From the NCBI GenBank assembly GCA_007693595.1, contig REDI01000032.1:49302-113301 (forward strand): DNA of 64,000 nucleotides, read 5' to 3'. Of the stretch, positions 1 through 64,000 are shown in pieces. The notes beneath the pieces were generated by a model. The model worked only from the letters and a program-made list of their open reading frames with translations, had not been told where the DNA came from and did no database searches. A program made the translations under genes and the position numbers. Numbering within the stretch: the stretch's first letter is position 1; each line of letters opens with the position of its first letter. This DNA comes from Deltaproteobacteria bacterium (GTDB taxonomy: Bacteria; Myxococcota_A; UBA796; GCA-2862545).

Positions 1-265
1 CGAGGATCAGGCAGAGGGTGCTCGCGAGGAGTCGGAGCCCCAAGACCGTCAGCCGTAGGAGGATGGGCTCCCCGTCCGCGTCGGCGGTGCGCGTGGTGCG
101 TCGGACCCACCACCACGAGACGAAGATCATGACGAACCAAAACCCCGCGCCCGCGAGCCCGAGTGGCGAGGCCGTTCCTTCCCCGAGGAGCGGGGAGATC
201 AGCCAGGCGATCAGGGGATCTATAGGCTCCAGGGCACGGGCAAGGGCCTCGGGGAGTCCATCCAT
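1..265 (-). CDS. Partial membrane protein (N-terminal part, runs off the left edge)
   Basis: The reverse strand is open from an ATG at 265 to the window edge (88 codons). A GAGGAG Shine-Dalgarno lies about 8 bases before the ATG. The product has an acidic amphipathic start (MDGLPEALARALEPID), a hydrophobic stretch around residues 18-27, a strong Trp-rich membrane segment around residues 40-55 (GAGFWFVMIFVSWWW), a basic/acidic loop, and a second hydrophobic segment beginning near residue 70. This looks like an integral membrane protein with its N-terminal end here. The start of a small mechanosensitive-channel-type or transporter protein is possible, but the visible part is too short to name a family. 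It is transcribed away from the tRNA terminator just upstream. Confidence 0.55.
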   Translation of the reverse strand, partial: MDGLPEALARALEPIDPLIAWLISPLLGEGTASPLGLAGAGFWFVMIFVSWWWVRRTTRTADADGEPILLRLTVLGLRLLASTLCLIL

Positions 266-323
266 CGCCAAGCTCCTCGGGGCGCGGGTTCGCCGTCGTC
301 CCTAACCTGTGAGGGTCGATCAC

Positions 324-357
324 GAAAAAGCGCCGACCCGTGGACCAGGTCGGCGCT
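324..357 (-). terminator. Rho-independent terminator of tRNA-Leu
   Basis: Perfect 10-bp stem (AGCGCCGACC / GGTCGGCGCT, 329-338 and 348-357) with a 9-base loop, followed on the reverse strand by a short T run (forward A325-A329). It begins 4 bases after the mature tRNA 3' end. Confidence 0.85.
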
Positions 358-360
358 CGA

Positions 361-444
<84 letters not shown>

Positions 445-616
445 GGACAGCGCCGGGTTCCTAATGCGTCCCCTCGCAGAGCGCCAGCTTGGGGCGCGCA
501 CCGCGGAGCATTTACTCTGAGGGTAGAGCTTGGCCGTAGAAGATCGGAGTCAGTCACGAGCGCACCCTTGCCGCCCGCGGCCTCGGTCCTACATGAGCGG
601 CCCTGGAGGCCCTTCG

Positions 617-1336
617 ATGGGAATGTTCGACTTCTTTATGAGCCCCGAAAAGCGCATGGCGCGCCACGTTCGCCGCCTGACCAACCGCGACGCTCAGCCC
701 GAGGATCGTCAGGCGTCGGCGGAGTGGCTCGCGAGCGAAGGCTCGCCCCGCGCGATCCTCGGTCTACTCTCTCGCTTCGACATGAAGCTCGACCACGACA
801 TCAAGAACTCGACCGAGATCGAGGCGATGATCGCGCTCGTGCTCAGCCTCCGCAAAGATGCGGTGGAGCCGCTCAAGGTGTGGCTCCGTCAGTGCAAGGC
901 CGTCACGCAGCCCCTTGAGATCCTGGTTCAGCTCGAAGGGGAGGGGGTCGCCATCGCGTCCTGCTACGAGATCCTCGAGCGGGAGCGCGCCTCGGGGAAC
1001 GACTTCAAGCCCGCCAAGAAGCGCGCGGTCCTCTTGTGGCTCGCCGAGCGCCGAGCCGATGACATCGTCGAGCACGCCGCGCCCTTCCTCGAAGACTTCG
1101 ACGAGGGGGTACGCTACGCAGCGGCCGAGGCGATCGCGGCCACCGGCGATGACGCAGGCCGGCTGCCCTTGCTCCAGGCCCTCGCCAACCCCGACGAGGA
1201 GTCCAACCGATTTCGGGCTCGCATCTGCGATGTCTTCATACAGCGAGGCTGGGGCGTGTCGGAGCGCGTCGATGACCTCCCCGAGATCCTACCCACAGGC
1301 TACCAGATCCGCGGCGATCGCCTCGCGCGTGCCTAA
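617..1336 (+). CDS. HEAT-repeat-like protein
   Basis: A 239-residue soluble protein. The ATG at 617 is chosen because a GGAGG lies 8 bases upstream; an in-frame upstream extension has no good ribosome site. The sequence is almost all amphipathic helix. Around residues 155-215 it has typical HEAT-like pairs (EDFDEGVRYAAAEAIAATGD followed by LPLLQALANPDEESNRFRARI), in which each unit has a hydrophobic face with Asp/Arg at the turn. Such alpha-solenoids serve as protein-binding scaffolds. No catalytic motif is seen and the partner cannot be told from context. It stands alone between the leftward tRNA and the Cys-rich lipoproteins. Confidence 0.7.
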   Translation: MGMFDFFMSPEKRMARHVRRLTNRDAQPEDRQASAEWLASEGSPRAILGLLSRFDMKLDHDIKNSTEIEAMIALVLSLRKDAVEPLKVWLRQCKAVTQPLEILVQLEGEGVAIASCYEILERERASGNDFKPAKKRAVLLWLAERRADDIVEHAAPFLEDFDEGVRYAAAEAIAATGDDAGRLPLLQALANPDEESNRFRARICDVFIQRGWGVSERVDDLPEILPTGYQIRGDRLARA

Positions 1337-1371
1337 GTCTTCACTCTTTGCGCCACGCTGACCGACCGCCG

Positions 1372-1401
1372 TTGACGCACGGGTGGCCAAGGCGCTACCT
1401 T
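1372..1401 (+). promoter_or_regulatory. Possible sigma70-type promoter for the Cys-rich lipoprotein pair
   Basis: TTGACG at 1372-1377 and TACCTT at 1396-1401 are separated by 18 bases, 25 bases before the start codon at 1427. This fits the -35 and the loose TAnnnT -10 of high-GC proteobacteria. It is a pattern match only. Confidence 0.35.
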
Positions 1402-1426
1402 GCGTCGCCCCGATGGTGAGGTCTTC

Positions 1427-1786
1427 ATGCGATCCCTACTCTTGGCTGCCCTGCTGCCCGCGCCCTTCTTCTGGAGTGGCTGTGGGGACTCGGTGAGCTG
1501 CCAGTCCGCCTGCCAGCGCGCCTTTCGGTCCAACGAGTGCAACATCAGGGTGCCCGGGCAGACCCAGGATCGCCTGGTCCGTGACTGCATCCGGGAGTGC
1601 GAAGGTGCGCTTCGGCAAACGGGCGACATCGGCAACTACGACCCGAACGATCGAAACTCCATCGATCGCTCCGAGCCGTTCAGCCTGCAGAACGAGAAGC
1701 AGGCTGCGCTCTGGATCGACTGTGTGCTCGAGTCCTCCTGCCCTCGCTTGAACGATGGCTTCTGTCCTGGTGGCGGTATCAACTAG
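1427..1786 (+). CDS. Small Cys-rich lipoprotein
   Basis: A 119-residue exported protein. MRSLLLAALLPAPFFWSGC is a basic start, a hydrophobic core and a near-lipobox ending in Cys19, so it is probably a lipoprotein. The mature part has paired cysteines (CQSACQRAF, CIRECEG, CVLESSC, FCPGG), which suggests a disulphide-stabilised domain. The next gene starts on the last base of its stop codon and encodes a protein with the same layout (CxxxC, CxxxCL/CxExC, CxxxC), so the two are likely paralogues made from one transcript. No enzyme motif is present. A surface or periplasmic role is inferred only from the export signal. Confidence 0.7.
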   Translation: MRSLLLAALLPAPFFWSGCGDSVSCQSACQRAFRSNECNIRVPGQTQDRLVRDCIRECEGALRQTGDIGNYDPNDRNSIDRSEPFSLQNEKQAALWIDCVLESSCPRLNDGFCPGGGIN

Positions 1787-2085
1787 TGAGCGGGCGTCGC
1801 GCCATCCTCGGGTCGATGCTCGCCCTCGCGATCTTCTTTGTCGGCGCATGTGAGCCCACCTGCAAGCAGGTCTGCCGCAGGGTCCTCTCGTGCGATCTCC
1901 AGGTCAGCCGTACCGAGCTCGATGAGTGCGAGGCGTCCTGCGTCTTTCAGGAGCGCATGTACGATCAGGCCGACGACGGGGACCGCCGCTCCCGCCTCGC
2001 GGACCACAAGCGGTGTCTGCGCCGGTCAAGCTGCTCCGAGATCCGCGAAGGCGAGTGCTACGACGAAGAGCTCTTCGTGTTCTGA
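1786..2085 (+). CDS. Small Cys-rich lipoprotein, tandem partner
   Basis: 99 residues. The GTG at 1786 shares a base with the preceding TAG (TAGTG), a translational-coupling arrangement. An ATG at 1816 is the alternative start. The signal peptide has Arg-Arg, a hydrophobic stretch (MLALAIFFVGAC) and lipobox VGAC. The mature part repeats the CxxxC pattern of the gene before it (CEPTCKQVCRRVLSC, CEASC, CLRRSSC, ECYDEE). The stop overlaps the 3' end of the convergent thiolase gene by 28 bases. The function is unknown; probably a disulphide-rich cell-envelope protein. Confidence 0.68.
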   Translation: MSGRRAILGSMLALAIFFVGACEPTCKQVCRRVLSCDLQVSRTELDECEASCVFQERMYDQADDGDRRSRLADHKRCLRRSSCSEIREGECYDEELFVF

Positions 2086-3281
2086 TCCAGCCGCTCGATC
2101 ACCGTGGCCACCCCTTGGCCGACGCCGACGCAGAGCGTGGCGACGCCGAAGCGACCCTCGATCCGGTCGAGCACGCTGAGGAGGGTGGTGAGGATCCGCG
2201 CGCCCGAGCAACCCAGAGGGTGCCCCAGGGCGATCGCGCCGCCGTGCTGGTTGACCTTGCTCGCGTCCAGGCCGAGCTCGCGGAGCACGGCGAGGGACTG
2301 AGCCGCGAAGGCCTCGTTGAGCTCCCACGCGTCGATGTCGCCCACCGAGAGCCCTGCGAGATCCAGAGCTTTTCGGGTGGCTGGGACGGGCCCGATCCCC
2401 ATGATCCGAGGGTCGACGCCCGCCGATGCGACGGCTCGTACCAGGGCACGTGGCGTGCGGCCGATCGCGCGCGCCGCCTTGGCCGAGGTAAGCACCAGGG
2501 CTGCCGCGCCATCGTTGAGGGGTGAGCTATTGCCAGCGGTCACGCTACCCCCGCTGCGAAAGACGGCAGGCAGGCGCGCGAGCCGCTCCAAGGAGGTGTC
2601 GGGGCGAGGGCTCTCGTCGCGATCGACGAGGGTAGAGCCCTTGCGGGAGCGGACCTCGTAAGGGGCGATCTCAGCGTGGAACCACCCTTGATCGGCGGCG
2701 TGGAGGGCCTTTCGATGACTGTCGAAGGCGAAGCGGTCCTGTTCGATGCGGGTGAGCTGATACTGCTCGGCGAGGTTCTCGGCGGTCTCGCCCATGGACT
2801 CGAGCGGAAAGCGCTCGGCGAGGCGCGGGTTGGGGTAACGCCAGCCCAGCGAGGTGTCCCAGGCCGTGAGGTTGCCTGCCTTGGGATGGGTCGGGCCGCG
2901 AGGCACGGAGAGGGGGGCGCGACTCATGGACTCGACGCCGCCCGCCAGACAGATCTGACCATCGCCACAGCGAATCATCCGAACCGCCTGATTGACGGCT
3001 TCGAGGCCGGAGGCGCAGAGTCGGTTGACGGTGACCCCGGGCACATGATCAGGCAAGCCAGCCAGGAGCCCCGCCATGCGTGCGACGTTTCGGTTGTCTT
3101 CGCCCGCCTGGTTCGCGCAGCCCAGGAAGACCTCATCGATCGAGGACGGGTCGAGATCGACCCGCTCGACGGCGGTCCGAAGGACGTGGGACGCGAGGTC
3201 GTCTGGCCGCACGCCAGAGAGCGCTCCCTGAAAGCGCCCGACCGGAGTGCGGACGGCGTCGAGGATCACAGCATCGAACAT
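2058..3281 (-). CDS. Thiolase (acetyl-CoA C-acyltransferase)
   Basis: A 407-residue thiolase, the usual family length. It begins [17 protein letters not shown], the standard N-terminus. The nucleophilic cysteine is Cys89 in [11 protein letters not shown]. The C-terminal half carries [14 protein letters not shown] with the catalytic His, and CVGVGQG with the second active Cys. It cleaves 3-ketoacyl-CoA or condenses two acyl-CoAs. It lies 10 bases downstream of a 3-hydroxyacyl-CoA dehydrogenase gene, so the two enzymes probably act in sequence in beta-oxidation or aromatic/short-chain acid degradation. Its sequence is close to the fadA/pcaF/phaA group, but the substrate length cannot be decided from sequence. 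An in-frame extension up to 3596 is not used because it overlaps the dehydrogenase. Confidence 0.93.
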
Positions 3282-3291
3282 GAAGGCTCCG

Positions 3292-4140
3292 TTACTGCCA
3301 AGTGTAAAAGCCACGACCGACCTTCTTGCCCAGCTCCCCGCGCGCGACCTTCGTGCGGAGGAGTTCGGGAGGCTCGAAGGCGGGGTTCTCGAGCTCGCGC
3401 GCCAGGTACTCCCCAATGTGCATACGCACGTCGAGCCCGACGAGATCGGTGAGCCGCAGAGGGCCGATGGGGTGCCGGTAGCCGAGCACCATGGCCTTGT
3501 CGATGTCTTCGGCGGAGGCGACGCCCTGCTCCACCATTCGGATCGCCTCCATGCCCAGGGCGACGCCGAGGCGACTGGTGGCGAAGCCAGGCACATCGCG
3601 GACCACGATCACTTCCTTGCCGATACGCTGGCCGAAGGCGCGGGCGGTTTGCAGGGTGGTGTTCGACGTGAGCTCGGCCACCACCAGCTCGAGGAGCGCC
3701 ATGATGTGGACCGGGTTGAAGAAGTGGGTCCCGATGACGCGACCAGGGTCGTCGGCAGCGCTCGCGATGGCCCCGATGGACAGGCTGCTGGTGTTCGTCC
3801 CGATGATCGCATGAGCGGGGGCTACCTCGCAGATCTCGCGCACGATCCGTTGTTTGAGCGGTAGCTTTTCGGGTACGGCCTCGATGATGAAGTCGGCGCC
3901 TTCGCAGGCCTCGCCGAGCGACCCGGCAGCGTGGAGGTTGTGCTGGGTGAGGTCCCGGATCTCGGACGAGACCTTGCCCCGCTCGACGCCCTTGTCCAGG
4001 TTCAGGCGGATCGTGCTTAGCGCACGATCAAGGGCTTGCTGGCTGGGGTCACTGAGTCGGACCTGGTCACCGGCCATCGCGCAGACCTGCGCGATGCCAT
4101 GACCCATGGTCCCAGCGCCAAGGACGGCGATGTGGGGCAT
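3292..4140 (-). CDS. 3-hydroxyacyl-CoA dehydrogenase (3-hydroxybutyryl-CoA dehydrogenase type)
   Basis: 282 residues, the normal size of the single-domain short-chain enzyme. The N-terminal NAD-binding fold begins MPHIAVLGAGTMGHGIAQ (GxGxxG at residues 8-13). TNTSSLSI and GTHFFNPVHIMALLE carry the catalytic His and Asn region. The C-terminal helical domain has VRDVPGFATSRL and ends KKVGRGFYTW. It converts 3-hydroxyacyl-CoA to 3-ketoacyl-CoA with NAD, feeding the thiolase encoded immediately downstream. AGGAG lies 5-6 bases before the ATG. The matching enoyl-CoA hydratase is not here; only a crotonase fragment is found far away at about 41.4 kb. Confidence 0.95.
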   Translation of the reverse strand: MPHIAVLGAGTMGHGIAQVCAMAGDQVRLSDPSQQALDRALSTIRLNLDKGVERGKVSSEIRDLTQHNLHAAGSLGEACEGADFIIEAVPEKLPLKQRIVREICEVAPAHAIIGTNTSSLSIGAIASAADDPGRVIGTHFFNPVHIMALLELVVAELTSNTTLQTARAFGQRIGKEVIVVRDVPGFATSRLGVALGMEAIRMVEQGVASAEDIDKAMVLGYRHPIGPLRLTDLVGLDVRMHIGEYLARELENPAFEPPELLRTKVARGELGKKVGRGFYTWQ

Positions 4141-4171
4141 GGAGGCTCCTAGAGGTGCGTAGAAGAGAGGC

Positions 4172-6451
4172 TCACTCCACCCCGCCCCAGGGAGAATCGG
4201 GTTCTTCGTTGGCAGGAGGGGGGGGATCGTCGGCGGGGGGCGCAGGAGGTTCCTGCGAAGGTTCCCCCTCCTCGTCGGGGGGAGGGGAGTCGTCGTCGGG
4301 TCGACGCCTGGGCTCGTCGGGAGCGAGCGGTGGAGGGGATCCGGGCGCGGTCTGTGGATCCATGCGCTTATCGGGGGCGGTCTTGGCCGGACCGGGCTCC
4401 CGGCGCTCGACGCCCTCGGGCCGAGGGAGGGCTTCGCGCCCCCCCTTGGGGAAGGCCAAGGGGCTGCCATCGGGTACGGGACCTGCGGGGGGCAGGTATT
4501 CGGGTCGGGCGATCTCGGACTCAGGCACCCGCACGATCGCGGTCTCGCCGGCCTTGACCTCGATGGAGACGGTGTAGTCGAGCCCGCGGAGCTCATCGAA
4601 GATCCGCACCTCGCGCGCGCCGGGCTCGACGATCTTCCCTCGGAAGGGGGCTCTGGGCGAGGCGAGCTCACCGTCGATCTCGACCTTGGTGAAGGGGCGA
4701 TCGGTCGGCAGGAGGACCGAGAGGGCGGCGATGTCGGCGCCCAGGCTCAGGTCGACCTCTTCGGTGACCGGATCCTGCTGGAGGATGCGGAACTCGACGC
4801 GCCGGTTGCGCTCGCGCCCCCGCTCGGTGAGGTTCGTGTCGATGGGCTGATCCATTCCGTAGCCTTCGGAGCTCAGCCGATCGCGGTCGATGCCGCGGTC
4901 GAGCAGGTAGCGCTTGACGGCCGCGGCCCGCTGGTTCGAGAGGTTTCGGTTGAAGGAAGGGTTGCCGACGTTGTCGGTGTGCCCCGCGATCTCGACCTGG
5001 CGGATCTGGGGGTATCGCTGCAGCGCGGCGACCACGTCGTCGAGGAGGGGGAAGGAGGACCGATCGACGGTGGCCCGACCTGTCTGGAACATGACCTTCT
5101 CGGTGATCTTGATTTGATCACCCTGCACGAAGGCGCGCGTGGGACAGCCGCTGGAGGTCTCGACGGGGTCGCCCTCGGAGCGCGGCTCGTCGGGGCAGGC
5201 GTCCCGCCAGTCGGGCACGCCGTCGCCGTCGCGATCGGGGCAGCCCTGGGTCTCGGGGGGACCGGGGTCGAGCGGGCACTGGTCGAGGGCGTCGGTCAGG
5301 CCATCGCCATCGGCGTCGGGGCAGCCCATCTGCTCGTCGACTCCGGGGGTGTCGGGGCAGGCGTCGTAGATGTCCAGGATGCCGTCTTGGTCGTTGTCGG
5401 GATCGGGGCAGCCGTCGGTGTCTTCGAAGCCGTCGAAGTCCTCCGGGTCGTTCGGGCAGAGATCGTCGACGTCGAGGAAGGTGTCGCCGTCGTTGTCGAG
5501 CTCGGGGCAGCCATCATAGTCTTGGAAGCCGTCGAAGTCTTCGGGATCGTGGGGGCAGAGGTCGTGCTTGTCGGGGATGCCGTCGCCGTCGCTGTCTTTG
5601 ACGCGGGGTGCGTAGGTCAGACCCGCCTGGACCCGCCACTGAGGCGACCCGACCCCCTGGAACGTGCCGCGACCTGCGGAGACCGACAGCCCGAGCCCGT
5701 CGTCGCGGACGACCTGCGCGAAGGCGCTCCCCCAGCCGATGGTGTTTCGCCGCCCCGGGGCGTTCGAGATCCCGAACCGATGCTCGATGTCGGCGCCGAT
5801 CCGAAGGTTCGGATCGAGATGGACCCATGCGCCCAGCGCTCCATCGAGGCTACTGCCCAGGGCGACGTTCTCGTAGACGTCGCCTCGGCTCAGGGTGAAA
5901 CCCAGGTTGGCTGCGTAGCCGAAGCGCTCCGCGAGCTCGCCGCCCACCGCGCCCCGCAGGCGGCCGTGCCCCCCGCGGCCCAGGTAAGCGGAGCGTGGCC
6001 CGGTCGGAAGCCCCAAGGTGGGCACGACGCTGACCCCGAAGCTGCCTTGGTCGTTCTCGAAGAGGCGCACGTTGGCCTGGACCAGGGTGTCGCCTAAGGC
6101 GGGCCCCTGGAAGGCCTCGGAGGTCGTGCCGGTGCGGGCGAAAAAGTAGATGGGCGCGATCAGCTCGACCCGGAGGCGGTCTTCGAAGGTCCAGCCGCCG
6201 TAAAAGGCCGTGTTGAAGGCCTCGGGCGCCAGGGAGCGGGTGCGCCCGTCGGCGAAACGGTAGGTCGCCATGTTCCGGGCGATGGTGGCGGTCGCCCCCA
6301 GGGACAGCCCTTCGTTGGTCAGGGCGGGGGACTCGGTCGAGGGGGTGCCCGCCTTGTGGGGCATAGAACCGCTAGGAGAGAAGGGATCGATGTCGACCGC
6401 CACCGCGGTCGTGGCCCAGCCGATGATGCCCAAGAGGTAGAGGCGACGCAT
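4172..6451 (-). CDS. TSP3-repeat OmpA-family outer-membrane protein with Pro-rich tail
   Basis: 759 residues. A signal peptide (MRRLYLLGIIGWATTAVAVD) is followed by about 260 residues of beta-strand-rich sequence with alternating aromatic ends, probably an outer-membrane barrel. Thrombospondin type 3 Ca-binding repeats run from about residue 283 to 437 (DSDGDGIPDKHDLCP and six more, rich in DxDxDG and Cys). The OmpA/MotB peptidoglycan-binding domain is at about 455-560 (HTDNVG, RAAAVKRYL, SEGYGMDQP, RRVEF). A short beta domain follows (about 590-650), then a Pro/Asp/Glu-rich tail of about 100 residues. It should anchor the outer membrane to the cell wall. An extra domain and acidic proline tail after the OmpA domain are less usual. 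Confidence 0.9.
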   Translation of the reverse strand: MRRLYLLGIIGWATTAVAVDIDPFSPSGSMPHKAGTPSTESPALTNEGLSLGATATIARNMATYRFADGRTRSLAPEAFNTAFYGGWTFEDRLRVELIAPIYFFARTGTTSEAFQGPALGDTLVQANVRLFENDQGSFGVSVVPTLGLPTGPRSAYLGRGGHGRLRGAVGGELAERFGYAANLGFTLSRGDVYENVALGSSLDGALGAWVHLDPNLRIGADIEHRFGISNAPGRRNTIGWGSAFAQVVRDDGLGLSVSAGRGTFQGVGSPQWRVQAGLTYAPRVKDSDGDGIPDKHDLCPHDPEDFDGFQDYDGCPELDNDGDTFLDVDDLCPNDPEDFDGFEDTDGCPDPDNDQDGILDIYDACPDTPGVDEQMGCPDADGDGLTDALDQCPLDPGPPETQGCPDRDGDGVPDWRDACPDEPRSEGDPVETSSGCPTRAFVQGDQIKITEKVMFQTGRATVDRSSFPLLDDVVAALQRYPQIRQVEIAGHTDNVGNPSFNRNLSNQRAAAVKRYLLDRGIDRDRLSSEGYGMDQPIDTNLTERGRERNRRVEFRILQQDPVTEEVDLSLGADIAALSVLLPTDRPFTKVEIDGELASPRAPFRGKIVEPGAREVRIFDELRGLDYTVSIEVKAGETAIVRVPESEIARPEYLPPAGPVPDGSPLAFPKGGREALPRPEGVERREPGPAKTAPDKRMDPQTAPGSPPPLAPDEPRRRPDDDSPPPDEEGEPSQEPPAPPADDPPPPANEEPDSPWGGVE

Positions 6452-6612
6452 GAACAGTCTCCCAGCGGCGCTGCGCCCAGCGGCGCGAGCGGAGGAAGTG
6501 TAGCCAGCCCAGGCCCATAATGCACCGCGAGTTGAGACAGGAGGCGAAAATCCCGGAGATCGCGGAGCCGGGGCCCTGGCGTCGAGGAGTCGACGCCTAT
6601 CTAGAAAGCCGG

Positions 6613-7164
6613 TTATCGCCGGGGTGGGTACTTGCGGAGCTTGCGCTGGAGCGACTGACGGTGCAGGCCGAGTCGACGAGCGGCCTCGGAGATGTTGCCT
6701 CCGCTGGCGGCGAGCACGTACTCGATGTACTCGCGCTCGTGCTTCGCGAGCGAGGGGATCTGATCGGGCACGGAGATGGTGGGATCGCCTTCGGACTTCT
6801 TGAACGCCTCTTCGAGCTCATCGATGTCGCACGGCTTGGTCAGGTAGTGGCGCGCGCCGAGCTTGATCGCCTCGATGGCGGTGGCGATGCTGCCGTAGCC
6901 TGTGAGTACGACCGCGCGAATGTTCGGCAGGCGCTCGACGAGGTCCTTGAGGACCTCGAGGCCACGCTCGCCAGCCAGCTTGAGATCGATGACAGCGAGC
7001 TGAGGCTGGTGGACGGCGGCCAGCCCGAGCGCGGTGCGGTGGTCGGGCGCGGGGATCACGTGGTATCCGCGATCGGTGAACTCGAGCTCCATCGCCTCGC
7101 GGAAGGCCTCGTCGTCATCGACGACCAACATCTTCAGGCGTGTCTTGGGATTGGGCGGGGTCAT
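6613..7164 (-). CDS. regA: RegA/PrrA-type redox response regulator
   Basis: 183 residues, the typical RegA/PrrA/ActR length. The receiver domain has the acidic pocket Asp16-18, phospho-acceptor Asp60 (AVIDLKLAGERGLE), Thr88 and Lys110. The C-terminal Fis-type helix-turn-helix (157-178, NISEAARRLGLHRQSLQRKL) closely follows the RegA signature. A GGAGGAG precedes the ATG at 7164. The start lies 50 bases inside the 3' end of the sensor gene, so the pair is co-transcribed and probably coupled. Family members globally control genes for respiration, CO2 and nitrogen fixation in response to redox state. The regulon in this organism is unknown. Confidence 0.88.
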   Translation of the reverse strand: MTPPNPKTRLKMLVVDDDEAFREAMELEFTDRGYHVIPAPDHRTALGLAAVHQPQLAVIDLKLAGERGLEVLKDLVERLPNIRAVVLTGYGSIATAIEAIKLGARHYLTKPCDIDELEEAFKKSEGDPTISVPDQIPSLAKHEREYIEYVLAASGGNISEAARRLGLHRQSLQRKLRKYPPRR

Positions 7165-8467
7165 GATCTCCTCCGGTGGGCCGGGGCTCCTGATACAAAG
7201 GGAACCACCAGACGGCCTCGGTCCAGGCTCCTGTCTCCGATCTGTAACGCAATCCGCCGCCCGCGCCGTCTGCCACCGCTCGGGCCACGTAGACGCCCAA
7301 GCCGGTGCCCGTCGTCTTCGTCGTGAAGAAGGGGTCCCCGACGCGATCACGCTGCTCTGGTAGCCCGATGCCGTGGTCTCGGACCCGGACGACCCCGAAG
7401 CCCTCGTCCTGCTCGACCGTGATCTGGATCGGGGTATCCCGTCCGGCCTCCGCTTGGGCCTCGCGGGCGTTCTCGAGCAGGTTGGTCAGCGCTTGCCGAA
7501 AGGCGATGGCGGGCAACTCGACCATAGCCCCTCCGCTCCGATCCAAGACCTCCACCCCGAGCGGCGCCCCTTTGGCCCACAGGTCCGAGGCCTGCTCCAC
7601 CAGATCGCTGAGCCTCCGTCGCTCCAGCCCTCCTGCGGAGGGATCCCCCGCCCCGACCAGGAGCTGCTCGACGATCTCTTTGCATCGTTCGAGCTGCCTC
7701 TTGATGACCTGCGCATCCTTCGTGGTGTCGGTCTCCTCGGCGTGACGGCGCTGGATCCGTCGGAGGCGCAGATCCATGGTGAAGAGCGGCGTATTCAACT
7801 CGTGGGCCGCCCCTGCGGCGAGCGTCCCGACCGTACGAAGCCGGTCGACTCGGGCTGTACGATCCCGAGCTTGGAGCAAGGCGACCTTGTGGCCCCGCAG
7901 GGTCCTCGACACCCCGATGGTGAACCCTGCAGCGGAGATCGCGGTCACGATGAAGGCGATCACGGTGCCGATGCTCAGCAGGTGTTCGGACGGCACGCTG
8001 TGATGCTCGAAGCGCAGCGGAAGATGGAGCGGGTAGAGCGTGGCGTAGCACCCAAGGACCAGGCTTGTGAGGAGGCCGGCCTTGCCCCAGGTGAGCATGA
8101 CCGCGCCCATGCAGACGTGGACGAGGTAGAGGATGAAGAAAGGGTTGTTCGGGCCACCTGCCGACATCAGGAAGATCGTGAGCGCCAGGACCTCGGTCGC
8201 GAGATGGATGAAGAGCCGAGACTGGGTGATCTCGGCCTCACGACGCAGAGCGGCGACCGCCTCGAGGTTGCCGACCCCAAGCAAGGTCATGACCCCGACG
8301 AGGGGCATGAGCACCCAAGGCCCTTGAAGAACGCTGAAGGTGAAGGAGAGCGTGAGGATCTGCGCGAGGAGCGCGACCCATCGAAGCCGGACCAGCCAGC
8401 TCAGCCAGAGCGCTCCTTCGTCGCGATCTGGATCGGCGAGAGATGCGAACGGCTTCGATTCAGACAT
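7115..8467 (-). CDS. regB: RegB/PrrB-type redox-sensing histidine kinase
   Basis: 450 residues from the ATG at 8467, 16 bases after the preceding stop. The N-terminal half has about six membrane segments. The quinone-site heptad GGxxNPF characteristic of RegB is present at residues 104-110 (GGPNNPF). The phospho-acceptor is His222 in AAGAAHELNTPL. Cys262 (ERCKEIVEQL) sits 40 residues after it, the same spacing as His225/Cys265 in Rhodobacter RegB. The ATPase domain has N-box LTNLLENAREA, DHGIGLP and GTGLGVYVA. It should autophosphorylate and pass phosphate to the RegA-type regulator whose gene overlaps its 3' end by 50 bases. Quinone state and cysteine oxidation are the known inputs in the family. 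Confidence 0.88.
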   Translation of the reverse strand: MSESKPFASLADPDRDEGALWLSWLVRLRWVALLAQILTLSFTFSVLQGPWVLMPLVGVMTLLGVGNLEAVAALRREAEITQSRLFIHLATEVLALTIFLMSAGGPNNPFFILYLVHVCMGAVMLTWGKAGLLTSLVLGCYATLYPLHLPLRFEHHSVPSEHLLSIGTVIAFIVTAISAAGFTIGVSRTLRGHKVALLQARDRTARVDRLRTVGTLAAGAAHELNTPLFTMDLRLRRIQRRHAEETDTTKDAQVIKRQLERCKEIVEQLLVGAGDPSAGGLERRRLSDLVEQASDLWAKGAPLGVEVLDRSGGAMVELPAIAFRQALTNLLENAREAQAEAGRDTPIQITVEQDEGFGVVRVRDHGIGLPEQRDRVGDPFFTTKTTGTGLGVYVARAVADGAGGGLRYRSETGAWTEAVWWFPLYQEPRPTGGDHDPAQSQDTPEDVGRR

Positions 8468-8483
8468 CGCGGCTCCACGCGGC

Positions 8484-9329
8484 TCATGGGAGCCGCTGGA
8501 TTTGGAGGTGAAGCAACCCAGGGCCTTCTCCACCGAGTCCAGCGAGGGAGACCGTTAGGTTACGGCGGATCAGACGTCCGAGCAAAGGGTCCCAAGTAGA
8601 CCTGCCTTCGATGCGGATCGAGGGCCCCGCCGCTGTACGGATCTTGCCTCGGTTCGAGAGCAGGACGAGGGGCAGCCCCGCGTCGTCGTGGTCGATCTCG
8701 ACCATGCGTGCCGTAGCGCTGATCTGTTGCCCAGACGTGGGCGGAAGGAGGGCCTCGAAGGGGGCGGTGAGCTCGGGGTCGGGCCAGGGCTCGTGGAGCT
8801 CGACGCGCCGCCTGGGGAGCGAACCGGCGAGCAGGTGATGCACGAGCTGGTCTTCGAAGCAGGCGGCGCGGACGCTGCCGACGCTCTCGCAGCGGGCGTC
8901 GGTAGAGGGAAGCAAGCGGCCATCGACGCGCAGGCTCAAGGAGACGGCGCGTCCTTGGCGCGCGGCCTCCAAGGCCGGGTCTAGGGAGGGGGGAGGGGAG
9001 GGGGTGAGCCGATCTTGGATGTGCCCGCCCGCGCCGATGAGTCGACCCTCGAGGAAGGCGTGGCCCAGGGGATCGACGTCTCGGATCAGGTAGGACCACC
9101 GCTGGGCGAGTCGCTCCTCGCGCCCGCCGTGCTCTCGCTGTACGATGACGAGGTATCGAAGGTCCATCCCGGCCAGAAACCTCCACGCCAGCCGGATCGG
9201 TGGTACGAGGGCGATCGGAGCCGCAGGCGGGCGCCTGACGCACCCCACCGCAGCGAAGGCTGAGGCACTCGCCAGGAATGCGCGGCGAGTGAGAGGAGCT
9301 GGGCCGGGGTCTGGGGCGTGAGCAGACAT
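8484..9329 (-). CDS. Putative lipoprotein with twin-arginine-like signal
   Basis: 281 residues. The N-terminus reads LTRRAFLASASAFAAVGC, a twin Arg before a hydrophobic stretch and a lipobox-like VGC, so export (possibly Tat) and lipid attachment are likely. The mature part is rich in beta strands and Arg. It has two Cys (CESVGSVRAAC) and a segment, SATARMVEIDHDDAGLPLVLLSNRGKI, resembling the outer-face beta repeats of envelope proteins. No enzyme motif is recognised. It lies 16 bases upstream of the regB-type kinase gene, so it may share its transcript. The 62-base gap on its 5' side separates it from the divergent helicase gene. Confidence 0.6.
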   Translation of the reverse strand: MSAHAPDPGPAPLTRRAFLASASAFAAVGCVRRPPAAPIALVPPIRLAWRFLAGMDLRYLVIVQREHGGREERLAQRWSYLIRDVDPLGHAFLEGRLIGAGGHIQDRLTPSPPPSLDPALEAARQGRAVSLSLRVDGRLLPSTDARCESVGSVRAACFEDQLVHHLLAGSLPRRRVELHEPWPDPELTAPFEALLPPTSGQQISATARMVEIDHDDAGLPLVLLSNRGKIRTAAGPSIRIEGRSTWDPLLGRLIRRNLTVSLAGLGGEGPGLLHLQIQRLP

Positions 9330-9391
9330 GGGTCGAGGCTAGCGCATCGCAGGCCGCGAGGCAGGCGCGGCGGTGCGCGATAGCGGCTCCC

Positions 9392-11806
9392 ATGGCCATC
9401 CGCTTTGATGATCAGGCTCGAACCATCGGCTGCGGGGTGCGCGATCTCGTCGAACACGGGCTCGCTTCACCTCACTTGGGCGTTCGACTCGCCCGCTCGA
9501 GCGCGGCGCGAGCCGCCGAAGGCCAGGGGCTCCACCAGCGCTGGCAAGAGGAGCGCCTCGGCGACGATCCGTATTTTCGGGCCGAGCAAGCTCTGAGGCT
9601 CGATCTCATGATCGGTGGTTGGCTCGTTCAGATCCATGGACGGGTCGACGGTCTGTCCTCCGAGGGAGGCCGTCCGGTGATCGAGGAGCTTAAGTCCGCC
9701 GCCCTCGACAGGACGGGACTGTGGCGCACCCGCCTCGAAGACTGGCCAGAGTTCGCCGCTCAGCTCCGAGTCTATCTCTGGATGCTCTCCCGCCGGGGGC
9801 AGCCCGAGGCGGTCGGCCGACTCGTGCTCCTCTCCGTGCTCGACGGGAGTCGGCACGTGTTGGGGGTGGCGCCAGCGATCGAGGCGACCGAGGAGCGGGT
9901 TCACCGCACCCTGGAGCGCTGGGTCGCGGAGCGAGAAGACCGGATCGCTTGGATGCAAGAACGTCAGCGGTGGTCGATCCCCTGGCCGTACCCTCAGCAA
10001 CGCCCAGGACAAGGCTCGATCTGTGCGCAGGTGAGCCTGAGCCTGGGCGCGGGCCGGCCCCTGTTCGTCCAAGCGCCAACGGGCCTCGGCAAGACGGCCC
10101 CGGTCCTGATCGCCACGCTCCGCCATGCCCTCGCGACGGGGCGCCAGGTGCTCTGGCTCACGGCTCGCACCACCCACCAGGAGGTGGCGCTTCAGACAGC
10201 CCGCGATCTCCTGAGCGTCGGAGCCCCCCTGCGGGTGGTCGTGATCACCGCCCGCGAGAAGGCGTGCCTGATGGAGACCGTGGACTGTCGGGCCGAGGTC
10301 TGTCCTTTTGCGGAGCGGTACCACGACAAGCTCGCTGCGGAGGAGCCGCAGCGGACGGTCCTCGATCCGGGCCCGGCCGATCCGATGCGGATCCGCGAGA
10401 TCTCAGAGCAGATCCAGGTCTGCCCTTACCAGCTCGCCGTCGACGCAGCCCGCCGGGCCGATCTGGTCATCGCCGACTACAACTATGTCTTTGACCCCGA
10501 CGTCGCGGGCTCGACCCTCTTTGGCGAGGAGCCCTCGGGTTGGACGGTCATCGTCGACGAGGCCCACCAGCTCATAGAGCGGGGGCGAGGCTATGGCTCT
10601 CCGAGTCTCTGCCGTCGGACCTGCGCGCGGTCGCGGGACGCGCTGGCGCGAGCCGGCGAAGCCCTGGCGGGCGTGGCGCGGCTCGCCGAGGACATCGAGG
10701 AACAGATCGCCCTCGAGATCCGGTCTTCTCTCCACGCCGATCAGACCGAGGCCCTGTGCACCCCCGATCGAGGGGCCTGGGCGGCGCTCGCCCGACGGAT
10801 CGACACCCTCGCCTCGGACTACGCGCTGCTCCGGCTCCAGCACCCTGAGCTGCTCGGGGACGAGGATCCTTGGACCGACCTCGCCCGCGCGGTGCTGCGT
10901 TTCTCCGCTGTGCTGGAGCGAGCAGGCCCTGAAACGGTCGGGATCTCTGAACCGGACGCCGTGCGGCTCCTTTGCCTCGATCCGTCCGGCCTGCTGGGGG
11001 CTCGTCTCGCCTCGCTCGGGGGCTTCGTGGGCTGCTCCGCCACCCTCACCCCGGTGTCCTTCTACCGCGACCTGATGGGGATCCCCCCCGAGACCCTCGA
11101 CGTCCTGGATGTGCCGAGCCCGTTCCCTGCCGCGCTGCGTAAGGTCTTGGTCGCACCTCGAGTCTCGACACGCTTCGCCGACCGCGAGGCGCACCGTGAA
11201 CGGATCGCGCGCCTCGTCGTCGATCTCTTGGTCGAGATCCCAGGGAACGTCGCCGTGTTCACCTCGAGCTTCGCCGTCCTCCACGAGCTCTTCGAGCGCG
11301 TGATCGGGGTCGTGGAGGATCGGGAGTGTCTGCTCCAGCAACCTGGCATGGCGGAGGACGCGAGGCGTCGGTTCGTCGCGCGCCTCCGTTCGGGCGGGCG
11401 GCCGGTGGTCCTCGGGGCGGTCTTAGGTGGGATCTTCGCGGAGGGCATCGACCTGCCCGGCGACGCCCTCCTCGCGGTGATCGTGATCGGGCCAGGCCTC
11501 CCTCCTGTAGGGCTGGAGCGCGACCTGCTTCGGCATCGATACCAGTCCACCTACGGCCAGGGCTTCGCCTATGCCTCGTTGATTCCAGGGATGACCAAGG
11601 TGATCCAAGCCTCGGGCCGGGTGGTGCGGGGCCCGACCGATCGAGGGTGTGTCGTGCTCGTGGGCCAGCGCTTCCGGTGGCGGGACTTCGCGGGGATGCT
11701 CCCGCAGACCTGGGAGGTCGAGATCCCTGACGACCCTGTCAGAACACTCCGTGCGTTCTTTGCCTCCCTCCCCGACTCCGACGCGGTAGAGGGGGGAGAG
11801 GAGTAG
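9392..11806 (+). CDS. PD-(D/E)XK nuclease fused to an XPD/DinG-like Fe-S helicase
   Basis: 804 residues. The N-terminal part (about 1-190) carries RecB/Cas4-family nuclease motifs: Asp86 in HGRVDG, Glu99-Leu-Lys101 in EELKSA, and Gln124/Tyr128 (QLRVY). The helicase has Walker A APTGLGKT (228-235). Four cysteines (292, 299, 304 and 344, the last in QVCPYQ) are spaced as in the 4Fe-4S domain of XPD/DinG enzymes. The DEAH box is at 389-392. C-terminal motifs include GCSATL, VFTSSFAV, GGIFAEGIDLPG and QASGRVVRG. It should unwind DNA in the 5'-3' direction and cut it, suggesting a repair or processing role. The next gene starts 8 bases downstream. Confidence 0.88.
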   Translation: MAIRFDDQARTIGCGVRDLVEHGLASPHLGVRLARSSAARAAEGQGLHQRWQEERLGDDPYFRAEQALRLDLMIGGWLVQIHGRVDGLSSEGGRPVIEELKSAALDRTGLWRTRLEDWPEFAAQLRVYLWMLSRRGQPEAVGRLVLLSVLDGSRHVLGVAPAIEATEERVHRTLERWVAEREDRIAWMQERQRWSIPWPYPQQRPGQGSICAQVSLSLGAGRPLFVQAPTGLGKTAPVLIATLRHALATGRQVLWLTARTTHQEVALQTARDLLSVGAPLRVVVITAREKACLMETVDCRAEVCPFAERYHDKLAAEEPQRTVLDPGPADPMRIREISEQIQVCPYQLAVDAARRADLVIADYNYVFDPDVAGSTLFGEEPSGWTVIVDEAHQLIERGRGYGSPSLCRRTCARSRDALARAGEALAGVARLAEDIEEQIALEIRSSLHADQTEALCTPDRGAWAALARRIDTLASDYALLRLQHPELLGDEDPWTDLARAVLRFSAVLERAGPETVGISEPDAVRLLCLDPSGLLGARLASLGGFVGCSATLTPVSFYRDLMGIPPETLDVLDVPSPFPAALRKVLVAPRVSTRFADREAHRERIARLVVDLLVEIPGNVAVFTSSFAVLHELFERVIGVVEDRECLLQQPGMAEDARRRFVARLRSGGRPVVLGAVLGGIFAEGIDLPGDALLAVIVIGPGLPPVGLERDLLRHRYQSTYGQGFAYASLIPGMTKVIQASGRVVRGPTDRGCVVLVGQRFRWRDFAGMLPQTWEVEIPDDPVRTLRAFFASLPDSDAVEGGEE

Positions 11807-11814
11807 CGCTTGGC

Positions 11815-13233
11815 GTGATCGACATCGCTGCCATCCGGCGCCTGAAGGAGCGCCGTAGACCTTGGGATCGGCTCGAGCGCAAGGTTGTCAAGATGCACCT
11901 TCGTCACGCCGACTCGGTGCCTGACACCTTGCTCGACACGGTGCGCTATGTGATTTCGTTCGCGCGACTGACGGTGGTGCGCAACCGCGACGGCGAAGAC
12001 ATCGATGTCAGCGGCCCCTTGGCGCTCCACGCCCAGCAGGTGCGCGAGGTGCTCGAGCCTTCGGTCGAGCTCGCCTCCGACCTCTGGGAGGTGGTGCGCG
12101 TGCTCCCGGAGCTCTCCCAGAAGACGCGGGTGGCCCGCGCGTCCCTACTCGAACACCTGCCGATCGACCGCGAGAGCCTGGAGCGCGAGGTCACCCAGCG
12201 CAACCTGGTCGTTGTCTCGGGGGGCGGCGGTGGGGCGGGCTACGTCTACCTCGGCGCCTATCAACTCCTCGCCCGGCACGATCACGTGCCCGACTTGCTG
12301 GTCGGGACCTCCATCGGTGCGCTCACCTCGCTCTTTCGCGCCCGTCGGCGCCCCTTCGAGCTCGCGCCCATCGTCGAAGCCTCCAAGCACCTGGCCTGGG
12401 GCAATGTGTTGCGGGTGCTCGAGAGCGAGTCCCGCTATGGTTTGCCTGCGACCCTCAGGATCTACCTGCGCGAGGCGCTCAGCGAGCTCTTCCTCCGTGA
12501 CGACGGCGAGCCCCTCCGGCTCTCGGACCTCCCGATCAAGACCTACGTCATGGCCACCGGGATCACCGTCGATGCCCTCAAGCACGACCTCGACTACTAT
12601 GAGCACCTCATCGAGGGTGACGTCGGTCGTTCGACGCGCGACCGGGTGCGGGGGGTCACCCGAGCGATCAGCGTCCTGCGCGAGTTTATCGCGCGTCGCG
12701 ACGCCTTGGTCGAGCTCGCCTTGGGGTGGTCTCCAGGCACCGAGGAGTTCGACGCCCTCGACGCCGCCGGCTTCTCGGCCTCCGTCCCAGGGGTCTTGCA
12801 TTACGACGTCCTCCGCGACGACGAGCGGATGCGCCGCTTACTCGACGATCTCTACGCTGCTTACGGGATCACCCGCTTGGGCGAGGGGGGCATGGTCGCC
12901 AACGTCGCCGCGAGGGTCGGGTGGGCTTCGAGCGTCGGGGGTGACCTCGGCGTACGCCAGCCCTTCGTGCTCGCTCTGGACTGCTTCGCTCCCAACCCCC
13001 GGCGGATCGCCTGGCTGCCCATCCAGCAGCTCGTGCGCGCCGCCAACGTCGATCGCGATCGAAAGTACGCCGATCTCTACCTGCCCATGCCCCGCACCCT
13101 CTCGCCCATGAACGTGGTGCCGCCTATCCGTGATGCCCTGCTCGCCACGCGGTGGGGTCGCGACGCCCTTCAGCCTCATATGCCCTACATCAACCTGATG
13201 ATGCGGCCTATTCAGGTGCTCGACGGACCCTGA
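11815..13233 (+). CDS. Patatin-like phospholipase-family protein
   Basis: 472 residues starting at GTG, 8 bases after the helicase stop and preceded by AGAGGAG. After a helical N-terminal region of about 125 residues comes the patatin core. The oxyanion-hole loop is SGGGGGAGYVYLGAYQLL (135-152), and the nucleophile is Ser166 in GTSIG. The position that normally holds Asp of the Ser-Asp dyad (DGG) reads Glu357-Gly-Gly (LGEGGMVANVAARV), a conservative but unusual change. Patatins hydrolyse acyl groups from lipids, often as toxins or in lipid turnover. The long N-terminal region resembles that of predicted intracellular lipases rather than secreted ExoU-type toxins, and no signal peptide is seen. 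Activity is likely but unproven because of the Glu. Confidence 0.78.
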   Translation: MIDIAAIRRLKERRRPWDRLERKVVKMHLRHADSVPDTLLDTVRYVISFARLTVVRNRDGEDIDVSGPLALHAQQVREVLEPSVELASDLWEVVRVLPELSQKTRVARASLLEHLPIDRESLEREVTQRNLVVVSGGGGGAGYVYLGAYQLLARHDHVPDLLVGTSIGALTSLFRARRRPFELAPIVEASKHLAWGNVLRVLESESRYGLPATLRIYLREALSELFLRDDGEPLRLSDLPIKTYVMATGITVDALKHDLDYYEHLIEGDVGRSTRDRVRGVTRAISVLREFIARRDALVELALGWSPGTEEFDALDAAGFSASVPGVLHYDVLRDDERMRRLLDDLYAAYGITRLGEGGMVANVAARVGWASSVGGDLGVRQPFVLALDCFAPNPRRIAWLPIQQLVRAANVDRDRKYADLYLPMPRTLSPMNVVPPIRDALLATRWGRDALQPHMPYINLMMRPIQVLDGP

Positions 13234-13237
13234 TCCC

Positions 13238-14020
13238 TCAGCCGCCCCTCCGCGCCAGGGCGAGCAGCTCGTCGTGCAGGAGCCCGTTGCTCACCACCAC
13301 CCCGTTCACCAGTGGCTTGGGCTGGTTGAAGCGGTAGGGTTGCCCCGAGGTCCCCGTGACCCTGCCGCCGGCTGCCAGCACGATCGCCGTCGCCCCCGCC
13401 ACGTCCCACTCGCTCCGTGGGCGAGGGGTAAAGGTCGCGTCTGCCTGGCCGATCCCGACGAGACCCATCTTGTAGGCGACCGAGCCGACCGGCTCGAGGT
13501 GAGCGAGCCCCTGCCATGCATCGAACATGCCCTTCCGAAGCTCGCTCCGGCTCACCACGATCCGTCCCCCTTCGAGCGAGGAGCGATCGGTGGTCCGAAC
13601 GGGGGCGCCGTCGAGCCAGGCCCCTTCGCCCACGATCCCGACGATGACCTGCCCGCGCACCGGATGCACCAGGACCCCGAGGACCGGGCGTCCCTCGACC
13701 ACGAGCCCGACACTGACGACGAACTCGGGCACCCGATCGACAAACTCGCGGGTTCCGTCGAGAGGATCGAGGATCCAGACCCGGCGCTTGCCCAGGCGAT
13801 CGGGCGCGTCCACCGACTCCTCAGAGAGGATCCCGTCGTCGGGAAAGGCCGTGCGCAGGTGATCTTGCAGGATCGCATCCGCGGCGAGGTCCGCCTCGGT
13901 TAGGGGGCCCTTGCCTTGGTCCTTATCGGTGACCCAGGCGTCGTCACGCCGCCAGATCTCGTGGATGGCTGCGGACGCTGCGGTGGCAGCGCGCACGGCG
14001 ACGTCGCGTTCCTTGTGCAT
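13238..14020 (-). CDS. cysQ: 3'(2'),5'-bisphosphate nucleotidase / inositol monophosphatase family
   Basis: 260 residues, the usual length. Metal-binding motifs are present: ILSEES (first Glu ligand), WILDPLDGTREF (DPxDGT), and EWDVAGATAIVLAAGG near the C-terminus. The DPLDGTREF form and the overall sequence favour CysQ, which removes the 3' phosphate from phosphoadenosine phosphate in sulphate metabolism, over inositol phosphatase. It lies 21 bases downstream of the heparinase-family gene in the same direction, so the two are probably co-transcribed. If that enzyme acts on sulphated sugars, the pairing would make sense, but this is inference. Confidence 0.88.
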   Translation of the reverse strand: MHKERDVAVRAATAASAAIHEIWRRDDAWVTDKDQGKGPLTEADLAADAILQDHLRTAFPDDGILSEESVDAPDRLGKRRVWILDPLDGTREFVDRVPEFVVSVGLVVEGRPVLGVLVHPVRGQVIVGIVGEGAWLDGAPVRTTDRSSLEGGRIVVSRSELRKGMFDAWQGLAHLEPVGSVAYKMGLVGIGQADATFTPRPRSEWDVAGATAIVLAAGGRVTGTSGQPYRFNQPKPLVNGVVVSNGLLHDELLALARRGG

Positions 14021-14041
14021 GGAGGGCTCCGGGGTCAGGGG

Positions 14042-15748
14042 TCACTCGAGCGGCGGTGAGTGCGCCGGGTCGGGGGCAGGTTCTTGAACCGTGAGGGTAA
14101 AGCCACCCCGGCATGGCGCCTGACCATAATCCAGCTCGATCTGGCGGGTGGTCTGCTCGGTGCCGAAGTCGGGCCACCAGGGCGCCACGCGCACGCGCAA
14201 CGTCGCTGTGGTTCGCAAGGTGATCCGGTGGGTGTCGAGGATCAGGGTCGCGCCGGTCGGCGTGGGATGCACGACGACGTCGGGGTGAAGGAGCAGACGG
14301 GCGACGGCCTGCTGACCTCGTCCGCCGTCGACGTGGTCTTCGACGAAGAGGCGCAGCCCACGAAGATCGAAGCGACGTCGATGGCGGGGGCTCCCCTCGA
14401 GGTGGGCGAAGCCATCGTGCTGGCCGGCGAGGACGAAGCCGTCGCCGCGCGGCGCCCAGGTGGTGCGGCGCACCTGGGGGCGACGACCGATCCGAAAGGC
14501 GTCGAACATCTCGGCCTGATCGTGGTCGTCGAGGGTCAGGGTGTTGTGCGCCACGGTGCCACGGGCGTAGGCTCGGATAGGGCCCTTTTGGTAGGCGTAG
14601 ACGCCGGTGTCGATGATCACGCGCCGGCCGCCCACCGACCACTCGAAGCTGAACACGTCGGCGTGGCCGTGCGCGGGCAGATCGTCGGGGGCGACGGGCC
14701 CGCAGTCGACCAGCAGGAGCTGATCGGGGCTGCGATGCACCGCGAGGGACTGGCCACCGATGAGGGCGGTGAGGGGTGCCGCGGGGATCTCTTGGCCCGT
14801 GAGGTTCGTGTAGGCGTGCAGGAGGGCGGCGGGTGGAGAGGCGGTGTGCAGGCCCCCGTCCGAGAACAGGCTGGGGCGGCCGTCGGGGTGCGTGGTGAGG
14901 ACGATGGCGGTGGCCATGCGGTTCAGCGCCTCGAGGAGGCGCACGCGGACCTCGCCGTCGGGGAGGGCCTGCCAGAGCTGGAGGAGATCGGCGAAGACCT
15001 GGAGGTGGTAGGCCGGGCTGCCCTCGAAATGGAGCCCGTCGGAGTGGATCTGGTGATCGAGCTCCGCGGGGAGTCGCTGGAGAACCACGCCCAGCCATCG
15101 TTCGGCGTCGGGGCCATGAAAGCAGGCCGCGCCCCACCCGAGCGCCATGAGATCTCGGAGGAGGTGGTTGCCGCGAACGTCGAGCTCGAGGTTCCGATAG
15201 AGAAAGCCAAGCTGCTCGAGGAGCGAGGCCTGAACCTTGACGCGAAAGCCCTCAGGCAGCTCGCGGGTCGGGAGCTCACGCATCCAGGTGACGACCCGAC
15301 TCGCGAGGGTGTAGCCGTTCCACGAGGCGATCCAGTAGCGCGGCTCATAGGGTCGGACCTGGTCGATCCACGAGCTGAGGATCTCGATGAAGCGCGGGTC
15401 GGGGAGGGCGGCGCACCAGCGGTGCTCGTGCAGGTGGACGAGCTGCAGATCGGTGCCGGAGAAGCCGGTCTGGGGAGTCCACGGGAGGTCGGGCCCTAGC
15501 GGGAGATCGTAGCCGTGCAGATGTAGGGTGTTCGGGCTCAAGACGGGATGTTGCTGGGGCACGCGCCGCCTCGGCCAGCGATCGAGGGGTAGGGGCTGCG
15601 CTCGGGTGCCGTGCGCCAGGGGGGTAGAGAAGCCCACCGAGGCGAGGCCCAGTCGGACCCTGCGTTTGGCGCGGTACAGCGCCCGCCACGCCAGCCGGTC
15701 GGGCGGGGTCTTGAGCATCATGCGCGCGAGCGCGGCGCGGTGGGACAC
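14042..15748 (-). CDS. Heparinase II/III-family polysaccharide lyase-like protein
   Basis: 568 residues from a GTG at 15748 with a very strong GAGGAGGAG just upstream; an ATG 54 bases earlier has none. The N-terminal alpha/alpha toroid (about 100-310) contains DVRGNHLLRDLMAL and DGLHFEGSPAYHLQVF. The C-terminal beta-sandwich begins around residue 330 with AHGHADVFSFEWSVGG and GTVAHNTLTLDDHDQAEM, both hallmarks of the heparinase II/III domain. Family members cleave uronic-acid-containing glycans by beta-elimination. No signal peptide is evident. In many bacteria such proteins sit in exopolysaccharide clusters, but here only cysQ is adjacent. Confidence 0.85.
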   Translation of the reverse strand: MSHRAALARMMLKTPPDRLAWRALYRAKRRVRLGLASVGFSTPLAHGTRAQPLPLDRWPRRRVPQQHPVLSPNTLHLHGYDLPLGPDLPWTPQTGFSGTDLQLVHLHEHRWCAALPDPRFIEILSSWIDQVRPYEPRYWIASWNGYTLASRVVTWMRELPTRELPEGFRVKVQASLLEQLGFLYRNLELDVRGNHLLRDLMALGWGAACFHGPDAERWLGVVLQRLPAELDHQIHSDGLHFEGSPAYHLQVFADLLQLWQALPDGEVRVRLLEALNRMATAIVLTTHPDGRPSLFSDGGLHTASPPAALLHAYTNLTGQEIPAAPLTALIGGQSLAVHRSPDQLLLVDCGPVAPDDLPAHGHADVFSFEWSVGGRRVIIDTGVYAYQKGPIRAYARGTVAHNTLTLDDHDQAEMFDAFRIGRRPQVRRTTWAPRGDGFVLAGQHDGFAHLEGSPRHRRRFDLRGLRLFVEDHVDGGRGQQAVARLLLHPDVVVHPTPTGATLILDTHRITLRTTATLRVRVAPWWPDFGTEQTTRQIELDYGQAPCRGGFTLTVQEPAPDPAHSPPLE

Positions 15749-15843
15749 GGCTCCTCCTCGCCGGAGCGTGTATCCGATCGTGGCCTGCGGGATCGACTCC
15801 AATCAGGCGAGGCGACGGGCGGGACTTCGGTTAGGATCGACCC

Positions 15844-17700
15844 ATGATGATCTGGCTGATCATGCTGTGCTCGCTGGCGTGGGGCTCTCCATGGCCCGAG
15901 CTGAGCTTCGAGCCTGCCGGCGGCTCAACCGAGTCCGAATCCGCGGTCGTCGTGGGGATCGACCGCTACCTCATGGTCGACGAGGTCCCCGGCGCGACCC
16001 GCAACGCCGAAGACTGGTACCGCTACCTCACGGTCTCTCGGGGGCTCCCCGCTTCACACGTAAGGCTCCTCCGTGACACCGAAGGAACGAGGGAGCGCAT
16101 CTTGGGGGCCGTCGAGACCGCGGCGGGTCAGGCGGGGCCGGGTGGCACGGTGTGGGTGGTCTTCATCGGCCATGGCGTGCCGATGCCCGACGGGCGCGAT
16201 GGAGCCTTGGTCGGGGCCGACGCCCAGGGGGAGCCCGACGCGCTCTACCCCCGCAGTGTTCAGCGCGGCGAGATCCTCAAACGTCTCGAAGGGAGCCGGG
16301 GGGTTCTGTTGCTCGATGCGTGCTTCTCTGGGCGCTCGGCGCGCGGCTCACTCATGCCTGGCACCCAGTTCTTGGTCCCGAGCTGGACCGGCGCCCAGAC
16401 CCAAGCGGTGGTTCTCTCGGCCGGGGCGGCGCACGAGTTCGCAGGACCGCTTCCTGGCGGAGGGCGACCCGCGTACAGCTACCTCGCCCTGGGCGGACTG
16501 CTAGGCTGGGCCGACGGCGATGGCGACGGCGAGGTCACCGCCGAGGAGCTCACCCGCTACACGCGCGACGCCCTTCAAGCCACGGTCACGGGGCGCACCC
16601 AGACCCCCGAGCGCCAGGGACCCGATCGGGTGCTGAGTCGGGGCGCTCTCGTCCAGGGCCCGAACCTCAGCGAGGTGGTGATCCGCTCCCCGCCCCCCTT
16701 GCGCGGCGGGCTCTCTCACGGTTCCGAGCCGTGGCAACGTCTCGAAGCGCTTCACCAAGACCGCCAAGGTCGTCTCGACGCCGATCTCGCGTCGCTCTCG
16801 CACGCGGGCCTTCCCGACGACGCGACCCTCGAAGCGCTGGAGCGTCGACGGGCCGCGCTCCTCGATGAGGCCTACCGCGGCTACCGGGCCCTGCTGCCCC
16901 TCCTCGAGGCCGGCGGCCCCGATGCGGTTCAGGCAGCTCGAGCCTACGTCGTGCGGTATCGAGCCGCTGCGATCGAGCAGGGTGACCATCGGCTCCCTGC
17001 GTCAGTCCCTTGGGTTGACCGTGTGGTCGCTTGGATCGAGAGCGGCGATCTCAGCTCCAGATCCTCCACCGTCACCATCCCTCCACCACCGCGGCGGACC
17101 GAGATCCCCTGGGGCCTGTGGCGCGACTCGTCCAGCGGTCTGAGCCAGGCCATCGAGGCGGATCCCGGACGAGCCTTCGAGGTCTACCTGGCGGTCTTCC
17201 ACCTGGGGGACCAGATCCAGACGCGCTGCGGAGCCTCGTGCGAAGACATCCAGCGAGCGGCCAACCTCTTGCGGACCGATGCCCTCACCTATGGATCCGC
17301 CCGGAGCGATCGACGGTTGTCCGGCCTGGACGATCGCGAGCTCGGCTATGTCTTGCTGGGGATCCGCGCCGAGGGGCGAGATCACTGGTACGCTGCCGCC
17401 GGCAACGAGCGCCCGCTGCTCTCGGTTGAGGGCTGGGAGGGCTTCGTCGACGCCGTCGCCAGCCGTCGCAACGCCTGGCACCTTCGGGCGGGGCTCCTTC
17501 AGATCTCCGACCATCTGACCCGCAAGGGGGCGAGCGGTCGGTGCGTCGAGAGGATCGAGCAGCAGCAAGATACGCTGCTCCGGTCCTTCTCCCGCCTCGC
17601 CCTCGATCCCACCGAGCCGGGCTTCCCCGACAGCGCGGGTCTGGCCGATCTCCTCTCGAGGGCCACGCGGCTGGCCCGACGCGCAGAGCGCTGTCGCTGA
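15844..17700 (+). CDS. Secreted caspase-like (peptidase C14) protein with EF-hand loop
   Basis: 618 residues. A signal peptide (MMIWLIMLCSLAWGSPW) is followed by a caspase-fold domain (about 33-240). Catalytic His110 is in VWVVFIGHG and Cys160 is in LLLDACFSGRS. Residues 224-235 (DGDGDGEVTAEE) form a perfect EF-hand Ca loop (Asp at 1, 3 and 5, Gly at 6, hydrophobic at 8, Glu at 12) inside the peptidase domain after a GGLLGWA helix. The remaining 350 residues are mostly helical and Arg-rich with no known domain. Ca-activated metacaspase-type proteolysis is a reasonable inference. Bacterial homologues are often involved in cell death or surface processing. It is transcribed alone, divergent from the heparinase gene. 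Confidence 0.85.
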   Translation: MMIWLIMLCSLAWGSPWPELSFEPAGGSTESESAVVVGIDRYLMVDEVPGATRNAEDWYRYLTVSRGLPASHVRLLRDTEGTRERILGAVETAAGQAGPGGTVWVVFIGHGVPMPDGRDGALVGADAQGEPDALYPRSVQRGEILKRLEGSRGVLLLDACFSGRSARGSLMPGTQFLVPSWTGAQTQAVVLSAGAAHEFAGPLPGGGRPAYSYLALGGLLGWADGDGDGEVTAEELTRYTRDALQATVTGRTQTPERQGPDRVLSRGALVQGPNLSEVVIRSPPPLRGGLSHGSEPWQRLEALHQDRQGRLDADLASLSHAGLPDDATLEALERRRAALLDEAYRGYRALLPLLEAGGPDAVQAARAYVVRYRAAAIEQGDHRLPASVPWVDRVVAWIESGDLSSRSSTVTIPPPPRRTEIPWGLWRDSSSGLSQAIEADPGRAFEVYLAVFHLGDQIQTRCGASCEDIQRAANLLRTDALTYGSARSDRRLSGLDDRELGYVLLGIRAEGRDHWYAAAGNERPLLSVEGWEGFVDAVASRRNAWHLRAGLLQISDHLTRKGASGRCVERIEQQQDTLLRSFSRLALDPTEPGFPDSAGLADLLSRATRLARRAERCR

Positions 17701-17831
17701 GCCTCTGGGGCGAGCGGCGAGGCTCCTCGGTCTTAGCTGGAAGATAAGCGGACACCGCGCTAGCAGTCCGTAGACTCACGCGCCGGCCTCGCGACGGCAG
17801 GCGCCCCGCTCACCCCGCCCTGGAGCCTCGC

Positions 17832-18764
17832 ATGACCCGCCTGCTCATTCCCTTAATCGCCTTGGCTGCCGCAGCCTGCGAACCCATCGCAGAGGGCCTC
17901 GATGGGAACCTCGCCTTTGGCTACGACGCCGACGATCGACTCTTTCCCTTCGACTTTGGCACCCCCGTCGCCGAGGGCATGGGGGTCGATGTGCTCGTCT
18001 ACGACGACGCGGAGTCCCGTCAGCCCATGACGGTCTCGAGCGCCCAGGCTCAGCCCGGCACCGTCGCCGAGGTGGTCGGCTTCGAGGACAACCGCGTCAG
18101 CCTCGGTGCGCTGGCGCGCGGCGAGGCCGAGGTCCAGGTCACTGCGGGAGATCTGTCGGATCGGTTCACCCTGTCGGTCGAGTCCCTCGAGACCGTGGAG
18201 CTCTCCTATCCGGGGGTCTTGCTCGTCTCCGCTGAGCCCCCCGTGCGCGTCATGCAAGGGGGCACAACCCGCTTCGGCGCTCGGCTGCTCGACTCTGCGG
18301 GGCGCACCCTGGTGGGCTACGGGCTCGCTCCGGTCGAGATCCTGCCTGCAAGCGCAGGGAGCCAGATCCAGACCCATCACGTGGCACACGTCAGCGTCCG
18401 CTTCGACGAGCTCGGCGACGTCACGGTATCGGGGCAGGGCGGCGAGGCCCTAACCGTCGAAGTCGTCGACCCGGCCACCCTCTCCGGTCTGGAGCTCGAG
18501 GGGCTCCGTGGGAGCCAGGTCCTCGAAGACCGCCGGGTCTTCGCGGTCCGCGGTCTCGACGAGAACGACGACAACATCTTTGGCCTGTCGGATCTGATCA
18601 CGGTTTCGGTCGACGACGAGAGCGTCTGCACCGTCCGGCCCCGCCCCGCGCTCGGCGACTCTGCCTTCGAGGTGCTGGCCGTCACGATCGGGGACTGCAC
18701 CGTGCGCGCCACCTACGAGTCGCACGACGTCGCCGAGACCTTTCCGATCGTTCAGGCGCAGTAG
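17832..18764 (+). CDS. Lipoprotein with Ig-like beta domains
   Basis: 310 residues. MTRLLIPLIALAAAAC is a textbook lipoprotein signal with lipobox AAAC. The mature part consists of beta-strand repeats of the bacterial Ig type: segments ending in TVAEVVGFEDNRVSLGALARGEAEVQVTAGDLSDRFTLSV and later VTVSGQGGEALTVEVVD resemble Big_2-like domains. Only one Cys pair remains near the C-terminus (SVCTVRP, GDCTVRA). It is likely a cell-surface structural or adhesion protein. A hexamer repeat follows its stop before the convergent FG-GAP gene. Confidence 0.72.
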   Translation: MTRLLIPLIALAAAACEPIAEGLDGNLAFGYDADDRLFPFDFGTPVAEGMGVDVLVYDDAESRQPMTVSSAQAQPGTVAEVVGFEDNRVSLGALARGEAEVQVTAGDLSDRFTLSVESLETVELSYPGVLLVSAEPPVRVMQGGTTRFGARLLDSAGRTLVGYGLAPVEILPASAGSQIQTHHVAHVSVRFDELGDVTVSGQGGEALTVEVVDPATLSGLELEGLRGSQVLEDRRVFAVRGLDENDDNIFGLSDLITVSVDDESVCTVRPRPALGDSAFEVLAVTIGDCTVRATYESHDVAETFPIVQAQ

Positions 18765-18766
18765 GA

Positions 18767-18788
18767 CTCGGGCTCGGGCTCGGGCTCG
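18767..18788. repeat. CTCGGG hexamer repeat between convergent genes
   Basis: About 3.7 copies of CTCGGG lie in the 38-base gap between two convergent lipoprotein genes. It is outside coding sequence. No hairpin terminator is evident in this gap. Confidence 0.7.
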
Positions 18789-18802
18789 CCTCCCACGAGC
18801 GG

Positions 18803-20314
18803 TCAGCGGGCGCGGCGACGTATCGTTGAGATGATCTGGTGGTGGCCCACTTCGAGCACATCCGCGGTGATCAGGCGACGGCCGAGCTGCTGATGAGGAG
18901 CGTCGCCGACGATCAGAGAGGGGTCCTCCGTAGGCAGATCGCCTTGAGCGTCGGCGTGCCAGGTTCGGATCTCGCCGGCGAAGGCACGGCCACTGCCGGT
19001 CATCCGCCAGGAGCCAGCCAGGATCTCGGGGCGTTCGTCGCCGGTGAGGTCGGCGACCGCCAGGGTGGTCCCCAATCGGGCGAGGCGGTCCGAGGGGCTG
19101 TTTCGGCCTCCGTAGAGCTCGAGAGACTGCTGGATGGAGAGCGCGCCGTGTAGGAAGATCCTCACGCCTCCCGCGTTGGGGGCTTCGGGCGTGTCGAGCC
19201 CCGGGGCCCCTGCGATGAGATCCGCGCCCCCGTCCAGATCCAGGTCGGCGATCTCAAGGCTACGACCGAGCTGCTCACCGGGCCGCTCTCCGCGGAGGAC
19301 CAGCCCAGCGGCCTCGGAGAGATCGCGCGAGGTCGAGAGCTGGCCTGAGAGCACGTAGATCGCCCCGGCACCGTCGGCGTCACCCCCTTCTCCCGAGGCC
19401 CCGATGGCGAGATCGGGGCGACCATCTCCGTCGAGATCGGCACCGCAGGCCAACGCGATGCCCGCGCGAGCGTAGGGCCGCCCCCCCTCGAAGAAGGCGA
19501 TGGCGTCGTCGAGGGTCCAGCGCCCATGGGCGAGGGACTCGGGCTGAAAGAGCGCCACTGCGCCCCGCTCGGGGACAGGCTCTTCGGACGCTGGCCCTGA
19601 CCAGCCGGGGAGTCCCACGGCGAGTAGATCGGGCCCGCCCGCCGGATCTGGACAGCGTTTGAGGGTGGAGCCGAGCTGATCACCCGGGGAGGGGCCCTCG
19701 AGCACGACGTCGGCGGCTTCGTGATTTCGCAGCGCGCCAGGGCGACGCCCCGCGTCTTCGAAGAGATAGATGGCGCCACGGTAGAGGCCCTCGGCCGGGG
19801 CAGCGACCCACAGGTCCCAGCCCTGGTCGTGCTGCCAGCCGTCGAGCACCCGCCCGAAGTCGGCGGGGCCGGTGAATAAGACCTGCTGGCTGTCGGGGCA
19901 GGGGGTGATCTGGAGCCGCGGCTGGCGCTGGACCGTCACGTCTGGGATGAAGGTGAGGAACCTGGGGTCTGCAGCTCGGCAGGCTCCCTCGGCGCGGAAG
20001 GGGGGGAGCACGCCGGCCGCGCCGAGAACCGGAAAGCCGACCAGCAGCTCGTGTCCCAGCGGTGCGATCCCCCAGTCGGCGCCGAGCAACACATCCCCGC
20101 GGGCCTGTGCCGCGACGTTGCGGGTGACGCGACGGCTCGTCGCCTCGACATCGAAGGAGTGAACCACGAGGTCCATGGCTCCGAAGCGGTCGACGCAGAG
20201 GGGCTGGTCGATGTCGAGGTTACACGGGGCCCGACAGGCTGGACCAGCGAACGCAGCTGCCGAGAGGGCGGCCCACACGCCCCAGGATCGAGCGCTCGCC
20301 CATGGGCGGGCCAC
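18803..20314 (-). CDS. FG-GAP-repeat lipoprotein (integrin-alpha-like propeller)
   Basis: 503 residues. The N-terminal signal has a hydrophobic core and lipobox-like FAGPAC. Several FG-GAP units carry Ca-binding DxDxDG loops (ADLDGDGRPDLAIGA, ADLDLDGGADLIAGAP, ADLTGDERPEILAG), indicating a seven-bladed beta-propeller like integrin alpha chains. Such proteins bind ligands or form surface assemblies. An early CRAPCNLDIDQPLC segment may form disulphides. The gene is followed after 38 bases by the convergent Ig-domain lipoprotein, and the lipoprotein encoded at 20323-21246 lies 8 bases upstream in the same direction, so the latter two are likely one transcript. Confidence 0.85.
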   Translation of the reverse strand: MARPWASARSWGVWAALSAAAFAGPACRAPCNLDIDQPLCVDRFGAMDLVVHSFDVEATSRRVTRNVAAQARGDVLLGADWGIAPLGHELLVGFPVLGAAGVLPPFRAEGACRAADPRFLTFIPDVTVQRQPRLQITPCPDSQQVLFTGPADFGRVLDGWQHDQGWDLWVAAPAEGLYRGAIYLFEDAGRRPGALRNHEAADVVLEGPSPGDQLGSTLKRCPDPAGGPDLLAVGLPGWSGPASEEPVPERGAVALFQPESLAHGRWTLDDAIAFFEGGRPYARAGIALACGADLDGDGRPDLAIGASGEGGDADGAGAIYVLSGQLSTSRDLSEAAGLVLRGERPGEQLGRSLEIADLDLDGGADLIAGAPGLDTPEAPNAGGVRIFLHGALSIQQSLELYGGRNSPSDRLARLGTTLAVADLTGDERPEILAGSWRMTGSGRAFAGEIRTWHADAQGDLPTEDPSLIVGDAPHQQLGRRLITADVLEVGHHQIISTIRRRAR

Positions 20315-20322
20315 GCCCCGGC

Positions 20323-21246
20323 TCAGTTGGCGATCGAGTACGAGGTCAGGCTGCGCTCCATGATCACCTGACCGGACCCGGCGTCGACCGTGAGCTCATA
20401 GACGAGCCCGATGCCTTCGGCGAAGTGAAGCTCGGAGATGGCGTCGATGTCTTCGCCGGCGTTGCCGAAGAAGCCGAACATGTCGAAGCCGAAGTCGAAG
20501 CCGAAGTCGCCTAGACCGAAGGGATCGCTGCTGCCGCGCTCCTCTTCGAAGCGGTAGATGATCTGGTAGGTCTCGAAGGTGCCTGCGGGCACGGTCGTCG
20601 TTCCACGGGGGAGCTCTTCGAACTGCCCCTCGACCTCGAAGCTCGTGGGGCTGTCTTGGACGGTGGTGTGGACGGTGTAGCTACCGCTCCAGCGCTGCCC
20701 CGGGCTGCCCATGTCGGCGACGGGGGGCAGGTAGCGCTGACCGGGCTGATACATGTCTTCGATCCAGCCGAGGGACTCGGTGAAGACCGTGAGGCCCATG
20801 TCGAAGGTGATGGTGTTCTCGACGTTGGCGCCGATCTTGAGCGCGGCGCCATCGGAGGCGCAGGCGTGGTAGAAGAAGCCGGTTTGCTCTTGGTCGTTGG
20901 CCTCGGTCTTGACCTCGACCCGGTTGGCGGGGCGGCCGTCGGGCGTGAGCCCCTGCGAGAGGACGGTCTGGACTTCGGTTCCCGAGTCCCCCCGGCTCGT
21001 GACCGCGTAGTTGCGGACGGAGCCAACCTTCTGGAAGGGATCGTAGGCGTGGCACTCGGTGGTCGTGTTCCCGCCGCTGTTGCCGCCCCCGCTGTTCCCA
21101 TTGGTGTCATGGCCGCTGTTGGAGTCGGAGTCGACGTTGCCCTGGTCGGGTGTGGTGAGGTTGTCGCCACCCCAGCGCTCCGGCTCAGGGCCACACGCGG
21201 TGAGGGACAGGCCAAACATCAGTGATAGAACAGATAGGGTGCGCAT
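20323..21246 (-). CDS. Lipoprotein of unknown function with Asp/Ser/Asn/Gly-rich linker
   Basis: 307 residues. MRTLSVLSLMFGLSLTAC is a lipoprotein signal with lipobox LTAC. A low-complexity linker (about 25-62, rich in Asp, Ser, Asn, Gly and Thr) is followed by a beta-rich domain of about 240 residues. Near residue 265 is a Gly/Phe-rich stretch (FGLGDFGFDFGFDMFGFFG). The layout, with a lipid anchor, flexible linker and globular domain, is common in myxobacterial envelope proteins. It is upstream of and probably co-transcribed with the FG-GAP lipoprotein gene. No family was recognised. Confidence 0.68.
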   Translation of the reverse strand: MRTLSVLSLMFGLSLTACGPEPERWGGDNLTTPDQGNVDSDSNSGHDTNGNSGGGNSGGNTTTECHAYDPFQKVGSVRNYAVTSRGDSGTEVQTVLSQGLTPDGRPANRVEVKTEANDQEQTGFFYHACASDGAALKIGANVENTITFDMGLTVFTESLGWIEDMYQPGQRYLPPVADMGSPGQRWSGSYTVHTTVQDSPTSFEVEGQFEELPRGTTTVPAGTFETYQIIYRFEEERGSSDPFGLGDFGFDFGFDMFGFFGNAGEDIDAISELHFAEGIGLVYELTVDAGSGQVIMERSLTSYSIAN

Positions 21247-21336
21247 GAAGACTCCGGAGCCAAGATTCTCGGATGCCTCGTAGACATCGCGACGCCCCTC
21301 TTTAGCCGATCGGAGGGGGTATGCGCAAGGAGAAGC

Positions 21337-22584
21337 ATGTTGAAGCTGGATACACTCATCTCAAACGTCGACCGTCTCCTGACCCTAGATCCGATCCAGG
21401 GCGGGTCGGACCTCGGCGTGCTCGAAGACGCCGCAGTCGGTATCGTAGGCGAGAAGGTCGCGTGGATCGGGCCGACCGCCCAGGCCCCTGGCGCGGCGAC
21501 GATCATCGAGGCACGCGGGCTCCTCGCCACCCCCGGCCTGGTCGACTGCCACACCCACGCGGTCTGGGCTGGCTCGCGCGCCTCGGAGTGGCGCCGCAGG
21601 CTCTCCGGCGTCCCCTACGCCGAGATCCTGGAGCAAGGTGGAGGCATCCTCTCGACGGTCGCCGCGACGCGCGCGGCCAGTGACGAAGAGCTCCTGGCGG
21701 GCTGCGTCGCGCGCCTCCGCGCCGCGGCCTCCCGGGGGATCACCACCGTCGAGATCAAGAGCGGCTATGGCCTGGACCCCGCGCAGGAGCGCCGCTGTCT
21801 TCGCATCGCGCGCCGCGCAGGGGAGATCGTGGGGGTTCGCGTCTTCACGACCTTCCTCGGGGCCCACACCATCCCCCCCGAGCTCCGACACGATCGCGAA
21901 GCCTACGTCCAGCAGGTCATTCAGGAGCAGCTCCCCGCGGTTCTCGACGTCGCGGACTTCGCCGATGTCTTCATCGACCGGGGGGCGTTCACCCTCGACG
22001 AGGGCGAGCGGATCCTGCGCGCCGCCCAAGAGGCGGGCCTGGGGGTGAGGGTACACGCCGAACAACTCTCGGCCACGGGAGCGGCCTCGCTCGCTGCTCG
22101 CCTGGGGGCGCTCTCGGCGGACCACCTCGAGCGCCTGCCTCCCCACGCGGCGTCGGAGCTCGCCCGAGCGGGGACGGTGGCCGTGCTCCTGCCCGGGGCC
22201 TGTCTCTACCTGAACGATCCCTCACCGCCCGTCCAGGCGCTCCGCGATGCGGAGGTCCCGATGGCCGTCGCGACCGATCTGAACCCCGGATCGTCGCCCA
22301 CGGGGGATCTCTGGGCCTGCGCCACCCTCGCCTGCGTGCTGATGGGGCTCACCATCGAAGAGGCCCTGGTAGGGATCACCCGGAACGCAGGGCGCGCGCT
22401 CGGGCGGTCGGATCTGGGGATCCTCAGGGTAGGGGGGCCGGCGGACCTTGCGCTCTATGCGCCCCCACCGGGCGATCCCGTGCACGAGGACGCCCTGGTG
22501 CAGCGCCTCGAAGGCCACCGTGCGACGCTGACGCTCTGCGAGGGGCGGGTGCTGTACGGCGCGACGGACTACAGCCCGACGTAG
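21337..22584 (+). CDS. hutI: Imidazolonepropionase
   Basis: 415 residues, the normal HutI length. Amidohydrolase metal site DCHTHAVWAGSRASEW sits at about 68-83. ITTVEIKSGYGLD and TTFLGAHTIPPE are strongly diagnostic of HutI, and HAEQLS and TDLNPGSSPT complete the active site. It hydrolyses 4-imidazolone-5-propanoate to N-formiminoglutamate, the third step of histidine breakdown. AAGGAG precedes the ATG. No other hut gene is nearby. Its end overlaps the convergent lipoprotein gene by 16 bases. Confidence 0.95.
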   Translation: MLKLDTLISNVDRLLTLDPIQGGSDLGVLEDAAVGIVGEKVAWIGPTAQAPGAATIIEARGLLATPGLVDCHTHAVWAGSRASEWRRRLSGVPYAEILEQGGGILSTVAATRAASDEELLAGCVARLRAAASRGITTVEIKSGYGLDPAQERRCLRIARRAGEIVGVRVFTTFLGAHTIPPELRHDREAYVQQVIQEQLPAVLDVADFADVFIDRGAFTLDEGERILRAAQEAGLGVRVHAEQLSATGAASLAARLGALSADHLERLPPHAASELARAGTVAVLLPGACLYLNDPSPPVQALRDAEVPMAVATDLNPGSSPTGDLWACATLACVLMGLTIEEALVGITRNAGRALGRSDLGILRVGGPADLALYAPPPGDPVHEDALVQRLEGHRATLTLCEGRVLYGATDYSPT

Positions 22585-23801
22585 CCCGTGCCCAAGACCC
22601 CGCTCTGCGCGATACCCTGTAGGGTATGCCCGGTCTCGGGGTGAGTGGTCTCGACGAGGCGGGTTCGGTACATGCCGATGACCAGATCATCGAGGAAGGG
22701 CAGGGCGCTCATGGCCGTACCAGGCAGGTTCATCACCCCATTGTCGGGTCCGTAGCAGACGACCTGGCCGGAGCGTACGCCGGACAGATAGTCGTAGGAG
22801 TCGAGCACGACAAGGAAGGTCCCGCTACCTCCAGAGGGAGACCACCGGAGGGTATCGCCGAACATCGAGATCGAGGCGCTGAAGGCGTTGGATGGGCTGG
22901 TCATGAGCATGGCTTCGGGCTCTACCGTGGTGAAGCCTTGCGGCGTGTCGACCGCCCCGGAGACGCTGAACGGACCGCTGTGGGGCCCGCTGTCTGGCAC
23001 CGAGAGGCGATAGGAAGCGTTCGAGATGAAGTCGGCGGTCGAGAGCCCTGTCGCCTCGTAGTAGGGGCCGCGATCGCTCGTGGTGCGTCGCATGGCGATG
23101 TTCGCGCTGCCGGACTGTAGGTTGGCCCACTCCCCATTGGCGTGAAACGAGGAGGCGACAGGCGGTCGGGACGGGTTGGCGACGCAGGAGCCGGAGGGAG
23201 GGTACCACCCAACCCAGCTCGTGGAGGTCGGGGGGTGAAAGACCGCGAGGGAGTCGATGATCACATCCGAGGTCATGCTGAAGCACGCGGGGCAGGCGAC
23301 CTGAAGGCGGAAGAGCTCGACCAGGCCCCCGTTCAGTCCCGTGGGCGTGACGGTGCCGCCGCCGTTGGGATCGGAGGGGATCCCGCCGGAGTCGGAGCCG
23401 GAGTCGGAGTCGACGATCGGGCCGTCACCGCCGTAATGGTAGGCGTCGTGCGCGGTGGTCGTGCCGCGGTCGGAGGTGACCCGAACATCGACGATCATGC
23501 TCTGGGAGGCTGCCGGAGCCGTGGCGATGAGGCGATCGGGGCCGAGGCGCTGATGCTCCGCGCGGAACTGGCCGAAGAAGACCGAGACCTCGCCTTCGAA
23601 GCCGTAGCCGTAGATCGAGACCGGGTTGCCCCCTTCGACGGGACCGAAAGAGGGGTCGAGATCGTCGATGCCGATCAGGGTGTCGGCAGAGTCGGTGTCG
23701 TCGGTCCCGTCGGGTTGTTGAGCGCCCTCAGGGTTGAATGCGGTGAGCCCTGGACCGCAGGCCGCAGCGAGCAGCAGGACGGGGAGTGTGGTTCGCAGCA
23801 T
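22569..23801 (-). CDS. IPT/TIG-domain lipoprotein
   Basis: 410 residues from the ATG at 23801 (GGAGGC upstream). The signal MLRTTLPVLLLAAAC has lipobox AAAC. The Asp/Thr-rich linker (GTDDTDSADT) leads to an IPT/TIG Ig-like domain (about 45-125; DLDPSFGPVEGGNPVSIYGYGF, the usual hallmark). A second acidic Ser/Gly linker (about 125-155) follows, then a C-terminal beta-rich domain of about 250 residues with a Cys pair (CPAC). It is likely a surface protein. Its 5' region, shared with the divergent thioredoxin-like gene, contains a 9-bp inverted repeat and two copies of an 8-base direct repeat. Confidence 0.78.
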   Translation of the reverse strand: MLRTTLPVLLLAAACGPGLTAFNPEGAQQPDGTDDTDSADTLIGIDDLDPSFGPVEGGNPVSIYGYGFEGEVSVFFGQFRAEHQRLGPDRLIATAPAASQSMIVDVRVTSDRGTTTAHDAYHYGGDGPIVDSDSGSDSGGIPSDPNGGGTVTPTGLNGGLVELFRLQVACPACFSMTSDVIIDSLAVFHPPTSTSWVGWYPPSGSCVANPSRPPVASSFHANGEWANLQSGSANIAMRRTTSDRGPYYEATGLSTADFISNASYRLSVPDSGPHSGPFSVSGAVDTPQGFTTVEPEAMLMTSPSNAFSASISMFGDTLRWSPSGGSGTFLVVLDSYDYLSGVRSGQVVCYGPDNGVMNLPGTAMSALPFLDDLVIGMYRTRLVETTHPETGHTLQGIAQSGVLGTGYVGL

Positions 23802-23831
23802 GGTGCCTCCGACGGCCCATGCTAACGCGCG

Positions 23832-23860
23832 ACAGAGCCGCTGGCGCGGATCGGCTCTGT
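23832..23860. promoter_or_regulatory. 9-bp perfect inverted repeat between divergent genes
   Basis: ACAGAGCCG (23832-23840) and CGGCTCTGT (23852-23860) are exact reverse complements with an 11-base spacer. They lie 31 bases upstream of the leftward lipoprotein start and 130 bases upstream of the rightward thioredoxin-like gene. It could be an operator or a 5'-leader hairpin. The 8-base word GTGACAAG occurs twice just beyond it (23859-23866 and 23894-23901). Confidence 0.35.
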
Positions 23861-23989
23861 GACAAGATTCGACCTGCCCGATTCGGGCTGCCCGTGACAA
23901 GTCCCCCCCACCCAGGTTAGGCGCCCCCCCGGAGCGCGTGAGCGGCCAGGTCCACACGCCGAATCACTCGATTTCAAGGAGATGCATCC

Positions 23990-24697
23990 ATGTTCATTCG
24001 TTCTGCCCTCATCGCCATCGCCGCCTCACTCGCCCTGGGCGGGTGTGTCGACCCCGACTTGGTCGAGAAGATCTCTGATCTCGAAGCGCGCATCGAGGCT
24101 CTCGAGTCCTCCCCCGGCGGCGAAGGGGCAGCGCTCGAGGGGCAGGCTCGCTCCAAGATCCAAGAGCTGCAGCAGGCGCTCGGCCAGTTCGACTACCCCA
24201 AGGCCAACGAGCTCTGCGCCGAGCTCAAGAAAAAGTACGCCGGGACCCAGGTCTTCCGTCGCGGAGGCCGCACCTGTGACGAGGTCGCTGTCATCGGCAA
24301 AGAAGCCGCAGCTTTGCCTGTTGATCGCTGGTTTCAGGGCGACGCGAACCTCGATGGCTCCGAGCCGACCCTCCTAGTCTTCTGGGAAGAGTGGTGCCCT
24401 CACTGTCGCAACCACGTCCCGGAGCTCCAGGGGCTCTACGAGCGCTACAAGGGCCGCATGAACGTGGTGGGGCTGACCAAGGTCAACCGCAGCTCAACCG
24501 ACGACAAGGTTTCGGCCTTTCTCCAAGATAAAGGGGTGACCTACCCCGTCGCCAAGGAGCAGGGCAATAACTTCTCGTCGCACTACGCGGTCTCGGGTGT
24601 GCCCGCCGCAGCCCTCATCAAAGACGGCAAAGTGGTCTGGCGCGGCCATCCCGCTCGCCTGAACGATGGCAACATCGATCAGCTCCTCGGCAGCTAA
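23990..24697 (+). CDS. TlpA-like thioredoxin-fold lipoprotein
   Basis: 235 residues. MFIRSALIAIAASLALGGC has lipobox LGGC. A short coiled-coil (about 24-60) follows, then a thioredoxin domain with redox motif Cys136-Pro-His-Cys139 (EEWCPHCRNHVPE) and cis-Pro region SGVPAAALIKDG. It probably reduces or transfers disulphides on the periplasmic side, as TlpA/ResA proteins do in cytochrome c maturation. AAGGAG lies before the ATG at 23990, which is preferred over an out-of-frame ATG at 23982. A four-copy tandem repeat begins 1-2 bases after its stop. Confidence 0.88.
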   Translation: MFIRSALIAIAASLALGGCVDPDLVEKISDLEARIEALESSPGGEGAALEGQARSKIQELQQALGQFDYPKANELCAELKKKYAGTQVFRRGGRTCDEVAVIGKEAAALPVDRWFQGDANLDGSEPTLLVFWEEWCPHCRNHVPELQGLYERYKGRMNVVGLTKVNRSSTDDKVSAFLQDKGVTYPVAKEQGNNFSSHYAVSGVPAAALIKDGKVVWRGHPARLNDGNIDQLLGS

Positions 24698-24698
24698 G

Positions 24699-24974
24699 TC
24701 GACCGTCTCCGGGTCGCCCGGCTGGCGAGGGGCCGTTGCGCGCCCCGCGTCCTGCCTCGGGTGCAAGGGGCTCGACCGTCTCCGGGTCGCCCGGCTGGCG
24801 AGGGGCCGTTGCGCGCCCCGCTTCCTGCCTCGGGTGCAAGGGGCTCGACCGTCTCCGGGTCGCCCGGCTGGCGAGGGGCCGTTGCGCGCCCCGCTTCCTG
24901 CCTCGGGTGCAAGGGGCTCGACCGTCTCCGGGTCGCCCGGCTGGCGAGGGGCCGTTGCGCGCCCCGCTTCCTGC
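24699..24974. repeat. Four-copy 73-bp tandem repeat
   Basis: Copies start at 24701, 24774, 24847 and 24920, an exact period of 73 bases; the fourth is truncated at about 24974. They are nearly identical (one base differs in copy 1 near 24749). Each unit contains CCGGG-tcg-CCCGG and GGGGC...GCCCC hairpins. The array fills the gap between the tlpA-like and PEP synthase genes. Because 73 is not a multiple of 3, open frames through it are not meaningful. Confidence 0.95.
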
Positions 24975-25030
24975 GATAGTCTCCCCCCTCGACGAAGTGG
25001 ATGGCGGGCTCCCCGCCGCGGGGAGCGCCC

Positions 25031-27415
25031 ATGGCTGAGTACATTCGCTGGTTCAACGAAATCACCTACAACGATGTCCCCGTCGTCGGAGGAAAGAACG
25101 CCTCGTTGGGCGAGATGACCCGCTCGTTGGTCGCGGCGGGTATCCGCGTGCCCGACGGCTTCGCGATCACCGCCGAGGCCTACCGATACGTCGTGCGCTT
25201 CAACGAGCTCGACCAAGAAATCGGCGACCTGATCGATCAGATGAGCGACGGTCGGATCTCGCTCCGCGAGACCGGGCACCGCATCCGGGCTGCCCTGGTC
25301 GGTGCCGAGATCCCCCCGGATCTCCGCCATGAGATCCTCCGAGCCTACCTTGAGCTGTCGCGTCGCTTTGGCGTCGAAGCCGCCGACGTGGCCGTGCGCT
25401 CCTCCTCCACGGCTGAAGATCTGCCCGATGCCAGCTTCGCCGGTCAGCAAGAGACCTTCCTCAACGTCACCGACGCCGACGACCTCCTCGTGACGGTCCG
25501 CCGGTGCTTCGCCAGCCTCTTCACGGACCGAGCCATCTACTATCGCCAAGAGAAGGGCTTTGAGCACCTCTCTGTGGCCCTATCGATCGGCATCCAGAAG
25601 ATGGCCCGCTCCGATCGAGGCGCGGCCGGGGTCGCCTTTACGCTCGACACCGAGACCGGCTTTCCCGATGTGGTGGTGATCGATGCCGCCTACGGGCTCG
25701 GCGAGAGCGTGGTGGGCGGGCTCGTCACCCCCGACGAGTACCGCGTCTTCAAGCCGCTCCTCACTCAGGCCGAGGCGAGCCCCATCTTCGAGAAACGCCT
25801 GGGACGCAAAGAGACCACCCTGATCTATGCCGGTCGAGGCGAACAGGGCCGCACCCGTCGGGTGATCACGCCCGAGCACCTCCGTGACCGCTTCGTCCTG
25901 AGCGACGAGCAGATCCTCACCCTCGCGCGTTGGGCGCGAAAGATCGAGCAACACTACGGCTGTCCTATGGACGTGGAGTGGGCCCTCGACGGGGACACGG
26001 GCGAGCTCTTCGTCGTGCAGGCCCGACCTGAGACCGTTCAGTCGCGTGTGGGGGCGGGCACGCTCAAGACCTGGGAGTTGCGCGAGTCCGCCGAGCCCCT
26101 GTGCGAGGGAACGGCAGTGGGGCAGGGGATCGCCGCGGGTCGGGTCCGCATGCTGCGCGACGCCAGCCAGGCCGATCAGCTTGAAGAAGGCGATATCCTC
26201 GTCACGGGCATGACCGATCCAGATTGGGTGCCCATCATGAAACGCGCAGCCGCCATCGTCACCGACGCAGGGGGGCGCACCAGCCACGCCGCCATCGTCA
26301 GCCGCGAGCTCGGGATCCCCGCCATCGTTGGCTGTGGCGACGCCACGGAGCGCCTCGTCGACAGGCAGGCGGTGACCGCTTCGTGCGCCGAAGGGGACCG
26401 AGGCTTCGTCTACCCCGGCCAGCTCCAGTTCGAGGCGCGCGAGGTCGACACGACCAACCTGCCCACCACCCGAACCAAGGTCCAGATGATCGTCGGCAGC
26501 CCGCAGACGGCCTTCCGCTGGTGGAACATCCCCTTCGAAGGGGTTGGGCTCGCCCGGATGGAGTTCATCATCAACGGGGTCATCCGCGCCCACCCCCTCG
26601 CGCTGCTCGACCTCGATCGCGGCGAGCTCCGCGACGAAGAGGCTGCCGCCGAGATCCGCGAGCTTATCCGGGGCTTCCCCAGCGGCGAGGCCTTCTTCGT
26701 CGATCGCCTCGCCCGGGGCATGGCGGGGATCGCCGCCGCCTGTTGGCCCCATCCGGTCATCGTGCGCATGAGCGACTTCAAGACCAATGAGTACGCCGAC
26801 CTGATCGGAGGGCGAGCCTACGAGCCCGTCGAGGCCAACCCCATGCTCGGCTGGCGGGGGGCATCCCGCTACTACTCCACCGAGTATCGGCCCGGCTTCG
26901 ACCTGGAGTGCCGCGCGCTGCGCATGGCGCGCCTCGACATGGGCTTCTCCAATCTCACCCCGATGATCCCCTTCTGCCGCACCCCCCAAGAGGCGGATCG
27001 GGTGCTCGAGGTCATGGCCACCAACGGGCTTGAGCGCGGTGTCGATGGGCTCCAGGTCTTCGTGATGATCGAGGTGCCGAGCAACGTCATCCTCGCCGAT
27101 CAGTTCGCGGAGCGATTCGATGGCTTCTCGATCGGCAGCAACGACCTCACCCAGCTCACCCTCGGGGTCGATCGGGACTCCTCGCGCCTGGCTCCGCTCT
27201 TCGATGGGCAGCACGAGGCGGTCAAGCGCATGCTGCGCAGCGTGATCAAGGTCGCCAACGACACCGGCACCAAGATCGGACTGTGCGGGCAGGAGCCCTC
27301 AGACCACCCAGAGTTCGCGAAGTTCCTCGTCGAGTGCGGGATCGACGCGATCAGCGTCAACCCCGACAGCTTGGTTCGCGTTCGAATGCACGTCGCCGAG
27401 GCCGAGGCCGGCTGA
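25031..27415 (+). CDS. ppsA: Phosphoenolpyruvate synthase
   Basis: 794 residues, matching E. coli PpsA in size. The N-terminal ATP-binding domain starts GGKNASLGEMTRSL and has RSSSTAEDLPDASFAGQQETFLNV. The swivelling domain carries phospho-His419 in GGRTSHAAIVSRELG. The C-terminal TIM barrel has catalytic Cys752 in GLCGQEPSDHPEFA. It makes PEP from pyruvate and ATP for gluconeogenesis. The ATG at 25031 is chosen for a GGGAG 6-7 bases upstream; an in-frame ATG at 25001 lacks one. The tandem repeat just upstream may affect its leader. Confidence 0.96.
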   Translation: MAEYIRWFNEITYNDVPVVGGKNASLGEMTRSLVAAGIRVPDGFAITAEAYRYVVRFNELDQEIGDLIDQMSDGRISLRETGHRIRAALVGAEIPPDLRHEILRAYLELSRRFGVEAADVAVRSSSTAEDLPDASFAGQQETFLNVTDADDLLVTVRRCFASLFTDRAIYYRQEKGFEHLSVALSIGIQKMARSDRGAAGVAFTLDTETGFPDVVVIDAAYGLGESVVGGLVTPDEYRVFKPLLTQAEASPIFEKRLGRKETTLIYAGRGEQGRTRRVITPEHLRDRFVLSDEQILTLARWARKIEQHYGCPMDVEWALDGDTGELFVVQARPETVQSRVGAGTLKTWELRESAEPLCEGTAVGQGIAAGRVRMLRDASQADQLEEGDILVTGMTDPDWVPIMKRAAAIVTDAGGRTSHAAIVSRELGIPAIVGCGDATERLVDRQAVTASCAEGDRGFVYPGQLQFEAREVDTTNLPTTRTKVQMIVGSPQTAFRWWNIPFEGVGLARMEFIINGVIRAHPLALLDLDRGELRDEEAAAEIRELIRGFPSGEAFFVDRLARGMAGIAAACWPHPVIVRMSDFKTNEYADLIGGRAYEPVEANPMLGWRGASRYYSTEYRPGFDLECRALRMARLDMGFSNLTPMIPFCRTPQEADRVLEVMATNGLERGVDGLQVFVMIEVPSNVILADQFAERFDGFSIGSNDLTQLTLGVDRDSSRLAPLFDGQHEAVKRMLRSVIKVANDTGTKIGLCGQEPSDHPEFAKFLVECGIDAISVNPDSLVRVRMHVAEAEAG

Positions 27416-27422
27416 CCGCAGC

Positions 27423-27456
27423 TCAGGTGGGCGGCTGAGTCAGGTGGGCGGCTGAG
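27423..27456. repeat. 17-bp tandem duplication over a stop codon
   Basis: The 17-base word TCAGGTGGGCGGCTGAG occurs twice in a row (27423-27439 and 27440-27456). The right copy supplies the end and stop codon of the small membrane-protein gene; the left copy is just downstream of it. Confidence 0.9.
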
Positions 27457-27766
27457 GAGGGCGAGCGCGCGCGCGCCGGATCGAGAGTCCGAGCAAGCCC
27501 AGGCCGGCGAGGAGGAGCAGGGCGGCGGAGCCGACGTGGACTCGATCCGACCAGGTCTGGACTTGCCAGAGGACCTGGGGGATCTCTTGGACCGGGACGG
27601 AGCGGGTGATCCAGGTGACCCAGACGTACAGCGCGGCTTGCGCGATGACGACGAGCAGCATGCCTGCGCGAAGCGCCGCTCGGGCCCACCCCGGCACGCC
27701 GCCCAGACGATCGAGGATCACCTGCCACAGCCCCAGGGCGGCGACGATGAGCAGGATCTCGAGCAC
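27440..27766 (-). CDS. Small membrane protein
   Basis: 108 residues with three predicted membrane segments (about 1-18, 32-52 and 78-95), separated by a short loop and a stretch with WVTWITRSVPVQEIPQVLWQVQTW, and an Arg-rich C-terminus (RRARARPPQPPT). No family was recognised. It is divergent from the olefin operon, with 149 bases between. A longer overlapping frame (27423-27917) is low-complexity Arg/Pro sequence and was not accepted. Confidence 0.6.
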   Translation of the reverse strand: MLEILLIVAALGLWQVILDRLGGVPGWARAALRAGMLLVVIAQAALYVWVTWITRSVPVQEIPQVLWQVQTWSDRVHVGSAALLLLAGLGLLGLSIRRARARPPQPPT

Positions 27767-27915
27767 TCGGTCCTCCTGGGCTCTGGGGTAGCGCCTTGGG
27801 CGCGCCCGTCCAGCGGTGAGGAGGGGGCGGTGGTGGCTCCGCGCAAGCTGTCCGTCGGGGATCGGTTATGCGCCGGTGCCCCGACGCGCGGCCCGCGGCT
27901 CGGGGAGGAGAGGCC

Positions 27916-28932
27916 ATGCGCTACCAGCACGTCGCCATCGAGGGGATCGCCCATGTGCTGCCCCCGCATACCATCACCAGCGAAGATCTCGAGTCTCGCC
28001 TCACGGGCATGATGCGCAAGCTCGGCTTCCCGCCTGGCACCATCGAAAAGCTCACCGGCGTCCGGGAGCGTCGGTGGTGGGATCCCGGGGTTAAGTGCTC
28101 CCAGGGTGCCGCGCTGGCCGCCGATCGCGTCATGCAGAAGTGTGGGGTTCGCCCCGATCAGATCCAGGCCCTCGTCAACGGCTCGGTGAGCCGCGACTAT
28201 CTCGAACCCGCCACCGCGACCTTGGTGGCGGGGCAGCTCGGGCTCGGTCCTGGCTGTATGAACTTCGATGTCACCAACGCCTGTCTGGGCTTCCTCAACG
28301 GCATGGTCGCGGTCGCGAACATGATCGAGCTAGGCCAGATCGAGACCGGCATGGTCGTCGCCAGCGAGGTCACCCGCGAGGGCATCGAGCACACCCTCAC
28401 GCGCCTCGACGGGGCCGAGGTCACGAGCGATGACTTCCGAAACAACTTCGCGAGCCTTACGCTAGGATCCGCAGCGGTCGCCTGCATCTTGCGGCGAGCG
28501 GACCGCAGCAGCTCCCCTCATCGGCTCACCGGCGGGGTCTGGAAGGCCGACACGACCCACAACGACCTCTGCGTAGCCTCCCATCTCGAGATGCGGGCTG
28601 ACGCTCACGGCCTGCTGGTGCATGGGGTCGACTGTGCGGTCGGTACCTGGCCTCTCGCCGTCGCAGAGTTCGGGTGGAACCAAGCCCCCCCCGACGAGAT
28701 CATCTTCCACCAAGTCGGGCTGACCCACTTCGTCAAGACCTTCGAGCGCTTGAGTCTTCCCCTCGACAGAGCGCTAGTGACGTTTCCGTATCTCGGCAAT
28801 ACCGGCCCCGTCTCGGTGCCTGTGACCTTGGCCATCGGCGAGGCCCAGGGCCGCATCCAGCCGGGTCAGACCATCGCGCTCTTCGGCGTGGGTTCGGGCC
28901 TGGGTAGCCTAATTTTGGAGGTGAAGTGGTGA
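27916..28932 (+). CDS. oleA: OleA, acyl-CoA head-to-head condensing thiolase-fold enzyme
   Basis: 338 residues, the OleA length. The start follows GGAGGAG. Catalytic Cys123 (TNACLGFLNG), His265 (IFHQVG) and Asn295 (YLGNTGPVS) form the thiolase-fold triad. Glu97 in SRDYLEPATA matches the glutamate, 26 residues before the Cys, that is special to OleA as opposed to FabH. It condenses two long-chain acyl-CoAs to a 2-alkyl-3-ketoacid, the first step of long-chain olefin synthesis. The gene heads oleABCD; its stop overlaps the oleB start. Confidence 0.93.
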   Translation: MRYQHVAIEGIAHVLPPHTITSEDLESRLTGMMRKLGFPPGTIEKLTGVRERRWWDPGVKCSQGAALAADRVMQKCGVRPDQIQALVNGSVSRDYLEPATATLVAGQLGLGPGCMNFDVTNACLGFLNGMVAVANMIELGQIETGMVVASEVTREGIEHTLTRLDGAEVTSDDFRNNFASLTLGSAAVACILRRADRSSSPHRLTGGVWKADTTHNDLCVASHLEMRADAHGLLVHGVDCAVGTWPLAVAEFGWNQAPPDEIIFHQVGLTHFVKTFERLSLPLDRALVTFPYLGNTGPVSVPVTLAIGEAQGRIQPGQTIALFGVGSGLGSLILEVKW

Positions 28933-29885
28933 ACGCAACCGACGAGTCCTTCATCCCCGCCGATGATCGCTACGACGCCCTCCCGGACCAGGTCAAGGAG
29001 CTCTACCCTTGGCGAGGGCAGCTCTTCACCCAACACCCTCATGGTCATAAGCAGCGGATCATCGATGTGGGCGAGGGTCCTACCCTGCTCTTCGTGCACG
29101 GCAACCCGACATGGTCGTTCTACTGGCGCACCCTGATCGAGCCCCTTTCGCAACACCATCGCTGCGTCGCTGTCGATCACATCGGGTGTGGCCTCTCCGA
29201 CAAGCCCCAGGGTTGGGACTACCACCTCCGCGATCACCAAGCGAACCTCGCCCGAATCATCGAAGCCTTGGATCTGCGCGACGTCACCCTGGTCTGTCAC
29301 GACTGGGGTGGGCCGATCGGCTACGGCGGCGCGCTCGCACACCGAGACCGCTTCAAGCGGTTCATCGTCTTCAATACTCTCTCGCGCTTCGGCGACTTCC
29401 CTCTTTCTATTCGCTCGATGCGCTGGCCCCTCGTGGGCCCCTTGGCCGTCCGAGGCTTCAACGCCTTCCTACGGTTCGCCCTCAAGAAGGGGTCTGCCCG
29501 CCCCGAGCAATACGACGGGCCGATCGGGCAGGGCTACCTGGCACCCTACGGCAACTGGAAGGATCGCGTGGCGATCCAGCGTTTCGTCGAAGACATCCCC
29601 ATCGAGGCCGGCCACCCGACCTACTGGGCTCGCGAAGACCTCCAGGCTGGCATCAAGGGCCTGTCGGATCGGCCTCATCTCATCATCTGGGGCAAGCAGG
29701 ACTTCGTCTTCCACCACGACTTCCTGAACGGCTGGAAGGACACCGTTCCCGCTGCCGAGGTGCACGAGCTCGAAGACGCCAACCACTTCGTCGTCGAAGA
29801 CGCACACGAACGGATCGTGCCCTGGATCCAAGACTGGCTGGCGCGTCATCCCCTGGGCGGCGATGGCCCTGAGAGCGAAGAGTAG
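28929..29885 (+). CDS. oleB: OleB, beta-lactone decarboxylase (alpha/beta hydrolase)
   Basis: 318 residues with the haloalkane-dehalogenase-type hydrolase fold. HGNPTWSFYW is the oxyanion loop, Asp125 in VCHDWGGP is the nucleophile, Asp258 (GKQDFVFHH) is the likely acid, and His286 (EDANHFVVEDA) is the base. The GTG at 28929 overlaps the oleA stop as GTGA and sits 7 bases after GGAGG; an in-frame GTG at 28926 is the alternative. OleB decarboxylates the cis beta-lactone to the internal olefin. It is a separate gene here, not fused to OleC as in some Actinobacteria. Confidence 0.9.
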   Translation: MNATDESFIPADDRYDALPDQVKELYPWRGQLFTQHPHGHKQRIIDVGEGPTLLFVHGNPTWSFYWRTLIEPLSQHHRCVAVDHIGCGLSDKPQGWDYHLRDHQANLARIIEALDLRDVTLVCHDWGGPIGYGGALAHRDRFKRFIVFNTLSRFGDFPLSIRSMRWPLVGPLAVRGFNAFLRFALKKGSARPEQYDGPIGQGYLAPYGNWKDRVAIQRFVEDIPIEAGHPTYWAREDLQAGIKGLSDRPHLIIWGKQDFVFHHDFLNGWKDTVPAAEVHELEDANHFVVEDAHERIVPWIQDWLARHPLGGDGPESEE

Positions 29886-29984
29886 GCGATAGGGCGGGCC
29901 TCCCCGGACACTTTGCCCTCGCGCTTCGGAGAGGCTGCGTTATACGGCCCGGCCGAGGAAGAGCCTTGGCCGCGGAGAGGTCTG

Positions 29985-31676
29985 ATGTCTAGCCTGCGAA
30001 ACGTCTCTGAACACCTGCGCCGCCACGCCGAGGAACGGGGGGAGCAGCCGGCGCTGATCGTGCCCGATGGAGCCGGCTGGAGCAGCATCACCTACCGGGA
30101 GCTCAACGCGAGGGTCGATCGTTTCGCCCACGGCTTCGTCGCCAAGGGGCTGAAGCGGGGCGATCGGGTGCTCTTCCTCGTCAAGCCGGGGATCGAGTTC
30201 TATGCGGCCCTCTTCGGCCTCTTTCGCATGGGGGCCATCCCGGTCCTAATGGATCCCGGCATGGGGCTGCCCGCGCTCCTTCAGTGCATCGAGCAGGCGG
30301 CCCCGCGTGCCGTGCTCGCCCTGCCGATCGTCCATCTCGTGCGGCTGCTCAAGCGCAAGCACTTCCACAGCGCTGAGATCTTCATTACGGCGGGCACCCG
30401 GTGGCTCTGGGGCGGCTCGACCCTCAAGCAGTGCCTCTCCGACAACACCCAGCCCTACGCCATCGAGCCCGATCGATCCGCCTCCGACGAAGGATTCATC
30501 GCCTTCACCTCCGGCTCCACCGGCCCGCCCAAGGGCGTCAGCTTCGTTCAGCGCATGTTCCTGAACCAGGCCCACATGCTCAAGGAGCGCTTCTCGATGG
30601 GCCACGACACGGTCACCGTCGAGTGCTTCGCGGCCTTCGTGATCTTCGATCTCGCCATCGGCATGACGGTCGTGATCCCCGACATGGACCTCTCCAAGCC
30701 CGCCAAGGCCGATCCTGCCAAGGTCGCGCGCGCGATCACCGAGCATAAGGCCACCTCCGCCTTTGCCTCGCCCGTCGTCTGGCAGAACGTGGCGCGTTGG
30801 GCGCAGCGCGAAGGGGCGACGCTGCCATCCCTCGAGCGGGTGCTCACCGCGGGAGCTCCGATCCCCGCCGATCTCCACCGCCGCTTCCGCGACATCCTCT
30901 CGGAAGGGGTCGAGGTCCACACCCCCTACGGCGCCACCGAGGCCCTTCCGGTCGCGACCATCGGCAGCGAGACCGTGCTGGGCGAGACCTGGGAGCGCAC
31001 CTCGAAGGGCCATGGAACCTGCGTGGGCACCGCTTTCGCCGGAGTCACCGTCGAGGTGATCCCGATCACGGACGATCCCATCGCGCAGTGGTCCGACGAG
31101 CTCCGGCTCCCCGTGGGCGAGGTCGGCGAAATCACGGTCTTCGCGCCCATCGTCAGCCCCGAGTACAAGGACCGCCCCGACGCCAACGCGGTCTCCAAGA
31201 TCACCCGCGATGGCCAGATAGGGCACCGCATGGGGGACCTGGGCTACCTCGACGACCAGGGTCGGCTGTGGTTCTGCGGGCGCAAGAGCCACGCCTTGTG
31301 GGTCGATCCAGAGCACCTCCCCGAATCGGCGTCTCACCCCGAAGGCCTCCTTCCCGCCGTCCCGGTCGAGGGCGTGTTCAACGAGCACAGCAAGGTGCTG
31401 CGCACCGCCTTGGTCGGGATCGGGGAGCGTGGAGCCCAGGAGCCGGTCCTGTGCGTCGAGCTCGAGGCAGGCGAGGCCTGGACCGATGGACTCGAGGCCG
31501 AGATCCTGGCGATGGCCGAAGGTACGCGCTGGGAAGGGGTGGTCCGCCGAGTGCTGCACAGCGCCGGCTTCCCGACCGACGCCCGACACAACTCAAAGAT
31601 CAAGCGTGAGGAGCTGCGCGCATGGGCTGGTGAGCAGACCCGCGCGCTTCCCCAGGCACAAGGAGACGCCGCATGA
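29985..31676 (+). CDS. oleC: OleC, beta-lactone synthetase (AMP-dependent)
   Basis: 563 residues of the acyl-CoA synthetase superfamily. Adenylation motifs are FTSGSTGPPKGVSF, TPYGATEALP and GDLGYLDDQGRLWFCGRKSHAL. The ATG at 29985 is preceded by GGAGAGG; longer in-frame options upstream lack one. In OleC the motor is not CoA ligation but ring closure of the 2-alkyl-3-hydroxyacid to a cis beta-lactone, using ATP. It follows oleB after 99 bases and its stop overlaps oleD as ATGA. Confidence 0.92.
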   Translation: MSSLRNVSEHLRRHAEERGEQPALIVPDGAGWSSITYRELNARVDRFAHGFVAKGLKRGDRVLFLVKPGIEFYAALFGLFRMGAIPVLMDPGMGLPALLQCIEQAAPRAVLALPIVHLVRLLKRKHFHSAEIFITAGTRWLWGGSTLKQCLSDNTQPYAIEPDRSASDEGFIAFTSGSTGPPKGVSFVQRMFLNQAHMLKERFSMGHDTVTVECFAAFVIFDLAIGMTVVIPDMDLSKPAKADPAKVARAITEHKATSAFASPVVWQNVARWAQREGATLPSLERVLTAGAPIPADLHRRFRDILSEGVEVHTPYGATEALPVATIGSETVLGETWERTSKGHGTCVGTAFAGVTVEVIPITDDPIAQWSDELRLPVGEVGEITVFAPIVSPEYKDRPDANAVSKITRDGQIGHRMGDLGYLDDQGRLWFCGRKSHALWVDPEHLPESASHPEGLLPAVPVEGVFNEHSKVLRTALVGIGERGAQEPVLCVELEAGEAWTDGLEAEILAMAEGTRWEGVVRRVLHSAGFPTDARHNSKIKREELRAWAGEQTRALPQAQGDAA

Positions 31677-32689
31677 AGGCACTGGTTACCGGCGGAGGAG
31701 GATTCCTGGGTCGCCGCATCGTCGAGCTGCTGATCGAGCAAGGGCACGACGTGAGCTTCCTCGCGCGGGGGCACTACCCCGAGGTCGAGGCCCTCGGAGC
31801 CCGAGGCTTCCAGATCGACCTCGCGGATCGATCCGCTCTCGACGAGGCGGTCGATGGGGTCGACGTGATCTTTCACGTCGCGGCGAAGGCGGGGGTCTGG
31901 GGAGACCGCGAGAGCTTCTACAAGATCAACGTCGATGGCACTCGGAACCTGCTCGATGCCGCCGAGGCGGCCAAGGTGCCGCGCTTCGTCTACACCAGCA
32001 CCCCCTCGGTCGTGAGCTACGACAGCGACATCGAGAACGGGCCCCAGGACCTCCCCTACGCCAAGTCCTACAAGGCCTGGTACCCCGCGTCGAAGGCCGA
32101 GGCCGAGCGGATGGTCCTCAAGGCGAACAGTCGACATCTCGCCACGGTCTCGCTGCGACCGCACCTGATCTTCGGGCCTCGCGATCCCCACCTCTTACCA
32201 CGCTTCGTCCAGGCAGCCCTCGCGGGTCGGCTGAGGATCATCGGCAACGGCGAGAACAAGGTGGACTTCACTTACGTCGACAACGCCGCATGGGCGCACC
32301 TCGACGCGGCCGATGCGCTCACGGACCACACCGCCCCCTGTGCGGGCAAGGCCTACTTCATCAGCAACGATGAGCCGGTGCCCCTGTGGGGGTGGTTCAA
32401 CGAGCTCTTGGGTGAGCTCGACGTCCCCCCTGTGAGCAAGCGGATCGGTCATGGGCTCGCCAAGGGGCTGTTTACCGCCGTCGAGACGGCTCACAAGCTG
32501 CTCCCCTTGGGCGAGCCGACCGTGACCTCCTTCCTCGCCGACGCCATGGCGACGAGCCACTGGTTCGATCAGGAGCCCGCCAAGCGCGACTTCAACTACT
32601 CGATCCGGGTGAGCATGGACGAGGCCATGGCCCCGACCGCTGCCTACCTGAAGGAGCACACGGTGGAGCCCTTCGGGAAGGGGACCTAG
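31673..32689 (+). CDS. oleD: OleD, NADPH-dependent 2-alkyl-3-ketoacid reductase (SDR)
   Basis: 338 residues, extended short-chain dehydrogenase. The Rossmann motif is GGGGFLGRR (residues 7-15). STPSVV holds the catalytic Ser/Thr region, and Tyr137 and Lys141 (YPASK) complete the active site. DFTYVDNAAWAHLDA is the usual 3beta-HSD-like segment. The ATG overlaps the oleC stop (ATGA). It reduces the OleA product to the beta-hydroxyacid used by OleC. The order A-B-C-D agrees with other proteobacterial clusters. Confidence 0.93.
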   Translation: MKALVTGGGGFLGRRIVELLIEQGHDVSFLARGHYPEVEALGARGFQIDLADRSALDEAVDGVDVIFHVAAKAGVWGDRESFYKINVDGTRNLLDAAEAAKVPRFVYTSTPSVVSYDSDIENGPQDLPYAKSYKAWYPASKAEAERMVLKANSRHLATVSLRPHLIFGPRDPHLLPRFVQAALAGRLRIIGNGENKVDFTYVDNAAWAHLDAADALTDHTAPCAGKAYFISNDEPVPLWGWFNELLGELDVPPVSKRIGHGLAKGLFTAVETAHKLLPLGEPTVTSFLADAMATSHWFDQEPAKRDFNYSIRVSMDEAMAPTAAYLKEHTVEPFGKGT

Positions 32690-32708
32690 CCGCCTTGGCT
32701 CTTCGGGC

Positions 32709-34283
32709 TCAGGGCGCGCGGACCACCTCGCCGCGCCCGTCGACCCAGACGGTGATCTCGGAGCCGCAGCCCTCTTGTCCGATGCAGCGCTGCGGGTTCT
32801 CGCCGACGATCTCCCCGGCCCAGAAGGTGAAGCCGGCGATCGCCTCGGCCTCGGTCAGGGCTTGGTCGGGTCTCCAGCCCCCCTCCGGTCGCCCCTCGGC
32901 GTTCACCCGTTGGGTCGCAGCGAGGATCCCCAGCGCGGGATCGGGGGACTCGACGGGAAAGTCACTGCCGAGCACCAGCCGTGCGCCCGCCTTGTCCAGG
33001 GCGCGCCAGGCATAGCTGTCCTCGACCCGCGAGGGCCCGAGCCGCGCGACCGCCCAGGCGTGATCGCTGGTGGCGTGGGTCGGCTGCACCGAGGCGATGA
33101 TGTTCAGGGGCCCAAGTCGCGCGCGGTCGGAAGCCGCGACCACCTGGGCGTGCTCCAGACGGAGCGGGACGGCGCTCGCCTCGGGGACAGCCCGTCGCGC
33201 AGCCTCGAAGGCGTCGATGACGTCGCGTGCGGCGGCGTCACCGATGGCGTGCACCGCGAGCTGTGCCCGGACCCTCAAGCAACGGATGGCGAGATCGGCG
33301 AGGGCCTCGCGGGAGGTGATCGCGAGGCCTCGGGTCTGGGGCTCGTCGGCATAGGGCTCGAGCAGGTGGGCCCCGCGGCTCCCGAGCGCGCCGTCGGCGT
33401 AGGCCTTGATGCCGACGATGCTCAGTCGCCCCTCGTCGAGCGGACCCTCGCGCAAGAGGACCTCGGCGGCCTGGCTCGAAGGCGAGAGGTAGGCGTCGAT
33501 GCGCACCCTGAGCTGTCCTTGAGCGTTGAGGGCGCGGTAGGCCGAGAGGGTGGTGTCGTCGACCCCCATGTCATGGGCCCCCGCGAGCCCCAGCCCGAGC
33601 ATGGTCTCTTGGGCGGTGCGCAACCAGCCGATCACCTGATCGACGCTCGGCTCGGGGACGGGGACCAGGCTCGCGGCGGTGTCGATCAGCACGCCGGTCG
33701 GGGCCCCCGAGGGGTCACGCAGGATCCGCCCTCCCTTGGGATCGGGAGTGTCTCGAGTGATCCCCGCGGCTCGAAGGGCAGCCTGGTTCACCCAAGCGGC
33801 GTGGCCATCGACTCGGCGGAGCACCGTGGGTCGCTCGCCGGTGATCGGATCGAGGTGGGCTGCCGTGGGCCATGCCCCCTGCGGCGCGTCGGGCCACTCA
33901 TTCTGATCCCAGCCACGTCCAAGGATCCATCCGTCTTCGGTCGATGCGACCCGATCGGCCACCGCCTGGAGGGTCTTGGAGAAGGTCGGCAGCCCCTGAA
34001 GGTCGAGATCGTCGATCTTGCGTCCTAGCCCTGCGGGATGAGCGTGGGCGTCGACGAAGGCGGCGGTGATGCGGTCGACCTTGCGGGGTTCGACCCCCTC
34101 GGGGGGCTCGGAGACGACCCGGAGCTGCCCTTGGTGCAGGTGGATCACCGCCTGCTGGGGGGAGGGGAGGGGGCTGCCGAGCCATGCCTCGCCCTGGATC
34201 CAGATCCCAGGGGGAGGATCGGGCGGATGGGTAGGGGGGCTGGGCGTGGCACAGCCGAGCAGGAGGAGGGGAAGGGTTCGCAT
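32709..34283 (-). CDS. Amidohydrolase-family lipoprotein (YtcJ-like)
   Basis: 524 residues. MRTLPLLLLGC is a short lipoprotein signal with lipobox LLGC. The metallo-hydrolase domain has VDAHAHPAG (first metal site), an invariant Arg-rich strand (TVLRRVDGHAAWVNQ), GIKAYADGALGSRGA, AVHAIGDAAARDVIDAFE (HaIGD), EHAQVVA, and VLGSDFPVESPDP. These are the signatures of the amidohydrolase_3 group. Substrates of the family vary (N-formyl or amide bonds) and cannot be told. The ATG at 34283 has GAGGT upstream. It runs convergent to oleD. Confidence 0.87.
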   Translation of the reverse strand: MRTLPLLLLGCATPSPPTHPPDPPPGIWIQGEAWLGSPLPSPQQAVIHLHQGQLRVVSEPPEGVEPRKVDRITAAFVDAHAHPAGLGRKIDDLDLQGLPTFSKTLQAVADRVASTEDGWILGRGWDQNEWPDAPQGAWPTAAHLDPITGERPTVLRRVDGHAAWVNQAALRAAGITRDTPDPKGGRILRDPSGAPTGVLIDTAASLVPVPEPSVDQVIGWLRTAQETMLGLGLAGAHDMGVDDTTLSAYRALNAQGQLRVRIDAYLSPSSQAAEVLLREGPLDEGRLSIVGIKAYADGALGSRGAHLLEPYADEPQTRGLAITSREALADLAIRCLRVRAQLAVHAIGDAAARDVIDAFEAARRAVPEASAVPLRLEHAQVVAASDRARLGPLNIIASVQPTHATSDHAWAVARLGPSRVEDSYAWRALDKAGARLVLGSDFPVESPDPALGILAATQRVNAEGRPEGGWRPDQALTEAEAIAGFTFWAGEIVGENPQRCIGQEGCGSEITVWVDGRGEVVRAP

Positions 34284-34397
34284 GGGGACCTCGATAAGGC
34301 GTAGCACCCGTGGTCTACGATGCGGTGTGACGGTACGATAGCGGTAGCGACTCGCGCCCGACCCGCTCTACGCGTCTATCACTCGCAGGACCCGACC

Positions 34398-35501
34398 ATG
34401 GACGAACTCGAGAATGCGCGCTCTGAGCTTCAGGCACACCGGGAAGCTCTCCGAGCCACAGAGGTGGAGCTGGCAGAGAAGCTGGATCAGCTCGCTTCGG
34501 TCGCGCCGAGGGGCTGGCTGGGGCGCCTCGTGAAGCGCTCCGATCCTGGGCTAGCGGCCGAGATACGCAACGAGATCGTCGAGATCAAGAGCAAGCTGCG
34601 CCAGAGCCGGGAGCGAGTTCAAGCCGCCCTCGCCGAGGTCGAGCGCATCGAGCGCGAGGCGGAGCGCGACGCCATGGTCCCCGCACGAGCGGTCGATCCA
34701 GCCTCCGCCGCGCTCGTCCTGCGGGTGCTGGAGCGACTCGGCCCGCTGCTCGTCCGACTCCTGAGCTTGTCGGGCGCGGCGAAGCGAGATCGTGCCGCGC
34801 AGCGTGGCCCGAAGAAGGGGCGACGTCGCTTCACCGACTCCCGCTCCAAGCAAGGCTCGGCACCCGACTGGGATCGGGGGGTCGCCGAGGCCGAGATCCT
34901 GGCGGACGCGGCGGGCCTTCCCTTGACCCTGCCTCGATACCGGGCCTCTGCGCCGCGACCCGCTGGCTACCCTCAGCCCAGCCCCGCGATCGCCATGGCA
35001 CGTCAGGCCGCGCTCGCGGGACCACAGGGCGACTTCGCCCTCGTCATGGAGATGGCGGAGAGTCAGCTTCGGCAAGTCGAGGCGCAGCGGGTGCTGATGG
35101 TCGCCGCCATCGAGCGGCGCTACCCCGAGGCACGGGACCTGGCGGCCCAGATCGAGTGCGACGCAGAGTTCCGCTGGTTGGGCACTTCGAGCGAGGAGCA
35201 ACGCGGCGTGGTGGGTGAGCAGCAGCTCATCGAGGCGTGGGAAGCCCTGACTCGGACCTACGAGGCACTCCGGCGTGGTGTAGAACGCGGAGATCGGGTG
35301 GTCGAGCTGCTCGGGCCCGTCGGGCAGTGGCAGCGCCAAGTCCGCGTCATCCGGGACCTCCCTCTCGCCCAGGAGCACGATCTGCTCCCTCCGACGAACG
35401 AGGGTACCGAAATGACCATCTTCGTCGAACGACTTCAGGAGATCTGGCCGAGCCTCAACGCCCGCTTCCTCGCCTGGCGGCAGGCCAGGGAGCGGGGGTA
35501 G
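34398..35501 (+). CDS. Coiled-coil protein of unknown function
   Basis: 367 residues. The first 90 (MDELENARSELQAHREALRATEVELAEKLDQL...) form a long coiled coil with a middle membrane-like segment only weakly hydrophobic (SAALVLRVLERLGPLLVRLLSLSGAAKR). The middle (130-190) is basic and Pro-rich; the rest is helical with few cysteines. The ATG at 34398 is used with a GCAGGA upstream; an ATG at 34320 in frame would add 26 residues. No enzyme motif is seen. It may be a scaffold or a stress-related toxin component, but there is no direct support for either. Confidence 0.55.
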   Translation: MDELENARSELQAHREALRATEVELAEKLDQLASVAPRGWLGRLVKRSDPGLAAEIRNEIVEIKSKLRQSRERVQAALAEVERIEREAERDAMVPARAVDPASAALVLRVLERLGPLLVRLLSLSGAAKRDRAAQRGPKKGRRRFTDSRSKQGSAPDWDRGVAEAEILADAAGLPLTLPRYRASAPRPAGYPQPSPAIAMARQAALAGPQGDFALVMEMAESQLRQVEAQRVLMVAAIERRYPEARDLAAQIECDAEFRWLGTSSEEQRGVVGEQQLIEAWEALTRTYEALRRGVERGDRVVELLGPVGQWQRQVRVIRDLPLAQEHDLLPPTNEGTEMTIFVERLQEIWPSLNARFLAWRQARERG

Positions 35502-35520
35502 CTCCGGCCACCTAAGGACC

Positions 35521-35640
35521 ATGGGTTGAACAAATGGGGGCGAGAACAGAAATATCTTGGAATAACAAGATATATAGATGACACATCATGGTACTAGAAG
35601 ATTTTCTTAGGGGATCGAGGGATCGCGTCGTTCATGCAGC
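35521..35640. promoter_or_regulatory. AT-rich island with palindrome
   Basis: The stretch at about 35521-35620 is visibly AT-rich (near 40% G+C) in very GC-rich surroundings. It contains ATATCTTG (35552-35559) and CAAGATAT (35566-35573), an exact 8-bp inverted repeat with a 6-base spacer. It precedes the propeller lipoprotein gene at 35668 and is likely its promoter/operator region, perhaps bound by a nucleoid or regulator protein. Confidence 0.4.
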
Positions 35641-35667
35641 TGAACCCACCCCCAAGAGGAGACCATC

Positions 35668-37341
<1,674 letters not shown>

Positions 37342-37408
37342 GTCAACGGTTCGTTCCCGCGCTGCCCGGGCGAGCTCTCGGGCGGCGCCGCGCCTCGTCA
37401 GGGTCGGC

Positions 37409-39019
37409 TCAGATCCCAGCGAAGAAGTCGTTACCCTTGTCATCGACGACGATGAAGGCCGGGAAGTCCTCGACCTCGATCCGCCAGATCGCCTCCATGC
37501 CCAGCTCGGGGAACTCGAGCACCTCGACCGAGCGGATCGCCTCCTTGGCGAGCACCGCCGCGGGGCCCCCGATCGAGCCCAGGTAGAAGCCCCCGTACTT
37601 CTGGCAGGCCTGGGTGACGGCGGCGCTGCGGTTGCCTTTGGCGAGGGTGACGAAGCCACCTCCGTGCTCCATGAACAGCCCGACGTAGGGATCCATACGG
37701 CCCGCGGTGGTGGGGCCGAAGCTGCCCGAGGCGTGGCCCTCGGGGGTCTTGGCGGGACCCGCGTAGTAGATGCAGTGATCCTTGACGTACTGCGGCAGTC
37801 CTTCGCCACGGTCCAGGCGTTCCTTGAGCTTGGAATGGGCGATGTCGCGGGCGACGATGATGGGCCCGCTCAGGCTGACACGGGTCTTGATCGGGTAGCG
37901 CGAGAGGGTGGCACGGATCTCGGACATCGGCTGGTTCAGGTCGATCTGGATGACCTCGGTCGAGAGATCCTCGGGCTTGGGATCGGGCAGGAAGCGCGCC
38001 GGATCGCGCTCGAGCTGCTCCAGAAAGACCCCCTCGGCGGTGATCTTGGCGAGGGCTTGTCGGTCGGCGCTGCACGAGACCCCGATCCCGACCGGACAGG
38101 AGGCGCCGTGCCGAGGCAGCCGGACCACCCGCACGTCGTGCACGAAGTACTTCCCGCCGAACTGCGCCCCGATACCCGTGAGCTGCGCGAGCTTGAAGAC
38201 CTGCTCCTCGAGCTCTCGATCCCGGATGGCGTGGCCGAGGTTGTTGCCGGCCGAGGGAAGCCCATCGAGGTAGCGGCAGCTCGCCAGCTTGACCGTCTTG
38301 AGAGTGCTCTCGGCGGAGGTGCCCCCGATGACGATGGCGAGGTGGTAGGGGGGGCAGGCAGCGGTGCCCAGGGAGCGCATCTTCTCGCCGATGAAGGCGA
38401 GGAGACGCTCGGGATTCAGCAAGGCCTTGGTCTGCTGATAGAGGAAGGTCTTATTGGCCGAACCCCCGCCCTTGGCGACGAAGAGGAAGTGGTACTCCTC
38501 GCCCTGGGTCGCGTGGATGTCGATCTGCGCAGGCAGGTTGGTCCCCGTGTTGACCTCCTCGTAGGTCGAGAGGGGCGCGAGCTGGCTATAGCGAAGGTTC
38601 GTCTCGGTATAGGTCTTGAAGATGCCGCGGGAGAGATCCTCGGCGTCGTGACCTGAGGTGAAGACCCGCTGACCCTTCTTGCCCATGACGATGGCGGTGC
38701 CGGTGTCTTGGCAGGACGGGAGCACCATGCCCGCGGCGATGGAGGCGTTTCGTAGCAGGGTTCGAGCCACGAAGCGATCGTTGTCGGAGGCCTCGGGATC
38801 ATCGAGGATTGCCCTGAGCTGGGCGAGGTGACCGGGGCGGAGGAGGTGGGCGATGTCGCGCATGGCGACCGAGGCGAGCTCCGAGAGCACGCGACCGGGC
38901 ACGTGGAGGATCGGCTGGTCGCGGTAGCGATCGACGCTCACCCCCTCGATGTCGAGCTTGCGGAAGGGGATGTCGTAAGGTTCAACGGGGAACATTTCTT
39001 GGAACGCGAAGTCGGACAC
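37409..39019 (-). CDS. fumA: Class I fumarate hydratase (single-chain, Fe-S)
   Basis: 536 residues, the FumA/FumB length with both alpha and beta parts in one chain. Conserved Cys in [25 protein letters not shown] and [12 protein letters not shown] hold the 4Fe-4S cluster. KTFLYQQTK and [16 protein letters not shown] are typical of the beta part. It interconverts fumarate and malate in the TCA cycle. It is upstream of nothing obvious; the ATP-grasp gene lies 96 bases further upstream in the same direction. Confidence 0.95.
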
Positions 39020-39115
39020 GGTGCACCTGGGTCTCGGGGGTGGGGCAGGGGAAGTAACGCGTCGGTCGCCGCACCGAGGGGGGCCAGGCTCCCGTCGGGC
39101 ACGGGACAGGGGCGC

Positions 39116-40339
39116 TTAACCTCGCACGATCCGGGTCTTGGTGACCAGGGTGCGCAGGGCGTCGACCGCCCCTTCGGTCGTGGGGTGTGCCACGATCACC
39201 CAGCCTTCCCCTTCATAACCCTCGGAGATGGGCTGACCGACCCGAGGAAGCTGGGCATCGACCCATCGATCCCCCAAGGCCTGGCGCGCTTCCTGCAAGC
39301 CGCGGACCTCGCGCACGACCCGCCCCGCCCCTTGCCCACGGAGGAAGGCGCAGCCGACCGCCAGCTTGCGAGGGGCTACCTGCCAGGTCTGATGCACCAT
39401 GAGCTTGGCCCAGGCAGCCCAGAGGTCGACCCCGTGAGCGATGCCGTTCATGCGCATGATGTTCACCCCCGGAGGCCGGGCCCCGACCTCGCCGATCACG
39501 ACGCTGCCATCGCTGCGACGAAACCACTCCATGTGCGAGAGGCCGTCGACCATTCCAAGGGCCTGGAGCGCGGCGGCGTTGAGCGTCTTGAAGGCCGTGA
39601 CGTGGGGATCGTCGGTCTCCCGGGGGAGGAGCACGCAGTATTGCATCCAGGGGTTCTCGATCACCGAGAGTGGCCCCGGAAGGTAGGCTGTGGAGCTGGA
39701 CCAGACCGGCTCCCCTCCGATCGAGACCGTCTCGAAGGTGAACTCGGATCCGGTGACGAACTCTTCGGCTTGGATCGGGGCAGAGAAAGAGGGGACCAGC
39801 CGGTTGAGCGCCCGGTAGAGCTCGGGCTCGGAGCTCGCTCGCTGGGTGTTGCGCGATCCGAGCCCATCGACGGGCTTGAGCACGATGGGGTAGCCCACCT
39901 CGGCGGCGAAGTGTCGGGCATCGGAGGCGCTGCGGATGAGGGCTTGCCGCGCCACGGGCAGTCCGGCGTCTCGCAGGGTGGACTTCATGAGGTTCTTGTC
40001 GCGAAAGCGTCGGGCTGTCGCCTCGGTCATGCCGGGCACACCGCACGCGTCGCGGGCCTGAGCCAGCGGGACCTGGAGCTGCTCGAGGTACCCGAGGAGC
40101 CGATCGACCTGCCCCCACTCTCGCTGGAAGGCGCGGGTCGCCATCGCGAGCTGCCCAGGATCGAGGGGATCATCGACCCGGAAGTGACCGACGGAGCGGT
40201 CGCGGAGGGAAGGAGGGACGCGCTCTTGAGGCTCCGCCGAGATCAGGCCCAACCGAACCCCCTCGAGGTCGGAAAGAGCGCGCACGCAGTGGATCATGTT
40301 GGCCCCGAAGTACGGGGCGACGAAGACGACGTTGAGCAT
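39116..40339 (-). CDS. ATP-grasp enzyme (carboxylate-amine ligase-like)
   Basis: 407 residues. The N-terminal pre-ATP-grasp fold begins MLNVVFVAPYFGANMI. ATP-grasp motifs are RRFRDKNLMKSTLRDAGLPVAR, GYPIVLKPVDGLGSRNTQR, and IQAEEFVTGSEFTFETV. SDGSVVIGEVGARPPGVNI has the Mg-binding Glu. The enzyme is expected to form an amide or peptide-like bond through an acyl phosphate. The substrates are unknown. It is possibly co-transcribed with the lipoprotein gene 46 bases upstream. Confidence 0.85.
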   Translation of the reverse strand: MLNVVFVAPYFGANMIHCVRALSDLEGVRLGLISAEPQERVPPSLRDRSVGHFRVDDPLDPGQLAMATRAFQREWGQVDRLLGYLEQLQVPLAQARDACGVPGMTEATARRFRDKNLMKSTLRDAGLPVARQALIRSASDARHFAAEVGYPIVLKPVDGLGSRNTQRASSEPELYRALNRLVPSFSAPIQAEEFVTGSEFTFETVSIGGEPVWSSSTAYLPGPLSVIENPWMQYCVLLPRETDDPHVTAFKTLNAAALQALGMVDGLSHMEWFRRSDGSVVIGEVGARPPGVNIMRMNGIAHGVDLWAAWAKLMVHQTWQVAPRKLAVGCAFLRGQGAGRVVREVRGLQEARQALGDRWVDAQLPRVGQPISEGYEGEGWVIVAHPTTEGAVDALRTLVTKTRIVRG

Positions 40340-40385
40340 GGCGACCTCACGGTGGCGACGGTCTAGCCCACCGCTCGGCGATGCT

Positions 40386-41183
40386 CTAGACCTCCTCGAT
40401 CCCGTCGCGGGTGACTTCCCATACGCGCACGCGGCGCCCCTCTGCGGTGATCCGGACGGTGTTCTCGTCGAGGCGCTGGAAGCTGAGGGTCAGGTCCCGC
40501 TCGGAGGGGCTGGTGATCACGTAGGAGCCTGCCTGTGGCGCCGGATCTTGAGGGCGGATCTCGACGTTGTTGATCTCCATGGTCCAGGGCTCAGAGCCGT
40601 CGATCGTCCACTCGCGGCTGCCTTCGATGACGATGCCCGATCCGGGCGGTCCGCCCGGCTGCAACCGTTCGATGCGGCGGTCGGAGGTGACCTGGAGGGT
40701 TCGCTGGCCGCGCCAGGAGGCGTCGGTGCGAACGCGGCGGGAGCCCACGTCAGAGGACCACGTCACGGTCGCTTCACCGTTGAGCACACCGATACCATTC
40801 GAGAGGTCTTCCCATTGGTGTCGGACGACCGCGTCGTCTTCGTCGCTGTGGGTGATGGTGACGGTTGCGGTGCCCGTCCAGCTCCTGCCGTTCCAGGTGC
40901 ACTCGCCCGAGGTCCCGAAGTCGACGGTGAGGGTGGAGTCCTCGAGGGTGAGGCTCGCGCACGAGGCCTGGGACTCCCACCAGTCGCGAAGCTCCTGTGC
41001 CGCTTCGGAGGCCGCCTGGCCAAGGGTGAAGGAGGTCGTGACATGAACGACGTCGTCGGTGGCGGCGTCCATGCGAGCGGTCTCGACCGAGAGGCGCACC
41101 GCCTCTTGCTGCTCGGCGAGCGACATCGGGCGCTCGCCGCAGCCGACGAGGAAGAGCGGGAGGGTGAGAGGGAGCCAGCGCAT
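40386..41183 (-). CDS. Lipoprotein of unknown function
   Basis: 265 residues. MRWLPLTLPLFLVGC is a signal with lipobox VGC. The mature part has a short helix (EQQEAVRLSVETARM), then beta-rich sequence with one Cys pair (SCASLTLEDS, GECTWNG) and conserved strands with many Thr/Val. No enzymatic motif is present. It lies 46 bases upstream of the ATP-grasp gene. Confidence 0.65.
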   Translation of the reverse strand: MRWLPLTLPLFLVGCGERPMSLAEQQEAVRLSVETARMDAATDDVVHVTTSFTLGQAASEAAQELRDWWESQASCASLTLEDSTLTVDFGTSGECTWNGRSWTGTATVTITHSDEDDAVVRHQWEDLSNGIGVLNGEATVTWSSDVGSRRVRTDASWRGQRTLQVTSDRRIERLQPGGPPGSGIVIEGSREWTIDGSEPWTMEINNVEIRPQDPAPQAGSYVITSPSERDLTLSFQRLDENTVRITAEGRRVRVWEVTRDGIEEV

Positions 41184-41338
41184 AGAGCCTCCAGGACCTT
41201 GGGATCGTTATCCTAGGATACCCCAAGCGCTGCGTCTACCGCCCGAAAGAGGCTGGTTAGCGGTTCTCGAGCGGTCGCGTGTCGAGGAAGCTGTGGTGCG
41301 CGCGCGGTGCGGGGAGGGGTCGCGGCGCGAGCTCGGGG
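41184..41338. other. Intergenic stretch without recognised gene
   Basis: Together with 41476-41622 this flanks the crotonase remnant and separates the leftward lipoprotein gene from hisB. No RNA or regulatory motif was identified in it. Confidence 0.5.
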
Positions 41339-41475
41339 TCAACGCCCCTTGAGCTCGGGTGGACGCTCCTCGAGGAAGGCGGCGATGGCCTCGTCGTGAT
41401 CGGTGGTGTCCTGAGCGATGCCCTGGTAGCTGGCGGCCAGCTCCCGCGCGGCGTCGAGGGGTAAGTCCAAGCTCC
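41339..41475 (-). pseudogene. C-terminal remnant of an enoyl-CoA hydratase (crotonase)
   Basis: The reverse strand reads LPLDAARELAASYQGIAQ, then DTTDHDEAIAAFLEERPP and ELKGR, then a stop. This is the standard last helix pair of crotonase-family proteins (DHxEGxxAFLEKRxPxFxG). Upstream of about 41475 the likeness ends; there is no start, no Shine-Dalgarno and none of the preceding 200 or so residues. It therefore looks like a decayed or deletion-truncated gene. The thiolase and hydroxyacyl-CoA dehydrogenase at 2-4 kb are the pathway partners, but no intact hydratase is present in the window. Confidence 0.62.
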
Positions 41476-41622
41476 GGCGCCTTATCGCACGACTCTTTCG
41501 AGGTCGACAGGGTAGGTCGCGTCCGGATCGTGGGCCAGCGCACGGGTCGGCAGGGCGCGGAACGATTAGACGGGTGCGGTCCCAGGGAGGTCACACGACG
41601 GCCCCCCTCTCTTGGAGCGTCC

Positions 41623-42207
41623 ATGTCCCGCACCGCGACCGTCGAACGCCAGACGGGTGAGACCTCGATCCGCTGCACCCTGACCCTCGAAGGCAGCGGC
41701 GAGGTCGATGTCCGCACGGGCCTTGGCATGCTGGACCACCTCTTGACGGCCCTCGCCCGGCACGCGGGGTTCGATCTCGCGCTTCGAGCCGAGGGCGACC
41801 TGTGGGTGGACGACCATCACACCGCCGAAGACTGCTCCTTGGTCCTCGGCATGGCCCTCGACCGCGCCCTGGGGGAGCGGCGGGGGGTGGTGCGGTTCGG
41901 CTCGGCCTACGCTCCGCTCGACGAGGCCTTGGCACGGGCGGTCGTCGATCTCTCGGGCCGCCCCTGGGCCGAGGTCGAGCTCGACACCGTGCGCGAGAAG
42001 CTGGGCGAGCTCGCCTGCGAGAACATGCGTCATGTCCTGATCTCCCTCGCCATGGCGAGCCGCACGACCCTGCACGTCGACGTGCTCCGGGGCCGCAACG
42101 ATCACCACAAGGTCGAAGCGGCCTTCAAGGCGACAGCGCTGGCCCTTCGGGAGGCGGTCAGGGTACGCGGCGGCGCCATCCCGAGCACCAAGGGCGTGCT
42201 CACATGA
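41623..42207 (+). CDS. hisB: Imidazoleglycerol-phosphate dehydratase
   Basis: 194 residues, the usual monofunctional HisB size. Mn-binding motifs are MLDHLLTALARHAGFD, DDHHTAEDCSLVLG and DHHKVEAAFKATA. It dehydrates imidazoleglycerol phosphate, the sixth step of histidine synthesis. TTGGAG precedes the ATG. Its stop overlaps the start of hisH (ATGA). This is the first gene of the operon; hisG and hisC are not in the window. Confidence 0.96.
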   Translation: MSRTATVERQTGETSIRCTLTLEGSGEVDVRTGLGMLDHLLTALARHAGFDLALRAEGDLWVDDHHTAEDCSLVLGMALDRALGERRGVVRFGSAYAPLDEALARAVVDLSGRPWAEVELDTVREKLGELACENMRHVLISLAMASRTTLHVDVLRGRNDHHKVEAAFKATALALREAVRVRGGAIPSTKGVLT

Positions 42208-42809
42208 GCGAAGCGTTGGTCGTCCCCACGGGAACCGCCAACCTGGCGAGCGTGCTCGCGGGCCTGCGGCGCGCCGGGCTCGAGCCAGAGCTCAGCGTGG
42301 ATCCCGCCGCCATCGCGGCCGCCCCAATCGTGGTGCTCCCCGGTGTAGGGCACTTCAAGCCCGCTATCGAGGGGCTGCGCGAAGCGGGCTTGGTGCAGCC
42401 TCTGCGGGATCGGGTGCGCGCCGAGAAGCCGCTGCTCGCGATCTGTCTGGGCCTTCAGGTGCTCGCCGAGGGCAGCGATGAGGCCCCAGGGGTTGAGGGG
42501 CTCGGGGTCTTGCCTGGCCACGTGCGCCGCTTCCCCGAGGGGGTCCGCTGCCCCCACCTCGGGTGGACCTATGTGCAGGCCCCGGAGCATTCGCGCCTGT
42601 TGCGCTCGGGCTTCGCGAACTTCGCCCACTCCTATCGGCTGTCTGTGGCTCCGGCGGGCTGGCACGCCGCCATCGCCGATCACGAGGGCCCCTTCGTCGC
42701 GGCCGTCGAGCGTGGGCCGATCCTGGCCTGTCAGCTCCACCCCGAACTCTCGGGGCAGTGGGGCGCCGATCTCCTCGCGCGGTGGGTCGCGCTGTCTAAG
42801 GAGTCCTGA
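42204..42809 (+). CDS. hisH: Imidazoleglycerol-phosphate synthase, glutaminase subunit
   Basis: 201 residues of the class I glutamine amidotransferase family. Nucleophile Cys81 is in LLAICLGLQVLAEGSDE, with His179 and Glu181 in ACQLHPELSG. The usual YGMGN loop is TGTANLASV here, a mild variation. It releases ammonia from glutamine for HisF, which is encoded next, with only one base between stop and start. Confidence 0.94.
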   Translation: MSEALVVPTGTANLASVLAGLRRAGLEPELSVDPAAIAAAPIVVLPGVGHFKPAIEGLREAGLVQPLRDRVRAEKPLLAICLGLQVLAEGSDEAPGVEGLGVLPGHVRRFPEGVRCPHLGWTYVQAPEHSRLLRSGFANFAHSYRLSVAPAGWHAAIADHEGPFVAAVERGPILACQLHPELSGQWGADLLARWVALSKES

Positions 42810-42810
42810 A

Positions 42811-43587
42811 ATGCCGACGATCCGAGTGGTGCCATGTCTCGACGTGCGCGATGGCCGGGTGGTGAAAGGGATCCGCTTCCAAGGCCTGCGCGACGCCGGA
42901 GATCCTGCGGAGCGGGCGGCGATCTACGCCGAGCATGGGGCGGACGAGCTGGTCCTGCTCGACGTCTCGGCGACCCCCCAAGAGCGCGCTCACGGCCTTG
43001 AAACGGTGCGACAGGTGCGACAGGTGCTCCCGGTGCCGCTGACGGTCGGCGGGGGAGTGCGGTCCCTGGCCGACGCCGAGCGTCTGCTCGAGGCGGGCGC
43101 CGACAAGGTCGCGGTGAACACCGCGGCCGTGGCCCGACCCGCCTTGCTCGAGGAGCTCGCGGCACGCTTCGGGGTGCAGTGTGTCGTGCTCGCCTGCGAT
43201 GCCCGCCGGATCGGGTCAGGCTGGGAGGTCGTGGTGCGTTCCGGCACCACCTCCGGCGCCCCCGATGCGGTGGCCTGGGCCGCCGAGGCCGCTCAGCGGG
43301 GGGCCGGCGAGATCCTGCTCACATCCTGGGATCGCGACGGAACTCGGGAGGGCTACGATCTCGATCTCATTCGGGCCGTTCGGGCGGTGGTCGACGTGCC
43401 TATCGTCGCCTCCGGCGGAGCAGACCACCCCGAGCACCTGATCGAGGCGGTTCACGCTGGCGCCGACGCGGTCCTCGCAGCCTCGATCTTTCACGACGGC
43501 GATCGCACCGTCGACGAGGTCAAGCAGGTGATGGCTCGAGCCGGGGTCGCGGTCCGTCCGCCAGGCCTGGATCAGCAAGCCCCTTAG
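42811..43587 (+). CDS. hisF: Imidazoleglycerol-phosphate synthase, cyclase subunit
   Basis: 258 residues. Catalytic Asp11 (VPCLDVRDGRVVKG) and Asp130 (VLACDARR) are present, with KVAVNTAA, LTSWDRDGTREGYDLDLIR and ASGGA at phosphate-binding loops. It makes imidazoleglycerol phosphate and AICAR. AAGGAG lies before the ATG. A longer upstream frame (from 42478) is overlap with hisH and is rejected. Confidence 0.97.
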   Translation: MPTIRVVPCLDVRDGRVVKGIRFQGLRDAGDPAERAAIYAEHGADELVLLDVSATPQERAHGLETVRQVRQVLPVPLTVGGGVRSLADAERLLEAGADKVAVNTAAVARPALLEELAARFGVQCVVLACDARRIGSGWEVVVRSGTTSGAPDAVAWAAEAAQRGAGEILLTSWDRDGTREGYDLDLIRAVRAVVDVPIVASGGADHPEHLIEAVHAGADAVLAASIFHDGDRTVDEVKQVMARAGVAVRPPGLDQQAP

Positions 43588-43606
43588 ACTCCCAAAGGAT
43601 CTCTCT

Positions 43607-46144
43607 ATGATACTTCCGAGCATCGATCTTCAGGGCGGCCACGCCGTGCAGCTCGTCGGTGGCAAGGATCTCGCCCTCGACGCGGGCGATCCTCTCCTCA
43701 TCGCCGAGCGCTTCGCCGTCGCGGGAGAGCTGTCGATCGTCGATCTCGACGCGGCCTTGGGACAGGGCGACAACAGCGAGGTCATCGAAGCGCTCCTTCG
43801 TCGCTACCGCTGTCGGATCGGCGGGGGGATCCGCAGCGTCGAGGCGGCCCTGCGCTGGCTCGACGCGGGCGCCCACCAGATCGTGCTCGGCACAGCGGCC
43901 CGGCCTGAGGTGCTCAAACACCTCCCTGCAGACCGAGTGATCGCCGCCCTCGACGCCGTAGACGGCGAGGTGGTGGTCGAGGGCTGGCGCACCCGCACCG
44001 GGCGAGGGATCGCCGAGGTCATGGCCGAGCTGCGCCCCTTCGTCTCTGGCTTCCTCGTCACCTTCGTCGAGAAGGAGGGGCGGCTGGGCGGCACGTCCAT
44101 GGAGCGGGTCGAGCCGCTGATCCAGGCCGCTCAGGGCGCGCGGCTCACCATCGCGGGCGGCGTCACCACCGCAGCTGAGGTCGCCGCCCTCGATCGTCTG
44201 GGGGCCGACGCCCAGGTCGGCATGGCGCTCTATACGGGGCGCATGACCCTGGCGGAGGCCTTGTGGGCTCCGCTGCGCAGCGATCGCCCCGACGGACTGG
44301 TGCCGACCGTGATCACCGATGAGCACGGGGGCGCGCTCGGCCTCGCCTACTCGAGCGAGCAGAGCTTCCTGCGGGCGGTCCAGACTCGGCGGGGCGTCTA
44401 TTGGTCGCGCTCTCGGCAGCAGCTCTGGGAGAAGGGCGCCACGAGCGGCGCAACCCAGACCCTCTTGCGAGTGGGGCTCGACTGCGACCGGGACGCGCTG
44501 CGATTCGTCGTGCGTCAGGGAGAGCCCGGTTTCTGTCACCTCGGCACCCGAACCTGTTGGGGGAGCGACGGCGGCCTGCCCCGCCTCGACCGCACCCTCG
44601 CTGCGCGCCGCGCCGAGGCCCCGGAAGGTAGTTATACGCGGCGTTTATTCGATGACCCTGCGCTGCTGGCCGCGAAGCTCCGCGAGGAGACCGAGGAGCT
44701 GATCGAGGCTGCGACGAAGCCGGAGATCACGCACGAGGCCGCGGATCTGATTTTCTTTGCCCTGACACGCGCCCACGCGGCGGGCGTCGATCTCGCGGCC
44801 ATCGGCGCCGAGCTCGACCGTCGAACCCTGCGCGTGCGGCGCCGAGGGGGGCACCGCAAGGAGGAGGGAGGCGAGCCGACCACCGGGCCGCTCCTCCGGC
44901 GGATCGAGCCGAAGGATCTGCCCGATCTCCAGCGCGAGCCTGTCGACGACGAGACCCTCAGGGGAGCCAAGGCGCTGCTCGACGAGGTCCGTCGCGGCGG
45001 CGTCCCCGCCGTGCGGGCCCTCGCCGAGCGCTTCGGGGACCGCGCCCCCCGCGAGCCCCTCCTGCTGGGCCCCGAGGTGCTGAAGTCAGCCCTCGAGGCC
45101 CTGCCCGATACCGATCGAGGCGTACTGGAGCGTGTCGCGGGTCGGATCCGACGCTTCGCCGAGGCGCGACGCGCCGACTGCCACGACACCTCCATCGAGG
45201 TCGCCGGGGGTCGGGCGGGGGTGCGACTCCAGCCCGTCCAGCGCGCTGGCTGCTACGCGCCCGGCGGGCGCTACCCGCTCCCTTCCAGCGTGCTCATGAC
45301 GGCGATCACCGCCCGCGCGGCGGGGGTGGCCGAGGTCTACGTCGCCTCACCCCGCCCCTCCGAGGTCACCCTGGCCGCGGCCGCCTTGGCGGGGGCCAAC
45401 GGGGTGCTCGCGGTCGGGGGCGTGCAGGCGATCGGCGCCCTGGCCTTCGGACTGGGCGTCCCTCGCTGCGACGCGATCGTCGGCCCTGGCAACCGCTGGG
45501 TGACCGCCGCGAAGCAGCTCGTCTCGGGCCGGGTGGCCATCGACATGCTGGCCGGCCCCTCCGAGCTGCTCGTCATCGCGGACGCCCACGCGGACCCCGA
45601 CGCGATCGCCGCGGATCTGCTCGCTCAGGCCGAGCACGACCCCGACGCGGGCCCGATGCTGTGCAGCGACAGCGCCGCCCTGATCGAAGCGGTCGAGGCC
45701 GCGCTGCACGAGCAGCTCGCCACCTTGCCCACCGCCGACGTAGCCCGTCGCGCCCTTCGCAGGCACGGCTTCGCGGTGAAGGTCGATGATCTCGCCGCCG
45801 CCTGCGTAGTCGCCAACCAGATCGCCCCCGAGCACCTCGCGCTGCACGTGGCTGACCCGCGGGCGCTCCAGCCTGTCCTGCTGAGCTACGGGGCGCTCTT
45901 TCTTGGGGAGCAGGCCGCTGAGGTGCTCGGCGACTACGGCGCCGGCCCCAACCACGTGCTGCCCACCGGCGGCAGCGCTCGCGCGGTCGGAGCCCTCGAT
46001 GTGTTGACCTTCCTGCGCCCCCAGGGCTCGCTGGATCTCCACACATCCACCCCCCAGACCCGCGCCGTGGCGCGGGACGCCGCGGCCCTCGCCCACCTCG
46101 AGGGCCTCGAAGCGCACGCCCGCGCCGCGGAGCGCAGGGGGTAG
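43607..46144 (+). CDS. hisAIED: HisA-HisI-HisE-HisD tetrafunctional histidine biosynthesis fusion
   Basis: 845 residues in one uninterrupted frame, 19 bases after hisF. HisA: about 1-222, with PSIDLQGG (Asp7), ALDAVDG...GW (Asp116) and AGGVTT. HisI cyclohydrolase: about 231-320, with YWSRSR, LDCDRD (Asp292/294/296) and Cys310/Cys317. HisE pyrophosphohydrolase: about 342-412, with SYTRRLF, EETEEL and EAADL. HisD dehydrogenase: about 433-845, with GPGNRWVTAAK, SELLVIAD, QAEHD, QIAPEHL, GDYGAGPNHVLPT and EGLEAH. All main catalytic or metal residues appear intact. It would carry out steps 2, 3, 4 and the last two oxidations. From memory, the order and several segments of HisI-HisE-HisD match fungal His4. 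The HisA part resembles eukaryotic His6 (FLVTFVEKEG in place of bacterial TDISRDGT). Confidence 0.94.
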   Translation: MILPSIDLQGGHAVQLVGGKDLALDAGDPLLIAERFAVAGELSIVDLDAALGQGDNSEVIEALLRRYRCRIGGGIRSVEAALRWLDAGAHQIVLGTAARPEVLKHLPADRVIAALDAVDGEVVVEGWRTRTGRGIAEVMAELRPFVSGFLVTFVEKEGRLGGTSMERVEPLIQAAQGARLTIAGGVTTAAEVAALDRLGADAQVGMALYTGRMTLAEALWAPLRSDRPDGLVPTVITDEHGGALGLAYSSEQSFLRAVQTRRGVYWSRSRQQLWEKGATSGATQTLLRVGLDCDRDALRFVVRQGEPGFCHLGTRTCWGSDGGLPRLDRTLAARRAEAPEGSYTRRLFDDPALLAAKLREETEELIEAATKPEITHEAADLIFFALTRAHAAGVDLAAIGAELDRRTLRVRRRGGHRKEEGGEPTTGPLLRRIEPKDLPDLQREPVDDETLRGAKALLDEVRRGGVPAVRALAERFGDRAPREPLLLGPEVLKSALEALPDTDRGVLERVAGRIRRFAEARRADCHDTSIEVAGGRAGVRLQPVQRAGCYAPGGRYPLPSSVLMTAITARAAGVAEVYVASPRPSEVTLAAAALAGANGVLAVGGVQAIGALAFGLGVPRCDAIVGPGNRWVTAAKQLVSGRVAIDMLAGPSELLVIADAHADPDAIAADLLAQAEHDPDAGPMLCSDSAALIEAVEAALHEQLATLPTADVARRALRRHGFAVKVDDLAAACVVANQIAPEHLALHVADPRALQPVLLSYGALFLGEQAAEVLGDYGAGPNHVLPTGGSARAVGALDVLTFLRPQGSLDLHTSTPQTRAVARDAAALAHLEGLEAHARAAERRG

Positions 46145-46198
46145 GGCCCCTGCGCGGCGAGCAGCCCTCACCCATCGCCCCCTTCGCCAGAGCTCTTC

Positions 46199-46681
46199 AT
46201 GCCCGCGCTCAACGAACTCGATACCTTCGCGCACCGGCTCCGTCGCTGGGTTCGGCTGAGCCTGGGGGTGTGGGGCGGGCTGTCGGTGGTGCTGCTAGGC
46301 TTCTTTGGCTGTACCATCCTAGCTGGCTTGTACATCGTCGGGAACATCCTCGTAGACCTGACAGGTGACTTCCAGCTCAGATCCATCGTCATCACTTCGT
46401 TTCAGGGGGCTCTTGTGCCCCTTGTGCTGCTCGGGTGGATCTTGGTGGGGTTCGTGGGGGGCCTCCTGGGTTTGCTCGGCGCGCCGCTCTCGCTGCGGGT
46501 CGCGGTGTCTGCGATGCGCTGGGACGCGTCGGTGCGCGAGAGGGGGGTCGTGGGCGCCTCCGAACGGTTGATCGGGAAGATCTGCGATCTAGGCTGGGCC
46601 TTGGCGAGCTCGATCCTCCTGCTCAACGTCTCCATCCTTGGCGTCGTCTCGCTCGGAGTGCTGATTGTCCTCTACTTCTGA
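46199..46681 (+). CDS. Small membrane protein, paralogue 1
   Basis: 160 residues with about four hydrophobic segments (24-50, 68-100, 125-150 and the C-terminus). The motif SLRVAVSAMRWDASVRERG around residue 100 reappears, altered, in the next gene (VLALRAMSASMRWGRSLSELG), so the two are tandem paralogues. No transporter or enzyme family was recognised. It follows the his operon by 54 bases. Confidence 0.65.
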   Translation: MPALNELDTFAHRLRRWVRLSLGVWGGLSVVLLGFFGCTILAGLYIVGNILVDLTGDFQLRSIVITSFQGALVPLVLLGWILVGFVGGLLGLLGAPLSLRVAVSAMRWDASVRERGVVGASERLIGKICDLGWALASSILLLNVSILGVVSLGVLIVLYF

Positions 46682-47183
46682 GCGATCGCCCCTCAAGGAC
46701 TCGGCGCGGTTCGCCGAAGCACCGGCCGACGAAGGCTCCGGGATCGCCCGCCGGATCCGTTGGAGTGTCCTGACTTGGCTGACCCTGGCCCTGGGCCTGA
46801 TGTTCCAATCGATCCCCTTCGGACTCCTCTCGCTCGTCGTGTTGCTCTTCTCGAGCCTCTCCGTGCGAGAGATGCTCTACGCGTCTAACCCCGCCCCCTG
46901 GAGCGCCTACGTCTACCTCATCTACTTGGCTTTGGGTTCTGGGGCTGTGCTCGGTTGTGTGGCGACGCTACTCGGTTTGACGAGCAGCGTGCTGGCGCTG
47001 AGGGCGATGTCGGCCTCGATGCGCTGGGGACGAAGCCTGTCCGAGCTGGGTCCCGAGCAAGCCGCGACCGTCTTGCTCAAGCGCTGGATCTCGATGGCAG
47101 GTTGCGGGACCCTGGCCCTGCTCCTGGCGGGGCTCGCGCTGCTGATCTGGGGTGTCATCGTTGGGCTCATCGCGTGGACGTGA
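46665..47183 (+). CDS. Small membrane protein, paralogue 2
   Basis: 172 residues. A TTG start at 46665 overlaps the previous gene by 17 bases; a later start is possible. It has about four membrane segments and the shared SMRW motif described for its partner. Its 3' end overlaps the convergent esterase gene by 17 bases. Confidence 0.6.
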   Translation: MSSTSERSPLKDSARFAEAPADEGSGIARRIRWSVLTWLTLALGLMFQSIPFGLLSLVVLLFSSLSVREMLYASNPAPWSAYVYLIYLALGSGAVLGCVATLLGLTSSVLALRAMSASMRWGRSLSELGPEQAATVLLKRWISMAGCGTLALLLAGLALLIWGVIVGLIAWT

Positions 47184-47844
47184 GGGGCGCTCTCGGGGCC
47201 AGCCGATGCCCCAGCCACGCCCCGAGATCCTGCAGCTCCTGTCCATGAAGCCCGTGAGCGACGGGGTACGTTCGGAACCGCACCTCGGCGACGCGCCGCC
47301 GGAGCTGCTCCACCAGCTCGCGACCTCGCTCCAGCGGCACCACCGGATCGGTCGTCCCGTGACCCACGAAGGCCGACAGGGCGGCGGCGTGCGACGCGAC
47401 CAGCGCGTCCCACTCCTCGACGAGGACCCCATAAGTCGACAAGGCCACCAGCCCCGCCAGGGGCTCCTCGAAGCTCAGCGCGAGGGCGGTGGCGATGGCG
47501 CCCCCTTGGCTGAAGCCGGCGATCACCATCCGCTCCGAGGCCACCCCTCGCGCGCGCTCGGCCAGGACCAGCTCGCGCACCTGGGCCATCGCCTGGCGGA
47601 TATGGTCGCTGTTCTCGCGGTCGGGGCCCGGCTGAAGCGTTCTCAGATCGTACCAGGCCCGCATGGCCACCCCGCCGTTGAGCGTGACGGGTCGGACCGG
47701 AGCATGAGGCAGGATGACCCGCGTGTGGGGCAGGTTTAGGTAGGGCACGGCCGGCGCGAGGTCGTGGCCGTCGGCCCCGAGGCCATGCAGCAGGAATAGG
47801 ACGCTGTCTGCGTCGGACGGGCCGAGGGTGAGGGCATCGAGCAT
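47167..47844 (-). CDS. Carboxylesterase / phospholipase-type alpha/beta hydrolase
   Basis: 225 residues, the size of small esterases such as YpfH/EstB. FLLHGLGADGHD is the oxyanion loop, the nucleophile is Ser in IAGFSQGGA, the acid is Asp in GTTDPVVP, and the base is His in AHGLHGQEL. It hydrolyses short acyl esters or lysophospholipids. AAGGAG precedes the ATG. It stands alone between the membrane paralogues and the Mg genes. Confidence 0.9.
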   Translation of the reverse strand: MLDALTLGPSDADSVLFLLHGLGADGHDLAPAVPYLNLPHTRVILPHAPVRPVTLNGGVAMRAWYDLRTLQPGPDRENSDHIRQAMAQVRELVLAERARGVASERMVIAGFSQGGAIATALALSFEEPLAGLVALSTYGVLVEEWDALVASHAAALSAFVGHGTTDPVVPLERGRELVEQLRRRVAEVRFRTYPVAHGLHGQELQDLGAWLGHRLAPRAPLTSTR

Positions 47845-47888
47845 GGGGCTCCTTGGGGGCTCGAGGATCGTGAGGGGGTCGCTCTAGC

Positions 47889-48593
47889 TCAGTCGCCGTC
47901 TTCGGGTCGATCCAGGCGGGAGTGCCAGCGCGCCGCGGTGATCACGGGCTCCAGGCTCAGTCGGCCGACGATCTGCTCCAAGATCTCGTCGGCAGATCCC
48001 TTGCACACGATGTCCGCCCCGACCTCGACCTCGCCGGGCTCGTCGAGGTCCCGGCTCTGCATGCTGGTGAGGTGGACATGGGTCGGGCCGAAGCTGTGGA
48101 GCACCAGCGCCCGAACGAAGGCCTCTCGGTCTTCGGGGCACCTCACGGTGACCCGATAGTGATGTTCGACCTCGGTGGCCATGGCCCCCTTGGGATCGAT
48201 GCGGCGGGCCAGGGGGCGGATCGCGATGTTCACCGCGAGCACGAGCCCCGCAGCCACCACCGCGCCGATCCAGTTGCCTGATCCTGCGAAGAGCCCAACC
48301 GCCGCCGCACACCAGAGCGTCGCGGCGGTGTTCAGGCCCCGCACTCGAACCCCCTCGCGCATGATGACGCCTGCACCGATGAAGCCGATGCCGGAGACGA
48401 CCTGGGCCGCGACCCGCGTAGGGCTCATCTCGCCGTCGATGAGGCTGGAGAAGGCGACGAAGCTCGCGGCGCCGAGCGAAACCAGAGCGTTGGTCCGCAG
48501 GCCGGCCATGCGCTGACGGACCTGCCTCTCGATGCCGATCGTGGCCCCAAGGAGGACCGCGACACAGAGGTTGAGGAAGATCTCGAAGGTCAT
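47889..48593 (-). CDS. mgtC: MgtC/SapB-family membrane protein
   Basis: 234 residues. The N-terminal domain (about 1-135) has the MgtC signature: LLGATIGIERQ, AGLRTNALVSLGAA, VVSGIGFIGAGVIMREG and LNTAATLW. The C-terminal 100 residues form an ACT-like cytosolic domain. The ATG at 48593 overlaps the mgtE stop as ATGA, so it is translated with the transporter; a GTG at 48602 is possible. MgtC proteins help growth in low Mg and modulate ATP synthase and virulence in pathogens. Confidence 0.9.
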   Translation of the reverse strand: MTFEIFLNLCVAVLLGATIGIERQVRQRMAGLRTNALVSLGAASFVAFSSLIDGEMSPTRVAAQVVSGIGFIGAGVIMREGVRVRGLNTAATLWCAAAVGLFAGSGNWIGAVVAAGLVLAVNIAIRPLARRIDPKGAMATEVEHHYRVTVRCPEDREAFVRALVLHSFGPTHVHLTSMQSRDLDEPGEVEVGADIVCKGSADEILEQIVGRLSLEPVITAARWHSRLDRPEDGD

Positions 48594-49975
48594 GGTGCCC
48601 ACCCTCGTGGAAGGAGAGGCCCGACCGTGCCCAGGAGCACACTGGCCAGACCGAAATAGATAAGGACGCCGAGCGCGTCGCAGATCGACGTGACGAGGGG
48701 GGTGCTCGCCGCAGCCGGATCGAGACGGAGCTGGCGGAGGACGAAGGGGAGCATGGCGCCGACGAGGCTACCGATCAGCACGCATCCCGCCATGCTCAGT
48801 GAGACGACGATCGCGATCTCGATCCCTCCTCGGATCAGCCCCAACAGGCTGACAGCCAGCGCCATCGAGCCGCCGAGCATGCTGGCAACCCCGACCTCGC
48901 GGAGCAACAGCCGCCACCAATCCCGCATCTTCACCTCCCCGACGGCGAGCGAGCGGATCGTCAGCGTAGCCGCCTGAGAACCTGCGTTACCCCCCGAGTC
49001 GATGAGCAGCGGCAAGAAGACGACGAGCGCCGCGTTCTTGGCGATGAGATCCTCGAAAGCGAGGATGCCCGCACCCGAGAAGAGGTTGGCCGCGATCAGC
49101 ACGAGTAGCCAGGTGATGCGCTTTCGGTAGAGCACGCTCAGGGGCGCCTTGAGCAGCGAGGTCACGCCACGTCCCACCGGCGTCACGCCCCCCAGCCGAA
49201 GCAGGCGCACCGCCTCGCGAAGCTCCTGCGCGTCTGAGGCGTCGTCGTGGGTCACGGCCCCCAGCAGCGACCCTTCGTGATCGACGACCGGGATCGCGAC
49301 CATGTCATAGTCCCGGATCAGGCGGATGGCGTCGTCGAAGGGGTCCCGGGGCTGGACATGGATGGGGTGGGGCCGGCACAGCTCACCCAGGACCGCTCGA
49401 TCGTCCGAGAGGAGCAGATCGCGCACCGACAGCGTGCCCACCAGTCGACGACCTTCGCCAAGAATGAAGAGGGTGTAGATGTCTTCGGCGTCACGGGCGT
49501 GAGCGCGGACCCGGGGAAGGGCGTCGGCGACGGTAAGCGCCGACGGCAGGGTCGCGACCTTGGTGGTCATCAGGGAGCCGACGGTCCCTTCGGGATAGGA
49601 AGAGAGCTTCTTCAGCGTGTCTCGATCGACGCGATCGAGCGCCTGGAGCACGGTCTCTTGGCGATCCTCAGGCAGCCGAAGCCAGACGTCCGCCTGTTCG
49701 TCGGGAGACATGCATGCGAGCAGCTCCCCGAGCTCTCCGTCGTTGAGCCGGGCCGCGACCGCGTCTTGGATCTCGGGCTCGAGATAGCCGAAGATCCCAC
49801 CGCGCCGATCGGGACGAATGGCGCGGAGGAGCGACGCCACGGCGGGGGTCTCGAGCTCCGACATCGACCGCGCGATCGCCGCGGGGTGGCAGGACCGGAG
49901 GATCGAGCGCAGAAGCCCGGGGTCAGCGCTGGTCGCGGCGACCCTGAGCGAGAAGACCAGCTCTTGAGGCTTCAT
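48590..49975 (-). CDS. mgtE: MgtE-type magnesium channel
   Basis: 461 residues. The N-terminal helical domain (about 1-130; PEDRQETVLQALD) and two CBS motifs (GTVGSLMTTKVATLP, GTLSVRDLLLSD, VAIPVVDHEGSLLGAVTHDD) sense Mg. Five membrane segments follow, with PLLIDSGGNAGSQAATLTIRSLAVGEV and DPAAASTPLVTSICDALGVLIYF lining the pore. GGAGG precedes the ATG. It is coupled to mgtC. No Mg riboswitch was recognised in the 288 bases upstream. Confidence 0.95.
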   Translation of the reverse strand: MKPQELVFSLRVAATSADPGLLRSILRSCHPAAIARSMSELETPAVASLLRAIRPDRRGGIFGYLEPEIQDAVAARLNDGELGELLACMSPDEQADVWLRLPEDRQETVLQALDRVDRDTLKKLSSYPEGTVGSLMTTKVATLPSALTVADALPRVRAHARDAEDIYTLFILGEGRRLVGTLSVRDLLLSDDRAVLGELCRPHPIHVQPRDPFDDAIRLIRDYDMVAIPVVDHEGSLLGAVTHDDASDAQELREAVRLLRLGGVTPVGRGVTSLLKAPLSVLYRKRITWLLVLIAANLFSGAGILAFEDLIAKNAALVVFLPLLIDSGGNAGSQAATLTIRSLAVGEVKMRDWWRLLLREVGVASMLGGSMALAVSLLGLIRGGIEIAIVVSLSMAGCVLIGSLVGAMLPFVLRQLRLDPAAASTPLVTSICDALGVLIYFGLASVLLGTVGPLLPRGWAP

Positions 49976-50263
49976 GATCGCCCTCCGACATCGACGGGAG
50001 TGCCATGGTCTTGCTCCTGATGCTCAGGGGTCGAAGAGAGCGGGCGGCGAACTAACGTGCCGAAGCTGGGCTGTCATGGTTCGGGCGTCAGGGCGCCGGG
50101 ACGGCCGGTCGATTCACCTTTGGCGGCGCACAAACTGCGCCATGACGTCGAAGTTCGGGTTGGTGCCCTGCTGCCAGGGGGCAGCCACGTGCCGTCACCC
50201 AGCGCGCTGAGGGTGGGCTATCGCACCGTCTCGCGCTAGAGTAGGGACCTCACCGGAGGTCCC

Positions 50264-51868
50264 GTGCTGCCCCTGCTCCTCTCTCTGGCCTTCGCCGCCC
50301 CCCAGCCAGCGGGCGAGCCCGTCGACGACGCGGTGGGGGTGCAGATCACCGAGCAGGGTCTCGGCGCGCTCTCGGCCCCGATCACCAGCGCGGTTCCGGT
50401 CGAGCCGGTCCCGCTCCCTCCGACCTCCGATGCGGCGGGCTGGGGCTGCGTCAACTACGCCTTCGAGCTGCGCGACGCCGTCGCCCACGTCGAGATCGTC
50501 GATGCCCGGCTCCGACCTCGAACGGGACGGCTCGAGGTTCAGGTCGACCTCCTGGTCGCGCTCAACGACACCGCCGACCGCTTCATCCTCGAGACCGAGC
50601 TCTTTTGCTCCGAGCAGACTTGCCCGGGCTACGTCGAACCCTTCCCGGTTCGGGCCACCGCTCCCGTCGAGCTCTCGGTCGTGTCGAGGGGGCTCGAGGG
50701 ACGGCGCATCCAAGTCGAGGTCGGAGAGCCCGACATCGCGGCGGACCTCAAGAGCGAGGATGTGCACCTCGACTGCAACCTCGGCAACGTCGAGACCGTC
50801 CTCGACGCCATGGGCCTCTCACTGGTCGAGATCCTCGCTCGTCAGGCCGAGAGTCGCCTCGCAGGGGAGCTCGAAGATCAGCTCGAAGACATCCAGACGC
50901 AGATCGAGGGAGCGCTCGAGGCCTTGGTGACGGACCAGGAGCTCGACGTCGGCGGGGTGCCGGTGCGGATCTGGACCGAGCCGAGCTCCGTCGAGGTCGA
51001 GCCGGGCGGCCTGGGCCTGGGCCTCATGCTCGGGGCCTCGACCGAGCAGGTCGGGTCTTGCGTCGCCCTGTACGACCTCGACCACTTCCAAGCCCACGCC
51101 TCGGCGATTCCCTCTATCACCGAGGTCGCGAGCAGTGACGTCGGGGTGCTCCTCGGCGACAGCGCCGTCCACGCCATCCTTCATGCGGCCTGGAAGGGGG
51201 GCCTGCTCTGCCAGGTGATCGACGAAGGTGCAGATCTGGGGATCACGCTCAACACCTCTCTCCTCGGCGCGCTCGGGGGGGAGCCCTTCCGCGAGCTCTT
51301 TCCGCAGAATCTCCCCTTACGCATCGAGACGGATCCGCGTCAGCATCCGACCGTCGCCTACGAAGAAGACACGGCCGTCCTCCAGATCAGCGAGCTCGGG
51401 GTGGATTTCTACGCCGAGCTGGACGGGCGCATGACCTCGATCGTGGGCGTCACGGTCGACGCGGGGCTCCCAGCGCAGCTCTCCCTCGAAGACGGCGTCA
51501 TCGACCTCGCGATAGGGCTGGAACAAGAACGGATCGCCGTTGTCGCCACCGGCAACGAGCTCGCCCCCCAGACCAGCGAGCGCCTCGAAGAAGGTCTGGG
51601 GAACCTGCTCGTCACCGCGCTCGGGAGCGCGCTCGGGGGCCTCACCGAGGACCTCCGCTTCGGCGTGCCCTCCTTCGAGGGCCTGGGGCTGACCGAGCTG
51701 AGCCTGGCACCCGCGGGCCAAGACGGCGAGTGGGGCGTGGCGAGGGCCTCGGTCGGCGAGGTCGAAGACACGGGCGAGGGCTGCGACGGCGAGGGCTGCT
51801 CCAGCATGGGGGCTGCAGGCCTGGGCTGGGTGGTCCTGCTTCCCTGGCTCCTACGCCGACGTCGCTGA
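50264..51868 (+). CDS. Secreted protein with MYXO-CTERM-like sorting tail
   Basis: 534 residues from a GTG with CCGGAGG upstream. Signal MLPLLLSLAFA. The body is beta-rich with an internal helical stretch (AESRLAGELEDQLEDIQTQIEGALEAL) and some Cys (CVNYAFELRD, CSEQTCPG). It ends GEGCSSMGAAGLGWVVLLPWLLRRRR, a Cys, a hydrophobic span and an Arg run. This is the MYXO-CTERM pattern thought to direct myxobacterial surface proteins to lipid-modified or sorted sites. Its ligand is unknown; a lipid-binding role is only a guess. Confidence 0.78.
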   Translation: MLPLLLSLAFAAPQPAGEPVDDAVGVQITEQGLGALSAPITSAVPVEPVPLPPTSDAAGWGCVNYAFELRDAVAHVEIVDARLRPRTGRLEVQVDLLVALNDTADRFILETELFCSEQTCPGYVEPFPVRATAPVELSVVSRGLEGRRIQVEVGEPDIAADLKSEDVHLDCNLGNVETVLDAMGLSLVEILARQAESRLAGELEDQLEDIQTQIEGALEALVTDQELDVGGVPVRIWTEPSSVEVEPGGLGLGLMLGASTEQVGSCVALYDLDHFQAHASAIPSITEVASSDVGVLLGDSAVHAILHAAWKGGLLCQVIDEGADLGITLNTSLLGALGGEPFRELFPQNLPLRIETDPRQHPTVAYEEDTAVLQISELGVDFYAELDGRMTSIVGVTVDAGLPAQLSLEDGVIDLAIGLEQERIAVVATGNELAPQTSERLEEGLGNLLVTALGSALGGLTEDLRFGVPSFEGLGLTELSLAPAGQDGEWGVARASVGEVEDTGEGCDGEGCSSMGAAGLGWVVLLPWLLRRRR

Positions 51869-52729
51869 ACCCTTCGATCCGGCCGCGCAGAGCCGATCGA
51901 GCGGACAGGAGGGGCAGGTGAGGGGATCGCGATAGCCCAGGCAGCGGCCGCTGATCCCGAGCTGGGCCAAAGCGAAGTCGTAGCGCACCGGATCGCCGGG
52001 GCAGAGCTGGGCGAGGATCTCGGTGAGCTCCAGCGCGGTGCGCCAAGAGGCGTCTCTTCGTTGGGTCAGCCCGAGGAAGGTACAGATCCGTAAGACATGG
52101 GTATCGACCGGCAGCACGAGGTCGGCCGGGTCCAGAGCCCGCCAGATCCCCAGATCCACCCCCTCTTCGGCGGGTCGAACCATCCATCGTAGGAAGAGGT
52201 TCCACCGCTTGCACGCCGAGCCTCCGGCGGGGGAGGCGAGCAGGTAGCCCAGCCCCCGCGAGATCGGCGAGGAGCCGGTGGCGTCGCGGAGGGTCGAGAC
52301 CGCGCGACCCAAGCGATCACGCACCGGACCGGGCCCTCCGAAGAGCGCCTCCAACGATCCCTGCTCGCGGATCACGGTCCGCGCTCCCGCCATCAAGGCG
52401 ATCAGGTCTGGACCGCGGGCCCAGCGATAGTAGAGCTGCTCCACCGCTCCCGCCTCGGGCTCGAAGTCGGAGAGGGTGCGGGCGTAGGGACCACCGCCCC
52501 GATCGAGCCAGTCGAACCACGCATCGAGGGGGCGCCGGAAGAGGTCGACCTTGCCGAAGGCCAGGCTTGCAGCGTAGAGCCCGGCGATCTCCTGGTCGCG
52601 CGGATCGGTGTATCGCCTGGGATAGCTCACCGGATCGTGGACCGTTCGGGCGGCGAGATCGGTGGCGTCGATCAGGGCATCGAGGTGCTGGCGCAAGGTC
52701 TCGACGCGCCGGAGCGGCAGCCGAGGCAT
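51851..52729 (-). CDS. HhH/Fe-S DNA-glycosylase-like protein (TIGR02757 family)
   Basis: 292 residues. FGKVDLFRRPLDAWFDWLDRGGGPY and SACKRWNLFLRWMVRP are typical of the TIGR02757 family. PVDTHVLRI carries the DxH shared with HhH-GPD glycosylases. The C-terminal C-x8-C-x2-C-x5-C resembles the 4Fe-4S loop of endonuclease III. A DNA-repair role is inferred. Its ATG is one base past the stop of the methyltransferase gene, so the two are coupled. It overlaps the MYXO-CTERM gene end by 18 bases. Confidence 0.82.
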   Translation of the reverse strand: MPRLPLRRVETLRQHLDALIDATDLAARTVHDPVSYPRRYTDPRDQEIAGLYAASLAFGKVDLFRRPLDAWFDWLDRGGGPYARTLSDFEPEAGAVEQLYYRWARGPDLIALMAGARTVIREQGSLEALFGGPGPVRDRLGRAVSTLRDATGSSPISRGLGYLLASPAGGSACKRWNLFLRWMVRPAEEGVDLGIWRALDPADLVLPVDTHVLRICTFLGLTQRRDASWRTALELTEILAQLCPGDPVRYDFALAQLGISGRCLGYRDPLTCPSCPLDRLCAAGSKGSATSA

Positions 52730-52730
52730 C

Positions 52731-53897
52731 TCAGCGCACCCGCCAGCGCTGTTGCCCCTCGCTCGGGCCCAAGGTCCAGGTGATCTCGACCTCGAGGGAG
52801 CGACGATCGTCGGGGGCGGGAGAGAAGGCGACCTGGAGCGCGAGGGTGGCGCCGCCCTCAGGCACACGGAGGGGAGGGAGCGGCAAGAAGCACTGGCGCC
52901 AGTGGGTCGGCGGGGCGTCGGGGCTCGTCGAGAGCATCAGGGCGCTGGCGTCGTAGACGTCGAACCATCCGGCGAAGCCGTGGAGGGGGCCCTCGGGAAG
53001 CTCGAAGGTCGCTCGGCCCTGGGCGGGATCCTTGGAGGGGTAGGCGAGGCTGGCGAAGGCTTGCCCCGGCGCAAGCAGACCCTCGGCTGGGACGTCGACG
53101 ACGCGTCCCCGCCCCATCGCCGAGTGGCGCAGCGGGCTGAGGTCGACGCCGTGCAACGTGGTGAAGGGATCGAGGGTCTCGCGGTAGAGCACCTCGCTGC
53201 GTACCGGCGCGAGGTGCAACGACAAGCCATCGGGGAGCACACGGCCTGAGGGCTTGAGGTTGTTCTGGGCACAGGCCATCAGATCCGGCACCGAGCCCTC
53301 GGCCAGCGCCAGGGCGCCGAAGGTCTCGCTCACGATCAGATCGACCGGCTCGGCGACCTGCACCTTGCCGAAGTCGCCGCGCACCGGCTCCACCACGCCC
53401 CCGAGCTCGTTGTGAGCGATGGTCTGCTTGGCCAGCGTGAGGACCTCGCTGTTGTCGACGGCGAAGACCCTGCGCGCTCCCGCCCTGGCGGCCAGGCAGG
53501 CGAGCAGCCCCGACCCCGTTCCCGCATCGAGCACCACCATGCCGGGCTCGACCGCGGCCTGGATCGCGCGGGCGTAGGCGTCGACCCGCGCCTGATCACC
53601 CAGCATTCGACGATGGATCTCGATCCCGGCGAAGTTGTGGAAAAAGACCGGGGTGTCATCCGCCTGTTCCGGCGAGATGAGCAGCCCCGCGCCGACCAGG
53701 CCGTCGTACAGGCCCGCCATCTGCGGCCCCATGGCCTGTGCGACCTGCTCACGGGTCGTGGGACGGGCGCACATCGCGAGGATCGCGATCGCGGGAGGCG
53801 GCAGGCGCGCGGCGACCCCATGAGCCTGGGAGCGCACCATCAGGCTCGTGCCCTCGTCGAAGGAGAAGGAGAGGTCGGAGAGGCGGACGTGCTGCAT
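52731..53897 (-). CDS. PRMT-type arginine methyltransferase with PqqD-like N-terminus
   Basis: 388 residues from the ATG at 53897 (TTGGAG upstream). The first 75 resemble a PqqD/peptide-recognition fold (LSDLSFSFDEGTSLMVRS). The rest is a PRMT-like enzyme: a substrate helix (HRRMLGDQARVDAYARAI), SAM motif VLDAGTGSG (122-130), the double-E loop (Glu191 in VSETFG, Glu200), and the THW loop at 331-333 (PTHWRQCFL). In eukaryotes this set marks protein arginine methyltransferases; close versions are uncommon in bacteria. It should transfer methyl from SAM to Arg. The substrate is unknown. Confidence 0.85.
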   Translation of the reverse strand: MQHVRLSDLSFSFDEGTSLMVRSQAHGVAARLPPPAIAILAMCARPTTREQVAQAMGPQMAGLYDGLVGAGLLISPEQADDTPVFFHNFAGIEIHRRMLGDQARVDAYARAIQAAVEPGMVVLDAGTGSGLLACLAARAGARRVFAVDNSEVLTLAKQTIAHNELGGVVEPVRGDFGKVQVAEPVDLIVSETFGALALAEGSVPDLMACAQNNLKPSGRVLPDGLSLHLAPVRSEVLYRETLDPFTTLHGVDLSPLRHSAMGRGRVVDVPAEGLLAPGQAFASLAYPSKDPAQGRATFELPEGPLHGFAGWFDVYDASALMLSTSPDAPPTHWRQCFLPLPPLRVPEGGATLALQVAFSPAPDDRRSLEVEITWTLGPSEGQQRWRVR

Positions 53898-54200
53898 AGA
53901 GGCTCCAAGGGTGGCGGCTCCCATCCTAACGCAGGCTCGGGTTCTCGAACTCGGGCCCGCGGCTGCTCCGACCCGTGTTGAGTTCCGCGAGCGCGAAGAG
54001 GGATCCTCTCCGTTCGGGGCAGAGGATTGTCACTTGCTGTCGTTCCGAGCGGCGGACAGGGGACGCGACGCTGTCGGTTTCGAGCCGTAGAACCTGACTC
54101 GTTCGGAGTTGCGCTTCTTGCAGGTGCGAGACGGGAGAGGCCCCCCCCCTTTACGAGACCGCCCGCTGTGGACACCTTCTTGACATGTCCCGGAGGTCCT
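53898..54200. other. 303-base divergent intergenic region
   Basis: Between the leftward methyltransferase gene and the rightward secreted-protein gene. It holds a C9 run (54141-54149) and no recognised gene, RNA or clear promoter. Confidence 0.5.
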
Positions 54201-55202
54201 ATGAAGTTTCCAGCGCTCGGCTTGCTCACGTCCCTCCTGGCTTCGCCGAGCCTGGCGCTGGCTGGCTCTCCTTCTGCCGAAGAGGGCTTCTCCATCGCGA
54301 CGCAGGAGCGCATCTACATCGACTCCTCGGTGCGCTTGCCGCTCTTCATGTGGTTTCTCTCGGACTTCAACCGAGAGGTGCGCGTCACCGGCTTCGACAT
54401 CGAGCTCGTCATGACCTGCACCGGCGAGTCGACCAACCGGCGGAACACCGAGGTCCGCTGTCGGATCGACGACGCCGCGCTTCAGGGGATCCCCCTGCCT
54501 GCCGAGCGCGGTCGCCTCGGCCCCGTGCTGGAAGAGATGAAGGACAAGATGGTCGGCTCGGTGCTCGTCCTGCAAGTGCGCAAGGACGGCAAGGTCCGCA
54601 ACGTCAACCTCCGCGAGGCCTATCGCGACGGCCGCCAGCACCGACGCATCCGACTGATGAACGAGAACCTGCGCCTGGTGCTGAGCCGCGCCATCGCAGG
54701 CTTCGATCTCCAACGCCCCAAGGGCCCCTTGAAGCCCGAGATGACCTGGGGGCAGCGCGACACCCTGCTCACCGCCGCCCCGGTGACGGTGGGCACCCTG
54801 GGCTCGACCCAGATCGTGCACCAGAGCCGGGAGGGGGAGGGGGGCTACGTGCTGGTTCGCTCCGACGGCGAGGCCATGATCGCTCCGGCCGGGATCCGCG
54901 GTGGGGAGCCCCGCAACTTCTTCGAGGCGCGGATCGCCGTCGAGTCGGTGCACGAGCCCGAGACGGGTCGGGTGAGCGCCCGCGCCTGGACGGTCGTCGC
55001 CGAGCCGACCGCCTCCTCGGCGATCGCCGAGGGCTTCCGGGGGATCCCCTATGTGCAGAACGGCCGCATGGTGGCCCTCAAAGATCACGAAGTGCCCGAG
55101 CTGCGCAAGACCGAAGAGATCGATCCGGATGGTCCCCAGGCCTCTGCCCTGCAAGTGAGCGATAGTCAGGGGCCTGACACCCGCTCGCGTCGCGACTGGT
55201 GA
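54201..55202 (+). CDS. Secreted protein of unknown function
   Basis: 333 residues. CGGAGG is 5 bases before the ATG. MKFPALGLLTSLLASPSLALAG is a Sec signal cleaved near residue 22. The mature part is mostly beta with MTCTGESTNRRNTEVRC forming a possible disulphide. The C-terminus has GFRGIPYVQNGRMVALKDHEVPELRK. No enzyme motif was recognised. It is followed by a Trm112-like gene 47 bases later. Confidence 0.65.
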   Translation: MKFPALGLLTSLLASPSLALAGSPSAEEGFSIATQERIYIDSSVRLPLFMWFLSDFNREVRVTGFDIELVMTCTGESTNRRNTEVRCRIDDAALQGIPLPAERGRLGPVLEEMKDKMVGSVLVLQVRKDGKVRNVNLREAYRDGRQHRRIRLMNENLRLVLSRAIAGFDLQRPKGPLKPEMTWGQRDTLLTAAPVTVGTLGSTQIVHQSREGEGGYVLVRSDGEAMIAPAGIRGGEPRNFFEARIAVESVHEPETGRVSARAWTVVAEPTASSAIAEGFRGIPYVQNGRMVALKDHEVPELRKTEEIDPDGPQASALQVSDSQGPDTRSRRDW

Positions 55203-55249
55203 TCGGGAGCGCGCTCGCCTCGGTCCCCGTTGCACGCTAGGGGGCTCGC

Positions 55250-55465
55250 ATGTCGACGCGACCCTGGTCCCTGGATCCCGAGCTGCGCGCCCTGCTCGTC
55301 TGCCCGCTGACGCGGGGAGAGCTACTCGACGTCGATCGCGGCTTGTTCAGCCCCGAGGCAGACCTCGTCTACCCGGTGGTCGACGGCGTCCCCTACCTGC
55401 TCCGAGAGCTGGCGATCGAGCCCACGCCCCAGGAGCGGGCGCGGGTCGACGACTCCCCGAGCTGA
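55250..55465 (+). CDS. Trm112-like small protein
   Basis: 71 residues with the LVCPLTRGEL start and YPVVDGVPYLL end seen in Trm112/YcaR-family proteins. Family members usually have two Cys pairs for zinc; here only one Cys of the first pair is seen, so zinc binding is doubtful. Bacterial members are of unknown function. The glycosyltransferase starts 6 bases after its stop, so the two are likely co-transcribed. Confidence 0.7.
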   Translation: MSTRPWSLDPELRALLVCPLTRGELLDVDRGLFSPEADLVYPVVDGVPYLLRELAIEPTPQERARVDDSPS

Positions 55466-55471
55466 TCGCCG

Positions 55472-56554
55472 ATGCGCGTCCTTCACCTCGACGCAGCCGC
55501 GGAGTGGCGTGGGGGGCAGACCCAGCTTCGCCTGCTCCTCCGACACGCGCCGGGCACCCACGGGGTCATGCTCCCCAAAGATGCCCCCCTTCGGCCGAAG
55601 CTGGACGAAGACGGCGCACGGATCTGCGGCGATCTGCCCCACGGCTGGCTCGCGAGCGCTCGGCCCCTAAAGCAGGCGATCACCCTCTTTGAGCCTGAGA
55701 TGATCGCAGCCCACACCCCTCAGGCCCACGCCCTGGCGGTCCGGGCCGCCGGGGCGCTGCCCGTGATCGTCCACCGCAGGGTTGACTTCGCTCCGGGAAC
55801 GAGCCCGCTCACGCGCGCCCGATACCGCGCCGCCCAAGGCTACGTCTGTGTGAGCGAGGCCGTCCGAAGGGTCCTGTTGGACTACGGGGTGCCTCCCGAG
55901 CGGGCCCTCGTAGTCCGAGACGGGGTCGAGGTGAGCGCCCACCGGCCTGACCCCGAGGGGGCCGCCAGACTCCGCGCTTCGCTGGGACTCGCGGCCTCCT
56001 GCCTGGCGATCGGCGCCGTCGGAGCGCTGGTGCCGCACAAGGGGCACCGGGTCCTCATCGAAGCCATGGCGTGGCTGCGAGCCCGCCGCCCCGATGTCGT
56101 GGCCTTGATCGCCGGCGAGGGCAAGGCGCGACGGTCCCTCCAAGCACAGATCGACCGACTCGGGGCGCCGGTCCGGCTCCTCGGGCAGCTCTCCGCGGCG
56201 GAGCTCCGGGGCCTGCACGGGGCGATCGAGCTGCTGGTCCACCCCTCGATCGAGGAGGGCCTCGGTCAAGCGGTGATCGAGGCGATGGCGGCTGGTGTTC
56301 CAGTGATCGCCAGCGACGCGGGGGGGCTGGCGGAGATCGTGCGTCCAGGCGAAACGGGACGCCTCGTCCCTCCAGACCATCCCGACGCCCTCGCCGAGAC
56401 CCTGCACCATGCGCTGCTGAACAGATCCGAGGGACAGCGCATGGCCCTTGAGGCCCGCTCGTTCGTCCGTCACCACCTCAGCGCAGAGGGGATGGCTCAG
56501 CGAACGACCCAGGCCTATCAGAAGCTCCTTTTAGGGGCTGCGACGGATGCATAG
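55472..56554 (+). CDS. Glycosyltransferase family 4
   Basis: 360 residues of the GT-B fold. The N-terminal half begins RVLHLDAAAEWRGGQTQLRLL. The C-terminal donor domain has VGALVPHKGHRVLIEAM, LLGQLSAAELRGL and HPSIEEGLGQAVIEAMAAGVPVIASDAGGLAEIV, with the EX7E-type glutamates. It transfers a sugar from a nucleotide-sugar to a glycan or lipid acceptor. The substrate is not known; no polysaccharide cluster is around it. Confidence 0.9.
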   Translation: MRVLHLDAAAEWRGGQTQLRLLLRHAPGTHGVMLPKDAPLRPKLDEDGARICGDLPHGWLASARPLKQAITLFEPEMIAAHTPQAHALAVRAAGALPVIVHRRVDFAPGTSPLTRARYRAAQGYVCVSEAVRRVLLDYGVPPERALVVRDGVEVSAHRPDPEGAARLRASLGLAASCLAIGAVGALVPHKGHRVLIEAMAWLRARRPDVVALIAGEGKARRSLQAQIDRLGAPVRLLGQLSAAELRGLHGAIELLVHPSIEEGLGQAVIEAMAAGVPVIASDAGGLAEIVRPGETGRLVPPDHPDALAETLHHALLNRSEGQRMALEARSFVRHHLSAEGMAQRTTQAYQKLLLGAATDA

Positions 56555-56592
56555 AGCCGCTACAGAGGGCGTGGAACACTCTGGAGGTCTCG

Positions 56593-57234
56593 ATGCGTAG
56601 GTGGTGGGTAGGGCTCTTCGGTGCGGCGTGTGTCTGGGGCACCTCCGAGCCCGCGCCGCCCCCGTCGGCGGCGGAGGAGCCCGCACCGCCCACCACCGAG
56701 CGCCAGTTCTGCGTCCTTCGCCACGCCGAGGCCTACCAGAACCTCGACACGCCCCTCGAAGAGCTGCCCTTGGGCATGGCTGACAGCCTCACCGACGAGG
56801 GTCAGGCTCAGGCTCGAAGGGCGGGGCAGGCCCTCCCACGGCCGGTGGGCATGGTCGTCGCGAGCCCGACAGGGCGCACGCTTCAGACCGCCGAGCTGCT
56901 AGGGGTCGAGGCCCCGATCCACGTCGACGCCCGCGCGGTGAAGCTCTCGGGCGAGGTCTCGTGGCGAGAGCGAGTCGAGGCAGCCCGATCCGGCCAGGAT
57001 CTCGAACCCGACGGGGGCGAGTCCTTCGCGCTGGCGCAGCGCCGCGCGACGGCTCTCCTAAAGCGGGTGCGCGAGCAGACCCCCGAGGGGCACCACGCCG
57101 TCGTCGTTACCCACGGCGATCAGGGCCCCATCTTGGCGGGGGAGTTGGCGAGCACCCCGCTCTTGAAGCGGCCGACCGAGCACGCGATCGAGACGGGTGA
57201 GCTGGTGTGTCAGCCGATGGATGGGCAGAAATAG
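56593..57234 (+). CDS. Exported histidine phosphatase-family protein
   Basis: 213 residues. MRRWWVGLFGAACVWGT is a signal with possible lipobox GAAC. The mature part has the phosphoglycerate-mutase-like motif VLRHAEAY (phospho-His), SPTGRTLQTAELLG and VVVTHGDQGP. It would hydrolyse a phosphomonoester in the periplasm. The Pro/Ala linker after the signal suggests a tethered protein. Confidence 0.82.
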   Translation: MRRWWVGLFGAACVWGTSEPAPPPSAAEEPAPPTTERQFCVLRHAEAYQNLDTPLEELPLGMADSLTDEGQAQARRAGQALPRPVGMVVASPTGRTLQTAELLGVEAPIHVDARAVKLSGEVSWRERVEAARSGQDLEPDGGESFALAQRRATALLKRVREQTPEGHHAVVVTHGDQGPILAGELASTPLLKRPTEHAIETGELVCQPMDGQK

Positions 57235-57313
57235 CCCCACTTTGTCTATCGGAATCCCTGGACCTGGTGGTAGAGTGACGGAGGCTGTGTCTTCGCGAAC
57301 CTCGGAGATCTCG

Positions 57314-59176
57314 ATGCGCTCCTCCTACCTCCTGATCAGCGCCATTCTCTTCGCGGCGTGTAACGAAACGGGTCTCACCCTCCGTCAGGACCAAGGCGAC
57401 CCGCAGGGCGACGACAGCGGCGTCCGTCCGGGTGGGGGGCACACGGTGTCCGACGAGTGCGCCCTCGCGGCGCCGGGAGCGGGCGACGTGGGTATCGACG
57501 AGTCCTGCACCCACCCCACCGTGGTCGTCGACGACCCGTGGAACGTCGAGATCAAATGGCAGTATACCGTCGCGAGCGGATCGGGCTCCTACGTGATGCC
57601 GGCGGTGGGCAACCTCAACGACGACAACGGGGATGGGCGCATCGACGAGAACGATCGGCCCGACATCGTCTTCGCCAGTCTCAGTGGCGAGGTCGTCGCT
57701 CTCCACGGCGATGGATCCGGCGAACTCTGGACCTTCTCGGGGATCAATGGCCAGGGAGGCGTCGCGATCGCCGATCTCGATCACAACGGCCTCCCCGAGG
57801 TCGTCGCATGGACGAGCACCAATCAGGTGGTGGCGATCAACGCGGATGGTACCGAGAAGTGGCGCAGTCCGGTGATCAACGGCATGGGGATGTACCCTCA
57901 GCCCGTCATCGGCGACCTCGATGGCGACGGCACGGTCGAGGTCGTCATGGACGTCGCGGTCGTCAACGGCGCCGATGGCTCCCTGCGGGCCATGCTGCCC
58001 ACACCCACCGTGCCGTGGCGCGCCCCGGTCATCGCCGACCTCGACGCCGACGGGGTCGCCGAGATCCTCCTGGGCGATCGAGTCTACCGACCCGACGGCA
58101 CCATCAAGTGGTCCGTACCGAACACCCGAACCACGAGCAGCTGGGACTCCGTCTTCGCGGCGGTCGCCGACATCGACGGGGACATCGGGGGCGAGAGCTT
58201 CTGGGTGTGGGGCGGGCACATGCACGTCATGGACGACGACGGCACCCTGATCCGCACGGTCGACCTGCCCGGTCCTCCCAACCGACCGGGCCCACCGGCG
58301 ATCGCCGACTTCGACGGTGACGGCGAGGTCGAGATCGTCGTCCCCATGGGCACGCTCATCGGCATGTTCGAGGTCGATGGCACTCTTCGCTGGACCCAGA
58401 CCATGCGTGACGAGTCTGGCATCGCCGGGGTCAGCGGCTACGACATCGACGGGGACGGAGCCTATGAAGCGATCTTCGCCGACGAGGTCGCCATTCGCAT
58501 CTACGACGGGCGCACCGGGACCATCCGCTACGAGAACTTCAGCCACAGCTCGGCCACCGTGTGGGAGTATCCGGTCATCGCCGACCTCGACAACGACGGC
58601 TCCGCCGAGATCATCATCACCTCTCAGGGGAGCCCCTGGCGCGGGATCACGGTCTTTGGGCACGCCGGGAGTGGCTGGGCCAAGTCCGGTCCGGTCTGGT
58701 CTGTTCACGACTTCGCCATGTCCAACATCAACCAAGATGTCAGCGTCCCCAGTCCACCGCCCTTGCCCTGGACCACGCACAACGTCTTCCGGGCTCGCCC
58801 GGCTGTCGACAACTACGGCAACGACCTCCAAGTCCAGATCACCGAGACCTGCGCGACGGGCTGCCAAGACCAAGACCACGTCCAGATCGCCGTCCAGCCC
58901 TTCAACACCGGCTTCATGCCTGTCCAGTCGGGGATCCCCGTCGCGCTGTATGCCCGAAATGGGGCGGTCTTAGACCTGATCGAGGTCTGGACCATCCCCG
59001 GCGAGATCGGACCGGGCGAGATGCCCGCGGGCCACGTCTTCAACCTCCACCACAGCCAGCTCGGGCCCGACGGCGTGATGGTGCGGATCGACGACGACGG
59101 CACCGGAGTCGGGCTGGTGTTCGAGTGCAACGAAGACAATAACGAAGCGGAGTGGTTCGGCCCCTCGTGTGACTGA
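57314..59176 (+). CDS. FG-GAP/VCBS-repeat lipoprotein
   Basis: 620 residues. Signal MRSSYLLISAILFAAC has lipobox AAC. The body carries many VCBS/FG-GAP blades with Ca loops (IADLDHNGLPEVVAW, IGDLDGDGTVEVVMD, IADLDADGVAEILLG, IADFDGDGEVEIVVP, IADLDNDGSAEIIIT). The last 120 residues resemble a CARDB-type Ig domain (QIAVQPFNTGFMPVQSGIPVALYARNG). It is likely a surface adhesin. It ends 8 bases from the convergent two-component gene. Confidence 0.86.
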   Translation: MRSSYLLISAILFAACNETGLTLRQDQGDPQGDDSGVRPGGGHTVSDECALAAPGAGDVGIDESCTHPTVVVDDPWNVEIKWQYTVASGSGSYVMPAVGNLNDDNGDGRIDENDRPDIVFASLSGEVVALHGDGSGELWTFSGINGQGGVAIADLDHNGLPEVVAWTSTNQVVAINADGTEKWRSPVINGMGMYPQPVIGDLDGDGTVEVVMDVAVVNGADGSLRAMLPTPTVPWRAPVIADLDADGVAEILLGDRVYRPDGTIKWSVPNTRTTSSWDSVFAAVADIDGDIGGESFWVWGGHMHVMDDDGTLIRTVDLPGPPNRPGPPAIADFDGDGEVEIVVPMGTLIGMFEVDGTLRWTQTMRDESGIAGVSGYDIDGDGAYEAIFADEVAIRIYDGRTGTIRYENFSHSSATVWEYPVIADLDNDGSAEIIITSQGSPWRGITVFGHAGSGWAKSGPVWSVHDFAMSNINQDVSVPSPPPLPWTTHNVFRARPAVDNYGNDLQVQITETCATGCQDQDHVQIAVQPFNTGFMPVQSGIPVALYARNGAVLDLIEVWTIPGEIGPGEMPAGHVFNLHHSQLGPDGVMVRIDDDGTGVGLVFECNEDNNEAEWFGPSCD

Positions 59177-59184
59177 GCTGTCGG

Positions 59185-60519
59185 CTACCGATAGGTCGAC
59201 GGATCGACCCCGTGCTTGCGCAGCAGTCGATACAGGCTCTCGCGCTCGACCCCGGCGTGGGTCGCCGCCTCCGTCACGTCGCCGCTCGTCCTTCGGAGGA
59301 TCGCTCGAAGATAGCGGGCGCCTGCTTCGGCGCGTGCCGCCTCCATGGCCTCGGACCAGGTCTGCGCTATCCACGGCTCGGCGCGTCCCTCGTCGCGAAG
59401 CTCCACCGGCAGGTGCTCTGGCAGGAGCTCGGGCCCGCTCGCCACCAGGCAGGCGCGCTCCACCGCGGCTCGAAGTTGACGAACATTGCCCGGCCAGGGG
59501 TGGTCTTCGAGGAGCTCGAGGGTCTGAGGGGCGAAGGTTCTTGCCTCGCAGCCGCGTTGGGCGCGGAGGAAGTGCTCGGCGAGCAGCCTGACGTCGCCGT
59601 GACGATCGCGCAGCGGTGGGAGGCGTAGAGTCGCGACGTTGAGCCGATACCAGAGGTCCTCTCGAAAGGCACCGGATTGAACCATGGCGGGGAGGTCCTG
59701 GTGGGTCGCGGCGATGACCCGGACATCGATGGATCGCTCTCGCGCCTCGCCGATCCGCCGCACGGCGCGCTCCTCGAGGGCGCGGGTCAGCCGGGCCTGA
59801 AGGCCGGGCCGCATCTCGCCGATCTCGTCGAGGAAGAGGCTGCCTCCTTCGGCCTCCTCGAAGAGGCCCGCGCGATCGCGATGGGCGCCGGTGAAGGCCC
59901 CCTTGACGTGACCGAAGAGCTCGCTCTCGAGGAGGTCCTCGGGGATCGCAGCGACATTCACCGCGACGAACCGGGCTTCGGCCCTTGGGCTGAGCTGATG
60001 CAGGGCGCGCGCGACCCGCTCCTTGCCCGTGCCTGTCTCGCCGAGCAGCAAGGCGGTCGCGTCGCTCGGCGCGATGCGCCGCACCAGATCCCCCAGCGAG
60101 CGCATGGCGGGTGAAGCGCCGATGAGTCCCGGAAGAACCGGCTCGGAGGTCGCCTGTCTCCCGCCTGTCAGGCGAAGGATGAGGGCGCGTGCCTCGTCGG
60201 GGTCGAAGGGCTTTGTGAGGTAGTCGGTCGCCCCAAGCCTCAGCGCCTCGACCGCCGTGTCCACCGTGGCGTAGGCTGTCATGAGCACGAAGCGGGCCTG
60301 CGGCTGGCGGGCACGGGTGGCTCGCAGGACCTCGATCCCGTCCACCTCAGGCATCTTCAGATCGCACAGGACGAGGTCGACGGGATGCTCCAGCGCCTCG
60401 AGGGCCGCCGCCCCTCCGTTCGCCGTGCGCACCTCGACGTGGCCGCGTAGAACCTTGGCGAGCAAGCGCAGCATGTTTGGCTTGTCATCGACGATGAGCA
60501 CGCGAGGTCGCGGCGTCAT
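59185..60519 (-). CDS. NtrC-family response regulator
   Basis: 444 residues. Receiver with Asp53 ([13 protein letters not shown]), AAA+ domain with Walker A GETGTGKE (160-167), an intact GAFTGA loop (207-212) for sigma54 contact, FLDEIGEM, and a Fis-type HTH ([22 protein letters not shown]). It activates sigma54 promoters when phosphorylated. Its ATG overlaps the sensor stop (ATGA), so it is paired with it. Confidence 0.95.
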
Positions 60520-61982
60520 GAGGACTCCTGGGTCTGCGCTTCACCCACGGGTAGGGTGAGCACGAGCTCCGCGCCACCCTCGGCGGGAGAGCGGGCGAAG
60601 ATCGTCCCTCCATGCGCCCTCACGATGCCCCGCGACACCGCAAGCCCCAGGCCGGTGCCGTCGGGCCGCTTCGAGAAGAAGGGCTCGAAGATCCGCTCCA
60701 GATGCTCGGGATCAATGCCACCTCCCCGGTCTCGGACCGCGATCCGGTAGTGATCCTCTGCGAGGTACGCGCTCAGCTCGATCGGGCCGTCGGGTGCTGC
60801 CTGGGCGGCGTTGCGGAGCAGGTTGAGCAAGACCTGCCGGATCCGGTCCGCGTCGATCGAGAGGTTCGCGGGGTCGAGGCGCGTCAGGATCTCGACCTTC
60901 CCAGACTCGGTGAAGCGCGCCGCCGTGGCCTGGAGCAGCTCGTGGATCGCGGTCGGACGTCGGTGCAGGGTGCGAGGACGGGCGAAGGTGAGCAGGTCTT
61001 CGGTGATGCGCTGGCAGGCGGCGGCCTCTTCGTCGAGGATGGCGAGCTCTTCGGCCAGGACGCTGGGGTCGCCGCCTGGTTCCATGGTCTTGAGATACCC
61101 ACGGATGATCCCGATGGGGTTGTTGAGCTCGTGGGCGACGCCCGCCGCGAGCTGACCGATGGCCGCCATGCGCTCGCTCTGCACGAGCGCCTGTTCACGC
61201 GCCTGCAGCTCCTCGGCCATGCGATCGAAGGCGCGGGCGAGCTGGCCGAGCTCTCCACGACCGACGGCTCCCAGGCGAGGCGTGAAGTCGCCCTGGCCGA
61301 AGCGCTTGGCGGCGTCCGTGAGGGCTGCGAGTGGAGAGAGCAGGGCGGAGCGGGCGGCCAAGGTGAAGCCGACCGAGAGCAGGAGCAGCAAGACGGCCCC
61401 GATCCCGCCCCCGATCAGGGCCTCATCGAGCCCTCGGGTGGCCTGGGTGTGTGCGTGGGCCATCCGCGCCTCGATGGCGCGCGCCAGCCGATCCGCGTGC
61501 CTACCCGCCTCGGTCGCGAGGGTCTCGAGTTTTCGGTGCTCCCGTCGGACAGCGGGGGCGTCGCCTCGTCGGAGGAGCGGGAGCACGACGGTGTGAAAGT
61601 GCTGGTGGAGCTCATGGGTCGCCTCGCCCAAGGCCGTGACCCGCCACTGCTCCGCCTCGGGAGCGTGGGCGGCTAGGTGCTGAAGGCCCTGCCTCACCTG
61701 GGACCGGGACTGCTCGTAGCGGTCGAGATGGCTGGCGTCTCCCTCGATGAGGGTGTGGGCGATGTGCGCGTACTGCTCGCGGACCGCCGCGGCGAGCTCC
61801 TGGCTCTGCTGGATGGCGGCCTCGTCGTGGCGCATGTGCTGCACCTCGTCCGCGACGCGATAGGCCTGAGTGAGGACCCAGACGAGCGTAAGGAGCGCTA
61901 CGATCGAGACGACTCCGAAGCCGGCCGCCACGAGGGGGCCGACGGCTCGGATGGAGCGGGTCACGCGGGGGGGTCTGGACAC
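60516..61982 (-). CDS. NtrB-type sensor histidine kinase
   Basis: 488 residues from a GTG at 61982 with GAGGAG upstream. Two membrane segments (about 17-38 and 188-207) flank a helical periplasmic sensor (about 40-185). HAMP follows (about 208-260). His284 is in AAGVAHELNNP, with N-box LLNLLRNAAQAA, DRGGGI and GTGLGLAVS. It senses an unknown signal outside the membrane and phosphorylates the overlapping NtrC-type regulator. Confidence 0.92.
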   Translation of the reverse strand: MSRPPRVTRSIRAVGPLVAAGFGVVSIVALLTLVWVLTQAYRVADEVQHMRHDEAAIQQSQELAAAVREQYAHIAHTLIEGDASHLDRYEQSRSQVRQGLQHLAAHAPEAEQWRVTALGEATHELHQHFHTVVLPLLRRGDAPAVRREHRKLETLATEAGRHADRLARAIEARMAHAHTQATRGLDEALIGGGIGAVLLLLLSVGFTLAARSALLSPLAALTDAAKRFGQGDFTPRLGAVGRGELGQLARAFDRMAEELQAREQALVQSERMAAIGQLAAGVAHELNNPIGIIRGYLKTMEPGGDPSVLAEELAILDEEAAACQRITEDLLTFARPRTLHRRPTAIHELLQATAARFTESGKVEILTRLDPANLSIDADRIRQVLLNLLRNAAQAAPDGPIELSAYLAEDHYRIAVRDRGGGIDPEHLERIFEPFFSKRPDGTGLGLAVSRGIVRAHGGTIFARSPAEGGAELVLTLPVGEAQTQESS

Positions 61983-62209
61983 GGGGGCTCCTCAGAGCCC
62001 CGCTTATCGCGCCGGTGCCCGCTGCCCACGGCCGATCGTCCAGGCTTCGACCCCAAGCCCTCCGCCCGTGACTTCGTCCGCTCGCGGGGAAGGTTCTTGG
62101 GATGTCCCCGCGTCCTCCTCGGCCCGTGCAAGGATGTCGCCAGCTTGTCACTAGCGAACAAGGCATCACTCCGGGTAGAATCGCGCCGTCATCCTCCCAG
62201 GGGTCCCCC

Positions 62210-64000
62210 ATGCAGACTACGCCACTTCGCCTCCTCCTCCTTCCGATCGGCCTGTCCTGGCTGTCGCTCACCGGATGTGACTCCGACGGGGACTCTTTCA
62301 CAGACAGCGCGTGCGATGACGTCGTCTGCGGCGAAAACGCCTCGTGCGACCCCAGAACGGGGCAGTGTGTGTGCGACACCGGCTTCGACTTCTTCGACGG
62401 GGAGTGCGTCGATGAGCGCCTCGCCGACTGTCGCGACGCCTCGCCCTCCAACGCCAGCCCCGACGTCCAGCAGGTCACGATCACCTATGACGGGCAGCGG
62501 TGGTCCACCCCCGAAGACTGCGAATGGTCCTGCGATAGCGGCTACGGCGAGCACCAGGGCGTCTGCCTCTCCTCCCGGCTCACCACGTGCACCGACGATC
62601 CCCCAAACAACGCAAGCACCACCGACTCCAACAGCACCGTTCGGATCTCCTGGGACGACGACACCGGCTGGGAGACCCCGCCTCCGTGCCCCTGGGAGTG
62701 CGACGCGGGCTTTGGGCAGGTGGGTGAGGCCTGTCTCGACGCGCGCACGGTCCTCTGCGCCGACGAAGCCCCCGAGAACGCCACCTCCGACCTCGTCGAC
62801 GTCGTGGTCGACTACATCGAGGGAGAGGGCTTTCAGGCTCCCCAAGCCTGCGAGTGGTCTTGCGACGACGGCTTCGGGCTCTGGGAAGGCGAGTGCCTGG
62901 ACAGCCGCGAGGTCGACTGCGACGCGAGCGGCACCCCCAGCGATGCCACCGCAGCGGTCGTCTCGGTCTCGGTGGCCTACCTCGGCGAGGGCGCGTGGGC
63001 GGAGCCCGAGAGCTGTGAGTGGTCCTGTGACACCGGCTTTGGGCTGTGGGAAGGCGAGTGTCTCGCGAACCGCGCGGTCGACTGCGTCGACGCCTCCCCA
63101 GACAACGCCCACCCGACCGAGTCCGAGGTCACGATCAGCTACGACCCCGCGAGCGGCTGGCCCGAGGCCCCCGAGTGCGGCTGGGAGTGCAACACAGACT
63201 TTGGGTTTTGGGAGGGCGAGTGCCTGATGACCACCATGGTCCAGTGCGACGACGATCCCCCTGAAGACGGCTTCTCTCACCTCGCCGACGTCGAGATCTC
63301 ATGGAATGACGACGCGGGCACCTGGTCGGAGCCCGACCGCTGCGAGTGGAGCTGCGATCCCGGCTTCGGTCCCTGGGACGACGCGTGCCTGAGCGTGCGC
63401 ACGGTCGAGTGCGACGACTCCGACGTCCCCCCCGAGAACGCCGTGATCCCAGAGCCCGAGGTCGAGATCTCCTACGACCCCGAGAGCGGCTGGCCCGAGC
63501 CCCCCGCCTGCGACTGGAGCTGCGAGGACGGCCTGGGCCTGTGGGAAGGGGAGTGCACCGACACCGTCACCGTCGCCTGCGACGACTCCGACGTCCCCCC
63601 CGAGAACGCCGTGATCCCAGAGCCCGAGGTCGAGATCTCCTACGACCCCGAGAGCGGCTGGCCCGAGGCGCCGGTGTGTGACTGGTCGTGCGAAGCAGGC
63701 TTTGGCCTGTGGGAGGGCGAGTGCCTGATGACCACCATGGTCCAGTGCGACGACGATCCCCCTGAAGACGGCTTCTCTCACCTCGCCGACGTCGAGATCT
63801 CATGGAATGACGACGCGGGCACCTGGTCGGAGCCCGACCGCTGCGAGTGGAGCTGCGATCCCGGCTTCGGTCCCTGGGACGACGCGTGCCTGAGCGTGCG
63901 CACGGTCGAGTGCGACGACTCCGACGTCCCCCCCGAGAACGCCGTGATCCCAGAGCCCGAGGTCGAGATCTCCTACGACCCCGAGAGCGGCTGGCCCGAG
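62210..64000 (+). CDS. Cys-rich repeat lipoprotein (3' end beyond the window)
   Basis: 597 codons are open to the edge. Signal LLLLPIGLSWLSLTGC has lipobox LTGC. An EGF-like start (CGENASCDPRTGQCVCDTGF) is followed by eight or more modules of about 56 residues, each with C-x-W-x-C-D-x-G-F-G-x-W-E-G-x-C and an ISYDP/ISWDDD strand. The cysteine spacing is regular, so each module likely folds with disulphides. It is probably a long, rod-like surface protein. The DNA of the last modules is nearly identical over 501-bp spacing, showing recent expansion. Confidence 0.85.
   Translation, partial: MQTTPLRLLLLPIGLSWLSLTGCDSDGDSFTDSACDDVVCGENASCDPRTGQCVCDTGFDFFDGECVDERLADCRDASPSNASPDVQQVTITYDGQRWSTPEDCEWSCDSGYGEHQGVCLSSRLTTCTDDPPNNASTTDSNSTVRISWDDDTGWETPPPCPWECDAGFGQVGEACLDARTVLCADEAPENATSDLVDVVVDYIEGEGFQAPQACEWSCDDGFGLWEGECLDSREVDCDASGTPSDATAAVVSVSVAYLGEGAWAEPESCEWSCDTGFGLWEGECLANRAVDCVDASPDNAHPTESEVTISYDPASGWPEAPECGWECNTDFGFWEGECLMTTMVQCDDDPPEDGFSHLADVEISWNDDAGTWSEPDRCEWSCDPGFGPWDDACLSVRTVECDDSDVPPENAVIPEPEVEISYDPESGWPEPPACDWSCEDGLGLWEGECTDTVTVACDDSDVPPENAVIPEPEVEISYDPESGWPEAPVCDWSCEAGFGLWEGECLMTTMVQCDDDPPEDGFSHLADVEISWNDDAGTWSEPDRCEWSCDPGFGPWDDACLSVRTVECDDSDVPPENAVIPEPEVEISYDPESGWPE
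63210..64000 (+). repeat. 501-bp in-frame duplication inside the Cys-rich lipoprotein gene
   Basis: The segment 63210-63499 recurs at 63711-64000 (offset 501 bases, 167 codons) and appears identical by eye. A shorter block of about 90 bases (63410 onward) also recurs 168 bases later. The copy runs into the window edge, so more may follow. Confidence 0.93.

Follow-up and report, generated by a model that had tools for sequence, protein, structure and literature searches.

The fusion gene and its surroundings

The window, by which we mean the whole analysed stretch of 64,000 nucleotides from a Deltaproteobacteria bacterium (contig REDI01000032.1), contains a gene whose product carries HisA, HisI, HisE and HisD domains in a single chain. 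The frame runs from an ATG at 43607 to a TAG at 46142-46144 and encodes 845 amino acids with no internal stop. hisB, hisH and hisF are located upstream on the same strand (Table 1). The flanking genes, which encode an ATP-grasp protein (39116-40339, minus strand) and a CBS-domain magnesium transporter of the MgtE type (48590-49975, minus strand), show nothing unusual.

Table 1. Histidine genes of the window and domains of the fusion protein
Feature	Position in window	Strand	Remarks
hisB (IGPD domain)	41635..42207, approximate 5' end	+	PF00475, 1.3e-56
hisH (glutamine amidotransferase)	42201..42809, approximate 5' end	+	PF00117, 3.8e-11; between hisB and hisF
hisF	42808..43587	+	TIGR00735, 304.3 bits, above cut-off of 294.55
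HisA-HisI-HisE-HisD fusion gene	43607..46144	+	845 codons and stop
HisA domain	43607..44272	+	residues 1-222; PF00977 at 1-213; Asp7, Gly72-74, Asp116, Gly184-185
HisI (PRA-CH) domain	44342..44560	+	residues 246-318; PF01502
HisE (PRA-PH) domain	44579..44824	+	residues 325-406; PF01503
HisD domain	44951..46138	+	residues 449-844; PF00815 (Histidinol_dh)

All four Pfam domains score above their curated cut-offs, with 121.9 bits for HisA (spanning positions 1-227 of the 228 in the model), 89.6 bits for PRA-CH and 70.1 bits for PRA-PH, in the order HisI then HisE. HisD also passes TIGR00069 (396.9 bits; cut-off 243.8). The HisA domain is divergent, reaching 135.5 bits with the equivalog model TIGR00007 against a curated cut-off of 228.95, so this model by itself would not call it HisA; we therefore term it HisA-like from its Pfam domain and its residues. 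The protein contains Asp7, Asp116, DCDRD, EETEEL, QAEHD, PEH and EGLEAH. Asp7 and Asp116, which from the HisA literature we take to be the catalytic pair, and Gly72-74 and Gly184-185, presumably the substrate-site glycines, are common to every intact fusion-type HisA domain in our alignment (121 of 121). Like canonical HisA, the domain thus belongs to the PF00977 barrel family and has both aspartates and the glycine motifs, but it is shorter, at about 222 residues compared to 243-256 for the listed PDB HisA chains; its best PDB relative is 4axk (6.8e-17). The single 845-codon frame, the four domains and the catalytic residues named in the initial annotation are all confirmed.

Because the source genome is a draft (97 contigs, 98.4% complete), the frame might in principle reflect an assembly error or frameshift that joined separate genes. 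However, the frame is uninterrupted, and a protein search returned 287 homologues, of which the 120 listed, the window's own included, all have the same four Pfam domains. The fusion is also in one frame in a genome of the same genus (G296), one of four such genomes among the 63 of the order. This layout argues against an assembly joint, a possible fault that the initial annotation had raised, and we consider an artefact almost certainly the wrong explanation.

In the histidine pathway, HisE catalyzes step 2, HisI step 3, HisA step 4, and HisD the last two steps. Full-length matches to PF00977 in the draft genome were limited to HisF and the fusion gene; one further match covered 48 positions. 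HisD was found in a single place, within the fusion gene. HisG is present on another contig, adjoining the best HisC-like match, which scores below the hisC cut-off. The pathway looks complete, with HisA and HisD supplied, as far as the draft shows, by the fusion alone. The genome has HisG, a HisC-like gene, HisB, HisH, HisF and HisD, and no other full-length HisA was found in it; we infer from this that the domain is a working ProFAR isomerase. The chain is predicted to carry out steps 2, 3 and 4 in succession as well as the last two, and its product would be passed to HisF-HisH, encoded just upstream.

Distribution of the fusion among bacteria

A search of named genomes gave 592 candidate stretches, with a relative encoded in at least 580, from which we retained the 80 best. 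By record name, these loci belong to eight bacterial phyla: Planctomycetota (25), Pseudomonadota (17), Myxococcota (16), Gemmatimonadota (6), Spirochaetota (2), Armatimonadota, Sumerlaeota and Actinomycetota (1 each), with 11 lacking a phylum; single assignments may be wrong, since most of the loci come from metagenome bins. HisA and HisIE share one frame in 79 of the 80. HisD is part of that frame in only 8 of the 79, while a hisD frame is directly downstream in at least 48, HisD is in the fetched stretch but outside our adjacency rule in 10, and no HisD was found within the fetched stretch in 13. In three loci (L030, L040 and L044), the fetched stretch contains a hisD of a distant type, 34-37% identical to the window's HisD, that does not adjoin the fusion.

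Within the window's order, 25 of 63 genomes matched P0001, and inspection of the rows, two of which were verified frame by frame, sorted them into 4 three-way fusions (G000, G014, G068 and G296, the source genome included), 14 two-way fusions, 2 fragmentary or unclear cases and 5 divergent ones. Across the phylum, TIGR00007 matched 201 of 282 genomes, with the cut-off passed in only 75. From the counts in the best 80 loci and in the window's order, the two-way HisA-HisIE gene looks like the older unit, to which HisD was joined locally.

Two loci differ from the others. In L080 (Brucepastera parasyntrophica; frame at 5992, plus strand), HisA and HisIE are in one frame, and this fusion is apparently convergent, its HisIE grouping with stand-alone HisIE. 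In L014 (a Pirellulaceae MAG; frame at 6587, plus strand), the one exception to the shared frame, HisIE follows an unrecognised N-terminus of 172 residues that has no match to the HisA HMM; it contains a segment, WLNTGAS, resembling the conserved fungal patch, and a canonical HisA (L171) is encoded separately in the genome. L014 may be a third instance of HisA decay, this one in a bacterium.

The N-terminus of fungal His4 resembles fusion-type HisA

The order HisI-HisE-HisD is also that of fungal HIS4. As described in the accessible part of Fani et al. 2007 (PMC1963479), the N-terminal region of HIS4 comprises 160-220 residues of unknown function without a conserved domain, a psi-blast with this region gave no significant match outside HIS4, a prokaryotic HIS4-like protein was not found, and the model proposed was a joining of hisIE to hisD in fungi.

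The initial annotation had suggested that this region may be a decayed HisA. We assembled 120 yeast His4 proteins from a search with S. cerevisiae His4 and a further 102 proteins, for the most part identifiable as fungal from their names or their similarity, which include chytrids, Mucoromycota, Basidiobolus and Glomus. One of these (P0277) is labelled Quercus suber, but was counted as fungal and retained, as it is probably from a fungus in a plant sample. Three of 221 non-intact proteins had fewer than 90 residues before HisIE and were dropped, leaving 218. When these N-termini were searched with an HMM of 121 intact fusion-type HisA domains, matches were obtained to a protist-like protein, P0244 (5.9e-10), and to the chytrid proteins P0289 (1.7e-5) and P0319 (6.2e-4). 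Eleven of the 218 fell below 0.01, compared to a best value of 0.7 among 1308 decoys, so the majority are individually not significant. When the window's HisA was compared by BLASTP with three fungal His4 proteins, no match fell in the N-terminus.

For profile-profile comparison, the final 12 residues ahead of HisIE were trimmed, and the 120 N-termini of at least 160 residues were used, leaving out 98 shorter ones. These 120 matched fusion-type HisA with a score of 48.2 (E 1.5e-6, 107 columns), whereas 200 column shuffles gave a mean of 11.9 (s.d. 2.1) and a maximum of 20.5. With 12 early-branching fungi, the score rose to 80.9 (E 8.4e-12) over 166 columns starting at the first residue, at 26% identity. 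The signal appeared once early-branching fungi were added to the comparison; budding yeasts alone gave a weak match (P 0.014, 46 columns).

HisF is a paralogue of HisA, and fungi have a separate HisA, HIS6. The fungal N-terminus might be a barrel of other origin, such as a HIS6 duplicate, a copy of HisF or another TIM barrel, that was fused to HisIE independently. That a HisA-HisIE fusion seems to have arisen convergently in Brucepastera is in keeping with this, as are partial profile matches to HisF (134 sequences), which scored 34.3 over 23 columns with the 12 early fungi and 36.3 over 71 columns with the 120 fungal N-termini. However, canonical HisA (30 sequences) scored only 22.7 and 20.0 with the same two sets, and the order of fusion-type HisA, HisF and canonical HisA indicates that the fungal N-termini match fusion-type HisA best, by a wide margin in the early fungi. 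Protist-like P0244 likewise gave 69.1, 14.4 and 29.7 with fusion-type HisA, canonical HisA and HisF, respectively; a slice of fungal HisD gave 16.9, 13.4 and 21.0.

Predicted structures agree in part with the profiles. Structural comparison of a model of a chytrid His4 N-terminus found the HisA barrel fold, with a Z of 17.2 for HisA at 20% identity and a near tie of 17.1 for HisF at 14%, a tie that an origin from HisF could also account for. The model of the 142-residue S. cerevisiae N-terminus has four full strand-helix units and remnants; the 50 structural matches listed for it were filled by HisD, ALDH-fold and HisIE/HisI/HisE proteins, with HisA not among them. The profile comparison and the search for a TIM barrel that the initial annotation had proposed thus succeed with early-branching fungi and the chytrid model, respectively; with budding yeasts the profile match is weak. 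As the adjoining fungal HisIE is also of the fusion type (see below), we regard a barrel of other origin as very unlikely. By sequence profile and by predicted chytrid fold, the N-terminus of fungal His4 is homologous to the window's HisA, as had been proposed.

Motifs of the HisA site are lost in the decayed domains

To describe the decay, the 121 intact domains and 105 decayed ones were placed in a single alignment. Both catalytic aspartates are kept in all of the intact domains but in only 6 of the 105 decayed ones, and neither Gly72-74 nor Gly184-185, each present in 121 of 121 intact domains, is kept in any decayed domain. In addition, three stretches (11-29, 118-132 and 153-161) consist of 72-93% gaps in the decayed domains and are ungapped in the intact ones. 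Loss of the aspartate pair, the glycine motifs and these stretches predicts loss of isomerase activity, and the HisA barrel of fungal His4 is likely catalytically dead. Nevertheless, since Asp7 is kept in 81 of the 105 decayed domains and both aspartates in 6, this loss may not hold everywhere. Arg110 is present in every decayed domain (105 of 105) and Gly88 in 104, a conserved patch that hints at a structural duty.

Fusion proteins of protist type

Seven of the proteins are protist-like, a label that for six of them rests on listings without an organism name. HisA is intact in four. By Pfam, these four (P0051, P0084, P0241 and P0078, the last from a metagenome contig) have HisA-IE-D, either with HisH and HisF or with aminotransferase and HAD domains. 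P0051, a 1351-aa MMETSP transcript by its EukProt name, has the domains HisH, HisF, HisA, HisI, HisE and HisD. It resembles, as far as the published description goes, the 1682-aa protein of Acanthamoeba, for which the accessible text of Rice et al. 2018 (PMC6029752) reports that one predicted chain combines the isomerase (HisA) activity with those of HisI, HisE and HisD; unlike the window's protein, that of Acanthamoeba also carries IGP synthase and HisG. In that text, its origin is left open, and neither bacterial fusions nor the fungal N-terminus are connected with it.

P0084, P0078 and P0241 (about 1470-1500 aa) combine HisA-IE-D with two further domains, one a HisC-like aminotransferase and the other HAD phosphatase-like, a layout that would put much of the histidine pathway into one protein and of which we met no description in those parts of the literature that were examined. 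P0244 (1482 aa, metagenome contig) has a layout like that of P0084, but its HisA is decayed, with 186 residues. In P0242, from the amoebozoan Arcella intermedia, 98 residues are left, and in P0256, which may be truncated, 21 are left. In the HisIE tree, these three form one group (100/86) apart from the fungi; decay of HisA therefore probably happened twice.

The two halves of fungal His4 have different relatives

Trees were built for the domains from hand-picked parts of the fetched sequences. In the HisIE tree (88 rows, plant HisIE left out), all fusion-type HisIE except that of L080 are split from stand-alone bacterial HisIE by a branch of 100/99; bacterial and plant bifunctional HisIE do share with the window's protein the arrangement of HisI then HisE in one chain. 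The fungi (100/97) and the fungi together with the protists (95/76) form groups in this tree, within the fusion type. AU tests did not reject either the bacterial fusions as one group without eukaryotes (p-AU 0.318) or the fungi branching as sister to the remaining fusion-type rows (p-AU 0.271), and thus the nesting and the direction of transfer depend on the HisA+HisIE tree and on how widely the fusion occurs in bacteria. In the HisA+HisIE tree (56 rows, with only two canonical species and L080 as outgroup), from which the fungi were left out because their HisA is too decayed, the protists (98/85) are nested inside the bacterial fusions, as sister to L050 (Sumerlaeota by name) and L064 (95/86).

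The first AU result would also be compatible with a fusion that arose in eukaryotes and then passed to bacteria. However, both this nesting and the names of eight bacterial phyla among the best 80 loci speak against such a course, which we judge unlikely. Instead, the HisA-HisIE half of fungal His4 most likely reached eukaryotes from a bacterium.

HisD behaves differently. In a careful tree of 51 rows, the fungi (100/99) are sister to plant HisD (100/99), represented by one sequence, and the protist fusions (100/97) lie inside a clade of bacterial HisD that is fused to or adjacent to the fusion (100/100). A tree of 75 rows made by the quick method only agrees, placing fungi with the plant and protists with the bacterial fusions. 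AU tests rejected fungal HisD held with the fusion-type clade (p-AU 2.3e-7) or with the protist fusions alone (p 3.8e-9). This rules out fungal His4 as a whole being nearest to the window's protein, and because of the position of HisD we do not file that protein as HIS4. The suggestion in the initial annotation that this lineage or a relative may resemble the donor or ancestor of His4 holds for the HisIE half, which groups with the bacterial family, and fails for the HisD half. Nor is the window's lineage the nearest relative, given that the protist fusions adjoin L050 and L064 and that the three-way fusion is local to 4 of the 63 genomes of the order.

Since fungal HisD falls outside the fusion clade, His4 would not be a whole-gene descendant of a three-way fusion unless its HisD was replaced later. 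Such a replacement, in which His4 descended whole from a HisA-IE-D fusion and only the HisD sequence changed, would account for the same domain order in fungi, and HisIE is followed by a fusion-type HisD in each of the seven protist-like proteins in the 75-row tree and in the six present in the 51-row tree; four of the seven have an intact HisA. The other course, in which a plant-like hisD was joined to a two-way HisA-IE gene in the fungal line, does not need the extra event of swapping a domain inside a fused gene, and among the bacterial loci seen, two-way fusions are the more frequent. We give replacement a real but somewhat less than even chance.

Discussion

We are confident that the gene in the window encodes one intact HisA-HisI-HisE-HisD chain and that the front half of His4 is a homologue of the HisA-HisIE family, with HisA likely dead there, and was probably acquired from bacteria and joined to a plant-like HisD. 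Fungal HIS4 is like the window's protein in its I-E-D order, in a HisIE of the same clade and in its homologous N-terminal region, and unlike it in its decayed HisA and its HisD of a plant-like clade. The window's protein should work like a HIS4. Judging from the trees, its three-way fusion shows the intact form of such a front half, but is not the direct ancestor.

In the course that we propose, a HisA-HisIE gene, with HisD attached or not, would have entered a eukaryotic ancestor; some protists would have retained an intact HisA, and the fungi and a group including Arcella would have lost the HisA site, with the emptied barrel retained in fungi as a likely structural scaffold. A more specific version, to which we give close to an even chance, is that a bacterial HisA-HisIE gene was captured once, before Amoebozoa and fungi diverged, and provided the front half of HIS4, that fungi and arcellinid amoebae emptied the HisA site in parallel, and that the dead fungal barrel serves the adjacent active sites as a pseudoenzyme scaffold.

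Our literature search, with most subscription papers and all preprints outside its range, found no account of the His4 N-terminus as HisA or of bacterial HisA-HisIE fusions, and the accessible parts of PMC8305728 and PMC2705460 describe neither. A 2023 review (PMC10138114), in the part available, gives seven fusing his genes, with hisA not included. With our results, hisA joins the his genes for which bacterial fusions are known; a eukaryotic case had already come from Acanthamoeba in 2018.

HIS4 is a textbook yeast gene. Our analysis provides its N-terminal region with an origin and a predicted fold, and accounts for why the region is poorly conserved. His4 is then chimeric, with a HisA-HisIE half of bacterial type and a HisD that is plant-like, which would explain why fungi were found with plants in the 2007 HisD tree and not in the HisIE tree. 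The role of the His4 N-terminus is now directly testable in yeast.
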